From assembly GCA_030065025.1 (NCBI GenBank), contig JASJDY010000032.1:1-49051 (forward strand): 49,051 nt of DNA. The letters run 5' to 3'. Below the pieces are notes generated by a model. The model saw nothing but the letters and a program-made list of their open reading frames with translations, was not told where the DNA came from and ran no database searches. The position numbers were made by a program, and so were the translations under genes. Positions 1 through 49,051 of the stretch are shown one piece after another (the first letter of the stretch is position 1; each line of letters opens with the position of its first letter). The stretch comes from Planctomycetota bacterium (GTDB lineage Bacteria; Planctomycetota; PLA2; JAEUHO01).

Positions 1-1446
1 GCGCGGCTCACGCGCTGGCAGCATCTGGCGAGCGACGACCGCCCTGCGTGGCTACGTCACATCGCCTCGTACCACGCCGGCGTCGCGGCCCTCGCTCTCC
101 GGGACCACGCGGAGGCGGAGCGCCGTTTCCGTGTCGCCCTCGAGGCCCACCCGCTGCTCGTGAGCGACAAGGTGCGCGTGCGTGCTGCGAGCCTGCAGCA
201 TCTCGCACTCGCAGGTCTCGCGCGGGACGCCACCGGCCCGCTCGACGTGTTTCTCACCGCTGCGCTCGACGGCCGTCGCCTGACGCTCGGCGAGGTGGTC
301 GGTCCGGACGATCTCCTCGTCGAACTCGAGGCTCGCGTCCGGGAGGACGGCACCGTCCTGCCCCGGGCGCTCGACGAGCGCCTCGACAAGGCGGCGCAGC
401 GGGCGGCCGACGGCATCGCCCTGCTCCGCGCTGTGCCGAAGCGCGGCGATCTCGCGCTCGTGGACGGCCGGGTCGCGCACCACGACGAGATCGAGCTCCA
501 GGTGCACGGACTCCAGAGCCTGGTCGCGCCGCCGCCCGGCTTCGAGGCGCGCGTCCACGCGGCCGTCGATCCGACCGACGTCTCCGCGGACCCGCTACGC
601 GCGCGCCTGGCCGCGCCGTTTTCGGCGGTGGTGTTGACCGTCGAGCGCGAGCCGCTCCAGGCCAAGAGCCTCCTCGCGCTGGTCGGGCTCGCCCTCGGGC
701 TCGGGTTCTACGTCGTCGGCGCCGTGCTGGCACTCCGTGGCTGGCGGCGCAGTCGCGACGCCGCACGGATGCAGGCCGACTTCACGGCGGCCGTCAGCCA
801 CGAGATGAAGACGCCGATCGCGTCGGTGCGGGCGATGGCCGAGATGCTCGCGCAGGGCGATGCCACGCTGGCGCAGCGCTACGCGCCGCGCATCGAGGGC
901 GAGATGCAGCGCCTCGGCGCTACCGTGCGCAACGTGCTCGACGCCGCGCAGATCGAGCGCGGCACCCTGCCCGTCCATCTCCAGCCCGGGGATCCTGCGG
1001 GCGTCGCGCAGCGCGCAGCGGAGGCCCAGCGCCCGGGCCTGGAGCGGCGCGGGCTGACGCTCGTCACGAGCATCGAGCCTGCCGCCGCGGCCCAGCCCCT
1101 CGACGCCGACGCGCTCGAGGGCGTGGTCGCGAACCTGCTCGACAACGCCGGCAAGTTCGCGTCCGACGGCGGCCGCGTGGAGGTGCGCGGTGAGGCCGTC
1201 GCTGCGGGCTACCGCCTGGCCGTGCTCGATCGCGGCCCCGGTCTCGGATCGGATGATGCGGAGTCCCTGTTCGGACGTTTCCAGCGTGGGGCGGCGGCGC
1301 GCATGGGCGCGGCGCCGGGCGTCGGACTGGGGCTGCACATTGCCCGTCAGGTGATCGAAGCGCACGGCGGTACGCTCGACGCGCGTGACCGGAGCGGCGG
1401 AGGCGCCGTCTTCGAGATCCACCTGCCGGTCCGGGACCCTGCATGA
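1..1446 (+). CDS. Sensor histidine kinase, 5' end outside the window
   Basis: The frame is open from base 1, so the GTG at 160 offered by the ORF track is internal. The visible 481 residues begin with a TPR-like helix pair (YHAGVAALALRDHAEAERRF). A membrane helix follows at about 224-246 (LLALVGLALGLGFYVVGAVL), then the kinase core: H-box SHEMKTP near 265, N-box NLLDNAGKFA near 378, G1 DRGPGLG near 410 and G2 GVGLGLHIA near 440. The long region before the membrane helix is probably extracytoplasmic and may be the sensor. It overlaps the response-regulator start by 4 nt (ATGA), so the two are almost certainly a translationally coupled two-component pair. The stimulus cannot be read from the sequence. 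Confidence 0.93.
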   Translation, partial: ARLTRWQHLASDDRPAWLRHIASYHAGVAALALRDHAEAERRFRVALEAHPLLVSDKVRVRAASLQHLALAGLARDATGPLDVFLTAALDGRRLTLGEVVGPDDLLVELEARVREDGTVLPRALDERLDKAAQRAADGIALLRAVPKRGDLALVDGRVAHHDEIELQVHGLQSLVAPPPGFEARVHAAVDPTDVSADPLRARLAAPFSAVVLTVEREPLQAKSLLALVGLALGLGFYVVGAVLALRGWRRSRDAARMQADFTAAVSHEMKTPIASVRAMAEMLAQGDATLAQRYAPRIEGEMQRLGATVRNVLDAAQIERGTLPVHLQPGDPAGVAQRAAEAQRPGLERRGLTLVTSIEPAAAAQPLDADALEGVVANLLDNAGKFASDGGRVEVRGEAVAAGYRLAVLDRGPGLGSDDAESLFGRFQRGAAARMGAAPGVGLGLHIARQVIEAHGGTLDARDRSGGGAVFEIHLPVRDPA

Positions 1447-2135
1447 GCCAACGCCTCCTCCTGGTGGAAGACGACGAGAGTCTCGGCGCCGTGCTGCTCG
1501 ACGCACTCGAGAGCGAGGGCTACCGCGCCGACTGGAATCGCGACGGTCGCGCCGCGCTCGACGCAGCACTGGCCACACCGTACGACCTGGTCGTGCTCGA
1601 CCTGATGCTGCCGAGCATGGACGGCTACGAGATCTGCCGCCGATTGAGGTCCGCGGGACGCGACGTGCCGATCCTCATGCTCACCGCGCGCGGGCGTGAG
1701 GAGGATCGCGTCATGGGGCTGGACCTCGGCGCGGACGACTACGTCGTGAAGCCCTTTTCGCTCAAGGAGCTGCTCGCCCGCATCCGCGCGCGTCTCCGCG
1801 CGAAGAGGCCGGTGGCTCCGGAGCTCGTCGTGATCGGCGACGCCGAGATCGACCTCGGGGCGATGCAGATCCGGCGCGACGGGACGACCATCGCGCTCAC
1901 GAAGCTGGAGGCGGGCGTGCTCGCGCTGTTCCTCGCCAACCCCGGCCAGGTGCTCTCGCGGGCGCGCTTCCTCGACGAGGTCTGGGGCTATCACCGCCAC
2001 CCCACGACCCGCACCGTGGACATGCACGTTGCGCGCGTGCGCGAGAAGCTGGGCGACGGGGGGCCGCATCCGCGCTGGATCAAGACGGTGCACGGGATGG
2101 GGTACCGATTCGATCGGGAGGATGCTCCCGCGTAG
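1443..2135 (+). CDS. OmpR/PhoB-family response regulator
   Basis: This 230-residue protein has a receiver domain at 1-120, with acidic pair E9-D10-D11, phosphoacceptor D53 (VVLDLMLP), T81 and K103 (VVKPFS). A winged-helix DNA-binding domain fills about 130-225, with LTKLEAGVLALFL and RTVDMHVARVREKLG marking the typical transcription-factor fold and the ending GMGYRF. Length and arrangement are standard for the family. It is the cognate partner of the upstream kinase, whose stop codon overlaps its start. Genes it controls are unknown; the transporter pair immediately downstream is the obvious candidate by position only. Confidence 0.95.
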   Translation: MSQRLLLVEDDESLGAVLLDALESEGYRADWNRDGRAALDAALATPYDLVVLDLMLPSMDGYEICRRLRSAGRDVPILMLTARGREEDRVMGLDLGADDYVVKPFSLKELLARIRARLRAKRPVAPELVVIGDAEIDLGAMQIRRDGTTIALTKLEAGVLALFLANPGQVLSRARFLDEVWGYHRHPTTRTVDMHVARVREKLGDGGPHPRWIKTVHGMGYRFDREDAPA

Positions 2136-2144
2136 CGATTGCAG

Positions 2145-2150
2145 TACAGT
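2145..2150 (+). promoter_or_regulatory. -10 element TACAGT for the first SLC13-type transporter
   Basis: TACAGT ends 10 nt before the ATG at 2161, inside the 25-nt gap after the regulator. It fits the window-wide TANNNT class and supports a near-leaderless transcript and the 2161 start. Confidence 0.6.
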
Positions 2151-2160
2151 CCCCGGCCGC

Positions 2161-3981
2161 ATGGACCTCGACATCCACGGCTGGATCGCGCTCGCTACCC
2201 TCGCCGGCGCCACGACCCTCTTCCTCACCAAGTGGCTGCCGATCCCCGTGACCGCGTTGAGCATCCCGGTCGTCCTGTTCGCCACGAACGTGCTGCCCGA
2301 CGCCAAGGACGCGCTCAAGGGCTTCGGCAACCAGGCGGCGCTGGCCATCGCGGCCGTGTTCGTGCTCGGGGCGGGTCTCAAGGAGTCGGGCGTCGCCACG
2401 CTCATCGCGCGCGGCCTGCAGCGGCTGGGGGGGACCAGCGAGCCGCGCCTCATCGTGCTCCTCATGCTGGCAGCCGGCGTGCTGTCCGCCGTCATGAGCA
2501 ACGCGGCCGTCGTCGCGATCCTGCTGCCCGTCGGCATCGCCCTGGCGCACCGCTCCGGCGTCGCCGCCTCGCGCCTCCTCATGCCGCTCGCGTTCGCCGC
2601 GGTGCTCGGCGGCACGATCACGCTCATCGGGACGGCGCCGAACTTCCTCGTCGGCGACTACATCGCGCAAGAGGGCGCCAAGCTGGCCGAGGGCCTCAAG
2701 CTCACGATCTTCGACTTCGCGCCGGTCGGGCTCGCCATCCTCGCGACGGGCACGCTGTTCATGGTGCTCGTCGGCCGGCGCATGCTGCCCGAGGTCAGGC
2801 GCGAGGATCGGTTCGCGGCCGCGCAGCTGCCGGTCGAGACGGCCGAGAGCTTCGGCGTGGCCGACAAGCTCTTCGCCCTGCCCATCACCGAGCGCTGCGG
2901 CTTCGCCAACATGTCCGTCGCGGAGGCCAACATCCGCAGCCGCTACAGCCTCGGCATCGTGATGATCCACCGTCCGAAGGCCGTCGCGCAGCGCTGGATC
3001 GATCCCGAGCCCGCGCGCACGATCCGCCCCGGCGACGTGCTCTACGTGCAGGGTGAGGAGGTCGCGGCCTGGAACATCTGCGAGGAGGAAGGACTACAGT
3101 TCAGCCTCGCGGAGGCGGGTGACCTGAAGGAGATCCTGCGCCGCGGTACGACGCTCGCCGAGATCGCGCTGCCTCCGCACTCGCGTGCCGCGGGACGGAC
3201 GCCGCGCGACATGCGGTTCGGGGAGCGCTTCGGGCTCGACGTGCTCGCCGTGAGCCGCCGCGACGGCGTCATGGTGGACGCGCCCAGCGACGTCAAGCTC
3301 GAGGTCGGTGACGCGTTCCTCGTCTCCGGTCCGCCCGAGAAGGTGCATCAGATCTCGCGGCACCCCGACTTCACGGTCCTCACGGACATCTCCCAGGAAG
3401 AGGACGTCACGCGGGCGCCCATCGCGATCGGCCTGCTCTTCACCGCGCTGATCCCGCCGATCGTGCACGGCGTACCGCTGGCGGTGTCGGGTCTCGGTGC
3501 CGCGCTCCTCATGTACGCCACGGGCTGCGTCTCGAAGCGCGCCGTGCGGCGCGCGGTCGACTGGAACGTCATCTTCCTGATCGTCGGCACGCTGCCGCTC
3601 GGCATCGCGCTCGACCGCCATGACGTGGCCGCCGTGGCTGCAGGCTGGATCAGCGACCTCGGCGGCGCGACGGGGCCGATGGGCGTGTTCGGCGCGCTCT
3701 TCCTGCTCGCTGCCGGCGTGGCCGTGCTGACGAGCAACGCCGCGGCTGCCGTGATCGTGGCGCCCGTCGCCGCCCGCGCCGCGGTGGAGGCCGGCGTCGA
3801 TCTGCGCGACGCGCTGCTCGTCATGGGGTACGGCTGCAGCTGTGCGTTCCTGCTGCCGTTCGCGCAATGCAACATCCTGGTGATGGCCCCCGGCGGATAC
3901 AAGACACGCGACTTCCTGCGGATCGGCGCGTGGATGAGCCTCGTCATGGCGGTGACGACGATCGTGCTCTTCTCGTTGTGA
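2161..3981 (+). CDS. SLC13/DASS-type permease with two RCK_C (TrkA-C) domains
   Basis: The ORF track starts at 2029, inside the regulator; ATG 2161 follows a TACAGT -10 and gives MDLDIHGWIALATL, which matches the next gene's start, so 606 residues. Hydrophobic membrane blocks lie at about 5-200 and 425-606. Between them are two soluble RCK_C modules (about 220-300 and 310-395), marked by GDVLYVQGEE and GDAFLVSGPP. Transporter signatures are MSNAAVVAILLPVGIAL, LGGTITLIGTAPNFLVG and the second-repeat TSNAAAAVIVAPVA. The family imports divalent anions such as sulfate or dicarboxylates, usually with sodium; the substrate here cannot be told. RCK_C domains suggest ligand gating. Confidence 0.85.
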   Translation: MDLDIHGWIALATLAGATTLFLTKWLPIPVTALSIPVVLFATNVLPDAKDALKGFGNQAALAIAAVFVLGAGLKESGVATLIARGLQRLGGTSEPRLIVLLMLAAGVLSAVMSNAAVVAILLPVGIALAHRSGVAASRLLMPLAFAAVLGGTITLIGTAPNFLVGDYIAQEGAKLAEGLKLTIFDFAPVGLAILATGTLFMVLVGRRMLPEVRREDRFAAAQLPVETAESFGVADKLFALPITERCGFANMSVAEANIRSRYSLGIVMIHRPKAVAQRWIDPEPARTIRPGDVLYVQGEEVAAWNICEEEGLQFSLAEAGDLKEILRRGTTLAEIALPPHSRAAGRTPRDMRFGERFGLDVLAVSRRDGVMVDAPSDVKLEVGDAFLVSGPPEKVHQISRHPDFTVLTDISQEEDVTRAPIAIGLLFTALIPPIVHGVPLAVSGLGAALLMYATGCVSKRAVRRAVDWNVIFLIVGTLPLGIALDRHDVAAVAAGWISDLGGATGPMGVFGALFLLAAGVAVLTSNAAAAVIVAPVAARAAVEAGVDLRDALLVMGYGCSCAFLLPFAQCNILVMAPGGYKTRDFLRIGAWMSLVMAVTTIVLFSL

Positions 3982-3992
3982 GCGCGGTTGTG

Positions 3993-3998
3993 TATCGT
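3993..3998 (+). promoter_or_regulatory. -10 element TATCGT for the second SLC13-type transporter
   Basis: TATCGT lies 8 nt before ATG 4007 in the 25-nt gap between the tandem transporters. The second copy may therefore be transcribed independently from a leaderless promoter. Confidence 0.55.
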
Positions 3999-4006
3999 CC
4001 CGGAGC

Positions 4007-5815
4007 ATGGAGCTGACCGTCCACGGCTGGATCGCGCTCGCGACGCTCGCCTTCGCGACGACCATGCTCATCACGCGTTGGCTGCCGATCCCGATCACGG
4101 CGCTCAGCATCCCCGTCATCCTGACCTCGACGGGCGTGCTCAGCGATCCGCGCGATGCGCTGCGTGGCTTCGGCAACAACGCCGTGATCGCCATCGGCGC
4201 CATCTTCGTGGTCGGAGCCGCGCTGCGGGAGAGCGGCGTGGCGACGTTGATCGCGCGGGGCCTGCAGCGCGTCGGCGGACGCAGCGAGACGGGCCTCGGG
4301 CTCCTGCTCATGGGGGCCACGGCGCTCATGGCGGCGTTCATGAACAACACCGCCGTCGTCGCGATCCTGCTGCCGGTCGGCGTCGTGCTCGCGCGCCGGT
4401 CCGGGCTCGCCCCCTCGCGGTTGCTGATGCCGCTCTCGTTCGCGGCCGTGCTGGGCGGCACGATCAGCCTCATCGGCACCGCCCCGAACTTCATCGTGGC
4501 CGACTACTACAACGAGGGTGACTTCGAGGGCAAGATCGGCATCTTCGACTACGCCTTCGTCGGCATACCGATCACCGTGGTCGGCGTGGTCTTCATGGCC
4601 TTCGTCGGCCGGCGCTTCCTACCGACGATCAGCACGGAGGATCGTCTCGCTGCTGCGCAGGTCCCCGAAGAGGTGGCCAGCAGCTACGCCGTGCCGGACA
4701 AGTTGTTCACGCTGCGGATCGGGGGCCACTCCCCGCTCGTGGGCAAGACGATCGCCGAGTCGGGCGTGCGCAACCAATACAGCCTCGAGATCGTGATGAT
4801 TCGCCGTCCCACGGCGCTGGCCGACAAGTGGATGCATCCGGATCCGGGGCTGCGCCTGGAGCGCGGCGACGTCCTCTACGTCAGTGGCGACGACGCGCAG
4901 GCCTGGGACATCTGCGAGGAGGAGGCGCTCCAGTTCGGGCTCGCAGATCGCGAGTCCATCAACGAGCTGCTGGGACACGGCGCGACGCTGGCCGAGGTCA
5001 CGCTCACGCCGCACTCCCCGGCCATCGGACGCACGTTCCGGCGCATGGACTTCCGCAAGCGCTTCGGTCTCAACGTGCTCGCGATCTTCCGCCGGAACGA
5101 GGTCCTCCGTGAGAACCTGCCCGAGGAGCCGCTGCAGCTGGGCGACGCGTTCCTGGTGACGGGCACGCCGCGCAACGTGCGTGCGCTCGAGCGCCATCCC
5201 GACTTCAACGTGCTCACGGATCAGAGCCAGGTCGAGGACGTCACGCGCGCACCGCTCGCCATCCTGCTCATGCTCGTGGCGCTCGTGCCGCCGATCGCGT
5301 TCGACTTCCCGCTCCCGATCAGCGCGATGGGCTCGGCGATCCTGATGGTGCTCACGCGCTGCATCTCCCGCTCGGCGCTCCGGCGCTGCATGGACTGGCC
5401 CGTGCTCGCGCTCCTCGTCGGGACGATGCCGCTCGGCACCGCGCTCGAAGAGCAGCAGATCGCCGGCGGCGTGGCGACGTTCCTCACCGATCTGAGCTCG
5501 GAGCCGCTCGTCCTGTTCGCCCTGCTCTTCGGCATGGCGGCCGTGTTCTCCAACCTCGCCAGCAACGCAGCCGCGGCCGTGATCATGGCGCCCGTCGCCG
5601 TGCGGATCGCCGCGGGCGTCGAAGGGATGGAGCCCAAGGCCGCGCTCCTGGCCATGGCCTACGGCTGCTCCTGCAACTTCATCGTCCCCTTCTCGCAGTG
5701 CAACCTGATCGTGATGGCGCCCGGCGGCTATCGCGCGCTCGACTACATCCGTACGGGGCTGGCGCTGTCCTTCGTCATGGCCGCCACGACGATCATCACG
5801 CTCTCGTTCATGTGA
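4007..5815 (+). CDS. SLC13/DASS-type permease with RCK_C domains, tandem paralogue
   Basis: At 602 residues it has the same layout as the preceding gene: membrane block (MELTVHGWIALATLAFATTM onward), two RCK_C modules (GDVLYVSGDD and GDAFLVTGTP) and a second membrane block. Signatures are MNNTAVVAILLPVGVVL, LGGTISLIGTAPNFIV, ASNAAAAVIMAPVAV and the late CSCNFIVPFSQCN. The two genes align along their whole length, so this is a local duplication. The first-repeat motif differs (NNT here, SNA in the neighbour). In DASS carriers the two SNT motifs help bind sodium and substrate, so the copies may differ in ion or substrate preference; that is inference. Confidence 0.85.
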   Translation: MELTVHGWIALATLAFATTMLITRWLPIPITALSIPVILTSTGVLSDPRDALRGFGNNAVIAIGAIFVVGAALRESGVATLIARGLQRVGGRSETGLGLLLMGATALMAAFMNNTAVVAILLPVGVVLARRSGLAPSRLLMPLSFAAVLGGTISLIGTAPNFIVADYYNEGDFEGKIGIFDYAFVGIPITVVGVVFMAFVGRRFLPTISTEDRLAAAQVPEEVASSYAVPDKLFTLRIGGHSPLVGKTIAESGVRNQYSLEIVMIRRPTALADKWMHPDPGLRLERGDVLYVSGDDAQAWDICEEEALQFGLADRESINELLGHGATLAEVTLTPHSPAIGRTFRRMDFRKRFGLNVLAIFRRNEVLRENLPEEPLQLGDAFLVTGTPRNVRALERHPDFNVLTDQSQVEDVTRAPLAILLMLVALVPPIAFDFPLPISAMGSAILMVLTRCISRSALRRCMDWPVLALLVGTMPLGTALEEQQIAGGVATFLTDLSSEPLVLFALLFGMAAVFSNLASNAAAAVIMAPVAVRIAAGVEGMEPKAALLAMAYGCSCNFIVPFSQCNLIVMAPGGYRALDYIRTGLALSFVMAATTIITLSFM

Positions 5816-5861
5816 GGGTCGTCCGACCCCGGTCCCGGCTCGCCCGGCGCCGGTCTGGCGG

Positions 5862-5867
5862 TACCTT
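5862..5867 (+). promoter_or_regulatory. -10 element TACCTT upstream of secreted TPR protein
   Basis: TACCTT lies 22 nt before ATG 5890, with GGAGG in the leader. It belongs to the leadered class with a Shine-Dalgarno site. Confidence 0.5.
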
Positions 5868-5889
5868 CGGGGGCCCTGGAGGAGGCTCC

Positions 5890-7044
5890 ATGCGCTCGCT
5901 ATCTCGCGTCCTGATCGTCGTCGTCGTTCCCCTGCTGCTCGCGCTGCCCGCGATCGCCGAGGACGCCAAGCCCGATCCCGTGATCCCGGGCTACAGCATC
6001 GAGTTCCTGATGCCCACGAGCGAGAAGGGGCCGGACGGCTGGAAGGCCGGCGACGGTTCCGTTGCGGGCGCGCCCACCGAGGACGGTCTCACGGAGCTGG
6101 CCGAGTCCTGCAAGCTCGACGACGACACCTTCTACGTCGAGACCGGCGTCCTCAAGCAGGGCAGCGACAAGGTCGGCCTCGCGATGCTCGACGTCGACGA
6201 GAACGTGTTCGCGTTCCGCGCGAAGCTCGACGCGCAGGCATCGGCCTCGGGTTGGGTTGTCCGCGAGCTCGGTAGCCCGGCACGCCTCGCCGTGCTGTCC
6301 GGCTCGAAGGCTGCGGCTGCGGCCGACGGGCTCATGGTGCACGTCGTCTACGCGATCGGCGAGATGGCCATGAACCGCGTTCGTGGTCAAAGCGCCATGC
6401 AGGCCGCCGGCCAGGAGGCTGCGCTCGAGTACGTCGAGTCCATCCAGCGCATCGTGCCGGACACCGGCCTCGCCCACGGCATCATCGGCCGCGTCCACTG
6501 GCTGCGCTCGCTGCCGAAGAAGCGCGGGGACAAGCCCGACCGGCCGTTGCAGGACAAGTCGATCGGCTCGTTCAAGAAGGCGATCGCGAGCAGCGCGAAG
6601 CACCCCCCGAAGGGGCGCGTGCTCGTGTGGATCTCGGGGACGCTCGGCGGGATGCTGCTCGAGCGCAAGGACAAGGCGCTGCTGGCCGACGCGACCGCCG
6701 CGCTCCAGACGGCCGTCGACAACGAGCTCGAGGCGCCGACGAACAACCAGCGCTACAGCAACCGCTACAACCTGACGTGCGCCCTCGCGCGCGCGGGCAA
6801 GGTCGACGCCGCCTTCAAGATGCTCGAGAAGAGCATCGAGGTCGGCAAGACGCTGCCGCCGGGGTTCTGGCGCCAGAGCTTCCAGCACATGGAGCAGAAG
6901 GACCAGGACCTCGCTCCGCTGCGCCGGGATGGGCGATTCAAGAAGCTCATGGACGAGCATCGTCCCGAGGCGCCCAAGAAGCGCCCCATGCCGCCGAAGC
7001 AGGAGCCGAAGAAGGACGAGCCCAAGCCGAAGGACGATCGGTAG
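5890..7044 (+). CDS. Secreted TPR-like protein with Lys/Pro-rich tail
   Basis: ATG 5890 follows a good GGAGG; the track start at 5698 lies inside the transporter. The 384-residue product opens with a signal peptide ([20 protein letters not shown], cleavage probably after AIAE). The centre is a globular region of no family I recognise. The C-terminal half (about 195-365) has helical repeat character ([20 protein letters not shown]) and ends with [17 protein letters not shown], a motif common at the end of TPR arrays. The last 25 residues are rich in Pro, Lys and Glu. It is predicted to be periplasmic. It converges on the thiolase gene with 6 nt between stops. Function unknown. Confidence 0.8.
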
Positions 7045-7050
7045 GGAGCG

Positions 7051-8238
7051 CTACACCCTCTCCACGAGCGTCGCGAGGCCCAGGCCACCGCTGATGCAGA
7101 GCGTGGCCACGCCGCGCTTGGCGTCGCGCTCCTCCATCGCGTGCAGGAGCGTCACCAGGATGCGCGCGCCGGTTGCACCGATCGGGTGGCCGAGCGCGAT
7201 CGCGCCGCCGTCCACGTTCAGCTTCTCCTCGGGGATGTTCAGCTCGCGGTTGCAGGCGAGCACCTGCGCGGCGAACGCCTCGTTGAGCTCCCAGAGGTCG
7301 ATGTCGTCCACCGTGAGGCCCGTCTGGTCGAGGAGCTTGCGCACGGCCGGCACCGGGCCGATGCCCATCACCTTCGGATCGACACCCGCCTCCGTGTAGG
7401 CGAGGAGCTTCGCCTGGGGCGTGACGCCGTGCTTCTCGACGGCCTTCTCGGACAGCACGCAGATCGCTGCCGCGCCGTCCGTGATGCCGCTCGCGTTGCC
7501 GGCGTGCACCGTGCCGCCCTCCTTGCGGAAGACGGGCGGCAGCTTGGCCATCTTCTCGATCGTCACGCCGTCGCGCGCATGCTCGTCGGCGGTGAAGGTC
7601 CACTCGCCCTTCTTGCGGTCCTTGAGCGGGATGCCGACCTTCTCTGCGTCGAAGCGGCCGCGCCCTCGGGCCTCCTCGCAGCGAGCCTGGCTCTGGGCGG
7701 CGTAGCGATCCTGGTCCTCGCGCGAGATGTCGTACTGGTCCACGAGGTTCTCGGCCGTCGCGCCCATCAGCTGGTCGGCGAGCATGCAGTGGAAGCCGTC
7801 GCGGTACATGCCGTCCACGACCTGGTCGTTGCCCAGTCGGTACCCCCAGCGCGCGCGCGGCAGGAAGTAGGGCGTGTTCGACATGCTCTCCATGCCACCG
7901 GCCAGGATCGCGTCGGCCTGGCCCAGGCGGATGGCGTCCGCGCCCAGGTGCACGGTCTTGAGCCCGCTGCCGCAGGCCATGTTGATCGTCCACGCCGGCG
8001 CCTCGACGGGCACCCCCGTCCGGACCGACACCTGGCGGCCCGGCCCGGGCCCCTGGCCGGCCTGCCGGCCGTGCCCGAACAGGGTCTGGTCGATGGCCGC
8101 GGGCGGCACGCCTGCCCGCTCCAGCGCCGCCTTCGAGGCGTGGACGCCCAGGTCGGGAGCAGAGAGGCCCGCCAGGGAGCCGCCGAACTTGCCGATGGGG
8201 GTGCGTACGCCCCCTGCGAGGTAGATGCCGTCGAGCAC
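7051..8238 (-). CDS. Acetyl-CoA C-acetyltransferase (thiolase)
   Basis: The track merges this gene with upstream open sequence (to 9822). The true start is most likely GTG 8238, preceded by GGGAGG, giving 395 residues, the normal thiolase length. It begins [20 protein letters not shown]. The acyl-accepting cysteine is C89 (NMACGSGLK), the [10 protein letters not shown] histidine loop lies near 350, and the second catalytic cysteine is C381 ([12 protein letters not shown]), with [10 protein letters not shown] before it. It condenses or cleaves acetoacetyl-CoA in the cytoplasm; a role in fatty-acid breakdown, isoprenoid supply or polyhydroxyalkanoate synthesis cannot be chosen because no pathway genes are adjacent. 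It is divergent from the MqnD-like gene. Confidence 0.93.
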
Positions 8239-8284
8239 GATGGGCCTCCCGGGCTGCCGCGGCCGGTTCACCGCGGGGCTGGGG

Positions 8285-8290
8285 ATCCTA
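8285..8290 (-). promoter_or_regulatory. -10 element TAGGAT for thiolase
   Basis: On the minus strand TAGGAT lies 46 nt before GTG 8238, followed by a leader containing GGGAGG. It is back to back with the plus-strand TAGCCT at 8313. Confidence 0.45.
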
Positions 8291-8312
8291 CCGGCGGTGG
8301 CCGCGGGCGGGG

Positions 8313-8318
8313 TAGCCT
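8313..8318 (+). promoter_or_regulatory. -10 element TAGCCT for the H1-tail/MqnD-like gene
   Basis: TAGCCT lies 22 nt before ATG 8341; the leader carries AGGAGA. The leadered class again. Confidence 0.5.
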
Positions 8319-8340
8319 TGCCCGCCGGCAGGAGAGGCCC

Positions 8341-9477
8341 ATGGCCGCGAAGAAGAAGGCAGCGAAGAAGAAGGCGGCGGCCAAGAAGGCGGCCAAGAAG
8401 AAGGCTGCGCCGAAGAAGAAGGCCGCGGCCAAGAAGACCGCCAAGAAGGCGCCCGCGAAGAAGAAGGCCGCCAAGAAGACCGCCAAGAAGGCGGCGAAGA
8501 AGGCGGCCAAGAAGACCGCGGCGGCGCCCGCCGTTCCCGCCGAGGACCTCCCTGAGGAGGAGCTCGAGGAAGAGCCGGTCGAGCTGCTGCCGCCGATGCC
8601 CAAGATGCCGCCGCGCAAGGCGGGTCCCATCACGCTGGCCTACGGTGGCGCCTCCGACCAGGCCTTCATGGTCTTCGCCCTGGCCGCGGAGCAGGTCGAC
8701 ACCGAGGACCGTACGTACGAGCTGGTCCGCCGCGAGATCCAGGAGCTCGAGGCGGAGGCCGAGAAGGTCGTGCACGACGTCACGGCGATCAGCTTCGGCG
8801 CGTACCCGCGTCTGCGGGATCGCTACCTGCTGCTCGCGTGCGGCGGTGCGTACGGTGACCACCAGGGACCGATCCTCGTCGCGCGCAAGCCGATTCGCGC
8901 CGGTGAGGTCGAGGGGCTCGAGGTCGCCGTGCCGGGCGAGGACTCGTCGGCGGCGCTCGCGCTGCGTCTCTGGCTGCCGCAGGCCAACCTGAAACTGAAG
9001 CCGATGCCCGTGCGCGAGATCTCGCTTCGCGTGCGCGCCGGCCATGTGCGCGCGGGCCTGCTCGTGAACGAGGACATCGTCACGTACCGCAACCACAACC
9101 TCGTGCGCATCGTGGACCTCGGCCAGTGGTGGGGCGACCGTACGGAGGGGCTGCCGATCGCGCTCACCGCCAACGTCATCCGACGCGACATCCCCGAGGA
9201 GCTGCGCGTCAAGATCGCGCTCGATCTCAAGCGCTCGATCGCGTACGCCCTCGGCCATCGCGAGGAGGCGCTCGACTGGGCGATGCAGTTCGCGGGCCGC
9301 AACGTGCGCGAGACGCTCGATCGCTTCGTGGGGCGCTACGTCAACGACCTGTCGCTCGACTGCGGCGAGCGTGGGCGTCAGGCGGCGCGGCTGCTCTTCC
9401 AGGAGGGCGCGCGGCACCGCTTCCTCGATGAGGCGTACGAGCCGGTCTACCACGGGGACGAAGCGGCCAACGAGTAG
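8341..9477 (+). CDS. Histone H1-like basic tail fused to an MqnD-like domain
   Basis: ATG 8341 follows AGGAGA; 378 residues. Residues 1-62 are almost only Lys and Ala with Pro (AAKKKAAKKK-type repeats), as in histone H1-like DNA-binding tails. An acidic, proline-rich hinge (EEELEEEP) follows to about 90. Residues 95-370 resemble 1,4-dihydroxy-6-naphthoate synthase (MqnD), the last dedicated ring-forming enzyme of futalosine menaquinone synthesis: LLLACGGAYGDHQGPILVA, VDLGQWWGDRTEGLPIA, SIAYALGHREEALDWA and YVNDLSLDCGERG. The MqnD active-site His, in the family's IHE motif, is replaced by N243 (LLVNED). So the fold is well supported but catalysis is doubtful. No other mqn gene is in the window. 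Confidence 0.75.
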   Translation: MAAKKKAAKKKAAAKKAAKKKAAPKKKAAAKKTAKKAPAKKKAAKKTAKKAAKKAAKKTAAAPAVPAEDLPEEELEEEPVELLPPMPKMPPRKAGPITLAYGGASDQAFMVFALAAEQVDTEDRTYELVRREIQELEAEAEKVVHDVTAISFGAYPRLRDRYLLLACGGAYGDHQGPILVARKPIRAGEVEGLEVAVPGEDSSAALALRLWLPQANLKLKPMPVREISLRVRAGHVRAGLLVNEDIVTYRNHNLVRIVDLGQWWGDRTEGLPIALTANVIRRDIPEELRVKIALDLKRSIAYALGHREEALDWAMQFAGRNVRETLDRFVGRYVNDLSLDCGERGRQAARLLFQEGARHRFLDEAYEPVYHGDEAANE

Positions 9478-9522
9478 CGCGGCCCGGTGTGACCGACGCC
9501 GCCCCTCGCGCGATGTAGGGGC

Positions 9523-10236
9523 ATGCGCCTCCTGCTCCTCGCCCTCTTCCTCACCGCCTGCACCCCGTCCCCGCCGTCCGGCCCGCCCGCGCTCGTCCTC
9601 GCGCACGAGGTCCTCACGATCGGGGAGGTGCCCGGTGACACCTTCGCCGTCGTCCGTGTCCCGTGGCGCCGGACCGGAGCGGGGACCCTGCGTGTGCTCG
9701 CCGTCGAGACCGACTGCGGTTGCGCCGTCGCCGAGGGGCCCCGCGGTGACCAGCCGGCCGGCGCACGCGGTGAGATCGTCGTCCGCGTCCACGGCCTTCG
9801 CCGGGCCGGGCCCTTCGCGCACCGGGTGACCGTCTACACGGATCAGCGCCCGCCGCGCGACCGGGTCTCGTGCCGCCTCCGCGGCTGGACGGGAAGGCCC
9901 GCCGCGTTCGCGCCGGGCGCGCTCGCGCTGGGCCCCCGCTCCCCGCGCGCCAGCCTCACGCGAGACGTCGAGCTGCGCCTCGACCCGTCCGTGGATGCGC
10001 CGGATCTCACCGTGCGCCTGACGGGCGTCGCCGGCACCGCGAGTCTGCTACCGCCGGCGCGGCCGGCCGTGCCGGGGCGCCTGCTGCTGCTCGAGTTGGA
10101 GGCGCCCGCGGAGCCGGGGCCCTTCACGGCGCAGGTGGAACTCGCCCGCGGCTCGCGGGTGCTCGCGGTGCTGCCGATCCGCGGTCGCGTCAGACTGCCG
10201 CGCCGAGGACCCCCAGGTCGTGGCCGACCTCGGTGA
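9523..10236 (+). CDS. DUF1573-like lipoprotein
   Basis: The 237-residue product has a short lipoprotein signal ([13 protein letters not shown]), lipid-modified cysteine C13, so it is membrane-anchored outside the cytoplasm. Residues 30-110 carry the DUF1573 pattern: [12 protein letters not shown], then [10 protein letters not shown], then [10 protein letters not shown] and [14 protein letters not shown]. Such domains are Ig-like, often with the paired cysteine motif seen here. The rest (110-237) is a second beta-rich region with no clear match. Its last 47 nt overlap, in convergent orientation, the end of kbl. No clear Shine-Dalgarno or TANNNT precedes ATG 9523; the bases before it read GTAGGGGC. 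Confidence 0.75.
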
Positions 10237-11395
10237 ACGCCGTGATCGCCTTGTCGATGTCCTCGTCCGAGTGCGCCGCCGAGAGCTGGACGCGGATGCG
10301 CGCCTGGCCCTTGGGCACCACCGGGTACGAGAAGCCGATGACGTAGATGCCCTTGGCGAGCATCGCGTCGGCCATCTGCATGCTGAGGCGGGCATCGCCC
10401 AGCATGATCGGGACGATCGGGTGGATGCCGGGCCGGATGTCGAAGCCGGCGGCCGTCATGCCCTCCCGGAAGCGCATCGTGTTGGCCTCGAGCTTGTCGC
10501 GCAGCTCCGTCGTTCCGCTGAGCAGGTCCATGCATGCGATCGACGCCGCGACGATGGGCGGCGCCACGGTGTTGCTGAACAGGTACGGACGCGAGCGCTG
10601 GCGCAGGAGGTCGACGATCTCCTTGCGCGCAGCCGTGAAGCCGCCCGACGCGCCGCCGAGGGCCTTGCCCAGCGTCGACGTGATGATGTCGACGCGGTCC
10701 TGCACGCCGTGGTGCTCGGGCGTGCCGCGCCCGGTCTTGCCGATGAAGCCGGTTGCGTGCGAGTCGTCGACGAGCACCATTGCCTCGAAGCGTTCGGCGA
10801 TGTCGCAAACCTCGTCGAGCTTCGCGATGTCGCCGTCCATGCTGAACACGCCGTCTGTCGCGACCAGCACGCGGCGCGCCCCGCCCTCACGGGCCTCGGT
10901 GAGCTTCGCCTCGAGGTCGGCCATGTCGTCGTGCGCGTAGCGGAAGCGCTTGGCCTTGCAGAGACGGATGCCGTCGATGATCGACGCGTGGTTCAGGCTC
11001 GCGGAGACGATGGCGTCCTCCGCGCTCAGCAGGGTCTCGAACAGGCCGCCGTTGGCGTCGAAGCAGGACGTGTAGAGGATCGCGGCCTCCTGGCCCACGA
11101 ACTCGGCGACGCGCCGCTCGAGCTCGGTGTGCTGGTCCTGCGTGCCGCAGATGAAGCGCACGGAGGCCATGCCGTAGCCGCGCTCGTCGAGCTCCTTGCG
11201 GACGGCGTCGACCAGCGCCGGATGGTTGGCGAGGCCGAGGTAGTTGTTGGCGCAGAAGTTGATCACCTCCTGCCCGTCCTGGACGCGGATGTGCGCGCTC
11301 TGCGGCGTCACGATGATGCGTTCATGCTTCGTGAGGCCGCCCGCCTCGATCTCGTCCAGCTCCTGTTGGAACCCAGCACGTACGGTATCGAACAT
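10190..11395 (-). CDS. kbl: Glycine C-acetyltransferase (2-amino-3-ketobutyrate CoA ligase)
   Basis: A full-length 401-residue alpha-oxoamine synthase. The pyridoxal-phosphate lysine is K244 in [14 protein letters not shown], and the cofactor aspartate motif is [13 protein letters not shown] (D210, D211, H213). [14 protein letters not shown] near the N-terminus and [16 protein letters not shown] are typical of Kbl rather than of AONS or ALAS. It converts 2-amino-3-oxobutyrate and CoA to glycine and acetyl-CoA, the second step of threonine breakdown. The usual partner tdh is not adjacent. A strong GGAGG precedes ATG 11395, and a TACCCT -10 lies 22 nt upstream. The 3' end overlaps the DUF1573 gene. 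Confidence 0.95.
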
Positions 11396-11417
11396 CAGTG
11401 CCTCCTTCGGGACCCAA

Positions 11418-11423
11418 AGGGTA
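11418..11423 (-). promoter_or_regulatory. -10 element TACCCT for kbl
   Basis: Minus-strand TACCCT lies 22 nt before the kbl ATG with GAAGGAGG in the leader. It faces away from the plus-strand TACCCT at 11463 in an 80-nt divergent gap. Confidence 0.55.
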
Positions 11424-11462
11424 GCGCAGGCGGTGCCGGTGGTCGCCGGCAGTCGCGGCGCT

Positions 11463-11468
11463 TACCCT
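11463..11468 (+). promoter_or_regulatory. -10 element TACCCT for HEAT/degenerate-vWA gene
   Basis: TACCCT ends 7 nt before GTG 11476, predicting a leaderless message; GGAG lies in the same seven bases, so a Shine-Dalgarno reading is also possible. Confidence 0.55.
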
Positions 11469-11475
11469 GGAGTTC

Positions 11476-12918
11476 GTGACGATTCGCACCCTCCTCGTGA
11501 CGGCCTTCGCGGCCCTCCTGATGATCGGTCTGCAGGGGCCTTCGACTGCCGTCGCAGACGACGCCGCCGACGCTCGCAAGGCGTTCCGTGCCGCCGTCCG
11601 TGCGGAGGACTGGAAGCTCCGCAAGGAGGCCTACTTCACGATCGCGGACTACGACAGCGCGGAGGTCGTGAAGGAGATCCTCACGGCCATGGGCCGCGAG
11701 AAGAACCCGGCCGTGCTGCTCACGGCCATCGGCGTCCTGGGCGGACTGCAGAGCGAGGGCGCCCAGGAAGAGCTCATCCGCCAGTTCGGCAAGGCACGCG
11801 GCACGCGCAAGCTGTACGTGCTGCTCGTCCTCGCCCGGCAGAAGGGCGACCTGGCCGTGCCCGTCCTCCTCGAGACCGTGCGCGGCAAGGACGCGCCGGC
11901 GATGGCACAGGCCGCACTGGCGCTGGGGGAGAAGGAGGTCGAGGAGGCCGTGCCCGACCTCGTGCGCCTGCTGCGCCACAAGGACTGGCAGGTCCGCCGG
12001 GCCGGCGCGATGGCCCTCCGGCGCCTCGCACAGCCGCCGCCGCCCAAGCCCAAGAAGGGCGAGCAGCCGGATCCGAACTTCCGCTGGCCGGTGAGCGATG
12101 CCCTGAAGGCGCCCGAGGTCACGCAGGCCCTCGTCGCGGTCCTCGGTAGCTCGAAGGGTCGCGACCGACGTGACGCCCTGCACGCGCTCGACGCGATCCA
12201 CGACAAGCAGTTCGGCGACAACGTCGCCGCGTGGAAGCTCTTCGCGCAGGGCAAGGAAGTCGACGAGCGCACCCTGCGCAAGCGCAAGCGCCCCGCCCAC
12301 GCCTACGGCATCCCGCTCTACGGCCAGCGCGTCGTCCTCATCTACGACAACAGCCTGCGCAGCGGCGACCCCCACGCCTTCGGCAGCGACGACCGCATGC
12401 TCGAGGTGTGCGAGGTGCCGGGCAGCCGGCCGCTGCTGCACATGCGCCTGCGCACCGTCGGTCAGTTCGCCCAGGCGCACTACAAACGCGCCATCCTCGA
12501 CATGCCGAAGGGCACGAAGTTCGAGCTGATCCACTTCAACGAGATCGTGCATTCCGTCTTCGGGAAGTTTGCGAGCGCCGGAACGGCCAGCCGCAAGGTC
12601 GTCGAAGAAGTGTTCACCGAGATGAAGAACGACAACGGCATCGCCAGCTACACCGCGCTCGAGACGGCGCTCGACACGGGTGGCGGATCGGACGCGAAGG
12701 CCTGGAAGAAGGGGCCCGACGAGATCGTGTTCACGACGTGCAACGTGCCGACCCACGGCGAGATCAAGGAAGCCGACGTCGTGGGCGCCGCGATCGCCCT
12801 GAAGGCTCGCCTGCGCATGGTGCCGATCCACACCGTGGGCATCGAGACGCACCCCTACGCCATGCTCGAGACGATCGCCCGCGAGACCGGCGGCGTGTAC
12901 CGGAACTACGTCAAGTAG
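11476..12918 (+). CDS. Secreted HEAT-repeat protein with degenerate vWA domain
   Basis: It starts at GTG (leaderless position). The 480-residue protein has a signal peptide (LLVTAFAALLMIGLQGPSTA). HEAT-like helical repeats span about 35-215 (AALALGEKEVEEAVPDLVRL and similar). The C-terminal part from about 270 is homologous to the vWA domain of the gene at 44988: YGIPLYGQRVVLIYDNSLRSG aligns with YGVPIKSDRILFIIDISSSM, and the last strands (VGIETH, ETGGVY) also match. The metal-ion (MIDAS) motif D-x-S-x-S is broken (DNSLR) and the later LLSDGAPT aspartate is gone (FTTCNVPT). It probably keeps the fold but not metal-dependent adhesion. Location is presumably periplasmic. Role unknown. Confidence 0.75.
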   Translation: MTIRTLLVTAFAALLMIGLQGPSTAVADDAADARKAFRAAVRAEDWKLRKEAYFTIADYDSAEVVKEILTAMGREKNPAVLLTAIGVLGGLQSEGAQEELIRQFGKARGTRKLYVLLVLARQKGDLAVPVLLETVRGKDAPAMAQAALALGEKEVEEAVPDLVRLLRHKDWQVRRAGAMALRRLAQPPPPKPKKGEQPDPNFRWPVSDALKAPEVTQALVAVLGSSKGRDRRDALHALDAIHDKQFGDNVAAWKLFAQGKEVDERTLRKRKRPAHAYGIPLYGQRVVLIYDNSLRSGDPHAFGSDDRMLEVCEVPGSRPLLHMRLRTVGQFAQAHYKRAILDMPKGTKFELIHFNEIVHSVFGKFASAGTASRKVVEEVFTEMKNDNGIASYTALETALDTGGGSDAKAWKKGPDEIVFTTCNVPTHGEIKEADVVGAAIALKARLRMVPIHTVGIETHPYAMLETIARETGGVYRNYVK

Positions 12919-12941
12919 CGACCGGGCCTGGGCGCCGGTGG

Positions 12942-12947
12942 TACCCT
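12942..12947 (+). promoter_or_regulatory. -10 element TACCCT for secreted HEAT protein
   Basis: TACCCT lies 28 nt before ATG 12976; the leader contains GGGGAGG. Leadered class. Confidence 0.55.
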
Positions 12948-12975
12948 GCGAAGAACCCCCCTGGGGAGGTTCCCG

Positions 12976-13911
12976 ATGATGCGCAGCAGCGTCCGCTCGA
13001 GCGGTTTCTTCGTTCTCTTCCTCGTCGCAGCGTTCGTCCTGCCGCTTGTGGGCTTCGGCCCGGCGGTGGCCGAGGAGGACGCCAAGAAGAAGGAGAAGCC
13101 GATCCCGCCTCTCGCCTCCGACGAGGAGGCGGCCGAGGCGCTGAAGGCCTTCAAGGTCGACTTCAAGGCGAAAGGCCTGAAGGGCGAGGAGAAGATCGGC
13201 GCCAAGGCGTGGGCGCTCACCACGCTCTCCAAGGTGCAGCACCCGAAGGTGGTCGACGAGATCGCCAAGCACACCAAGAACCGCAACGCCGACCTGCGCA
13301 CGGGCGCGGTGCTGGCGCTCGGCAATCAGCGCCGCATCCCGGGCTACGCCGGCAAGGCGGTCGTCGTCGCACTGAAGCGCCACGGCAAGGACGCGACGTT
13401 CGTCATGGCCTCACTGGAGTCCATCGGCAAGCTCCGCTACTTCGGTGCCAAGCAGCAGCTCGCCGAGCTGATGAAGCACCACGAGTACGCCGTCGTGAAG
13501 AACGCGCTCGTGACCATCGGGCGGCTCAACGACGCGCGCTTCATCGCAGACATCGTGAAGCTCATGAAGGAGCTCAAGCTCGAGAAGGGCGCCAAGTGGG
13601 ACGGCGTCAACGTCACCTACGACACGGGCACCGCCGGCGACCACGACCAGAAGATGGCCGAGAAGATCGGCAAGGCGCAGGAAGCCAAGAACAAGAAGAA
13701 GGGCAAGCGCGCCGCCAAGAGCATGCGTGACCTCGGCCCGATCGTGCTGGAGGTCATGTACGACCTCACCGGCGAGCGCTTCACCGGCGGCATCGAGGCG
13801 CGCAAGTGGCTCGACAAGAACCGCGCGGACGTGGACAAGAAGGTCGCCGCGGCGAAGAAGGTCGCCGACGACCAGGCGAAGGAAGCGACGGAGCTGAAGA
13901 AGAAGCGGTAG
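12976..13911 (+). CDS. Secreted HEAT-repeat protein
   Basis: The start has tandem ATG codons after GGGGAGG. The 311-residue protein begins with a signal peptide (FFVLFLVAAFVLPLVGFGPA). Helical HEAT-type repeats (LRTGAVLALGNQRRIPGYAG, then FVMASLESIGKLRYFGAKQQ, then YAVVKNALVTIGRLNDARF) run from about 60 to 210. A lysine-rich coil follows, then LTGERFTGGIEARKWLDKN, a segment resembling LTGENFEAYADVWSKWWEEH in the vWA protein at 44988. It looks like a vWA-less relative of the upstream HEAT-vWA gene. It ends 5 nt from the convergent ferredoxin. Role unknown. Confidence 0.75.
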   Translation: MMRSSVRSSGFFVLFLVAAFVLPLVGFGPAVAEEDAKKKEKPIPPLASDEEAAEALKAFKVDFKAKGLKGEEKIGAKAWALTTLSKVQHPKVVDEIAKHTKNRNADLRTGAVLALGNQRRIPGYAGKAVVVALKRHGKDATFVMASLESIGKLRYFGAKQQLAELMKHHEYAVVKNALVTIGRLNDARFIADIVKLMKELKLEKGAKWDGVNVTYDTGTAGDHDQKMAEKIGKAQEAKNKKKGKRAAKSMRDLGPIVLEVMYDLTGERFTGGIEARKWLDKNRADVDKKVAAAKKVADDQAKEATELKKKR

Positions 13912-13916
13912 CCCCG

Positions 13917-14153
13917 CTACTCCTCACCGTCCTCCCCGATCGCCTCGACGGGGCAGCCCTCGAGCGCCTCGCGACAGAGGTCGATGTCCTCAGCGCTGCT
14001 GGGCTGGGTGTGGACGAACGAGTAGCCGCGGTCGTCGTTGCGGGTGAAGAAGTTCGGCGCCGTCTCGCGGCACGCGTCGCAGTCGATGCACTGATCGTCG
14101 ACGTAGAAGGTGCCGGGAACGTTCTCCGGGAGCTTGTTCTCGCGATCCGCCAC
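13917..14153 (-). CDS. Single-cluster [4Fe-4S] ferredoxin
   Basis: The track begins at a TTG at 14180; GTG 14153 is preferred because AAAGGA lies 6 nt before it, giving 78 residues. Cluster cysteines are in CIDCDACRETAP and the distal EGCPVEAIG, the spacing of a monocluster ferredoxin of the Fer4_13/Fer4_15 type. The second CxxCxxC of two-cluster ferredoxins is absent. The C-terminus is acidic. It is a small cytoplasmic electron carrier. No redox partner gene is adjacent, so its partner is unknown. Confidence 0.88.
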   Translation of the reverse strand: MADRENKLPENVPGTFYVDDQCIDCDACRETAPNFFTRNDDRGYSFVHTQPSSAEDIDLCREALEGCPVEAIGEDGEE

Positions 14154-14178
14154 GACGTGTCCTTTCTCAGGGCTGGCC

Positions 14179-14184
14179 AAGGTA
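14179..14184 (-). promoter_or_regulatory. -10 element TACCTT for ferredoxin
   Basis: Minus-strand TACCTT lies 25 nt before GTG 14153 with AAAGGA in the leader. It argues against the TTG at 14180, which would start inside or next to the promoter. Confidence 0.5.
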
Positions 14185-14207
14185 CCAACGCGGGGGCCCG
14201 CTGTGGT

Positions 14208-14420
14208 CTAGGAGCTACGGCGTCCACGCGCGAAAGCAGCGGACAGCACGAGGACGGCGCCGACCGCGAAGAACGCGCCTGCCACCGCCCAGACGATGAT
14301 CTGCGGCCAGCGCAGGATCGCGTAGCCGATCCCGCCGAGGACCGCTCCGCCCACCAGCATGCCGAGTCGCCAGCCGGGGCTGCGCCCGTCCCGCGGTACG
14401 AGGGGAGGGGATGTGCTCAT
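14208..14420 (-). CDS. Small two-helix membrane protein
   Basis: The 70-residue product has two hydrophobic segments, WRLGMLVGGAVLGGIGYAIL (about 17-36) and IIVWAVAGAFFAVGAVLVLS (about 41-60), and a basic end (ARGRRSS). Its ATG overlaps the stop of the carbamoyltransferase gene by ATGA, so it is translationally coupled to that gene. No family recognised; a membrane role linked to the upstream enzyme is not evident. Confidence 0.65.
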   Translation of the reverse strand: MSTSPPLVPRDGRSPGWRLGMLVGGAVLGGIGYAILRWPQIIVWAVAGAFFAVGAVLVLSAAFARGRRSS

Positions 14421-15442
14421 CAGACGCCGAGGACCTCCTGGAAGAGAGCTCGCTGGATGTGGAGCCGGTTGCCAGCCTGGCGCACGACCAGGCTCCCCGG
14501 AGCGTCGACGACCGCGTCGTCGACCTCCACGTTCCGGCGGATGGGCATGGCGTGCATGAAGCGGGCGCCGTTCGTCGACGCCATGAGCGCGGCGGTGATC
14601 CGGCGCTCGCGGTGCTGCTCCCGCATCGAGCGCTCCTTCTCCGGGCTGCCGTGCCGGTCGATGCTGCCCCACGAAGCGGCGTAGACCACGTCGGCCCCGT
14701 CCACGGCCTCCTCCAGCGAGCTCACGCTCCGCAGCGATCCGCCCGACGTCGCCGCCGTGTGCTCCAGCGACTGCTGGACGCGTGCGTCGAGGGGGAAGCC
14801 ATCCGGATGCGAGATCGTCAGGTCCATGCCCAGCTTGCACGCCATCATGCTGATGCCGTGCGGCACGGCGAGCGGACGCGCCTTGGGGTGGTAGGCCCAG
14901 GCGAGGGTCAGCTTGCGGCCCGGCAGGTCGCCCAGCTCTTCTTCGAGGGTCAGCGCGTCGCCCCACGCCTGACACGGGTGATCGAGCACGGACTCCATGT
15001 TGAAGATCGGCACGGTCGCGTGCTTCTGGAAGGAGACGATCACGCGGTCCCGCCGATCGCGGGCCCAATCGCCTTCCTTGCCCAGCGCGCGGATCGCGAT
15101 GATGTCGGCGTACTCCGAGAGCACACGGGCGGCGTCCTGGACGTGCTCGTCGGCGAGGTCGTCCATGACCGCGCCTTCCTGCATCTCGAGCGCCCACAGG
15201 TCGCGGCCCGCGACCATGTCGATCACGGTGCCGCCCAGGCTGGAGAAGGCGATCGCGAAGGAGGCGCGCGTCCGCAGCGACGGATCGAAGAAGACCATCG
15301 CGAGCGAGCGCCCGCGCAGGGGCGAGCCGTGCCCCACGGTCTTGTGTGCGCGAGCCCGCTCGATGACCGCGCGGATCTCCTCGGCGCTGAAGGTGTCGAG
15401 CGTGACCACGTCCCGCCCGGTGATGCTCGGACCGTCCCTCAT
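14420..15442 (-). CDS. argF': N-acetylornithine-type carbamoyltransferase
   Basis: A 340-residue transcarbamylase. Carbamoyl-phosphate motif FFDPSLRTRASF (S55-R59) and HPCQ (H155) are intact. The downstream NMESVLDHPCQAW, WAYHPKARPLAVPHG, ADVVYAASWGS and IRRNVEVDDAV match the acetylornithine/succinylornithine branch (AOTCase of Xanthomonas, SOTCase of Bacteroides) rather than ordinary ArgF. From memory, the residue separating the two substrates is Glu92 in AOTCase and Pro90 in SOTCase; here the aligned residue is D98 (LADEH), closer to AOTCase. The usual HCLP motif reads HAMP (A298). It would carbamoylate the N-acylated ornithine in arginine synthesis. ATG 15442 lies 8 nt after a TAGGCT -10. 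Confidence 0.85.
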   Translation of the reverse strand: MRDGPSITGRDVVTLDTFSAEEIRAVIERARAHKTVGHGSPLRGRSLAMVFFDPSLRTRASFAIAFSSLGGTVIDMVAGRDLWALEMQEGAVMDDLADEHVQDAARVLSEYADIIAIRALGKEGDWARDRRDRVIVSFQKHATVPIFNMESVLDHPCQAWGDALTLEEELGDLPGRKLTLAWAYHPKARPLAVPHGISMMACKLGMDLTISHPDGFPLDARVQQSLEHTAATSGGSLRSVSSLEEAVDGADVVYAASWGSIDRHGSPEKERSMREQHRERRITAALMASTNGARFMHAMPIRRNVEVDDAVVDAPGSLVVRQAGNRLHIQRALFQEVLGV

Positions 15443-15450
15443 GGCGGCGC

Positions 15451-15456
15451 AGCCTA
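15451..15456 (-). promoter_or_regulatory. -10 element TAGGCT for the carbamoyltransferase
   Basis: Minus-strand TAGGCT lies 8 nt before ATG 15442 in the 63-nt divergent gap with the hybrid kinase. This predicts a leaderless arg transcript. Confidence 0.5.
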
Positions 15457-15505
15457 CCTGCCTCGGGGCTTGCTCGCGAGGCGCCCCGGAGGGATCTTGG
15501 GGGGC

Positions 15506-16738
<1,233 letters not shown>

Positions 16739-16744
16739 AGCGGG

Positions 16745-16750
16745 TAGGAT
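16745..16750 (+). promoter_or_regulatory. -10 element TAGGAT for GAF-SpoIIE phosphatase
   Basis: TAGGAT lies 34 nt before ATG 16785; the leader contains CAGGAGA. Leadered class. Confidence 0.5.
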
Positions 16751-16784
16751 CGGAGCGCGCAGCAGGCGCCCCAGGAGACCGCCG

Positions 16785-18062
16785 ATGGCCGACGACGCCG
16801 CAGGGGCCGGACAGCCCGAAGCCCTCGACCAGGACGTGATGCAGAGCCTCCTGGACATCACCCGGCGCATCAACGCCGAGGTCGATCCGGACGCCGTGCT
16901 CGGCACGATCGTCGACAGCCTCGTCTCGCTCGTGGCGGCCGACCGCGGCTTCCTCATGCTGCGCGGTGACGACGGCAACCTCGAGTTCGCCATCGCCCGC
17001 GACAAGAAGGGCGAGCCCCTCGAGGAGAAGAAGTTCCGCGTCAGCAGCGGCGTCGTGGACGAGGTCGCGGAGAGCGGCGAGACGCGCCTCATCGACGACG
17101 CCGCAGCGTCCGACGCCTACAACGCGCGGATGAGCATCGTGAGCCTCTCGCTGCGCACGATCCTGTGCGTGCCGCTCAAGACGTCGCACGGCGTGATCGG
17201 CGTCATCTACGTCGACAGCAACGCCATCACGCGCCGCTTCACCGAGAACGACGTGCCGCTCATCGAGGCGTTCGCCGCCCAGGCCGCCGCGACCGTGGAC
17301 CGTGTGCGCCTGCAGCAGGCGGAGCGCGAGCGCGATCGCATGGCCGCACAGCTCTCCGTGGCCTCGGACATCCAGAAGACGTTCCTGCCCAGCACCTTCC
17401 CGCCGAAGGAAGGCGTGCGCGGCGCGGTGGCAAGCGTCGCCGCACTCGAGGTCGGCGGAGACTTCTACGACGTGCTGAGCCTGCCGGGCGGCCGGGTCGG
17501 CTTCCTCGTCGGCGACGTCTCGGGCAAGGGCGTGCCGGGTGCGCTCTTCGGTGCCCGGCTGATGTCCGACGTCCGCTACCAGGCGCTCTACCGCGACGAC
17601 GTCGCCGAGACGCTCAGCCACGTGAACGACATCGTGGCGGAGCGCGCGACGCGCGGGATGTTCGTCACGATGTTCTACGGCGTGCTCGATCCCGCCAGCG
17701 GCGAGCTCGAGTACGGCAACGCCGGGCACCTGGCGCCGCTGATCCGCGCCCCCGATGGATCGCTGACGGAATGGCTGGAGCCCGCGGGCGTGCCGCTCGG
17801 CATCCTGCCGGGGACCCGCTACGAGGCGGGCCGGCGCTCGCTCGCGCCGGGTGAGACGCTCGTGGTGCTGAGCGACGGCCCCGCCGACGCCGTCGGCGCG
17901 GGCGGCGAGCGCTTCGGGGACGACCGCGTGCACGCCACGCTCAAGGCCAGCTCGGGCGAGCCGGACGCGCTCGTGAGCGGCCTGCTCCAGGCGGTCGCCG
18001 AGTTCACGGGCAACCGGCCCCAGGCGGACGATCAGACGCTGCTGGCGATCGCGCTGGCGTAG
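16785..18062 (+). CDS. GAF-domain PP2C/SpoIIE-type serine phosphatase (RsbU-like)
   Basis: Of 425 residues, about 20-170 form a GAF domain (LVSLVAADRGFLML, LRTILCVPLKTSHGVIGVIY). A coiled linker (QQAERERDRMAAQL) leads to a SpoIIE/PP2C catalytic domain from about 190: DIQKTFLPSTFPP, metal-binding GGDFYDVL, GDVSGKGVPGALFG, GNAGHLAPL, and ADDQTLLAIAL. The SDGVTEA motif common in this family reads SDGPADA, keeping the aspartate. Such enzymes usually dephosphorylate an anti-sigma-factor antagonist; no antagonist, kinase or sigma gene is here. Its TAG stop overlaps the GTG start of the permease gene (TAGTG), so phosphatase and ABC genes are coupled. Confidence 0.92.
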   Translation: MADDAAGAGQPEALDQDVMQSLLDITRRINAEVDPDAVLGTIVDSLVSLVAADRGFLMLRGDDGNLEFAIARDKKGEPLEEKKFRVSSGVVDEVAESGETRLIDDAAASDAYNARMSIVSLSLRTILCVPLKTSHGVIGVIYVDSNAITRRFTENDVPLIEAFAAQAAATVDRVRLQQAERERDRMAAQLSVASDIQKTFLPSTFPPKEGVRGAVASVAALEVGGDFYDVLSLPGGRVGFLVGDVSGKGVPGALFGARLMSDVRYQALYRDDVAETLSHVNDIVAERATRGMFVTMFYGVLDPASGELEYGNAGHLAPLIRAPDGSLTEWLEPAGVPLGILPGTRYEAGRRSLAPGETLVVLSDGPADAVGAGGERFGDDRVHATLKASSGEPDALVSGLLQAVAEFTGNRPQADDQTLLAIALA

Positions 18063-19237
18063 TGGCGTTGCAGCCTGCCGCGCTCTCGCCGTGGACCTAC
18101 CTGCTGCGCAACCCGCGCCGCATCGCGCCGGTGTTCCTCATCCAGGTGCTCGTGACGGCGCTGCTCGTGCTGATCATCACGCCGACGAACGCCTTCGAGG
18201 CGACGGCGCGCGCCAACGTGAAGCCGCTCGACGGCTTCACGATCGTCCGGCCGCGTGTCATCAACGGGTTCGACGAAGAGCTCCTCCGACTCCTCGATGC
18301 GAACCCACAGCTGCGCGCGCGCGTCGAGGCGAAGATGTTCTGGCTGCGCATGCCGATGATCGTCGGCGAGGGCGTGGCCCCGATGATCGCGCTGCCGCAG
18401 TCCTTCTGGGCTGAGTTCCTCGACGGGGTCGGCAGCACGCTGGTCGACGGCGAGATGCCCGAGCCGGGCTCCGACGGCGTGGTGCTGCACGAGGCGGTCG
18501 TGCGCGCCAAGGGGCTGAAGATCGGTGAGGCCTTCGGCAAGCTCGTCGATCCGCAGGACATGACGCCCGGGCGCTTCACGCTCGTGGGCGTGCTGGGCGG
18601 TGAGGCGCGCATCGGGCTCGCGGACCACGCGTATGCATCCGAGCCGCTGTTCGTGCTCGCCCGCGTCCCGCCCTTTCAGGTGATCTACGCCAAGGCGGGG
18701 GGCAAGGCGGCGAGCGACGCGTACCTGCGCGAGGCGCGGCACGAGGAGGCGTTCGGCGAGGGAGAGAAGGCCTTCGACGTGATCGATGCCGCCTACATGG
18801 ACGAGCGCATCGCCGGCATGCTCGCCAACCTGCCGCTCATCATCGGCTTCATCACGCTCAGCGTCGGCATCGTCGTCGCGCTCGTCATCTCGCTCCTCAA
18901 CGTGATCGCCTTCCAGGTGCGTGTCGACGAGTTCGGCCTCTACCTCGCCGTGGGCCACCGCCGGGCGCGGCTCGTGCGCAAGCTCGCGGTCGAGACGGCC
19001 GCGGTCGCCATCGCGGCGTGGCTCGCGGGCCTGGCCCTCGGCATCGGCGGTGTCGCCCTCTACCGCGACCTGTGGCTCGAGCCGCGCGGCATCCTGCTGA
19101 CGGTCGTCGATCCGCGGCCGCTGCTGTTCTCCCTGAGCGTTCCGGTTCTCAGCACCCTCACGGGCGCCATCGCGCTGGGACGTCGGCTGCACCGCATGGA
19201 TCCGGTCGCCGTGATCCAGCGGAGGGGGGCCGGATGA
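18062..19237 (+). CDS. FtsX/MacB-type ABC transporter permease
   Basis: It starts at GTG, overlapping the phosphatase stop by one base. The 391-residue protein has one N-terminal membrane helix (IAPVFLIQVLVTALLVLIIT), a large extracytoplasmic domain (about 45-255) and three C-terminal helices (LPLIIGFITLSVGIVVALVI, AVAIAAWLAGLALGIGGVAL, LLFSLSVPVLSTLTGAIALG), the 1+3 topology of FtsX/LolC/MacB permeases. The coupling region FGLYLAVGHRRARLVRKL is characteristic. The ATPase gene overlaps its stop by ATGA. Substrate is unknown; this class moves lipoproteins, peptides or drives mechanical signalling rather than import. Confidence 0.87.
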   Translation: MALQPAALSPWTYLLRNPRRIAPVFLIQVLVTALLVLIITPTNAFEATARANVKPLDGFTIVRPRVINGFDEELLRLLDANPQLRARVEAKMFWLRMPMIVGEGVAPMIALPQSFWAEFLDGVGSTLVDGEMPEPGSDGVVLHEAVVRAKGLKIGEAFGKLVDPQDMTPGRFTLVGVLGGEARIGLADHAYASEPLFVLARVPPFQVIYAKAGGKAASDAYLREARHEEAFGEGEKAFDVIDAAYMDERIAGMLANLPLIIGFITLSVGIVVALVISLLNVIAFQVRVDEFGLYLAVGHRRARLVRKLAVETAAVAIAAWLAGLALGIGGVALYRDLWLEPRGILLTVVDPRPLLFSLSVPVLSTLTGAIALGRRLHRMDPVAVIQRRGAG

Positions 19238-19893
19238 GTGCCGACGTCCTCCTGCGCGCCACCGACGTGTCCCTCGAGTACCTCGACGGCGCTCGCCGGA
19301 TCCGCGCCGTCGATCGGGTCTCGCTCGAGGTGCGGCGCGGCGAGTTCCTAGGCCTGGTGGGGCCCTCCGGCTCCGGCAAGTCGAGCCTGCTGTTCCTGCT
19401 CGCGGGCCTGCGCGCGCCCACGGCCGGCCACGTCGAGCTGCTCGGGCACGTGCTGCCGCCGCAGGCCGACGCGAGCGCCGCGCTGCGGCGCCGCCACGTC
19501 GGCTTCCTGTTCCAGGAGCCGTTCCTCGTGCCCTATCTGGACGTCCGCGAGAACGCCCTGGGCCACGCGACCCACCCCGAGGCGGAGACGCGCCTCGAGG
19601 CCCTGGCCGCGGCCATCGGCATGGAGACGATGCTGCGCGAGCGGCCGCACCGCCTCTCGGGCGGCGAGCGCCAGCGGGCCAGCCTGCTGCGCGCGCTCGC
19701 CAGCGCCCCCGACCTCGTCCTGGCCGACGAGCCGACGGCCAACCTGGACCAGGAGACCGGGCACGCGGTCATGGACGTCCTCCGCGCCCAGACGCAGGGG
19801 GCCGCCCTCATCGTCGTCACGCACGATCCCGGCATGCTCGAGGGCGCCGACCGTGTCCTCTTCCTCCGCGACGGGGTCCTGCAACAGGCGTAG
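19234..19893 (+). CDS. LolD/MacB-type ABC transporter ATPase
   Basis: ATG 19234 overlaps the permease stop; the track's 19018 start is inside the permease gene. The 219-residue ATPase has Walker A GPSGSGKSS, Q-loop FLFQEPFLVPYL, signature LSGGERQRASLLRAL, Walker B LVLADEPTANLD and the switch histidine VVTHD. Length and motifs are those of LolD/MacB-type ATPases partnered by FtsX-like permeases. With the upstream permease it makes a minimal transporter. Its TAG stop codon forms the first bases of the TAGACT -10 of the next gene. Confidence 0.92.
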   Translation: MSADVLLRATDVSLEYLDGARRIRAVDRVSLEVRRGEFLGLVGPSGSGKSSLLFLLAGLRAPTAGHVELLGHVLPPQADASAALRRRHVGFLFQEPFLVPYLDVRENALGHATHPEAETRLEALAAAIGMETMLRERPHRLSGGERQRASLLRALASAPDLVLADEPTANLDQETGHAVMDVLRAQTQGAALIVVTHDPGMLEGADRVLFLRDGVLQQA

Positions 19894-19896
19894 ACT
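19891..19896 (+). promoter_or_regulatory. -10 element TAGACT overlapping the ATPase stop codon
   Basis: TAGACT begins with the ABC ATPase stop codon and ends 6 nt before ATG 19903. A promoter made partly of the preceding stop codon, with predicted leaderless output. Confidence 0.6.
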
Positions 19897-19902
19897 GCTT
19901 CC

Positions 19903-21270
19903 ATGGATGGGATCCGGATCGGTTGGCGGGCCACGGTACTGCTGGCGCTCCTGCTGGCGCTGCCGGCCGACGCGCACGCCCGCGGCGGCGAGCCGCTCAG
20001 CGCGAAGATCCCGGACGTGCGCAGGCTGCGCACTGCCGACGCACGCCGCCGGATCGAGCAGGCCGGCTTCAAGCTGGGCAAGGTCTACGAGGTGTCGCGC
20101 GAGCGCATCCTGCGCACCTGGAAGGTCCGCTATCCCGTCGGCTACGTGTTCATGCAGGCGCCGTCCTTCACCGAGACGAAGCCGATCGGCACGCCCATCC
20201 ACATCGTCGTCTCCGCCGCGCGCGACGGACCCGAGCTGCCGCCCGGCGTGCGCGAGCTGACCGAGCCCGAGCCGAAGAAGGCGCCGCCCAAGCCGCCGCC
20301 GCCCAAGGCCGACGACAACCGCCTCCCGCCGCCGGCGCCTGACGATCCGGCTCCAGAGATCGCAGAAGGCTCGCCCGACGCCCCGCGTGCCGCGCCGAAG
20401 GGCGATCCCCAGACGGTCCCGCCGCTCGTCGGGCTCGACCTGGCCCAAGCCGAGCAGTTGGCGCGTGAGGCCGACATGAAGCTGCACGTCGAGCGCGTGG
20501 CCGGGCATCCCGTCGGCCGCGTGCTCGAGCAGCTGCCCGCGTCGGGCCTGAAGCGACCGCCCGGCGGCATGATCAAGGTGGTCGTGACCGCAGGCGGCGA
20601 CTTCGAGGGCGAGCGGCCCGGCGCGCCGGAGGTCTACCTCGCCGAGATCGAGGTGCCGAACCTGCTCGACCGCACCCTGCTCCAGGCCCGCCGCATCATC
20701 GGCGACCTAGGCCTGCGCGTGCGCGAGGAGAAGGCCAAGCGCGGCCTCGCGGGCCGCGTCGTCGACCAGATGCCCATGGAGGGCGGCAAGGTCCCGAAGG
20801 GCGGCTTCGTGCGCATCTGGATCGGTCCCATGCCGGAGGGCGCGGACGACCCCGAAGCTCAGCCGCCGATGGGCCCGCTGCGCGCGCCGCGCGACCTGCC
20901 GGCGAAGTCGGCTCCCAAGAAGTCGGCTCCCAAGAAGGAGGATGCGCCGCCCGCGCCCGGTCCGCTACCGGGCGGCATCCCCGCGCCGGTCGCGCCGTCG
21001 GTGAACACGGAGATCCCCAAGGGCGAGGCCGTGCCCGTGGGCTTCACCTGGCGTGGCGTGCAGGGAGCGGCCGCCTACATCCTCGAGATCGAGGAGGAGG
21101 GCGCCGAGGGGCGCTGGATCGCCAACGCGCGCAAGACCTCGCGCCGGACGGCCGTGCTGCTCGAAATCGAGCGCCTCGATCCCAAGATGCAGAAGCGCCT
21201 GCGCTGGCGCGTACGCGCCGTGATCGGCGGCAGGGAAGGGAAGGCGAGCGACTGGGTGTTGTTGCGATGA
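19903..21270 (+). CDS. Secreted protein with PASTA repeats and a fibronectin-III-like end
   Basis: The 455-residue product begins with a signal peptide (ATVLLALLLALPADAHA). Three PASTA-like modules follow: IPDVRRLRTADARRRIEQAG (about 38-108), VPPLVGLDLAQAEQLAREAD (about 172-228) and VPNLLDRTLLQARRIIGDLG (about 250-308). Pro/Lys-rich linkers separate them. The C-terminal 90 residues (FTWRGVQGAAAYILEIEEEG to LRWRVRAVIGGREGKASDWV) look like a fibronectin type III fold. PASTA modules bind peptidoglycan or muropeptides in Ser/Thr kinases and PBPs; here they occur without a kinase or transpeptidase domain, so a cell-wall or envelope binding role is inferred. Confidence 0.82.
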   Translation: MDGIRIGWRATVLLALLLALPADAHARGGEPLSAKIPDVRRLRTADARRRIEQAGFKLGKVYEVSRERILRTWKVRYPVGYVFMQAPSFTETKPIGTPIHIVVSAARDGPELPPGVRELTEPEPKKAPPKPPPPKADDNRLPPPAPDDPAPEIAEGSPDAPRAAPKGDPQTVPPLVGLDLAQAEQLAREADMKLHVERVAGHPVGRVLEQLPASGLKRPPGGMIKVVVTAGGDFEGERPGAPEVYLAEIEVPNLLDRTLLQARRIIGDLGLRVREEKAKRGLAGRVVDQMPMEGGKVPKGGFVRIWIGPMPEGADDPEAQPPMGPLRAPRDLPAKSAPKKSAPKKEDAPPAPGPLPGGIPAPVAPSVNTEIPKGEAVPVGFTWRGVQGAAAYILEIEEEGAEGRWIANARKTSRRTAVLLEIERLDPKMQKRLRWRVRAVIGGREGKASDWVLLR

Positions 21271-21280
21271 GGGGCGCCGT

Positions 21281-21703
21281 CTAGCGCACCCACGCCCCGC
21301 CCTGCACCTTCCACAGCTTCCAGTCGTCGTCGACCTCCTTGAACCAGGCGTCCACCGGGACACGCACGGGCCGCCCCAGCGCGGTGCCCTTCACGACCGC
21401 TCGCGCCTTCGCCTCGGCGTCGTCCACCTGGATCTCGAAGATGGCGACGCCCACGTCGGTCGGCTTGTACTTGCGCACGAGGGAGCGGATGTGCTCGACC
21501 GTCTGCGCGCGGTCGCGGTTCTCGTAGGTGAACTCCTCGTGGAGCAGGTTCTCGAGCCACTCCCACGCCTCGGCGCGGATGGCGTGTGCCGCGTCCTCGC
21601 CGAGCTGCTCGATCTTCTCCGCGTCCGTGACGATGAGACGCTCGATCCCGTAGACCGCGAGCACGACGAGGAGCAGGCCCAGAAGGGGCGAACGGAGGGA
21701 CAT
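21281..21703 (-). CDS. Membrane-anchored NTF2/SnoaL-like protein
   Basis: ATG 21703 is chosen; GTG 21709 two codons upstream is equally possible. The 140-residue product has one N-terminal hydrophobic segment (PLLGLLLVVLAVYGIERLIV), either an uncleaved anchor or a signal. The rest resembles the NTF2/SnoaL fold (DUF4440-like): ENLLHEEFTYENRDRAQTVE, then VGVAIFEIQVDDAEAKARAV and AWFKEVDDDWKLWKVQGGAW. Such domains bind small ligands or act as scaffold. No catalytic residues can be assigned. It converges on the PASTA gene with 10 nt between stops. Confidence 0.65.
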   Translation of the reverse strand: MSLRSPLLGLLLVVLAVYGIERLIVTDAEKIEQLGEDAAHAIRAEAWEWLENLLHEEFTYENRDRAQTVEHIRSLVRKYKPTDVGVAIFEIQVDDAEAKARAVVKGTALGRPVRVPVDAWFKEVDDDWKLWKVQGGAWVR

Positions 21704-21780
21704 CGTCACGGCGTGAACTCCCAGGAAATGCGCCTCGGTGAGGCAATCAGACGCCAGAGGTCGCCGCCTCCGTGCAACGG

Positions 21781-21786
21781 TAGACT
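21781..21786 (+). promoter_or_regulatory. -10 element TAGACT for TPR protein
   Basis: TAGACT ends 9 nt before ATG 21796, in the leaderless range. Confidence 0.55.
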
Positions 21787-21795
21787 CTTCCGGCC

Positions 21796-22728
21796 ATGCC
21801 GGACGAGGTCAACAAGTACTGCCGCCTGGGCGCCCAGCACCTGGAGCGCGGGGAGCCCGAAGAGGCGCTCCAGTGGTACGACCGGGCGCTGGCGATGGAC
21901 CCCGAGAATCCGATCGCCTGGTGCGGCCGCGGCAAGGCCTGCTACGACCTCGGGCGCCTCGATCGCGCCGACCGGGACTTCCGCAAGGCCCTGCGCTTCG
22001 CCCGCCGCCGCCTCGAGGCGAGCGGCCGCGCGAGCCGCTGGTGGGCCGACGAGGCCACCCGCCCGTACCTGCGCGCGCTGCACGGCCGCGGCCTGTGCCG
22101 CTTCTGGCTCGCCGCGTACGAGGACGCCGCGCGCATGTTCCGTCGTCTGCTGCGCCTCGCGCCGGCCGACCCGCTGGACGTGCGCTTCCTCCTGGGCGAG
22201 ACCTACTTCCGGATGGGTGAGGTCGACCGCGCCATACGGGAGTGGCAGTACGTCGGCGACGATCCCGACGCGCTCTACAACCTCGGCCTCGCGTACTTCT
22301 ACCGCGGCGAGTTCACGCGCTCTGTCGGCGCGTTCCGCCGCGCGATCTTCGAGAACCTGTTCCTCGTCGCGCGCCTGACGAACAGCGAGATCGTCTCGGA
22401 CGTGCCGAGCTACAGCGGGACCCACTACAAGGGACTCGACAGCGAGCACGCGGCCGTGGACTACCTCGACCGCTGCGGCGACCTGTGGCGCGGGCGTCCG
22501 CTCCTCGGACGCTGGCTGCGCGGCATCTACGAGCACGAGATCGTGCACTCCGACGTGCGCCGTCACGTGCAGCAGGTGCGTACGCTGGTGCGCTCGGACC
22601 TCGGCCCGGGCGAGCGCGCGCGGCTCGAGGGCGAGAACACGGCCTTGCGCAGCACGCAGCGGCTGGAGCAGACCGATGGCCAGATCGCTGGTGAGCTGTG
22701 TCGGAAACTCTTCAGAGTCGAAGAGTGA
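21796..22728 (+). CDS. Cytoplasmic TPR protein
   Basis: The 310-residue protein has no signal peptide. TPR motifs are clear: LGAQHLERGEPEEALQWYDR with ALAMDPENPIAWCGRGKACY (1-60), AAYEDAARMFRRLLRLAPAD (about 107-135), LLGETYFRMGEVDRAIREWQ and LYNLGLAYFYRGEFTRSVGA (about 135-190). The last third (DRCGDLWRGRPLLGRWLRGI onward) is helical, charged and not recognised. TPRs mediate protein-protein contacts; the partner is unknown. It converges on the ABC exporter operon with 16 nt between. Confidence 0.8.
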   Translation: MPDEVNKYCRLGAQHLERGEPEEALQWYDRALAMDPENPIAWCGRGKACYDLGRLDRADRDFRKALRFARRRLEASGRASRWWADEATRPYLRALHGRGLCRFWLAAYEDAARMFRRLLRLAPADPLDVRFLLGETYFRMGEVDRAIREWQYVGDDPDALYNLGLAYFYRGEFTRSVGAFRRAIFENLFLVARLTNSEIVSDVPSYSGTHYKGLDSEHAAVDYLDRCGDLWRGRPLLGRWLRGIYEHEIVHSDVRRHVQQVRTLVRSDLGPGERARLEGENTALRSTQRLEQTDGQIAGELCRKLFRVEE

Positions 22729-22744
22729 CCCGCAGAGCGGGGCA

Positions 22745-24004
22745 CTAGTCCTTGGCTCTGACCCAGCGCCACAGCTCCTTCACGCTCGGCGGCTGCCCGT
22801 AGAGCAGGATGCCCACGCGGAAGACACGCGCAGCCAGACGCACCGCGAGCCACGTCGAGATTGCGAGCAAGCCAATGGTCGCTGCGATCTGCCAGGCGGG
22901 CGGTGAGGGGACGCTCGCGATGCGCGTCATCATCACGAACGGCGTGAACGGCGGGATGAAGGACGAGACCGTCGCCAGCTGACCGTTCGGGTTCTGCAGC
23001 GTGACCATCGAGAGAATCAGCGGCACTGCCAGCAGCATCGACAGCGGCGCCATGAGGTTCTGCGCTTCCTTGATCGTGTTGCAGGCGCTGCCGACCGCCA
23101 CGAACAGGCTCGCGATCATCAGGAAGCCGAGCAGGTAGTAGACGACGAACATGCCGATCTGCTGACCGCCCACCAGACCGTCCGAGCCCTGCAGCGTGGC
23201 CGCCAGCAGGCCGCCGCCGGACCAGAACGTGAGCAGCGTGAGGCCGACCCCGCAGATGCCGAGGATCTTGCCGGACATCAGCTGGTACGGGCTCACGCTC
23301 GAGAGCAGCACCTCGTAGACGCGGTTGGCCTTCTCCTCGATCGTGTTGCTGATCAGCATCTGGCTGATGCCGACGATGCCCATGTAGAGCAGCATCACGA
23401 CGATGATCGGCAGCAGCACCTGCACCGCGCCGGCCTTCTCGCCCTTCTCCGTGACGGCCTCGAACCGCGTCGCCGGCCGCTGCAGCAGGGAGGCCATCTC
23501 CTTGGGGAGCTCGCGCTCCTCGATGATGCGCTGCGTGACGATGCCGTTCACCAGCGCCTCGAGGACGCGGCCCGGCCCGGTGACGCCGGAGGTCGGTCCG
23601 AACACGCCGTGCGACCGCTCGCCCTGAGACACCTCAGCCGGCCGCTTCTCGAGCACGGGGGGCGTCAGCAGGATCAGGTAGTGCTTGCCCTCGCCGGCCT
23701 CGCGCTTGAGCCGCTCGACGCGCGACAGACCGTTCGCGTCCTGCTCCCAGGCCCGCTCGGCCGGCTCGGTGAGGATCGTCCACTCCGGATCGGGGATCGC
23801 GCTCAGCTTCTCGCTGACGGGCCCGGCGAGCACGCCCGTCGCGTCGACGATGACGGCGGTCTCGTACTTCTTGCCCTCGATCATGCGCGGCACGAGGAAG
23901 ATCACGCCCATCCAGACGGGCGTCAGCACGAGGCCGATGATGAACGCCTTCGTGCGGACGTTCTCGAGGTACTCGCGCTTGAGGATGTGCCAGGTGCGGC
24001 TCAT
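22745..24004 (-). CDS. ABC-2 type export permease (NatB-like)
   Basis: The 419-residue permease starts with WHILKREYLENVRTKAFIIG, the typical N-terminus of NatB/YhaP-type subunits, and one membrane helix (about 20-40). A roughly 140-residue outer domain follows, then about five to six helices (VLLPIIVVMLLYMGIVGISQ, CGVGLTLLTFWSGGGLLAAT, MFVVYYLLGFLMIASLFVAV, and on). GMVTLQNPNGQLATVSSFIPP-type segment SMVTLQNPNGQLATVSSFIP fits the family. Its ATG overlaps the ATPase stop (ATGA). NatAB-type exporters extrude sodium or hydrophobic compounds; substrate here is open. Confidence 0.87.
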   Translation of the reverse strand: MSRTWHILKREYLENVRTKAFIIGLVLTPVWMGVIFLVPRMIEGKKYETAVIVDATGVLAGPVSEKLSAIPDPEWTILTEPAERAWEQDANGLSRVERLKREAGEGKHYLILLTPPVLEKRPAEVSQGERSHGVFGPTSGVTGPGRVLEALVNGIVTQRIIEERELPKEMASLLQRPATRFEAVTEKGEKAGAVQVLLPIIVVMLLYMGIVGISQMLISNTIEEKANRVYEVLLSSVSPYQLMSGKILGICGVGLTLLTFWSGGGLLAATLQGSDGLVGGQQIGMFVVYYLLGFLMIASLFVAVGSACNTIKEAQNLMAPLSMLLAVPLILSMVTLQNPNGQLATVSSFIPPFTPFVMMTRIASVPSPPAWQIAATIGLLAISTWLAVRLAARVFRVGILLYGQPPSVKELWRWVRAKD

Positions 24005-24924
24005 GAGGCTTCCGCTCCCGCCACGCGCTTGAAGATCTCGTGCAGGCTCGGCGCACGGAGCTCGAAGCGGCGCACCTCGGCGCGCTCCAAGAGCGCCGCG
24101 AGGAGCGCGTTCGCGTCCGTGCCGGGCTCCAGGGTCAGTTCCGCCTCGTTGCCGTGATCCGTCACGGCGATCACGCCCGGCAGACCCTGGAGGTCCTTCC
24201 CGGCGTGCAGCCGGTAGCGGATGTGCGCCGCGTCGCGGCCCTCCGCCCTGCGCACGTCGTCCACGCTGCCGGAGAGCTGCACCTCACCGTGGTGGATCAT
24301 GATCAGCTCCTGGCAGAGCTGCTCGGCCTGCTCCATCACGTGCGTCGAGAAGACGATCGTCGTGCCCTGCTCGTTCATGGCGAGCACGGCGTCGCGCAGC
24401 ACGTCACGGTTCACCGGGTCGAGTCCCGCGAAGGGCTCGTCCAGCACGAGCAGCTCCGGCTCGTGGATGACCGTCGTCACGAACTGCAGCTTCTGGGACA
24501 TGCCCTTGCTGAGCTCCTCGACGCGGCGCTTGCGCCAGCCGGCGAGACCCACGCTGTCGAGCCAGCGGTCGATGCGCGGCTGCAGGAACGCGTCGTCGCG
24601 GCCCTTGATGTGGCCGAAGAAGCGCAGCATCTCCTCGATGCGCATCTTCTTGTAGAGACCGCGCTCCTCCGGCAGGTAGCCGAGGCGCGGCTTCATGCGC
24701 TCGCTCACGTGCGAGCCCAGCACCTCGACCGTGCCGCCGTCCGGCTTGAAGATGTTCATCAGCATCCGGATCGAGGTCGTCTTGCCGGCGCCGTTGCTGC
24801 CCAGGATGCCGAAGATCGACCCCGCGGGGACCTCGAACGAGATGCCCTTGACGGCGGTGAAGTCGCCGAAGTGCTTCACCACGTCGCGGAAGCGGACTGC
24901 CGGATGCTGGCCGTTGGAGCTCAT
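24001..24924 (-). CDS. ABC exporter ATPase (NatA-like)
   Basis: The track's 24990 start runs through the promoter; ATG 24924 gives 307 residues. Motifs: Walker A GSNGAGKTT, LGYLPEERGLYKKM Q-loop region, signature LSKGMSQKLQFVTTV, Walker B LLVLDEPFAGLD, switch VFSTHVMEQAE. The C-terminal 80 residues form the extension typical of ABC-2 ATPases (DUF4162-like, ending RRFELRAPSLHEIFKRVAG). The E-E-R-G-L-Y motif and signature LSKGM are typical of NatA-like proteins. It forms a two-gene exporter with the following permease and is driven by a TAGGAT -10 ten bases before its ATG. Confidence 0.92.
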   Translation of the reverse strand: MSSNGQHPAVRFRDVVKHFGDFTAVKGISFEVPAGSIFGILGSNGAGKTTSIRMLMNIFKPDGGTVEVLGSHVSERMKPRLGYLPEERGLYKKMRIEEMLRFFGHIKGRDDAFLQPRIDRWLDSVGLAGWRKRRVEELSKGMSQKLQFVTTVIHEPELLVLDEPFAGLDPVNRDVLRDAVLAMNEQGTTIVFSTHVMEQAEQLCQELIMIHHGEVQLSGSVDDVRRAEGRDAAHIRYRLHAGKDLQGLPGVIAVTDHGNEAELTLEPGTDANALLAALLERAEVRRFELRAPSLHEIFKRVAGAEAS

Positions 24925-24934
24925 CGAAGGGGGG

Positions 24935-24940
24935 ATCCTA
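24935..24940 (-). promoter_or_regulatory. -10 element TAGGAT for the NatAB-like operon
   Basis: Minus-strand TAGGAT ends 10 nt before ATG 24924. It overlaps the 3' end of the upstream lipoprotein gene, whose stop lies at 24938. Confidence 0.55.
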
Positions 24941-25888
24941 CCGCTTCGTATCGGTCCGCGTGACCGTGCCCCGTACCGTGGCCGTTGCACCGATGGTCAT
25001 CTTCTCCGAGCCGCGCGTGTGGTGCTCGAGGTGGGTGTGGGTCACGTCGAAGGTGGTCGGCACCCCCGTGACGGCGTCGATCGTGGCGAGGCCCTGGAAC
25101 CGATCGCCCGACGAGAACGCGCGGGTCCCGCCGTCCTCGTCTCGCAACGTGCCCTCCAGCTCGATCAGCGCGTCCAGCTCGACCTCGAGCTGCCGGCCGG
25201 TGGGGCCGTCGATGATGCGCTTCAGCCGCGCCGTGCCCTCGAACGTCGGGTTCGGGTTGCTCATGCCCAGCTCGCGGGTGCGGCCGCGGAGCATGCGGAC
25301 GGCGCGCAGGTCGAGCAGCGGGGCGAGCGGCCACGCCTCGCCGACCTGGATCGGACGCGGCGGCAGCCAGGAGGGCGCGCCCCCGTAGCCGGCCAGCAGC
25401 AGCGAGCCGACCCGGTCCGCCACCTCGAGCTGCTCACCCTTCGTGCCGCCGGCGAGCTTGAGGGAGTCCGGCACCGCGCGCCCGTCGCGATCGTGGGCGA
25501 GGCGTCCGGTCATCGCCTCGCGCTTCATCAGGCCCTCGGCGCCGACGCCTTCGGCGTCCAGGTACTGCAGCTGGATGCTCGACGTGGGCGGGGCGCCGTG
25601 GGGCGGACGCTGATGGGTCCACGTGTGCTCCAACGTCGCGTGCCGCCTCACGCTCTGGTCCTTCGGGCGCCCCCGATCCACCCCCTTCACGTAGGCGGTG
25701 CTCGTGATGCTGAGCACCGCGCGGTAGGCGGTGCCGTCTTCGACGCCCCAGGTGACCTTCACGGCGTCGCCCTCAGGCGCGCTCTCGAGTCCCTTGGACT
25801 TCAGCCCGTGGGGCGTGGGCTCGGGCGTCTCGTCGCCGCAGGCGGTGAGGAAGGCGAGGGCGAGGAGGAGGGGGAGGACGCGGGGCAT
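24938..25888 (-). CDS. Lipoprotein of unknown function
   Basis: ATG 25888 gives 316 residues starting MPRVLPLLLALAFLTACGDE, a clear lipoprotein signal with C17 as lipid site; GTG 25906 is an alternative. The mature part is beta-rich, with VKVTWGVEDGTAYRAVLSIT near the front and ATIDAVTGVPTTFDVTHTHL near the end. Phrases such as GVEDG, GDRFQGLATIDAVTG and MTIGATATVRGTVTRT suggest two beta domains comparing baseline and modified states, but I recognise no family. It lies 21 nt downstream of the dipeptidase gene on the same strand, so the two are probably cotranscribed. Confidence 0.75.
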   Translation of the reverse strand: MPRVLPLLLALAFLTACGDETPEPTPHGLKSKGLESAPEGDAVKVTWGVEDGTAYRAVLSITSTAYVKGVDRGRPKDQSVRRHATLEHTWTHQRPPHGAPPTSSIQLQYLDAEGVGAEGLMKREAMTGRLAHDRDGRAVPDSLKLAGGTKGEQLEVADRVGSLLLAGYGGAPSWLPPRPIQVGEAWPLAPLLDLRAVRMLRGRTRELGMSNPNPTFEGTARLKRIIDGPTGRQLEVELDALIELEGTLRDEDGGTRAFSSGDRFQGLATIDAVTGVPTTFDVTHTHLEHHTRGSEKMTIGATATVRGTVTRTDTKR

Positions 25889-25909
25889 GGCGGGGGATTG
25901 TGGCACGGC

Positions 25910-26857
25910 CTACTGCGGCAGGGTCCTCTGCAGCACGCGCATCCAGTTCCCACCCAAGATCTTCGCGACGGACGTCTCGTCGACGCCGCGCCCGCGGAGG
26001 CCCTCTCCGATCAGGCGCAGGTCCGCCACGGAGTCGATGCCCTGCGGCGCCCGGTCCGGCGGGAATCCGCCGTCGAGATCCGAGCCGATCCCGACGTGAT
26101 CCGCACCCACGAGCGCGAGCATGTGCATCGCGTGATCCAGCACCGTGTCGACCGTGGACTCCTTGCCCGCCAGGAACTCCTCGTAGAGCACGAGCCCGAC
26201 GAGTCCGTCGCGCGCCGCGATCGCCCGGATCTGGTCGTCGGTGAGGTTGCGGCGGTGCGGCTGCAGCGCGTGGGCGTTGCTGTGGCTCGCGACGACCAGC
26301 CCGTCGTCGACGGAGAGCACATCGTCGAACGCCTCCGGCTTGAGGTGGCTGACATCGGGGATGACCCGCGCCGTCCGCATGCGCTCGACCAGCCGGCGCC
26401 CGTCCGCCGTGAGGCTGCGCGCGTCGTCCCACGCGCCGCAGTAGCGGTTGCCGGTGTTCCAGGCGATGCCCACGACGCGCACGCCGCGGTCGGCCCAGCG
26501 CTCGAGGTCCCGCGGCGAGCGGATGGGGTCCGCGCCCTCCATCAGGTGCAGGAGGCCGATCGGGCCGCCGGCCTGGCAGAGCCTCAGGTCGCCCTTGCTC
26601 TCGATGCGGAAGAGGTCGTCCGCGTGGCGCTTGAGCAGGTCGTCGTAGCAGTCCAGCTGCCGCTTCGCGAGCTCGAAGGGCGTGCCGTCAGGCCAGTAGC
26701 CGGCAGGGGCGAAGAGGGTGCCCAGGATCAGGCCGAGGCCGCCGCGCTTGGCGTCCGGAAGGGAGAGCGCGTGGCGGTCCGAGGCGGGGGTCCCGAAGTC
26801 CCAGGCCGGATCCTCGAGCATCGCCATGGCGATGTCCTGGTGGCCGTCGACGATCAT
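25910..26857 (-). CDS. Membrane (renal-type) dipeptidase, family M19
   Basis: The 315-residue enzyme has the M19 zinc-site pattern: HxD in VDGHQDIAM (H6, D8), bridging glutamate in LLHLMEGAD, histidines in VASHSNAHALQPHRRN, and the late aspartate in GIGSDLDGG. IPDVSHLKPEAFDDVL also fits. There is no signal peptide, so it is predicted cytoplasmic. M19 enzymes cut dipeptides, including some with a D-residue at the C-terminal side; a role in peptide or cell-wall fragment recycling is inferred. No TANNNT element is seen close upstream, unlike most monocistronic starts here. Confidence 0.9.
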   Translation of the reverse strand: MIVDGHQDIAMAMLEDPAWDFGTPASDRHALSLPDAKRGGLGLILGTLFAPAGYWPDGTPFELAKRQLDCYDDLLKRHADDLFRIESKGDLRLCQAGGPIGLLHLMEGADPIRSPRDLERWADRGVRVVGIAWNTGNRYCGAWDDARSLTADGRRLVERMRTARVIPDVSHLKPEAFDDVLSVDDGLVVASHSNAHALQPHRRNLTDDQIRAIAARDGLVGLVLYEEFLAGKESTVDTVLDHAMHMLALVGADHVGIGSDLDGGFPPDRAPQGIDSVADLRLIGEGLRGRGVDETSVAKILGGNWMRVLQRTLPQ

Positions 26858-26965
26858 CTGGTCCCTCTCCGACCCGTCCCCACGCCACCCGGCGTCGGCC
26901 GCGATTCTGGCCCAACGGCCGCGGAAGCGGAAGCCGCATCTTGGGGGCCCTGAGGCCCAGGCGGG

Positions 26966-26971
26966 TAGCCT
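26966..26971 (+). promoter_or_regulatory. -10 element TAGCCT for the unknown gene at 26980
   Basis: TAGCCT ends 8 nt before GTG 26980 and decides that start over the track's 26941. Confidence 0.55.
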
Positions 26972-26979
26972 GTCGCGCC

Positions 26980-27648
26980 GTGGACCCCTTCTCGCACGAG
27001 ACCCCGATCCTGCTCGTCCTGCCCGCCGCGGAGCGGGTGGAGGCCGTGCTGCCGCGCATGCTGGCCGAGCCGGAGATCCGCCAGTTCGCGCTGCCGCCGC
27101 TGTGGGCCCTGGAGAAGGTCGGCATCGACCTCGTCGGCGCGCTTCCGGGGGTGCCGACGATCTCCCTCGAGACGCTGGAGGAGGTGCTCGGCACGCTCAT
27201 CCGCCTGTGCGACGAGCAGGAGCTCGACGCGCTCGTCAAGCGCGAGTGGGCCTCCGTGGACGAGCGCGTCCGGCAGTACTACCTGGACGCGAGCATCGCC
27301 CAGACGTTCGCCATGATCTTCAAGCTCGCGCCGCGCTCGCTCGAGCAGGAGCCGCCGCCGAGCTTCCGTCGCGACCGCATCCACGAGAACGGCTTCACGG
27401 TCGAGTACCGCCTCGCGCGGGTCTTCGACGAAGGCGACTTCCGCGCGCCCGAGGAGGAAGGCTCGATCGTCGTGTATCCGTTCGACCCGGCCAACGAGGA
27501 AGCGCGCACCGAAGCCGGCCTCGAGCCGGGTAGCGGTGCGGTGCTCGAGATCTTCCCGTACGAGGCGGGCCGGGAGCGGCATCGCGAGGTGTGGGCGGCG
27601 GTCGCGGCGCGGCACGGCGGCAAGGTCGTGGATCCGCGGGGGAGCTGA
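26980..27648 (+). CDS. Conserved-looking soluble protein of unknown function
   Basis: GTG 26980 is chosen because a TAGCCT -10 lies 8 nt upstream and the track start would precede the promoter. The 222-residue product is soluble and acidic, with an all-alpha first half (ERVEAVLPRMLAEPEIRQFA, LETLEEVLGTLIRLCDEQEL) and a beta-rich second half (GFTVEYRLARVFDEGDF, EEGSIVVYPFDPANEEA, SGAVLEIFPYEAGRERHREV). No family recognised. It is isolated: divergent from the dipeptidase, and convergent with the GH84-like gene 89 nt away. Confidence 0.7.
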   Translation: MDPFSHETPILLVLPAAERVEAVLPRMLAEPEIRQFALPPLWALEKVGIDLVGALPGVPTISLETLEEVLGTLIRLCDEQELDALVKREWASVDERVRQYYLDASIAQTFAMIFKLAPRSLEQEPPPSFRRDRIHENGFTVEYRLARVFDEGDFRAPEEEGSIVVYPFDPANEEARTEAGLEPGSGAVLEIFPYEAGRERHREVWAAVAARHGGKVVDPRGS

Positions 27649-27651
27649 GTC

Positions 27652-27732
27652 CCGCTCTCGCTCGCGCTCCCGCTCGAATTATCGGGCCTATCCATGATGC
27701 GCGCGAATGGCGAGCGCGTGTGAGAGCGCGAG
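27652..27732. repeat. Imperfect inverted repeat between convergent genes
   Basis: The arms CGCTCTCGCTCGCGCTC (near 27655) and GAGCGCGTGTGAGAGCG (near 27711) pair at about 15 of 17 positions around an A/T-containing loop with AATTATCGGG. It lies between convergent stops at 27648 and 27738, a position that suits a bidirectional structure; no U-tract is present, so a classical intrinsic terminator is not claimed. Confidence 0.4.
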
Positions 27733-27737
27733 CGCGA

Positions 27738-29639
27738 CTACCTCGTCACCAAGAGAGTTCCCGTTACGCCGTTCTTCGGACCAGCCGGCCACAGACTCGT
27801 CGGCCCCCAGGAGATGCCGCAGTCGAAGAGACGCCCCGCGTGCGGCTCGCCGCCGAGCGCGAAGCGATCGAACACCACCTCGATGGTGTGGTGCGTCTTC
27901 GAGACGTGCCGCGCCGTCCGCACGTGGCCCGGCTCCAGCGCGGGCGCGCCGGGACGGCCGCTGGCGTCGAGCGTCACGCCCTCGGGTGTCGCGCGCACGT
28001 GCCAGCGCTGCGAACGTCCGGGCGCCTCGAGCGAGAGCTGCAGCACGTAGGGCACGGTGCCGACGACGTCACGGTCGATCCGGATGCCGACATGCAGCGC
28101 GTGCCCGTCGGAGTACGTCAGGACGTCCACGCCGCGGTCGTAGCGCACGAGGCCGCGCGCGAAGCCCCAGGCGCGATCGTCGAGCCGCCCGTCCACGCTG
28201 CCTGAGGACGGCACGATCGGGATGCCGGCGGCGCTCGGCCGCCCACCACGGTTCCACACGCCGTCCCGCAGTGCGTCCGCCATGGGAGCCATCCACGGGA
28301 CGAGGCCCAGGTTCTCCTTGTCCGCCGCCCGCAGGCGCCGCATCAGGTCGGCGGCGAATGCCTCGGGATCCTCGGTGCCTGTCGTCGGCACGAGCGGCTG
28401 CAGCAGCTGGGTGCCGAAGCGGTGCGCCTCCAGCGGCTCCCACGCGGACTCGAGGATCGGCGCCGTGTTCCGGCCGACCACCACGACGCCCGCGAGCACG
28501 TCGGGCAGATCGGCGTCGCGGCCTCGCGGCAGCGACGGAATCCGCGCCTTGTCCTTGCCGCGCTGCGACGGCGCGGCCCACGTCTCGAGCAGCACGACGG
28601 GCACACCCGCCTCGCGCACGCGGCGCTCGGCCTGCTCGCGCGTGACGGTGGTCGCGTGCTCGGACGGGCCGCTCCACGCGATGAGCGCCTCGGGGATGTC
28701 GCGGAGATCGGGCGGCGGTCCGAGCGCGCGCGCGAGGCGGTCGCTGTACGCGCTCGGTACCACGATCAGCTCCTCGAGGCCGCCCGGGCGCAGGGCCTCA
28801 GTGATGCGGCGCGCGATGGCGCGCTCGCGGGCCGCGGTGTTCCTCTCGAACACGAGGGCGACGTGTTGGACACCCAGCTCGCGCTGCCAGGCGCTCGCCG
28901 TGAGGGCGTCGGCCCGAGCGAACACGTCGGCGTCCTTCGCCGAGAGGGGCCACGGCGTCCGGAGCGCGAGCACCGGCGTGACGCCTTGCGTGCGCAGGGC
29001 CGCCACGGTCGCCCGCCAACCGCGGTGCGGCTCCTGCCGGGTCTCGATCCAGACGCGGTTCGCGCGTGCGCCGCCTGCGGTCGTGGCGTCCTCGTCACGC
29101 ACGAAGTCGCCCGGCGCCCACGCGCGGATGGCGTGGTGCGGGCGTACGCGGCGCGTGCCCGCGCGCACGACGGTGAACGCCTCCTCGTTGGGGCGCTTGA
29201 AGTCGAGCGAGCGCATGTCCGGCGCGATCATCTTCGCCGGCGCACTGGCCTCGAACTCGAAGCGTGCGGCCTGCAGCGCCGCGGGATCGGCGCCCATCAC
29301 GAAGACCTTGGCATCACGGCCGTCGCGCCAGGCCCAGATCGCGTACCCGCCGCCGAGGTCGTCGACGTCGAGCTGGAAGACGTCGCAGAGGCGGCGCGCA
29401 AGCGGGTCGTGGTGGGGGAGCCCGAGCACGACCACGGAGCCCTTCGGCAACGGCCAGGCAAGCGGCTGCGGTCGCTTGCCGCCGGGCAGGAAGGCGTCGA
29501 GCGCCTTGGGTACGCCCGGGCTGCCGAGCACCGCCGCGCGGTTGACGACGAGGGCCTCGGCCATCGCCACCTCATCCTCCGCTTGCGTGAACGCTGCGGG
29601 AACGAGGAGGAGCGCGACGATCAGCAGGGGCCGGACCAT
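27738..29639 (-). CDS. Secreted GH84-like protein with CBM9-like C-terminal domain
   Basis: ATG 29639 lies 7 nt after TACACT; 633 residues. A signal peptide (PLLIVALLLVPAAFTQAED) is present. Residues about 45-150 resemble the domain preceding catalytic barrels in GH20/GH84/GH67 glycosidases (GSVVVLGLPHHDPLARRL, then VFVMGADPAALQAARFEFEA). The middle (about 200-440) resembles a beta-N-acetylglucosaminidase-type barrel (GVQHVALVFERN, NLGLVPWMAPMADAL), but the paired catalytic Asp residues of GH84 cannot be picked out. The C-terminus (SGSVDGRLDDRAWGFARGLV, HALHVGIRIDRD) resembles a CBM9/DOMON-type binding domain. A periplasmic glycan-handling role is an inference; catalysis is uncertain. Confidence 0.55.
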   Translation of the reverse strand: MVRPLLIVALLLVPAAFTQAEDEVAMAEALVVNRAAVLGSPGVPKALDAFLPGGKRPQPLAWPLPKGSVVVLGLPHHDPLARRLCDVFQLDVDDLGGGYAIWAWRDGRDAKVFVMGADPAALQAARFEFEASAPAKMIAPDMRSLDFKRPNEEAFTVVRAGTRRVRPHHAIRAWAPGDFVRDEDATTAGGARANRVWIETRQEPHRGWRATVAALRTQGVTPVLALRTPWPLSAKDADVFARADALTASAWQRELGVQHVALVFERNTAARERAIARRITEALRPGGLEELIVVPSAYSDRLARALGPPPDLRDIPEALIAWSGPSEHATTVTREQAERRVREAGVPVVLLETWAAPSQRGKDKARIPSLPRGRDADLPDVLAGVVVVGRNTAPILESAWEPLEAHRFGTQLLQPLVPTTGTEDPEAFAADLMRRLRAADKENLGLVPWMAPMADALRDGVWNRGGRPSAAGIPIVPSSGSVDGRLDDRAWGFARGLVRYDRGVDVLTYSDGHALHVGIRIDRDVVGTVPYVLQLSLEAPGRSQRWHVRATPEGVTLDASGRPGAPALEPGHVRTARHVSKTHHTIEVVFDRFALGGEPHAGRLFDCGISWGPTSLWPAGPKNGVTGTLLVTR

Positions 29640-29646
29640 GGGGCGG

Positions 29647-29652
29647 AGTGTA
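29647..29652 (-). promoter_or_regulatory. -10 element TACACT for the GH84-like gene
   Basis: Minus-strand TACACT ends 7 nt before ATG 29639. It is 15 nt from the opposed TACAAT for cinA. Confidence 0.6.
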
Positions 29653-29667
29653 CGCCGCGGAGATGCG

Positions 29668-29673
29668 TACAAT
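29668..29673 (+). promoter_or_regulatory. -10 element TACAAT for the CinA-type gene
   Basis: TACAAT ends 7 nt before GTG 29681, making GTG the likely leaderless start. Confidence 0.6.
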
Positions 29674-29680
29674 CCTCGGC

Positions 29681-30382
29681 GTGCGCAGCGTGGCGATCCT
29701 CATCATCGGCGACGAGATCCTGAGCGGCGAGATCGTCGACGAGAACGGTCCGTGGCTCATCGCCCGACTCAACGAGGCCGGCGTGCGCGCCGTGCGGCAG
29801 GTGGTCGTGCCGGACGACGCGGAGCAGATCGGCGCTGAGCTCACGCGGCTGCGCGGTCTGGCCGACGCGGTCGTCGTCTCGGGCGGCATCGGCCCGACGC
29901 ACGACGACGTCACGCGTGAAGCCGTGGCCGAGGCGCTCGGGCTACCGCTCGAGGAACACGCCGAAGCCGTCGAGCGCATCCGCGGCTACTACGGCGACCG
30001 CGCGACCGATGCGGAGCTTGCGATGGCCTGCCTGCCGCGCGGCTCGCGGCTCGTCAACGGCGCGAAGACGAACACGATCGGGTTCGCGATCTCCGGCGTG
30101 TACGTGTTCCCCGGGGTACCGTTCCTCTTCCGCGATCTCGTCGCGGGTGTGACGCCCGAGTTCTCTTCTGCACCACTCCACAAGCAGGAGCTGCGCAGCG
30201 ACCTGCGGGAGGGGGAGATCGCGGCGCTCCTGGCGCGCTTCCAGGGCGGCGTGGCGGACGTGGCGATCGGCAGCTACCCGGTGTGCGAGGAGGGCTGCTG
30301 GCACGTGCGCGTCGTGGTGCGCGGCGTCGATCCCGAGCGCGTGGCAGCCGTGGCGGCCGAAATCGGCCCGCGGTTGGGGTGA
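29681..30382 (+). CDS. CinA N-terminal (molybdopterin-binding type) protein
   Basis: The track begins at 29648 and an ATG exists at 29663, but the promoter TACAAT lies between that ATG and GTG 29681, which gives VRSVAILIIGDEILSGEIVD, the usual family N-terminus. The 233-residue product matches COG1058: GDEILSGEIVDEN, VVSGGIGPTHDDVTREAVAE, VNGAKTNTIGFAI and VYVFPGVPFLFRDLV. It lacks the C-terminal nicotinamide-nucleotide amidase half of full-length CinA (about 415 residues). The domain hydrolyses ADP-ribose-type nucleotides in characterised CinA proteins; whether this stand-alone copy does so is not shown. Confidence 0.9.
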   Translation: MRSVAILIIGDEILSGEIVDENGPWLIARLNEAGVRAVRQVVVPDDAEQIGAELTRLRGLADAVVVSGGIGPTHDDVTREAVAEALGLPLEEHAEAVERIRGYYGDRATDAELAMACLPRGSRLVNGAKTNTIGFAISGVYVFPGVPFLFRDLVAGVTPEFSSAPLHKQELRSDLREGEIAALLARFQGGVADVAIGSYPVCEEGCWHVRVVVRGVDPERVAAVAAEIGPRLG

Positions 30383-30407
30383 TGGGCCCCCTGGATGCGG
30401 CCCAGGG

Positions 30408-30435
30408 TTGACCGGGAACGGCACGCCTATACTGT
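30408..30435 (+). promoter_or_regulatory. Promoter of tRNA-Ala
   Basis: TTGACC at 30408-30413 is followed after 16 nt by TACTGT (30430-30435), or after 14 nt by TATACT (30428-30433). The mature tRNA starts 18 nt after TACTGT. This is the only place in the window where a good -35 TTGACC pairs with the -10. Confidence 0.6.
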
Positions 30436-30453
30436 TTCGCCTCCCCGAGACGT

Positions 30454-30529
30454 GGGGCCGTAGCTCACTTGGTAGAGCGCCTCGTTCGCAATGAGGAGGT
30501 AAGGGGTTCGATTCCCCTCGGCTCCACCA
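30454..30529 (+). tRNA. tRNA-Ala (anticodon CGC)
   Basis: The 76-nt cloverleaf has acceptor arms GGGGCCG/CGGCTCC with the alanine identity pair G3:U70, D-arm AGCTC-ACTTGGTA-GAGC, anticodon arm CCTCG-TTCGCAA-TGAGG with anticodon CGC, and T-arm AGGGG-TTCGATT-CCCCT. Discriminator A and CCA are genomically encoded (30526-30529). It reads GCG, a codon used heavily in this high-GC region. Position 31:39 of the anticodon stem is a G-U pair. Confidence 0.96.
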
Positions 30530-30600
30530 TTTCTCGTTTTGGCGGCTGCCCCGGTTTGGCGGGCGGCTCGATCATCCAGCGGTGCTCGCCACCCCCGGTT

Positions 30601-30660
30601 GCATGTAGGGGCGGGTTGAGCGAGGCGGAGCCGAGCGGAATACCCGCCCGGAGCACATGC
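30601..30660. repeat. GTAGGGGC stem-loop repeat, copy A
   Basis: Nested inverted repeats: outer GCATGT/ACATGC (30601-30606 with 30655-30660), inner GGGCGGGT/ACCCGCCC (30609-30616 with 30642-30649). The loop contains TTGAGCGAGGCGG. The head GTAGGGGC and the TGAGCGA-AGCG-type loop recur at 41517 and, inverted, at 30839. Confidence 0.65.
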
Positions 30661-30799
30661 TCCAGCGACGTGCACGCGGCTGGTGATGCACCTCGCTCAG
30701 GGTCGAGCCAAGGCCGGCGTCCGCACGGGCACTGTGCCCACACGGACCAGGGCCCCACGCGCGTGCGGTCGACCCACGTGGTGTCACGGGCCGGGCAAC

Positions 30800-30846
30800 G
30801 TTCGCCTTCGACTCCCTTCGGTCGCTCAGGCTCACGATGCCCCTAC
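30800..30846 (-). repeat. GTAGGGGC repeat relative, inverted copy B
   Basis: Read on the minus strand, the block begins GTAGGGGCATCGTGAGCC and continues with CTGAGCGACCGAAGGGAGTC. It shares the head and the TGAGCGA core with copies A and C, but I see no strong closing stem. It lies immediately upstream of the small gene's promoter. Confidence 0.45.
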
Positions 30847-30863
30847 ACGCTCCACCGCGTGCG

Positions 30864-30869
30864 TACACT
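30864..30869 (+). promoter_or_regulatory. -10 element TACACT for small membrane protein
   Basis: TACACT ends 6 nt before ATG 30876; leaderless class. Confidence 0.6.
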
Positions 30870-30875
30870 CCACCC

Positions 30876-31019
30876 ATGCGCTCTCCCGAGGAGGTTGCCC
30901 GCGACGCCGACGCGCTGGTCCCGTGGCGCCGCGTCTGGACGATCGTCGGGATCGCGGTGGTCGTGCTGGTCGGCGGGCTGTGCTGGTTCTTGTGGGGCCT
31001 CGGCGGCCTCGCTGACTGA
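30876..31019 (+). CDS. 47-residue single-pass membrane protein
   Basis: The start is fixed by a TACACT -10 six bases upstream; the track start at 30837 precedes the promoter. The product has a short charged N-terminus (MRSPEEVARDADALVPWRR) and one membrane helix (VWTIVGIAVVVLVGGLCWFL) before a short GLGGLAD end. No family recognised. It converges on the PGK-like gene with 3 nt between stops. Its dedicated promoter and clean membrane segment argue that it is real. Confidence 0.6.
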   Translation: MRSPEEVARDADALVPWRRVWTIVGIAVVVLVGGLCWFLWGLGGLAD

Positions 31020-31022
31020 CCC

Positions 31023-32405
31023 CTACGCCTCCGCCGTCGCGTGCGCCGCGAGAGCCTCGAGGAACGGCAGGGCCTTGTCGGCCAGGCACTTGAGCACCGT
31101 ACCGCCCGCCGTGAAGGCGTGCGTCACGTCGTCCAGGGAGCCGAAGCGCTCCAGCGCCGCGCGGCCCTCGCCGCCGCCGACGTAGACCGCGGCGCCGCCG
31201 TCGTGCAGGGCCTTGAGGGTGGCGACGATCGCCTCCGTGCCCGCGGCGAACGTGCTGTTCTCGAACTGGCCCATCACGCCGTTGTGGAACACCGCCTTGC
31301 GCTCGGTCGAGTCGAGCCACGCGCGCGCCGTCTCATCGAACAGCTGCCGCGTCTCGGGCCCGATGTCCCGCTGCCACATACCTGCGCCCAGGTCGCTGAC
31401 GACGCTGCCGTCCTCGACCACGAAGTCGATCGGCAGCACGACCCGCACGCCGTTGGCCTCGGCGTCGACGAGCAGCTGGCGCGCCTTCTCGACGGCCGAC
31501 GGCGGCACGTACGCCTTCTCGTCGCGGTTCACCTCGTCGCCGGCGGCGCCGATCGAGATGCGTTCGCCGCTGATCTCGCCCGACGCCTTGCGCAGCGCCA
31601 TCGCCAGGCTGCCGCCCGCGAGGATCACCTCGACGCGGCCGCGCTGCACGATGCCGTGCAGGTGGCGGAGCTTGTCGAGCTTCATGCCCGAGAACACCAC
31701 GAGGCCGGCGTCGCGCGCCTGCACCGCGTGCTCGGCGAGCTCGCGACGCGTGAACACGCCGAGGGCCGTGCGCCCCATGGCGAGCGGCAGCGCGGTCGTC
31801 GAGAAGTCCTTGCTGCCCGACGCGATGGCGTCGTTGATGTACACCGTCGCGCCCTGGCGGAACGCCGCTGAGATGCGTCCGAAGTGGTCGCTCACGAGGC
31901 CGAGCTGTTCCTCGACCGTGGTCCACAGGCGCATCTCGAAGTCGTACTTGCGCACGTTCTCGAAGACGAGGAACTCGCCGGGCTTCAGGCTCTCGACGCC
32001 CTTCACCGCGACGCCGGTCAGCGTCTCGGCGTGCTCGTCGAACCAGTCCTTGATGAACGGACCGCAGCCGGGCTCGATCGACTTCAGCTTCTGATGCACG
32101 TACTCGAGCGTGCGGTCCGCGGTGCGTCCACGGTGGCCGATGAGCAGCATGCGCCAGCCGCGCTCGCGGCCGTACGCCAGCGTCTCGTGCAAGCTGGCCA
32201 GCCGCGGGTCGTCGCCGATCATCCCGTCGCGGTCCGGTACGTCGAGGTCGGCCCGGATCCACACGGGCGTGCCCTCGGGCAAGTCGTCCAGCGTGTCGAT
32301 CGCCGGGATCTGACCCAGGCGCTCCTCGATGCCCACCCCGGCGGGGTCGAAACCCGCCGCCTGGCGCAGGGCCTCGGTGAACGTCTCGCTGTGCAGCTGA
32401 GGCAT
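31023..32405 (-). CDS. Divergent phosphoglycerate kinase-like protein
   Basis: ATG 32405 follows GGAGGAG; 460 residues against about 395-400 for normal PGK. Family blocks are recognisable in order: VWIRADLDVPDRDG (usual RVDFNVP), LLIGHRGR (SHLGRP), LVFENVR, TVYINDA, VVFSGMKLDKL (GGAKVSDK), QRDIGPETRQLF (DIGPKT), FHNGVMGQFENSTFAAGT (WNGPMGVFE), and VGGGEGRAALERFG. Many substrate residues differ: Asn of DFN is Asp, the arginine-bearing AHRxHAS loop is replaced by IASGSKDFST, and the STGGGASLE loop reads FTAGGTVLK. It may be the organism's only PGK or a repurposed paralogue. Fold confident, catalysis uncertain. Confidence 0.8.
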   Translation of the reverse strand: MPQLHSETFTEALRQAAGFDPAGVGIEERLGQIPAIDTLDDLPEGTPVWIRADLDVPDRDGMIGDDPRLASLHETLAYGRERGWRMLLIGHRGRTADRTLEYVHQKLKSIEPGCGPFIKDWFDEHAETLTGVAVKGVESLKPGEFLVFENVRKYDFEMRLWTTVEEQLGLVSDHFGRISAAFRQGATVYINDAIASGSKDFSTTALPLAMGRTALGVFTRRELAEHAVQARDAGLVVFSGMKLDKLRHLHGIVQRGRVEVILAGGSLAMALRKASGEISGERISIGAAGDEVNRDEKAYVPPSAVEKARQLLVDAEANGVRVVLPIDFVVEDGSVVSDLGAGMWQRDIGPETRQLFDETARAWLDSTERKAVFHNGVMGQFENSTFAAGTEAIVATLKALHDGGAAVYVGGGEGRAALERFGSLDDVTHAFTAGGTVLKCLADKALPFLEALAAHATAEA

Positions 32406-32442
32406 GGCTCCTCCGTGCGGCGTGGTCACGTCGCCTCGCCAG

Positions 32443-32448
32443 AGCATA
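32443..32448 (-). promoter_or_regulatory. -10 element TATGCT for the PGK-like gene
   Basis: Minus-strand TATGCT lies 37 nt before ATG 32405 with GGAGGAG in the leader. It is closer to the canonical TATAAT than most -10s here. Confidence 0.5.
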
Positions 32449-32529
32449 CGACCCGCCGACCGGGTCGACAGCCCCCGACCGGCCCCGCGCGGCTGGAAAC
32501 AGGACCCTGCGCTTCCGGTCGGCGTTGGC

Positions 32530-32535
32530 TACAGT
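32530..32535 (+). promoter_or_regulatory. -10 element TACAGT for the MlaF-like gene
   Basis: TACAGT ends 6 nt before ATG 32542; leaderless class. Confidence 0.6.
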
Positions 32536-32541
32536 AGACCC

Positions 32542-33399
32542 ATGGTCGACGAGCCCAGCCCCCGCGCCGACGAACCGGTCCATGTCGAGGACCGGGGCGA
32601 GCCCATCATCGAGGTGAAGGACCTCGTCGTCCGCTACGACGAGCAGGTCGTCCTCAACGGCGTCAGCATGAGCGTCCATCGCGGCGAGGTCATGGTGATC
32701 CTGGGCGGCTCGGGCTCCGGCAAGTCCACCCTCCTCAAGTGCCTGCTCGGCATCCTCAAGCCGGTCTCCGGCTCCGTGAAGGTGCTCGGCGTGGACATGG
32801 TCAACGCGAGCGAGCGCCAGCGCGAGGAGGTCTACCAGCGCCTCGGCATGGTCTACCAGTCCGGCGCGCTCTTCGGCTCGATGTCGGTGTGGGAGAACGT
32901 CGCGCTGCCCCTCCAGCAGCACTCCACGCTCGACCCGAAGATCATCGACATCTCAGTGCGCATGAAGCTCGGCCTCGTGCGGCTCTCGGGCTTCGAGAAG
33001 CGGCTGCCCAATCAGCTCTCCGGTGGCCAGGTCAAGCGCGTCGCCTTCGCGCGTGCGATCGCCATGGATCCCGAGATCCTCTTCTGCGACGAGCCTTCGG
33101 CCGGCCTCGACCCGCGCATCGGTCGCGGCATCGACGACCTCATCGTCAACCTCAACAAGGCCTTCAACATGGCCATCGTGGTCGTCACGCACGAGATGGA
33201 GTCGGTGAAGATCATCGCCGATCGCATCACGATGCTGGCGCCCCGGCCCGGCGGCGCGCGCGTCGTCTTCAGCGGCTCCTACGACGAGCTCGCGGCTTGC
33301 GCCGAGGACCATGTGAAGGAGTTCGTCAATCGCTCGCCCCTCGACGAGCCTCGCTCCGAGGCGGCCGAGGTCCTCAAGCAGCTCGTCGGCGAGGACTAA
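32542..33399 (+). CDS. MlaF/Mkl-type ABC transporter ATPase
   Basis: ATG 32542 is fixed by TACAGT; 285 residues. Walker A GGSGSGKST, YQSGALFGSMSVWENVALPL (the MlaF hallmark), signature LSGGQVKRVAFARAIAMDPE, Walker B ILFCDEPSAGLD and switch VVTHEMES are all present. MlaF works with MlaE, MlaD and MlaB to move phospholipids between the membranes of diderm cells. No mlaE or mlaD is adjacent: the next gene is a DUF429-like ORF. So the permease must be elsewhere if the system is complete. The C-terminal 40 residues (ADRITMLAPRPGGARVVFSG onward) extend normally. Confidence 0.9.
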   Translation: MVDEPSPRADEPVHVEDRGEPIIEVKDLVVRYDEQVVLNGVSMSVHRGEVMVILGGSGSGKSTLLKCLLGILKPVSGSVKVLGVDMVNASERQREEVYQRLGMVYQSGALFGSMSVWENVALPLQQHSTLDPKIIDISVRMKLGLVRLSGFEKRLPNQLSGGQVKRVAFARAIAMDPEILFCDEPSAGLDPRIGRGIDDLIVNLNKAFNMAIVVVTHEMESVKIIADRITMLAPRPGGARVVFSGSYDELAACAEDHVKEFVNRSPLDEPRSEAAEVLKQLVGED

Positions 33400-33402
33400 G
33401 CC

Positions 33403-34332
33403 ACGCGCACGCTGTACGTCGGCTTCGATGTGGGCGGCACGGGGCGCAAGTGGGCCCACGCCGCCGCCTGGACGGACGGTTGGCCGCGCACGCTCTTGGG
33501 CGCACTCCGTGATCCCGGCGTGCACCCGGTGTACGCGCACGCGTTCCCCTGCCTCGACGCCGCCACCCTGCGCTCGATCCGCGGTGCGCTCGGGCGCTTC
33601 TGGCAGGACGTGCTCGAGGCGGACGGCGCCCCCGTGCCGTCGGCCACCCGGGCGCGAGGACACGTCGCGCAGCGCTTCGATCGCGTGCACGTCGCCATCG
33701 ACGCACCCTCGGGCTTCGCCGTGCCCGGCGTCGGTCGCAGGGACACCGAGAGCACGTGCGGCAACTTCACGACGCCGAGTGAGGCCGCGTTCCACGCGTC
33801 GGCTCGAGGCTGGCTCGAGACGGACAACGTCACGCCGCTGCGGCAGCGCGTGTACTGGAAGGGTGTCGGCTTCGAGCTGTTCGCCGACGCGCTCCGGGGC
33901 GCGGGCGTGCGCTCGCCGCGCGCCGCCGACGTCGCGGCGAACGCCGCGGGTGGCATCGGGCTCCAGCTCGCCCGACTCGAGCCGCGGCCCGGCTGGCGCA
34001 CGTTCGAGGCCTTCCCGACCCAGATCTACCGCTGCACGCACGAGGGCCCCGCGCGCGACGTGCTCGTGGAGCACGCGGCACGTGGCGCGGCGTTCGCCGC
34101 CCGCTCCCCTGTTCCCGGCCGGACGACGCACGACCGCATCGAGGCCGAGCTCACGCGGATCGCTGCCGGCGAGCTGGACTCGTGGACCAAGACGAAGGAC
34201 GCCCTCGGCGACGTGCGCGACGCCTACGCCTGCATGCTGCTCGGGCTGTGGGCCGACACGACGGGCGTGCGCGGGCTGGGGCGCGATCCGACGCTGTGGC
34301 CCCGGGAGGGCGTGATCGTCCTGCCTGGCTAG
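33403..34332 (+). CDS. DUF429-like (RNase H-fold) protein with no standard start
   Basis: The conserved N-terminal strand LYVGFDVGGTGRKW, with the family's first acidic residue, lies immediately after the MlaF-like stop TAA in the same frame. Between TAA and GFD there is no ATG, GTG or TTG: only GCC-ACG-CGC-ACG-CTG. The track's GTG 33430 would remove the Asp. ACG 33403 sits 7 nt after GAGGA and CTG 33412 is another option; I give 33403 tentatively. Other family features: HVAIDAPSGFAVPG, GRRDTEST, RVYWKGVGFELFADALRGAG, FEAFPTQIY and KTKDALGDVRDAYAC. Function unknown. Its stop shares CTAG with the convergent vWA gene. Confidence 0.6.
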   Translation, partial: TRTLYVGFDVGGTGRKWAHAAAWTDGWPRTLLGALRDPGVHPVYAHAFPCLDAATLRSIRGALGRFWQDVLEADGAPVPSATRARGHVAQRFDRVHVAIDAPSGFAVPGVGRRDTESTCGNFTTPSEAAFHASARGWLETDNVTPLRQRVYWKGVGFELFADALRGAGVRSPRAADVAANAAGGIGLQLARLEPRPGWRTFEAFPTQIYRCTHEGPARDVLVEHAARGAAFAARSPVPGRTTHDRIEAELTRIAAGELDSWTKTKDALGDVRDAYACMLLGLWADTTGVRGLGRDPTLWPREGVIVLPG

Positions 34333-35408
34333 CGCACGCGACGGCGGCGGTTGCGCATGAAGTCGACGAGCACGAACGACTCGATGCGCGCGCTGTCGGC
34401 GAAGTAGGCCTGCCCGCGACACGCCTCCGTGAAGTTCTCGATGAACTTCTGGAGGTACGGGTCGGACGTGAGCATGAACGTCGTGACGCGGATGCCGCGG
34501 CGACGGCAGCGCACGGCTTCCTCCAGCGTCTTGTTCACGATGCGCCGGTCGAGGCCGAAGGGGTTCTTGTAGATGCCGCCGTCGTCGTGGATCGCCGACG
34601 GCTTGCCGTCGGTCAGCATCACGATCTGGCGGTTCACCGCCTTGCGGCGCCGCAGGATGTCCTGCGCCATCATCAGGCCGGCGCGCGTGTTCGTGTGGAA
34701 GGGGCCGTTCGAGAGATACGGCAGGCGCTCGAGCGGAACGGTCGTGGCCTCGTCGCCGAAGAGCACGACGTCGATCGTGTCCTTCGGGTACTTCGTGAGG
34801 ATCAGCTCGGTGAGCGCCAACGCGACGCGCTTGGCCGGTGTGATGCGGTCCTCGCCGTAGAGCGTCATCGAGTGGCTGACGTCGATGAGCAGCACGGTGG
34901 CGCACGACGTGTTGCGCTCGCGCTCGCGCACCTCCAGGTCGTCCTCGGCGATGTCGCCCTCGCCGCCGGTGCGCTTCACCCAGTTGCTGAGTGTGCGGTG
35001 CGCGTCCAGCGTGTCGACGGAGTCGCCGAACTCGAACGGCCGGGTCTCGTCGGCGATCTCGCCACTGCCGCCGGTCTGGGTCGTGCGGTGCTCGCCCAGC
35101 GCGCGCGCATCCATGCCGCGGAAGATGTCCTGCAGCGCCTGGCGGCGCAGCGCGCGCTCGCCCTTGCGCGTCATCTTCATGAGGCCGCGGGCGTCGCGCC
35201 GCGCTTCGCCGCTGCGCTCGAGCAGCTGCTTGAACTCCTCGATGCCGAAGTCCTCACGCCAGAGCTGGTAGCGCTGCCCCACGTGATCGAGCTGCTCGAG
35301 GGACGTCTCGACGTCGCCGTCGAAGATCAGCAGGAGCTGGCGGTAGATGCGCAGCAGATCCCGGACGAGCTTGTCCAGGGAGTCAGCCTTGCCATACCGC
35401 CAGTACAC
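34329..35408 (-). CDS. vWA-domain protein paired with MoxR ATPase
   Basis: GTG 35408 starts 6 nt after the MoxR stop. The 359-residue protein is cytoplasmic with a helical, charged N-terminal half (about 1-165) and a C-terminal vWA domain: CATVLLIDVSHSMTLYGEDR (MIDAS D-x-S-x-S), NTRAGLMMAQDIL (MIDAS Thr region) and IVMLTDGKPSA. The MIDAS motif is intact. MoxR-vWA pairs act as AAA chaperones that insert metals or remodel target complexes. The neighbouring target is not identifiable here: the next plus-strand genes are convergent. It ends with a basic tail (MRNRRRRVR). Confidence 0.85.
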   Translation of the reverse strand: MYWRYGKADSLDKLVRDLLRIYRQLLLIFDGDVETSLEQLDHVGQRYQLWREDFGIEEFKQLLERSGEARRDARGLMKMTRKGERALRRQALQDIFRGMDARALGEHRTTQTGGSGEIADETRPFEFGDSVDTLDAHRTLSNWVKRTGGEGDIAEDDLEVRERERNTSCATVLLIDVSHSMTLYGEDRITPAKRVALALTELILTKYPKDTIDVVLFGDEATTVPLERLPYLSNGPFHTNTRAGLMMAQDILRRRKAVNRQIVMLTDGKPSAIHDDGGIYKNPFGLDRRIVNKTLEEAVRCRRRGIRVTTFMLTSDPYLQKFIENFTEACRGQAYFADSARIESFVLVDFMRNRRRRVR

Positions 35409-35414
35409 GGAGTG

Positions 35415-36905
35415 CTAATCCTCGAAGCCGGCGAACATGCGCTTGAGCATGTCGCCGTACGTGATGCCGTCTGCGGAGCGGTCCTTGCTCAGCAGCGAGG
35501 CCTGGTGCAGGCCCTCGAGCACGAGCTCGCAGGCGGCCGGCAGCTCGCCGTCGGGGAGGCGGTCGTCGGTGCCCAGGTAGGTGCGCGCCACGTCGGTCAG
35601 CTCGGGCACGGCCAGCAGGCGGCCGTCGTCCTCGCCCTGGTCCTCGACGACGATCTGGTTGCCTTCGGTGAACCAGTCGACGATCGACTTGTAGACGTCG
35701 TCGGCTTCCGCGCCCTCGGGCGCCTTGACCGCGTCGTAGGGCGCGGGGCAGTAGCGCTGGAACACGGCCTGCACGCCCTGTCCGAGGATGCGCTCCGCCA
35801 CGGCGGCCGGGCCTTCGCGCTCGCCCTCGAAGACGAGCTCGATCTTGCCGGTCACCGCGCCGATCGCGCCGAAGAGGTCCGCGATGCGCGCGGTCACACG
35901 CTCCTGTCCGAGGAGGAGCCCGCGACGCTCGGCGCTGCTGATGACGTTCTCGAGCAGCGCGATCGTCAGTCGCACGGACACGCCCGAGGACTGGTCGACG
36001 AACTCGCTGTCGCGCGCCTGGATGGCGGTCTCCTCGATCGCCTCGCGCACGAAGCTCGGCACGTGCACCGTGACCGGGCCGCCGCGCTCGGCGTAGGCCT
36101 CCTGATCGGTGATCGCGCGCGCCGTGTCGAGCGACGTCGGATAGTGCGTCAGGATCTGGCTCGCGATGCGGTCACGCAGCGGCGTGATGATCGATCCGCG
36201 GTTCGTGTAGTCCTCGGGGTTGGCCGAGAAGACGAGCATCGTGTCGAGCGGGATGCGTACGGGGAAGCCGCGCAGCTGGACGTCGCGCTCCTCGAGGATG
36301 TTCAGCAGGCCCACCTGGATGCGCTGCGACAGGTCGGGCAGCTCGTTGATGGCGAAGATGCCGCGGTTCGTGCGCGGTACGAGGCCGAAGTTGAGCGCCT
36401 CCTCGTCGTCGAGCGTGACGCGCCGCGACGCCGCCTTGATGGGATCGACGTCGCCGATCAGGTCGGCGATGGTCACGTCGGGCGTCGCGAGCTTCTCGCG
36501 GTAGCGCTCCTCGCGCGGGATCCAGCGCAGCGGCGCCGCGTCGCCCGCCTCGGCGACGAGACGGTGTCCGGCGCCGGAGATCGGGTCGAACGGGTCGTCG
36601 TTCAGCGGGCACCCGTCGAGCGCGGGGATCTCGGGATCGAGGAAGTTCACGATCTGGCGGAGGATGCGCGTCTTCGCCTGACCGCGCAGGCCCAGCAGGA
36701 TGAAGTCGTGCTTGCTGAGGATCGCCTGCTCGAGCTGCGGGATCACCGTGTCGTCGTAGCCGAGCACGCCGGGCCAGCGCTCGGCCGCGCTCATGCCGGT
36801 CTGGATCGCGCGAAGGAGGTTCTCGCGGAGCTCGTCTCGTACGGTCCGACTCTGCCAGCCGGCCGCCCGGAGGGCGCCCCGCGTCATGGGCTTCTCTGCT
36901 GCCAT
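35415..36905 (-). CDS. MoxR/ChlI-family AAA+ ATPase
   Basis: ATG 36905 is fixed by a TACAAT -10 seven bases upstream; 496 residues. The P-loop is GLRGQAKT, with Ala where GKT is usual. Walker B region reads GIFAINELPDLSQRIQVGLL, with Asn before the catalytic Glu. ISGAGHRLVAEAGDAAPLRW lies in an insert before it, LVFSANPEDYTNRGSIITPL carries the sensor-1 Asn, and IASQILTHYPTSLD follows. The family has Mg-chelatase-type or sigma-54-like inserts. The last 160 residues (after about 335) are helical and specific. It is cotranscribed with the vWA gene, its presumed partner. Confidence 0.88.
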   Translation of the reverse strand: MAAEKPMTRGALRAAGWQSRTVRDELRENLLRAIQTGMSAAERWPGVLGYDDTVIPQLEQAILSKHDFILLGLRGQAKTRILRQIVNFLDPEIPALDGCPLNDDPFDPISGAGHRLVAEAGDAAPLRWIPREERYREKLATPDVTIADLIGDVDPIKAASRRVTLDDEEALNFGLVPRTNRGIFAINELPDLSQRIQVGLLNILEERDVQLRGFPVRIPLDTMLVFSANPEDYTNRGSIITPLRDRIASQILTHYPTSLDTARAITDQEAYAERGGPVTVHVPSFVREAIEETAIQARDSEFVDQSSGVSVRLTIALLENVISSAERRGLLLGQERVTARIADLFGAIGAVTGKIELVFEGEREGPAAVAERILGQGVQAVFQRYCPAPYDAVKAPEGAEADDVYKSIVDWFTEGNQIVVEDQGEDDGRLLAVPELTDVARTYLGTDDRLPDGELPAACELVLEGLHQASLLSKDRSADGITYGDMLKRMFAGFED

Positions 36906-36912
36906 GCGCGGG

Positions 36913-36918
36913 ATTGTA
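36913..36918 (-). promoter_or_regulatory. -10 element TACAAT for the MoxR-vWA operon
   Basis: Minus-strand TACAAT lies 7 nt before ATG 36905; leaderless class. Confidence 0.6.
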
Positions 36919-36971
36919 GGAGTGGGGCAGGGTGGGCTCGGGCTGAAGGAGTCCGCCCCTTGCGGCATCGG

Positions 36972-36977
36972 TAGAAT
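36972..36977 (+). promoter_or_regulatory. -10 element TAGAAT for bacilliredoxin
   Basis: TAGAAT lies 32 nt before ATG 37010; the leader has CCGGAG, a weak Shine-Dalgarno. Confidence 0.5.
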
Positions 36978-37009
36978 CCGGCGCTCGTTTGCAGCCCCGG
37001 AGCCCAGCC

Positions 37010-37426
37010 ATGCCCTACGACCCGATGCTCGTCCAGCCCATGCGCGAGGACATGACCTCGATGAACGCCGAGGAGCTGCTCGACGCGGCCGCGGTCGACG
37101 CCTTCATGGCGCGCGAGGGCACCAAGCTGCTCTTCGTGAACAGCGTCTGCGGCTGTGCCGCCGGCCAGGCCCGACCGGCGCTGCGCATCGCGCTCCAGCA
37201 CGGCACGACGCCCGATCACGTGGGCACCGTGTTCGCCGGTCAGGACCTCGAGGCGACGGCCAAGGCGCGCGGCTACTTCGAGCAGGTCCCTCCGAGCAGC
37301 CCGTCGGCGGCCCTGTTCAAGGGCGGCGACCTCGTGCACTTCGTGCCGCGCCACATGATCGAGAGCCGCGACGCGAACACGATCGCGTTCGATCTCGTGT
37401 CGGCCTTCGACGAGCACTGCGCCTGA
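37010..37426 (+). CDS. BrxA/BrxB-family bacilliredoxin
   Basis: The 138-residue protein matches the YphP/YqiW family from its first residues (MPYDPMLVQPMREDMTSMNA). The thioredoxin-fold active site is CxC: NSVCGCAAGQARPALRIALQ, near residue 45. VGTVFAGQDLEATAKARGYF and the late FVPRHMIESR also fit. In Bacillus these proteins remove bacillithiol from mixed disulfides. Whether this organism makes bacillithiol cannot be read here; the general role is thiol redox repair in the cytoplasm. It is followed 8 nt later by a small unknown gene. Confidence 0.92.
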   Translation: MPYDPMLVQPMREDMTSMNAEELLDAAAVDAFMAREGTKLLFVNSVCGCAAGQARPALRIALQHGTTPDHVGTVFAGQDLEATAKARGYFEQVPPSSPSAALFKGGDLVHFVPRHMIESRDANTIAFDLVSAFDEHCA

Positions 37427-37434
37427 GCCGGCCC

Positions 37435-37725
37435 GTGGGTACGTTCCACTCGCACAAGGGTGAGCTCCACGGCATCACGGTCGTCGTCGATCTGATCGAC
37501 GATCGCGTGTACGTCGGCCGCTGCGATACCGTCCTGCCCGAGGGCGTCGTCTTGCTCGACGCCGACGTGCACGACGCGAGCGAGTCGAAGTACGACGGCA
37601 CGAAGATGTCGAAAGAGGACTACCTCGCCAACGCCGTGAAGTTCGGCGTGTGGCCGCGCATCGAGCGCATCGTGGTGCCGGCGGAGGACGTGGCGAGCGT
37701 CACCAAGCTCGGCGATCACGCCTGA
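37435..37725 (+). CDS. Small conserved-looking protein downstream of bacilliredoxin
   Basis: GTG 37435 gives 96 residues; the track's start at 36793 runs through other genes. The product is soluble and beta-rich (MGTFHSHKGELHGITVVVDL), with DRVYVGRCDTVLPEGVVLLD and ending RIVVPAEDVASVTKLGDHA. This Sm-like alternation suggests a small barrel, but no family is recognised. It is probably cotranscribed with the bacilliredoxin gene (8-nt gap). Function unknown. Confidence 0.65.
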   Translation: MGTFHSHKGELHGITVVVDLIDDRVYVGRCDTVLPEGVVLLDADVHDASESKYDGTKMSKEDYLANAVKFGVWPRIERIVVPAEDVASVTKLGDHA

Positions 37726-37731
37726 TCGCGC

Positions 37732-38907
37732 TCACCGCCTCCGCTTCGGATAGTCCAGCTCGTCCCGCTCGCGCTTCGACTGCTCCTTGATCCACTTCGT
37801 GTCGATCGCGCCGGCGTAGAAGCGGTTCGGCTGCCACAGCGCCCAGTACTGCTTGCGCAGGTACCACGCCCCGGGCGTCCGTCGGCGTGCGTCGTCGAGC
37901 ACTTTCAGGGCGGCGGACGCGTCACCTGCGTCCAGGAGCAGCGCCGCGAGCCGGAACGCGTGCGCCGGCACCTTCGGCTTCGCCGTCACCAGCGCTCGCG
38001 CTTGCTCCAGGGTGGTCGTGCGCTTCGGCGTGCCTGGCGCCTTCGGCGGCTTCGCTTCGAGCACCGCCTCTTCGAGGTGCAGGTCGATCCACTGCAGCGC
38101 GACCGAGTCCAGCGATGTGCCCTCGGCGCGCAGGACACCCAGCTCGTCGATCAGGTACCAGTGGCCGACGTCCTTTCCGCCGAAGGTGCGCGTCAGCTCT
38201 GCGTTCCGGTCGAGCAGCACCGGGGTGTCGAGGCCGACGCCGACGTAGTCCTTCACGCGGGAGGCTCCCTCGACGTCGATCGCGGCCAGCCACAGCTCGA
38301 GCTTCTTGCCCGAGCGCTGCTTGTGGTGCGCGGCCCAGGCCTGGATGCGATCGCGCGTAGGCGACCACGGTGCCCAGGTCGCCAGCAGGAGGCGCTTGCC
38401 GTCACGCGCGCGCAGGCGGCGCGAGGTGCCGTCCAGATCCGGCAGGGCCACGTCGGGGATCAACCCGCCGATGCGGGCGCGTCGCGGCGACTTCGTTTGG
38501 CCAGTCGCCGGCGAACGCAGGTCGATCACGTCTCCGCGCTTGCGCATGCGATGGCCCAGGGTGCGAGCCAAGCGCGCGAGGTCGAACGCGGGCTGCTCCG
38601 TCGTGCCGAGCAGCCGTCCGCGGTAGGTCGCACAGCGCAGTCGTCCGCACAGAATCCATGCGTCCTGCTCGCGCCGCGGCTGGGGGCGCTTGCCTGCCGG
38701 CGGCCTCGGGATGAGGCGCTTCACCTCGATATCCAGGACGCGCTTGGCGTCCGCCAGCGTGATCCAGATGGCGCCGTCCGCGGATCGCTGCAGGCCGTCT
38801 TCGAGCTTGGCCGTGGCGCCGTCGATGCGCAGCGCGGGCGGTTCGTCTGCGTGCGCCGCACCGGCGCAGGCGAGCAACGCGATCAGGACTGCCACCCGCG
38901 GGACCAT
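37732..38907 (-). CDS. Secreted thioredoxin-fold protein lacking redox cysteines
   Basis: ATG 38907 lies 5 nt after TACCCT; 391 residues with a signal peptide (VAVLIALLACAGAAHADE). Residues 25-135 contain a copper-amine-oxidase-N-like or unrelated beta region (GAIWITLADAKRVLDIEVKR). Residues 145-290 are a TlpA/thioredoxin-like domain: IPDVALPDLDGTSRRLRARD, then LLLATWAPWSPTRDR where WCxxC is expected (Ser182 and Arg185 replace the cysteines), and GHWYLIDELGVLRAEG. The C-terminal part has a TPR-like helical pair. The fold is likely but thiol chemistry at this site is impossible; a binding or structural role is inferred. Confidence 0.72.
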   Translation of the reverse strand: MVPRVAVLIALLACAGAAHADEPPALRIDGATAKLEDGLQRSADGAIWITLADAKRVLDIEVKRLIPRPPAGKRPQPRREQDAWILCGRLRCATYRGRLLGTTEQPAFDLARLARTLGHRMRKRGDVIDLRSPATGQTKSPRRARIGGLIPDVALPDLDGTSRRLRARDGKRLLLATWAPWSPTRDRIQAWAAHHKQRSGKKLELWLAAIDVEGASRVKDYVGVGLDTPVLLDRNAELTRTFGGKDVGHWYLIDELGVLRAEGTSLDSVALQWIDLHLEEAVLEAKPPKAPGTPKRTTTLEQARALVTAKPKVPAHAFRLAALLLDAGDASAALKVLDDARRRTPGAWYLRKQYWALWQPNRFYAGAIDTKWIKEQSKRERDELDYPKRRR

Positions 38908-38912
38908 GCCCG

Positions 38913-38918
38913 AGGGTA
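38913..38918 (-). promoter_or_regulatory. -10 element TACCCT for the Trx-like gene
   Basis: Minus-strand TACCCT lies 5 nt before ATG 38907, the shortest gap seen here. Confidence 0.5.
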
Positions 38919-38919
38919 C

Positions 38920-40812
38920 CTAATAGCCGGGAATGGACCGCAGGCCCGCCGCCGGGGCGGCGCCTTCGGCCGGCGCCTTGGCGCCGGGCCGCGGCATGCC
39001 GTCGAGCAGGCGCCGGATGTCCTCGCTCGCCTTCTCGAGCGCGGCCTTCGAGCCCGAGACGAAGACGACGTACGTGCGAGCTGCGTCGCCCGCGATGTGC
39101 ATACGGCTCACACCGTCCGCGGCGGGGAGCGGATGCTGGATGCCGGCCTGCCCCATGACCCGCGTCTGGGTCACCGACTGCGGGTTGAACATGTTGCCCA
39201 GCACCATGCGGCCTACGCGCGGCAGGCCGGCCGCGGTGCTGCCCTGGTCGACGACGATGAACGCGACGGTGACCTCGCCCTTGCGCGCCGTCGCGAAGGC
39301 CATCGGCGACCGGCCGCCCTCGATCGCCTCCCAGCCCTCGGCGGGGAGCTTGAGGCCGAGACCGCGCTGGCGGTCTACGACGTCGTAGCCCTCGAAGGGG
39401 TCGCGCGCCTCGTCGCCGTGGTCGTCTTCGCGCTGCTCGAAGGACGTCTTGACGACCTCCGCCCAGGCCCGGTCGAAGCGCTCTGCGGCGATGCCGTCGA
39501 GGATCAGGACCTCGTGGTCGCGCTGCAGGATGCGGCCGCGGCCGTGGATGCCGCGGTAGTCGAAGCGCTTGCTGGAGCCCTCGTCGTCGAGCAGCGTCCA
39601 GCCCTCGCCCTTCCACGCGTCCGCGTTGCGGAGCCTCAGGGCGGCGCCGAACGTGCGGGCCGCCTCGTCGGCGTCCTCGGGCGAGTCGAAAGCCAGCGCG
39701 TGCACGACGACCATGCCGTGCTCCGGATGCTCGATGTACTTTGCGCGCCCGGCATCCCAGCCGCGCGCTGCGCGGTTGGACATGGCGTCGACGAACTTGC
39801 CGATGCCCATCGTGCGCGTGTTCAGGCGGCCCTTCCGGTCGCCGAGGAAGTAGTCGAGGTAGACGGCGAGGTCGAGCTCGCCGACCGAGTGCTCGGCCAG
39901 CTTCGTCCAGCCGTCACCCAAGGACTTCGCCACGTCGCCGCCCCAGATCACGCGCCGCGGATGATCGCGCTTGGTGCCGAGCCACTTGTGCGGGTGCAGG
40001 ATCTGCTCCTGCGAGACGGGCGGGTCGGCGACGAGCTTGGCCATGCCGCCGACGTAGTCGTCCCCGACGGCGTGCGTCACGAAGTTCGGGCCGGCGCGGT
40101 AGTGCAGCATCGTCGAGAGCAGCATGTGCGTGGGCACCGTGCGCATGACGCGCGCCTGTCCCTTCTGCATCGCGGTGTTCTGGGCCATCTGCTTCTGGTG
40201 GGCGTGGGCAGCGTCGGGACGCAGGGTCTCGAAGCGGCGCCGGGCCCACTCGGCGCTGCCCTCGAAGAGGCAGCGGATGGCGAACTGACGGTCCGGGTCG
40301 TCCTCGCGGTAGGGCTTCTCGATCTTCTGCAGGTCGAGGTGCTGGTCCTCCAGCGCGTGGATGAGCTCGTGGACGAGCGTGGGGATGTTGGCCTTGCCCT
40401 CGAAGCCGGCCGTCAGGACGAGACGCTTGGTCTTCGGGTCGTAGGCACCCGCGACCATCTCCTGCAGCATCAGCTGCGCCAGGTCGCGTAGATCCTCGTC
40501 CTCCTTCAGGAGACCGAGCCGCCGGACGATGCGGTTGTCGCGCGCCCACTCCTCCGGCTTGACGTCGCGCGCCATGCCCTTCTGCATGTACTCGCGCAGC
40601 TCCTCGCGTGAGAGCAAGCGAACCGGCACGTCGTGCTTCCACTCGAGGCCGCGGAGCTTGGCGACCTGGGGGCGGATCTCGTCGACCAGCTTTTGGAGCG
40701 CGACCTGCTCGGCGTCGTCCTGCGGCGCCGGCTTCTCGCCCGCTGCCAGGGGGGCGGCGAGGAGCAGCAGGACGCCGGCGAAGGCGACGATGCGGGCGAC
40801 TTGACGGCTCAT
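38920..40812 (-). CDS. Secreted HExxH metallopeptidase-like protein
   Basis: ATG 40812 follows GGAG; 630 residues with signal peptide (IVAFAGVLLLLAAPLAAGEK). A gluzincin-like zinc site is seen: PTLVHELIHALEDQHLDL (H148, E149, H152), and a candidate third ligand in CLFEGSAEWARRRFE (E184 or E188) about 35 residues on. VRLLSREELREYMQ precedes it. Residues after about 440 form a separate domain (LGLKLPAEGWEAIEGGRSPM) resembling substrate or lipoprotein-like beta regions, repeated in style near the end. It ends with a Pro/Ala tail. Predicted periplasmic protease; family unknown, substrate unknown. Confidence 0.7.
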   Translation of the reverse strand: MSRQVARIVAFAGVLLLLAAPLAAGEKPAPQDDAEQVALQKLVDEIRPQVAKLRGLEWKHDVPVRLLSREELREYMQKGMARDVKPEEWARDNRIVRRLGLLKEDEDLRDLAQLMLQEMVAGAYDPKTKRLVLTAGFEGKANIPTLVHELIHALEDQHLDLQKIEKPYREDDPDRQFAIRCLFEGSAEWARRRFETLRPDAAHAHQKQMAQNTAMQKGQARVMRTVPTHMLLSTMLHYRAGPNFVTHAVGDDYVGGMAKLVADPPVSQEQILHPHKWLGTKRDHPRRVIWGGDVAKSLGDGWTKLAEHSVGELDLAVYLDYFLGDRKGRLNTRTMGIGKFVDAMSNRAARGWDAGRAKYIEHPEHGMVVVHALAFDSPEDADEAARTFGAALRLRNADAWKGEGWTLLDDEGSSKRFDYRGIHGRGRILQRDHEVLILDGIAAERFDRAWAEVVKTSFEQREDDHGDEARDPFEGYDVVDRQRGLGLKLPAEGWEAIEGGRSPMAFATARKGEVTVAFIVVDQGSTAAGLPRVGRMVLGNMFNPQSVTQTRVMGQAGIQHPLPAADGVSRMHIAGDAARTYVVFVSGSKAALEKASEDIRRLLDGMPRPGAKAPAEGAAPAAGLRSIPGY

Positions 40813-40837
40813 GGGCGTCTCCGTGTGGAATCCGGCG

Positions 40838-40843
40838 ATGGTA
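40838..40843 (-). promoter_or_regulatory. -10 element TACCAT for the metallopeptidase gene
   Basis: Minus-strand TACCAT lies 25 nt before ATG 40812 with ACGGAG in the leader. Confidence 0.5.
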
Positions 40844-40892
40844 CCGACGGATGGGGCGCTGCCTTCGTTCCATCGGGCCCGGGGTCAACGGG

Positions 40893-40898
40893 TACGAT
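40893..40898 (+). promoter_or_regulatory. -10 element TACGAT for cvpA-like gene
   Basis: TACGAT ends 6 nt before ATG 40905; leaderless class. Confidence 0.6.
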
Positions 40899-40904
40899 CC
40901 CGCC

Positions 40905-41477
40905 ATGCTCCTGGTGCAGACGCTTACGGTTCCGGACACGATCGTGTTGGTCGTGTGTCTGATCGTGGGCATCCGCGGCGCGTTCAAGGGCTTCGTCTGG
41001 CAGGCCATCCGCACCGCCGGTCTCATCGGAGCGCTCTGGGCCGCCACGCGCTTCCACGAGCCGATCGGTCGCCGCCTCGACGAGTGGTTCTCGTTCCTGC
41101 CGACGTTCGCCACGCCGGTCGTGGCGTGGTTGCTGATCCTCGTCGGGATCTTCCTGGTCTTCGCGTTCCTCGCCTACATGGCGCGCGGTGCGATGAAGAC
41201 CGCCAACTTGACCGGCGTCGACCGCGTGCTGGGCCTCGCGATGGGCGCGGTGATGGGGCTCTGCTTCTGCGCGATCGCGTTCGTGATCTGGGGCTTCCTC
41301 TTCCTGAAGACGGACAGCGAACTCGAGAAGGCGCTCGAGGGCAGCCAGTCGGCGCGCTTCATGGCGAAGATCATCGAGGTCGTCGACCCGCTGTTTCCCG
41401 AGGGCGTCCGCGAGCGCTTCGGCGCGTCCCTCAAGGCCATCGAAGCAGCGGGGGAGTCAGGGACCGCAGGTCCCTGA
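40905..41477 (+). CDS. CvpA-family membrane protein
   Basis: ATG 40905 is fixed by TACGAT; the track starts upstream in the metallopeptidase gene. The 190-residue protein has four membrane segments: VPDTIVLVVCLIVGIRGAFK (start of the CvpA domain, with the typical GxxRGxxKG), TAGLIGALWAATRF, VVAWLLILVGIFLVFAFLAY and VLGLAMGAVMGLCFCAIAFV. CvpA is linked to colicin V production and to envelope integrity in proteobacteria. The soluble C-terminal tail ends EAAGESGTAGP; its last residues are encoded by a perfect inverted repeat, suggesting that a repeat element replaced the original 3' end. Confidence 0.85.
   Translation: MLLVQTLTVPDTIVLVVCLIVGIRGAFKGFVWQAIRTAGLIGALWAATRFHEPIGRRLDEWFSFLPTFATPVVAWLLILVGIFLVFAFLAYMARGAMKTANLTGVDRVLGLAMGAVMGLCFCAIAFVIWGFLFLKTDSELEKALEGSQSARFMAKIIEVVDPLFPEGVRERFGASLKAIEAAGESGTAGP
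41457..41477. repeat. Perfect inverted repeat at the CvpA gene 3' end
   Basis: TCAGGGACC and GGTCCCTGA form 9-bp arms around GCA, and the right arm supplies the TGA stop. It encodes SGTAGP. A GC-rich hairpin without U-tract, adjoining the repeat at 41517. Confidence 0.75.
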
Positions 41478-41484
41478 CCCTGAG

Positions 41485-41550
41485 CAAGGCGCGCAGCGCC
41501 GCGTCGAAGGGGAGCCGTAGGGGCAGCCTGAGCGAAGCGGTTGGCTGCCC
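41485..41550. repeat. GTAGGGGC stem-loop repeat, copy C
   Basis: The block begins with TGAGCAAGGCGCGCAGCGCC, itself part of the same repeat style (TCGAAGG follows), then GTAGGGGCAGCC at 41517. GGGCAGCC (41521-41528) pairs perfectly with GGCTGCCC (41543-41550) around TGAGCGAAGCGGTT. It fills the whole gap between the CvpA gene and the convergent HTH gene. Confidence 0.65.
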
Positions 41551-42258
41551 TCAGTCCTCGTCCACCGTCTCGAAGCCGTCGATCTCCATGAGGCCCGGGC
41601 CCGGCGGCTCGTCGAGCTCACCGATGTCGTCGAGGCCGAGGTCCGTGGGGATCTCGAACGCCTTGGGCGCGTCCTCATCCAGGGGTGTCGGCTCCGGCGC
41701 TGGGGCGGCCGGGCGCGGCCTGGCCACGGGCGGCGGCAGCGTCTCGTCGGCCCCGTACTCGAAGCGCGCCCACGCGCGCACGGCGGTGCGCCGCTCCTGC
41801 GCCTCGGCGACGACGTCCTCGCCCTCGTCCTCGCGCGCCACCAGGTCGACGAGCACGGCGTCGTAGCGCACCTCGTCGTCTACGCGCAGCGAGGGCACCG
41901 TGCCGTCGCTGTCGAGACGCGCGAGCGCGGCGTCGGTCGCGCACAGGCGGCGGGCTGCCTCGGCCGGCGTCAGCAGCTCCGCGGCTTCCAGGGACTCACG
42001 GGAACGTCGCGGCCTGCGCGCGTTCGCGGACGGCGGCGCCAGGCGTGCCAGCCAGTACGTGGAGAGCGCGATCGGATCGGCGTCGCTGACCCCGGCCTCG
42101 GCGTCGACCCACGGCGCCGGCAGTGCGAGCCCCGCCTCGACGCGCGTGGCGGGCAGCCTCCGCAGGCGCGCCTCGCGGGCAAGGCGTGCCGGGTCCTTGA
42201 ACAGCAGGCCGCCTGCCTCCGAAAGATCGTAGAGTTGGACGTCGTCCAGATGGAGCAT
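41551..42258 (-). CDS. Protein with two excisionase/MerR-type helix-turn-helix modules
   Basis: ATG 42258 is fixed by a TAGACT -10 six bases upstream; 235 residues. Residues 6-50 (VQLYDLSEAGGLLFKDPARL, RRLPATRVEAGLALPA) and 95-140 (LLTPAEAARRLCATDAALAR, GTVPSLRVDDEVRYDAVLVD) both resemble the winged helix of MerR/excisionase (HTH_17) proteins. The middle is RR-rich and basic, and the last 70 residues are acidic and proline-rich (PPPVARPRPAAPAPEPTPLD), with no domain visible. DNA binding is plausible; target unknown. The 3' end abuts the repeat copy C. Confidence 0.65.
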   Translation of the reverse strand: MLHLDDVQLYDLSEAGGLLFKDPARLAREARLRRLPATRVEAGLALPAPWVDAEAGVSDADPIALSTYWLARLAPPSANARRPRRSRESLEAAELLTPAEAARRLCATDAALARLDSDGTVPSLRVDDEVRYDAVLVDLVAREDEGEDVVAEAQERRTAVRAWARFEYGADETLPPPVARPRPAAPAPEPTPLDEDAPKAFEIPTDLGLDDIGELDEPPGPGLMEIDGFETVDED

Positions 42259-42264
42259 CCCGCC

Positions 42265-42270
42265 AGTCTA
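42265..42270 (-). promoter_or_regulatory. -10 element TAGACT for the two-HTH gene
   Basis: Minus-strand TAGACT lies 6 nt before ATG 42258; leaderless class. It sits inside the divergent gap with the lipoprotein gene at 42316. Confidence 0.55.
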
Positions 42271-42315
42271 CGGAGGCCCCCCCCTGCCTCCGCGCGCGGG
42301 GTGCGGGAGGCCTCC

Positions 42316-42843
42316 ATGGCACGTGCGCTCACGATTCTCGCCTGTCTCGTCCTCATGGCGGGGTGCACCAGCGACGGCGACGGTGCCCCTGCGAGCGGCG
42401 TGGCCACGCCGACCGTGGCGGGCGGACCCACGCCGACCTACACGGACTACGCCACCGCCCGCGAGGCCTTCACGCGCCGGAGCGACGACGGGGTGCTGGG
42501 CGCCACGCTCGAGGACGCGGCGTGGCTGCGGTTCGAGGGCGACGCGGAGACGGTCCAGAAGGCGCATCGCGCGTACTTCGACTACGGCTACACCAGCTTC
42601 AAGATCATCCTGCGTGCGAAGGAGTACACGCGGCCCACGGAGGAGGTGTTCCTGCTCGAGGACGACGGGGGCGCCCGGGTTCAGGGCAAGCCCGTCACCT
42701 TCACGGGCAGCATGCGGCTCGTGGACGACCGCTGGCAGTTCACCTTCGACCTGTCGTTCCAGCACGCGATCACCAAGGACACGCGCTGGCTCCGACTCAC
42801 ACGGGTCAAGGACAACGCGACCGTCGAATGGTCGTTCCGCTGA
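42316..42843 (+). CDS. Lipoprotein of unknown function
   Basis: ATG 42316 follows GGGAGG; the track begins upstream at 42235. The 175-residue product has a lipoprotein signal (ALTILACLVLMAGC, lipid site C17). The mature part is an alpha/beta fold (AREAFTRRSDDGVLGATLED) ending in a beta-sandwich-like stretch (VTFTGSMRLVDDRWQFTFDL). No family recognised. It ends 6 nt before the convergent NifB-like gene. Confidence 0.72.
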   Translation: MARALTILACLVLMAGCTSDGDGAPASGVATPTVAGGPTPTYTDYATAREAFTRRSDDGVLGATLEDAAWLRFEGDAETVQKAHRAYFDYGYTSFKIILRAKEYTRPTEEVFLLEDDGGARVQGKPVTFTGSMRLVDDRWQFTFDLSFQHAITKDTRWLRLTRVKDNATVEWSFR

Positions 42844-42849
42844 ACGGCC

Positions 42850-44064
42850 CTACGTCGCCTGCTTGACCGTCCCCCGCGCCACGCGGTCCAGGACCTCGTC
42901 GACGCGGCCGCCGATCTGTACGGGGCGGATGCCGACGGCCCGGAGGAGCGTGACGGCGCGCTGCGAGAAGCCCGTCGCCACGACCGCCCGGCAGCCGACG
43001 ACGGCATGCAGGAAGGCGCGCGAGTCGCCCACGCCGTCGTGCCGGCGCAGGATGCTCTCGTCGAGGTGCCGCGTGCCCAGGCAGCGGATGTGGTTCTCGG
43101 TGACCGCATAGATGCGCAGCAGCGGCGTGCCGGCGAGCGTCGAGTCCACCAGCGTGCCGTCGCGGCTGGCGACCGCGACGAACTGTGCCTTGCGTCGCGG
43201 CAGCAGGCGCGCCGGCTCGTCGAAGCCGTCCGGGTCCGGCAGCGTGCGCAGGATGTCGACGGCTTCGAGCGAGTCGACGTCCACGGCGCGGCAGCGCTCG
43301 GGGCTGATCCAGTCGGTGACGCGGGGGCCACGCAGGCGGCCGCGCGACGCCTTGGCGAAGGCATCGGCTGCCGTGTCGCGCGCGTCCTCGAGCTCGCCTT
43401 CGGTCGGGGTGCCGCCCCGCAGCAGCGGGGCGCCGGGGACCTCGACGTGCGGGACGACGTCCATGCGCTCCGCGCCCCAGCGCGCGGACTCGCGCGCGAT
43501 GCGCTCGATCTCGTGCGCGTTGACGGTGGGGACGAGCGTCGTGCGGATCGCCACCGAGAAGCCGTGCTGACGCGCGATGCCCAGCGCGCGGTGGGTCTCG
43601 TCGAGGACGAGCGTCGCGGCCGCGCTGCGCTCCAGGCGGTCGGCGCGGTAGACGGCGCCGGCGACGAGCCGCTCCGCCGTCCGCTGGGTCGCGGCATCCA
43701 CCTTGAGCACGAGGTAGCCGAGACCGAACGTCTCCAGCTCCTCCGTGTACTCGGCGAGCAGCGGACCGTCGATGACGAGGCCGGTCAGGACGTCGGGGTG
43801 GTGTTCGCGCACCAGCGCCAGGATGCGCAGCACGCTCTCTGGGCTCGCGAGCGGATCGCCGGGGCCCTCGACCTCGAGCACCAGGGGACCGCGGAGGCCG
43901 GCCCGCGCCGTCGCCACGTAGCGCAGCACGTCGGGCACGTCCACGACGGGGGCCTCGGCGTCGAAGGGCGTGTCGCGGCGCAGCACGAGGGGGTGCGGCG
44001 CGGCGGCGACACGGAGGCGCCAGATGCCGAGCTGGGTGCCGGAGGGGGTGGGGCCGGGACTCAT
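42850..44064 (-). CDS. NifB-like protein without radical-SAM cysteines
   Basis: ATG 44064 gives 404 residues. Residues 45-285 align with the radical-SAM barrel of NifB: LVLEVEGPGDPLASPESVLR (the GPGDPLA hallmark), ILALVREHHPDVLTGLVIDG, FGLGYLVLKVDA, AIRTTLVPTVNAHEIERIA and VPGAPLLRGGTPTEGELEDA. Residues 294-398 align with the NifX/NifB C-terminal domain (FVAVASRDGTLVDS, IYAVTENHI, VVGCRAVVATGF). The expected CxxxCxxC near residue 25 is absent: that segment reads VAAAPHPLVLRRDTPFDAEA. The whole protein has only C258, C328 and C358, so no radical-SAM [4Fe-4S] site or K-cluster ligands exist. No nif gene is nearby. Confidence 0.75.
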   Translation of the reverse strand: MSPGPTPSGTQLGIWRLRVAAAPHPLVLRRDTPFDAEAPVVDVPDVLRYVATARAGLRGPLVLEVEGPGDPLASPESVLRILALVREHHPDVLTGLVIDGPLLAEYTEELETFGLGYLVLKVDAATQRTAERLVAGAVYRADRLERSAAATLVLDETHRALGIARQHGFSVAIRTTLVPTVNAHEIERIARESARWGAERMDVVPHVEVPGAPLLRGGTPTEGELEDARDTAADAFAKASRGRLRGPRVTDWISPERCRAVDVDSLEAVDILRTLPDPDGFDEPARLLPRRKAQFVAVASRDGTLVDSTLAGTPLLRIYAVTENHIRCLGTRHLDESILRRHDGVGDSRAFLHAVVGCRAVVATGFSQRAVTLLRAVGIRPVQIGGRVDEVLDRVARGTVKQAT

Positions 44065-44162
44065 GAGGCGGCGCCGGTGTACCGCTCCGTGGGGGGGTGC
44101 GCAAGGGCGAGGTCTCGGTCTCCGGACGCGGGATGCTCGGGCTCCGAGTACAAGATGAAGCC

Positions 44163-44915
44163 GTGAGCGAACCCCTGCCCCCGTCGTACCCCGCACCGCA
44201 GCACCCCGCCCCGAAGAGCGAGTGGAAGCCTCTCTCGGGCCTGGCCGTGACGGCGTTCGTGCTCAGCCTCGTGCTGATCCTGATCGCCCTGCCGGGGCTC
44301 TGGATCGTGCAGCTCGTGCCGCTGCTGCTGGGCATCGCGACCCTGGTGATGGTCAAGCCGGGGCAGCGCCGCGGCCGCATCCTCGCGGTGTGGGCCATCG
44401 TCATCTCGCTCGCCATCGGCTCGTGCTCGTTCACGATGCACCAGGGCATGCGCGGTGTGCTGAGCGGGACGAACGAGTCGATCCTCTCCGTGCTCTCGTC
44501 GAAGATCTCGGACGAGGAGAAGGCGAAGTCCTTGCGAAGCTGGGTCTGGCCCAAGGCGCTGGAGCAGGACGAGAAGCTGCCCGCGACGTGGATGCAGCGC
44601 TACGCCGGTGTCGTGGCGGAGTTCGGTCCCTGGCGTGAGTCCTTCGAGCTGCCGTCCATCGTCTACGGATCGACCCCGCTCTTGATCGCGCCGGAGGGTC
44701 TCGTGGAGATCGGCAGCGACGGCGAGAAGCCGCCGAGCTGGACGATGGGTTCCACGATCTGGACCCCCGCCGTGTTCGAGAAGGGCATCGTCCACGTGGC
44801 GATCGTGCTCCAGGAGGGCGATCAGAAGGGCGTCGAGGCTCTCGGCACGCTGCGCCCCGGCGAGGAGACGGCCGTCGTAGGCGACGTCCGCTTCTTCCGC
44901 GCCAAGGCTCCGTAG
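44163..44915 (+). CDS. Membrane protein with DUF4190-type domain
   Basis: GTG 44163 is favoured over the track's 44097; TACAAG (44149-44154, with G in place of the last T) lies 8 nt upstream. The 250-residue product has a Pro-rich N-terminus and two or three membrane helices in a DUF4190-like block (LSGLAVTAFVLSLVLILIAL, IVQLVPLLLGIATLVMVKPG, ILAVWAIVISLAIGSCSFTM). The soluble part (about 95-250) is outside, beta-rich toward the end (GIVHVAIVLQEGDQ), and unrecognised. Divergent from the NifB-like gene. Confidence 0.7.
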   Translation: MSEPLPPSYPAPQHPAPKSEWKPLSGLAVTAFVLSLVLILIALPGLWIVQLVPLLLGIATLVMVKPGQRRGRILAVWAIVISLAIGSCSFTMHQGMRGVLSGTNESILSVLSSKISDEEKAKSLRSWVWPKALEQDEKLPATWMQRYAGVVAEFGPWRESFELPSIVYGSTPLLIAPEGLVEIGSDGEKPPSWTMGSTIWTPAVFEKGIVHVAIVLQEGDQKGVEALGTLRPGEETAVVGDVRFFRAKAP

Positions 44916-44962
44916 GGCCGTCCGGGGGCCGAGGGCCCTCCCAACGCCCAGGCCCGGCCCGG

Positions 44963-44968
44963 TAAACT
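44963..44968 (+). promoter_or_regulatory. -10 element TAAACT for the HEAT-vWA gene
   Basis: TAAACT lies 19 nt before ATG 44988 with CGGAG in the leader. Confidence 0.5.
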
Positions 44969-44987
44969 GGCACGCGGAGACACCGCC

Positions 44988-46583
44988 ATGCGCACCCGTC
45001 GACTCGCTCTGCCGCTCGTCGCCCTCGCGGCGATCGCGCTGCTGTTCGCGGCGCCCGCCGACGCCAAGCTGAGCAGCAAGGAGTGGAAGGAGGCCGAGAC
45101 CCGCTTCGAGGAGCTGTTCTCGCAGAAGGGCAACGCGAAGGCCAAGGCCGAGGTGCTGGCGACGATCGCCTCCGACGGCTCGGGCCGCGCGTTCCGCCTC
45201 ATGGCGGACGGCCTCTTCAAGGAGGTCGAGCTCTTCAACCGGCTCATGATCAAGATCACGAAGGCGTCCGCCGAGCGCAGCATCCTCGTGGGCAAGGGCA
45301 TCAAGGGCTTCACCGCCGTGGACGAGGCGCGCGCCAAGGAGCTCGATGCCGAGCTGAAGGAGCTCGAGGCCGCGCTCAAGGAGGAGCGCGAGGCGCTCAA
45401 TGCCGTCACGAAGGCCGTCTGCGAGGGCCCGGAGATCCTGCGGAAGAACATCCTCCAGCGCGCCAAGGGCGGCGGCGATTGGACCTTCCGTGCCGCCGCC
45501 ATCCGCGTCGCCGTGATGACGATGAAGGAGAAGGCCTCGAAGCAGTTCCTCATGCGCACGTTGAGCAACGACAAGGACCCGCGGGTGCGCCTCGCGGGCC
45601 TCGACGCGCTCGGCTCCGTGCCGGAGGGCTACGAGGATCTCGTCATCGGCCGCCTCGCGGATCCGTACTGGGGTGTCGTCTTGCGCGCCGTCGCCATCGC
45701 GAAGGACCGCGAGATGCACGACGCGGTGCCGCACCTGATCAATGCCCTGCCCAAGGCCGGCCCGCGTGTGGCCGAGGCCGTCGGCGCGGCTCTGCGCAAG
45801 CTCACGGGCGAGAACTTCGAGGCGTACGCCGACGTCTGGAGCAAGTGGTGGGAGGAACACAAGAAGGACTTCACGGGTGACGTGAAGGTCAAGAAGGGCA
45901 AGCGCGAGGAGTTCGCGCGCGTCGACTTCTACGGCGTACCGATCAAGTCGGACCGCATCCTCTTCATCATCGACATCAGCAGCTCGATGAAGCTGAAGAC
46001 GAAGAACGACAATCCCAAGGAGCGCTGGAAGCCGCCGCCCACCACGACGGGTGGCAAGGCGCCGCCTCCGCCGCCGCCCCCCGAGGAGATCCTCAGCGGG
46101 CCGAAGATCGACGTCGCCAAGCATGAGCTGAAGAAGGCGGTCAAGCAGCTGCCCAAGCACTACATGTTCAACATCATCTGCTTCAACCAGGGCGCCGTGC
46201 CGTGGCAGAAGACGATGGTCAAGGCGAGCGCGAAGAACAAGGAGAGCGCGTATCAGTGGATTCGCACGCGCAAGCCCAGTGGCAGCACCTACATCGACGG
46301 TGCGCTCCGCATGGGCTTCACGATGGCGGGCCTCATCAACTACGACAAGCGCTATCCGGACATCTCCGTGGACACGATCGTCCTGCTGTCGGACGGCGCG
46401 CCCACGGACAGCTCGTTCCCCGTGTCCAAGCTCATGGATCCCGAGGTGATCCTCGAGCACGTGCGTCAGTGGAACAAGGACAAGAAGATCGTGATCCACT
46501 GCATCGGCGTCGACATGGTCACGAGCATCGAGTTCCTCCAGAAGCTTGCCGCCGAGAACGGCGGGACCTACGTCGACCGCTGA
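44988..46583 (+). CDS. Secreted HEAT-vWA protein with intact MIDAS
   Basis: The 531-residue protein has a signal peptide (RLALPLVALAAIALLFAAPADA). A long coiled helix (ELDAELKELEAALKEEREAL) near 125 is followed by HEAT repeats (about 150-285; VRLAGLDALGSVPEGYEDL and LRAVAIAKDREMHDAVPHLI). LTGENFEAYADVWSKWWEEH precedes the vWA domain, which has an intact MIDAS: ILFIIDISSSMKLK, SGSTYIDGAL and IVLLSDGAPTD. A proline-rich insert (PPPTTTGGKAPPPPPPPEEI) loops out just after the first motif. The ending GVDMVTSIEFLQKLAAENGG closes the fold. Paralogue of the gene at 11476. Periplasmic metal-dependent binding is likely. Confidence 0.82.
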   Translation: MRTRRLALPLVALAAIALLFAAPADAKLSSKEWKEAETRFEELFSQKGNAKAKAEVLATIASDGSGRAFRLMADGLFKEVELFNRLMIKITKASAERSILVGKGIKGFTAVDEARAKELDAELKELEAALKEEREALNAVTKAVCEGPEILRKNILQRAKGGGDWTFRAAAIRVAVMTMKEKASKQFLMRTLSNDKDPRVRLAGLDALGSVPEGYEDLVIGRLADPYWGVVLRAVAIAKDREMHDAVPHLINALPKAGPRVAEAVGAALRKLTGENFEAYADVWSKWWEEHKKDFTGDVKVKKGKREEFARVDFYGVPIKSDRILFIIDISSSMKLKTKNDNPKERWKPPPTTTGGKAPPPPPPPEEILSGPKIDVAKHELKKAVKQLPKHYMFNIICFNQGAVPWQKTMVKASAKNKESAYQWIRTRKPSGSTYIDGALRMGFTMAGLINYDKRYPDISVDTIVLLSDGAPTDSSFPVSKLMDPEVILEHVRQWNKDKKIVIHCIGVDMVTSIEFLQKLAAENGGTYVDR

Positions 46584-46590
46584 TCCGGGA

Positions 46591-47358
46591 TTGAACGCCG
46601 CGAGCGCCCGCGTCCCGAAGAAGCCTGCGGGGCTCTGGATCCCCGTTCTCAAGGTGGGCTCCATCGGCATCTACGTCGAGGGACTCGTCGTCCTGCTCGT
46701 CGCGTTCCTCTTGGTCGGCGGCGAGGCGGGCGCGCCGCTGGGGCCGCGCTTGGGGCTCATCGGCATTGCGCTGGGCAGTGTCCTGCTGCACGAGCTCGGG
46801 CACGCCGTCATGGCGCGGCTCCGCGGACTGAAGGTGGGGGGCGTGTTCCTGCACCTCGTGCCGTTCGCGTATGTGGAGCGCGGGAGCCCGCGCGACGAGC
46901 TGCGCACGGCGCTGGCCGGCCCGGTGACCAACCTGCTCATTGCCGGTGGGCTGCTGGCCGTGCCGCACGTGCGTGAGGGCTTCCCCTGGCTCGAGCTGGA
47001 GCGTTGGCTCGACGATCCGCTGTGGACGGCGTTCGGCGTCAACGCGCTGATGGGGGTGCTGAACCTGATCCCCGCGCTGCCTGCCGATGGCGGCCGTGCG
47101 CTCAGGGCGGCACTCATGCTGCGGATGGCGCCGGCGAAGGCCTACGCGCTGACCGCCCGGGCCGGCACCTTCACGGGCGCGGCGTGCTTCTTCGTAGCCG
47201 TGCTCCTCTGGCCGAACACGGACGCCTACGCGGCGATCGTGGCCGGCCTCTTCTTCATCGTCGTGGCGTGGCGCGAGGCGAAGCAGGGGCAGATCGAGCG
47301 CCGGCGGGAGCGCGCGAAGGCCAAGGAAGCGCCGAACGGGCGTACCCTGGAGGCATGA
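46591..47358 (+). CDS. Site-2-protease-type (M50) membrane metallopeptidase
   Basis: TTG 46591, 7 nt after the previous stop, is the best start; the track's 46546 overlaps the vWA gene. The 255-residue protein has the M50 zinc motif LLHELGHAVMARLRG in a membrane helix, and the second-site motif NLIPALPADGGRAL (N-x-x-P-x-x-P-x-D-G). AGPVTNLLIAGGLLAV is also typical. About five membrane helices. These proteases cut membrane proteins within the bilayer. There is no PDZ domain, so this is the short M50 subgroup. Tail RRRERAKAKEAPNGRTLEA is basic. Its stop overlaps the next start (ATGA). Confidence 0.9.
   Translation: MNAASARVPKKPAGLWIPVLKVGSIGIYVEGLVVLLVAFLLVGGEAGAPLGPRLGLIGIALGSVLLHELGHAVMARLRGLKVGGVFLHLVPFAYVERGSPRDELRTALAGPVTNLLIAGGLLAVPHVREGFPWLELERWLDDPLWTAFGVNALMGVLNLIPALPADGGRALRAALMLRMAPAKAYALTARAGTFTGAACFFVAVLLWPNTDAYAAIVAGLFFIVVAWREAKQGQIERRRERAKAKEAPNGRTLEA
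47343..47348 (+). promoter_or_regulatory. -10 element TACCCT inside the M50 gene 3' end
   Basis: TACCCT ends 6 nt before ATG 47355 and lies within the coding end of the M50 gene. GGAGG follows directly, so either a leaderless promoter or a translational coupling site is possible. Confidence 0.45.
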
Positions 47359-48434
47359 GGACGAGGTGGATGTCGATCATCGCGTGCGCGGTGATCGTGG
47401 TCGTGTCGATGCCCGTGGCCGCGAAGGACGAGGCGCCCACGGAGGCGGCCGTCGAGGCGGCGACGCGCAACTTCATGGGGGCGATCGGCGCCCGCCAGGA
47501 TGCGTTTGAACGGGATGACCTCCTGCGCCGCTTCGTCGATGCGCGGGGCTTCGCGGAGCGCGCACTGGGTGCGGACTTCGCGGCCTTGCCGGAAACGGAT
47601 CAGAAGCAGGTGCTCGACAGCGTTGCACGCTTCCTCTCGCGCGGACTGCTGTGCAACTGGACCTTGCCTGAGGACGTTCATCGCGTTGACCTCAGCGTCA
47701 CAGAAGCCGTTGGAGCGACGCGTTCTGTGTCCTACGTCGAGCAGGGCAAGCGCGTGGTTCTCGTGTGGCGCGGCAGCCTGCTTGTCGATTTCGGCGGTGG
47801 GGACGAGGGTCTGCTGTCGAAGCTCCTGCGCCGTCAGCGCGCGAAGCTCGGGGTGGGGGTCGTCGACTTCGCGCGCGCGCTCGAGAAAGCGGTCGGGACG
47901 ATTCGCGAGAACGCTGCGATCGTCTGGTCGAAGGACAACATTCGCACATTGCTCACCCTGATGATTGCGCGACGCACGATGAAGGTCAGGGCCGGCTGGC
48001 CCCGCTACAGCGGGAAGCGCTTCGTGCTGTCGGTGCTCGCGACGGGCGATGTGGATCGCAGCAACCCGAAGAACCTGGAGATCTTCTTCAGCCCCGGTGA
48101 CAAGCAGCGCTCCGTGAAGAAGGCGGGCGGTCCCGACGCCTACAAGGGCATCACGAAGCAGGCCCTCAGGGAGGGCAAGCTGCCCGTGGCGCACCTGACC
48201 TCCTACGCCGGCCGCCGCAATCTCGAGCGGGAGCACGTCGTGACGCCGGCAGAAGAGAAGGCCGGCACCGCCGTGATCGCGGACCTCTCCTTCCCCGACA
48301 TCGCGATCGTAGGCTTCACGAACGGCGCGGTACGCACGATGACGCGCAAGCAGCTCGGCCTGGGCCCCGAGGATCCGATCGTGGTGGGCGACAAGTCGAA
48401 GTCGGAGCTCCTGCGTTCGTTGTCGTCAGACTGA
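47355..48434 (+). CDS. Secreted protein, larger member of a tandem pair
   Basis: ATG 47355 overlaps the M50 stop; 359 residues with a signal peptide (MSIIACAVIVVVSMPVAAKD). Residues 35-190 resemble nothing I can name. A region from about 190 (NIRTLLTLMIARRTMKVRAG, YSGKRFVLSVLATGDVDRSN) and the end (SFPDIAIVGFTNGAVRTMTRKQLGLG, ending ELLRSLSSD) match the downstream gene segment by segment. The G-F-x-(D/N)-G-x-V-R motif recalls the C-terminal DG motif of DUF1559 planctomycete proteins, without the prepilin start. Function unknown. Confidence 0.72.
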   Translation: MRTRWMSIIACAVIVVVSMPVAAKDEAPTEAAVEAATRNFMGAIGARQDAFERDDLLRRFVDARGFAERALGADFAALPETDQKQVLDSVARFLSRGLLCNWTLPEDVHRVDLSVTEAVGATRSVSYVEQGKRVVLVWRGSLLVDFGGGDEGLLSKLLRRQRAKLGVGVVDFARALEKAVGTIRENAAIVWSKDNIRTLLTLMIARRTMKVRAGWPRYSGKRFVLSVLATGDVDRSNPKNLEIFFSPGDKQRSVKKAGGPDAYKGITKQALREGKLPVAHLTSYAGRRNLEREHVVTPAEEKAGTAVIADLSFPDIAIVGFTNGAVRTMTRKQLGLGPEDPIVVGDKSKSELLRSLSSD

Positions 48435-48437
48435 TCG

Positions 48438-49004
48438 ATGAGGTGGCTTGCCGTCCTCGGCTGCACGATCGTCGGCTTCATCCTGCTCGTCTTCGTGGGC
48501 CTGCTGATCGCGGCGTCGCACGTCAGCGAGCGCGCGAACCGGACCAAGAGCGAGGACAACGTGCGCACGCTCCTCACGCTGCACTTGAACGCGGCAGATC
48601 ATGCGGGGGGTCTCCAGGGCCGCAACTGGATCCTCAGCTTGGTGGCAGCCGGTGTGATCAAGGCCGAGCACCGTCCCAACCTCGTATGCCTCTTCCCCAC
48701 GACCGTCGCGGGTCTCGACGATGTCGACCACGGCGAGTACCTGGCGCTCACGCCCGAGCGGCTGCGCACGGAGCGCTTCCCGCATCTGACAGGCTTCTGC
48801 GGTCCTGGTCCGCTCGAGCCTGGGTGGGAAGGCCCGCGGCCCCTGATCGGTGACCTGACCCACGAGGGCGGCGCGACCATCGGTTTCAGCGACGGCAGTG
48901 TCCGTTGGCTCGAACGCGAGGAGCTGGGCCTCGGCGACGACGATCCGATCGAGGCCGGGCCCGACTCGCGCTCACCCATCTTGCGGATGTTGTCGTCGGA
49001 GTGA
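48438..49004 (+). CDS. Membrane-anchored protein, smaller member of the tandem pair
   Basis: ATG 48438 follows the previous stop by 3 nt; 188 residues. The N-terminus is one membrane helix (LAVLGCTIVGFILLVFVGLL). From about 38, NVRTLLTLHLNAADHAGGL and LQGRNWILSLVAAGVIKAEH parallel the upstream protein, as does the end TIGFSDGSVRWLEREELGLG with ILRMLSSE. The pair looks like a tandem duplication in which the upstream copy gained an N-terminal domain. GFSDGSVRWL fits the DUF1559-type ending. Possible type-II-pseudopilin relative, but no prepilin cleavage motif is seen. Confidence 0.7.
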   Translation: MRWLAVLGCTIVGFILLVFVGLLIAASHVSERANRTKSEDNVRTLLTLHLNAADHAGGLQGRNWILSLVAAGVIKAEHRPNLVCLFPTTVAGLDDVDHGEYLALTPERLRTERFPHLTGFCGPGPLEPGWEGPRPLIGDLTHEGGATIGFSDGSVRWLEREELGLGDDDPIEAGPDSRSPILRMLSSE

Positions 49005-49021
49005 TCGACTGCCGGGGCGCT

Positions 49022-49051
49022 GTAGGGGCGGCCGGAGAGATCGCGAAGCGA
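49022..49051. repeat. GTAGGGGC repeat, copy D cut by the window end
   Basis: GTAGGGGCGGCCGGAGAGAT is followed by CGCGAAGCG, sharing head and AGCG-loop style with copies A and C. The closing arm (GGCCGCCCC expected) lies beyond the window. Confidence 0.4.

Follow-up and report, generated by a model that had tools for sequence, protein, structure and literature searches.

The protein encoded at positions 8341 to 9477 (+ strand) of the window, that is, the whole analyzed stretch of 49,051 nucleotides from a Planctomycetota bacterium, is best explained, with a probability of roughly 60%, as a relict of the menaquinone enzyme MqnD. It acquired a basic tail while still an enzyme and was kept, without its catalytic residues and likely as a binding or scaffold protein associated with the nucleoid or with RNA, after the futalosine pathway had been exchanged for the classical Men pathway.

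The open reading frame comprises 378 residues and a stop codon, and orthologues were found in all 12 genomes of its GTDB family, a set of drafts (70–93% complete) that includes the genome of the window (G000; 285 contigs, 89% complete). The Lys/Ala-rich basic tail (residues 1–59; 8341–8517, +) was delimited by its composition, the first 60 residues containing 29 K/R and no D/E, and a basic start was conserved in the orthologues. Directly after the tail, the sequences of the window protein and its orthologues revealed an acidic, proline-rich hinge (residues 60–94; 8518–8622, +), AEDLPEEELEEEPVE, and this is followed by a PF02621 VitK2_biosynth (MqnD-type) domain (residues 98–356; 8632–9408, +), which was detected by Pfam with an E-value of 1.8e-53 and 182 bits (cut-off 26) over profile positions 2–250 of 252. 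The best solved relatives were Thermus MqnD (2czl, E = 2.6e-42) and Archaeoglobus AF1704 (1zbm, E = 2.6e-37). In the alignment to 2czl, N243 (AAC; 9067–9069, +) falls under the His of the Thermus motif LIIHES, namely His145, reportedly the catalytic residue (Arai et al. 2009). These data confirmed the original prediction in that a Lys/Ala tail and an acidic hinge precede a full MqnD-type domain with Asn at the position of the active-site His. A structure prediction of the domain gave a mean pLDDT of 32.5, and the model was discarded.

A Shine–Dalgarno sequence AGGAG (8330–8334, +) precedes the ATG by 6 nt, and the same or a near variant is present in most family genomes. A −10-like TAGCCT (8313–8318, +) forms part of a GTAGCCTT motif conserved at the same place in 12 of 12 family genomes, with the variant GTACCCTT in G009; a sigma-70 consensus scan of the intergenic region scored no promoter, this box included. 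The start at 8341 is credible because of the AGGAG and the conserved −10-like motif, and since all 12 orthologues carry the tail, it is neither a chance feature nor the product of a mis-called start. It is most natural to place the start of translation at 8341, so that the tail is included, and a short leader would be implied.

A PF02621 search over the 285 contigs of G000 returned a single protein, the one in the window; neither MqnA nor a second, canonical MqnD, for which the original prediction had suggested a check, was found. MqnC and MqnE were not found in this genome either, the best match to the MqnC model reaching 22.7 bits against a cut-off of 428. Of the combination named beforehand as speaking against a non-synthase, a sole mqnD together with intact mqnABC, the sole copy was thus borne out, and the intact set was not, with mqnA and mqnC being absent. 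Three other family genomes (G001, G002, and G011) possess a second PF02621 protein with an (S/P)YLNA(V/I)PL start, which we identify from this motif as MqnA, along with MqnC over the cut-off and, next to it, another member of this radical-SAM family, here taken as MqnE. In these three, the MqnD retains His (IIHEGQLTY, LIHERQLTW) and already carries the basic tail, and the residue at this position in the nine other family genomes is N (seven genomes), T (G010), or D (G009). MqnA as well as the MqnC and MqnE pair were accordingly distributed as 3/3 among His-bearing versus 0/9 among His-less family genomes.

The classical pathway displayed the opposite distribution. MenB over the cut-off was detected in eight of the nine His-less genomes, in none of the three His-bearing ones, and in none of five sister-family genomes; MenA occurred in the same eight and again in 0/3; and MenD was detected in six of nine (split over two contigs in one case), 0/3, and 0/5, respectively. 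In G000, a menF-menD-menB-menA-menE(-like) cluster is located on contig C270 (L055:3345–11403; menF, menD, menB, and menE identified by NCBIfam), and menB, menA, and menC lie together on contig C97 of G004 (NCBIfam). The classical Men pathway has thus taken the place of the lost futalosine pathway. The remaining His-less genome, G010 (93% complete), contains neither futalosine nor classical Men genes over the cut-off and keeps the tailed His-to-Thr protein; as the men genes are clustered, they could lie in its missing 7%, or the organism may make no quinone and be an auxotroph for it. The two pathways were found together in only one of 1,294 proteomes, that of Stackebrandtia nassauensis, and the five Planctomycetes in this 2014 survey had the futalosine route only (PMC3914697), with which the planctomycete men cluster on C270 contrasts.

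In the maximum-likelihood tree, the nine His-less proteins formed one clade (support 100/99) nested among the His-bearing proteins, with the His-bearing protein of G011 as its sister and those of G001 and G002 outside. Given this single nested clade, His was lost once, after the tail had been gained. The His loss went along with the pathway swap, and because the swap is a single event, the correlation between His and pathway is one without an independent replicate. The tree, along with the shared divergent thiolase gene and other neighbors, indicated that the window protein is orthologous to the His-bearing MqnDs of the family. Outside the family, His was kept in 68 of 68 Planctomycetota MqnDs, of which four belong to the sister family and 64 to other families, and a Lys-rich tail was seen in none of them. 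The search for further tailed or Asn-bearing homologues proposed in the original prediction thus yielded the tail in 12/12 and Asn in 7/12 family genomes. A search of genome contigs for relatives by patterns including the repetitive tail returned one relative, Planctomycetota bacterium isolate Ww498 (JAHEIK010000093.1). The two families of the order were observed to differ in the type of MqnD, that of the sister family (L028–L031) grouping with Thermus MqnD (100/100) and that of the window's family with other Planctomycetota. A tailed protein common to the whole order was rejected, as the sister family has an untailed Thermus-type MqnD.

The 32 columns conserved at ≥98.5% in 67 His-bearing sequences were compared with the nine His-less proteins (Thermus numbering). 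The canonical residues at S9, P10, D14, N43, T106, Y126 (canonically F), and H145 were kept in 0/9, although the first five are each 99–100% conserved in the 67 His-bearing relatives; I144 was kept in one of the nine, and P175 and G177 in two each. We take the lost positions, from knowledge of the family, to lie in the ligand-binding loops of the periplasmic-binding-protein (PBP)-type fold. Meanwhile, about twenty of the other columns (e.g., the hinge GP, PG, E146, W166, LP, S200, and YVN) were retained in all or nearly all His-less proteins. Within the His-less clade, the column entropy was 1.16 bits for the lost columns, 0.13 for the kept ones, and 0.90 for ordinary ones; as the lost columns are near the ordinary level and the kept ones low, relaxation to the background level is seen in the pocket but not in the scaffold.

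Compared with MqnD (1,4-dihydroxy-6-naphthoate synthase; Thermus TTHA1568, PDB 2czl/3a3u), the window protein possesses the same PF02621 domain at full length, but with N for His145, with S9, P10, D14, N43, and T106 replaced, with a basic N-terminal tail, and without the partner enzymes in the genome. MqnA (chorismate dehydratase) belongs to the same Pfam family; its (S/P)YLNA(V/I)PL motif (L015–L017), however, is missing from the window protein, which falls with MqnD. According to PMC10211241, a pseudoenzyme is characterized by a lost catalytic motif, a conserved fold, and a gene under selection. The window protein exhibits lost catalytic residues, an intact gene, and purifying selection, and is thus probably a selected MqnD-derived pseudoenzyme and not a naphthoate synthase. 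The original claim that it is not a menaquinone synthase was strongly supported by the absence of mqnA, mqnC, and mqnE, by the further pocket residues lost, and by the Men pathway present instead.

The same columns bear on the reading that comes second to a non-catalytic binding or scaffold protein, namely a neofunctionalized enzyme in which a rebuilt pocket (Q107, E/D137, S202, N/T/D243, D/E245) acts on another small molecule and the tail serves as a localization or solubility device. Some former active-site positions have indeed been fixed anew in the His-less proteins, such as G102 (9/9), Q107 (8/9), S202 (8/9), and the acidic residues 137 and 245 (9/9 each). Nevertheless, the lost pocket columns are, as a group, as variable as ordinary ones, three different residues (N, T, or D) occur at position 243 itself, and the only metabolic neighbors hinting at a substrate are the adjacent thiolase and kbl genes, which makes a new enzyme unlikely. 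Rebuilding of the pocket as a whole found no support in the column entropy.

The tail was present in every family orthologue but varied considerably, the extension containing from 11 to 31 Lys (12 in G007, 31 in G000). It matched the histone H1-like model NF038053 weakly (33 bits, below the cut-off of 80), and the window protein scored 11.6 bits against the histone H1-like PF07382 (cut-off 40), so the likeness is one of composition only. A KKAAKK pattern searched at the DNA level gave 39 matches at about 13 loci in G000, versus one match for the reversed control, and such a tail was found at either end of at least ten unrelated proteins of this genome (contigs C29, C30, C58, C102, C144, C145, C165, C198, C203, and C280). 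In all, the tail recurs on about a dozen further proteins of G000, most of which act on DNA or RNA. Within the order, the motif is common in the window's genus but has a patchy distribution outside it. The carriers read included Rho, endonuclease III, DNA topoisomerase I, proteins of TopoVI-A/Spo11-like, Tex-like, and YjbR type, and, where one contig ends, a short stretch resembling a histone, but a kinase-PPPase, trigger factor, and two proteins without a Pfam match were among them as well. The bacterial TopoVI-A/Spo11-like protein (L163, on C58) bears a long H1-like N-terminal tail. In the G008 orthologue of the window protein (L007), the C-terminus also carries a tail, EEARKIKEAKAAAAAKAKAKAEAEAAKLAEEEGQ, which is of low complexity and consists of Ala, Lys, and Glu.

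Lys-rich low-complexity regions of prokaryotes are reported to be overrepresented in proteins that bind DNA or RNA and to confer unspecific binding (PMC6821194, where the Streptomyces topoisomerase I lysine repeats are cited as well). The KKAAKK-type repeats of the window protein resemble such Lys/Ala tails (histone H1-like/HC2, topoisomerase I lysine repeats), but here they are joined to a metabolic-enzyme domain and do not reach the curated cut-offs set for the H1-like families. The best single guess would be that the tail tethers the protein to DNA or RNA, which is plausible because Rho, TopA, TopoVI-A, EndoIII, Tex, and the YjbR protein carry the same tail in G000. As the tail is variable and occurs on trigger factor and a kinase-PPPase as well, it need not mean DNA.

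A divergent acetyl-CoA acetyltransferase (thiolase)-like gene (7051–8238, −; start inferred as GTG at 8238) adjoins the tailed gene in 12 of 12 family genomes, the two genes being inverted together in G011. Transporter and TPR-like neighbors recur around the tailed gene in the family contigs read, and a kbl-like (2-amino-3-ketobutyrate CoA ligase) gene (10190–11395, −; named by inspection) is a neighbor in G008 and G010 as well. The conserved SLC13/TrkA-C-like transporter gene (4007–5815, +; named by inspection) adjoins a paralogous transporter gene (2029–3981) with a common start motif (DIHGWIALATLA/TVHGWIALATLA). In the family genomes read, it is the second of these two that stays beside the thiolase-MqnD pair.

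The divergent arrangement in all 12 genomes, together with a periplasmic-binding-type fold joined to a basic tail, would also suit a DNA-bound ligand sensor or transcription regulator, for instance of the thiolase gene, with a quinone precursor or some other aromatic acid as its ligand; in part, this reading is contained in the preferred explanation. The layout is that of LysR-type regulators, in which the DNA-contacting part is N-terminal to a PBP-type domain, but the window protein lacks their N-terminal winged HTH and has an unspecific, basic tail instead. No HTH or sequence-specific DNA-binding domain was found in it with Pfam and NCBIfam at E-values up to 1. An operator sought in the thiolase/MqnD intergenic region was rejected, since the conserved blocks resemble, by eye, two divergent −10 boxes. 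The ancestral pocket is moreover degraded, and a sensor of naphthoate intermediates is unlikely because both the pathway and the pocket are gone. The regulatory or ligand-sensing role originally proposed was therefore weakened by the missing HTH and, as regards the original substrate, by the relaxed pocket, and we consider such a regulator rather unlikely.

That the gene is decaying toward loss with a functionless tail, for which the lost catalytic residues and relaxed pocket columns could be adduced, is very improbable: the frame is open in nine genomes of four genera, 25 of the most conserved scaffold columns are near-invariant, residues such as R332, C341, and H371 have been newly fixed in the His-less clade, and the domain dN/dS was 0.12–0.20 within the genus and 0.32 between genera (G000–G008), with 0.30 for the His-bearing pair G001–G002. 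By these measures, the tailed gene is not decaying. Continued synthesis of naphthoate or a variant, with the rest of the futalosine pathway hidden by the incompleteness of the draft assemblies, is scarcely credible, as MqnA, MqnC, and MqnE are absent in 9/9 genomes with Men genes instead in eight, and His is present in 71 of 71 His-bearing relatives examined and missing in 9/9.

The explanation as a retained MqnD relict proceeds as follows. The sequences show that the MqnD of the family ancestor gained its basic N-terminal tail while still an enzyme; one sub-lineage lost mqnA, mqnC, and mqnE, nearly all of its members now having men genes. Rather than being deleted, MqnD lost the catalytic His and several pocket residues, with scaffold and tail remaining under selection. 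The tail may hold the domain on DNA or RNA, as may also be the case for Rho, TopA, TopoVI-A, and EndoIII in G000, and the tethered MqnD may already have served a second purpose, without catalysis, when the swap occurred, because of which the His-less protein would have survived it. At present it would most likely act as a binding or scaffold protein on the nucleoid or on RNA, expressed from a promoter region probably held in common with the divergent thiolase gene. A more specific version, in which the menaquinone enzyme, once tethered, took on a function at the level of DNA or RNA while still catalytic and, upon the pathway exchange, stayed on as a nucleoid-associated binding protein without catalysis, is put forward tentatively, as possible rather than probable.

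No description of such a tailed, His-less MqnD-type protein was found in the open-access literature searched. Both the futalosine and the Men state occur within this one family, in which the leftover enzyme has kept its original locus, and the family provides a sequence series for an enzyme losing its active site but not its gene. The hypothesis of moonlighting before loss would thus be directly testable by setting the tailed and presumably active MqnD of the sister genera against its tailed His-less counterpart.
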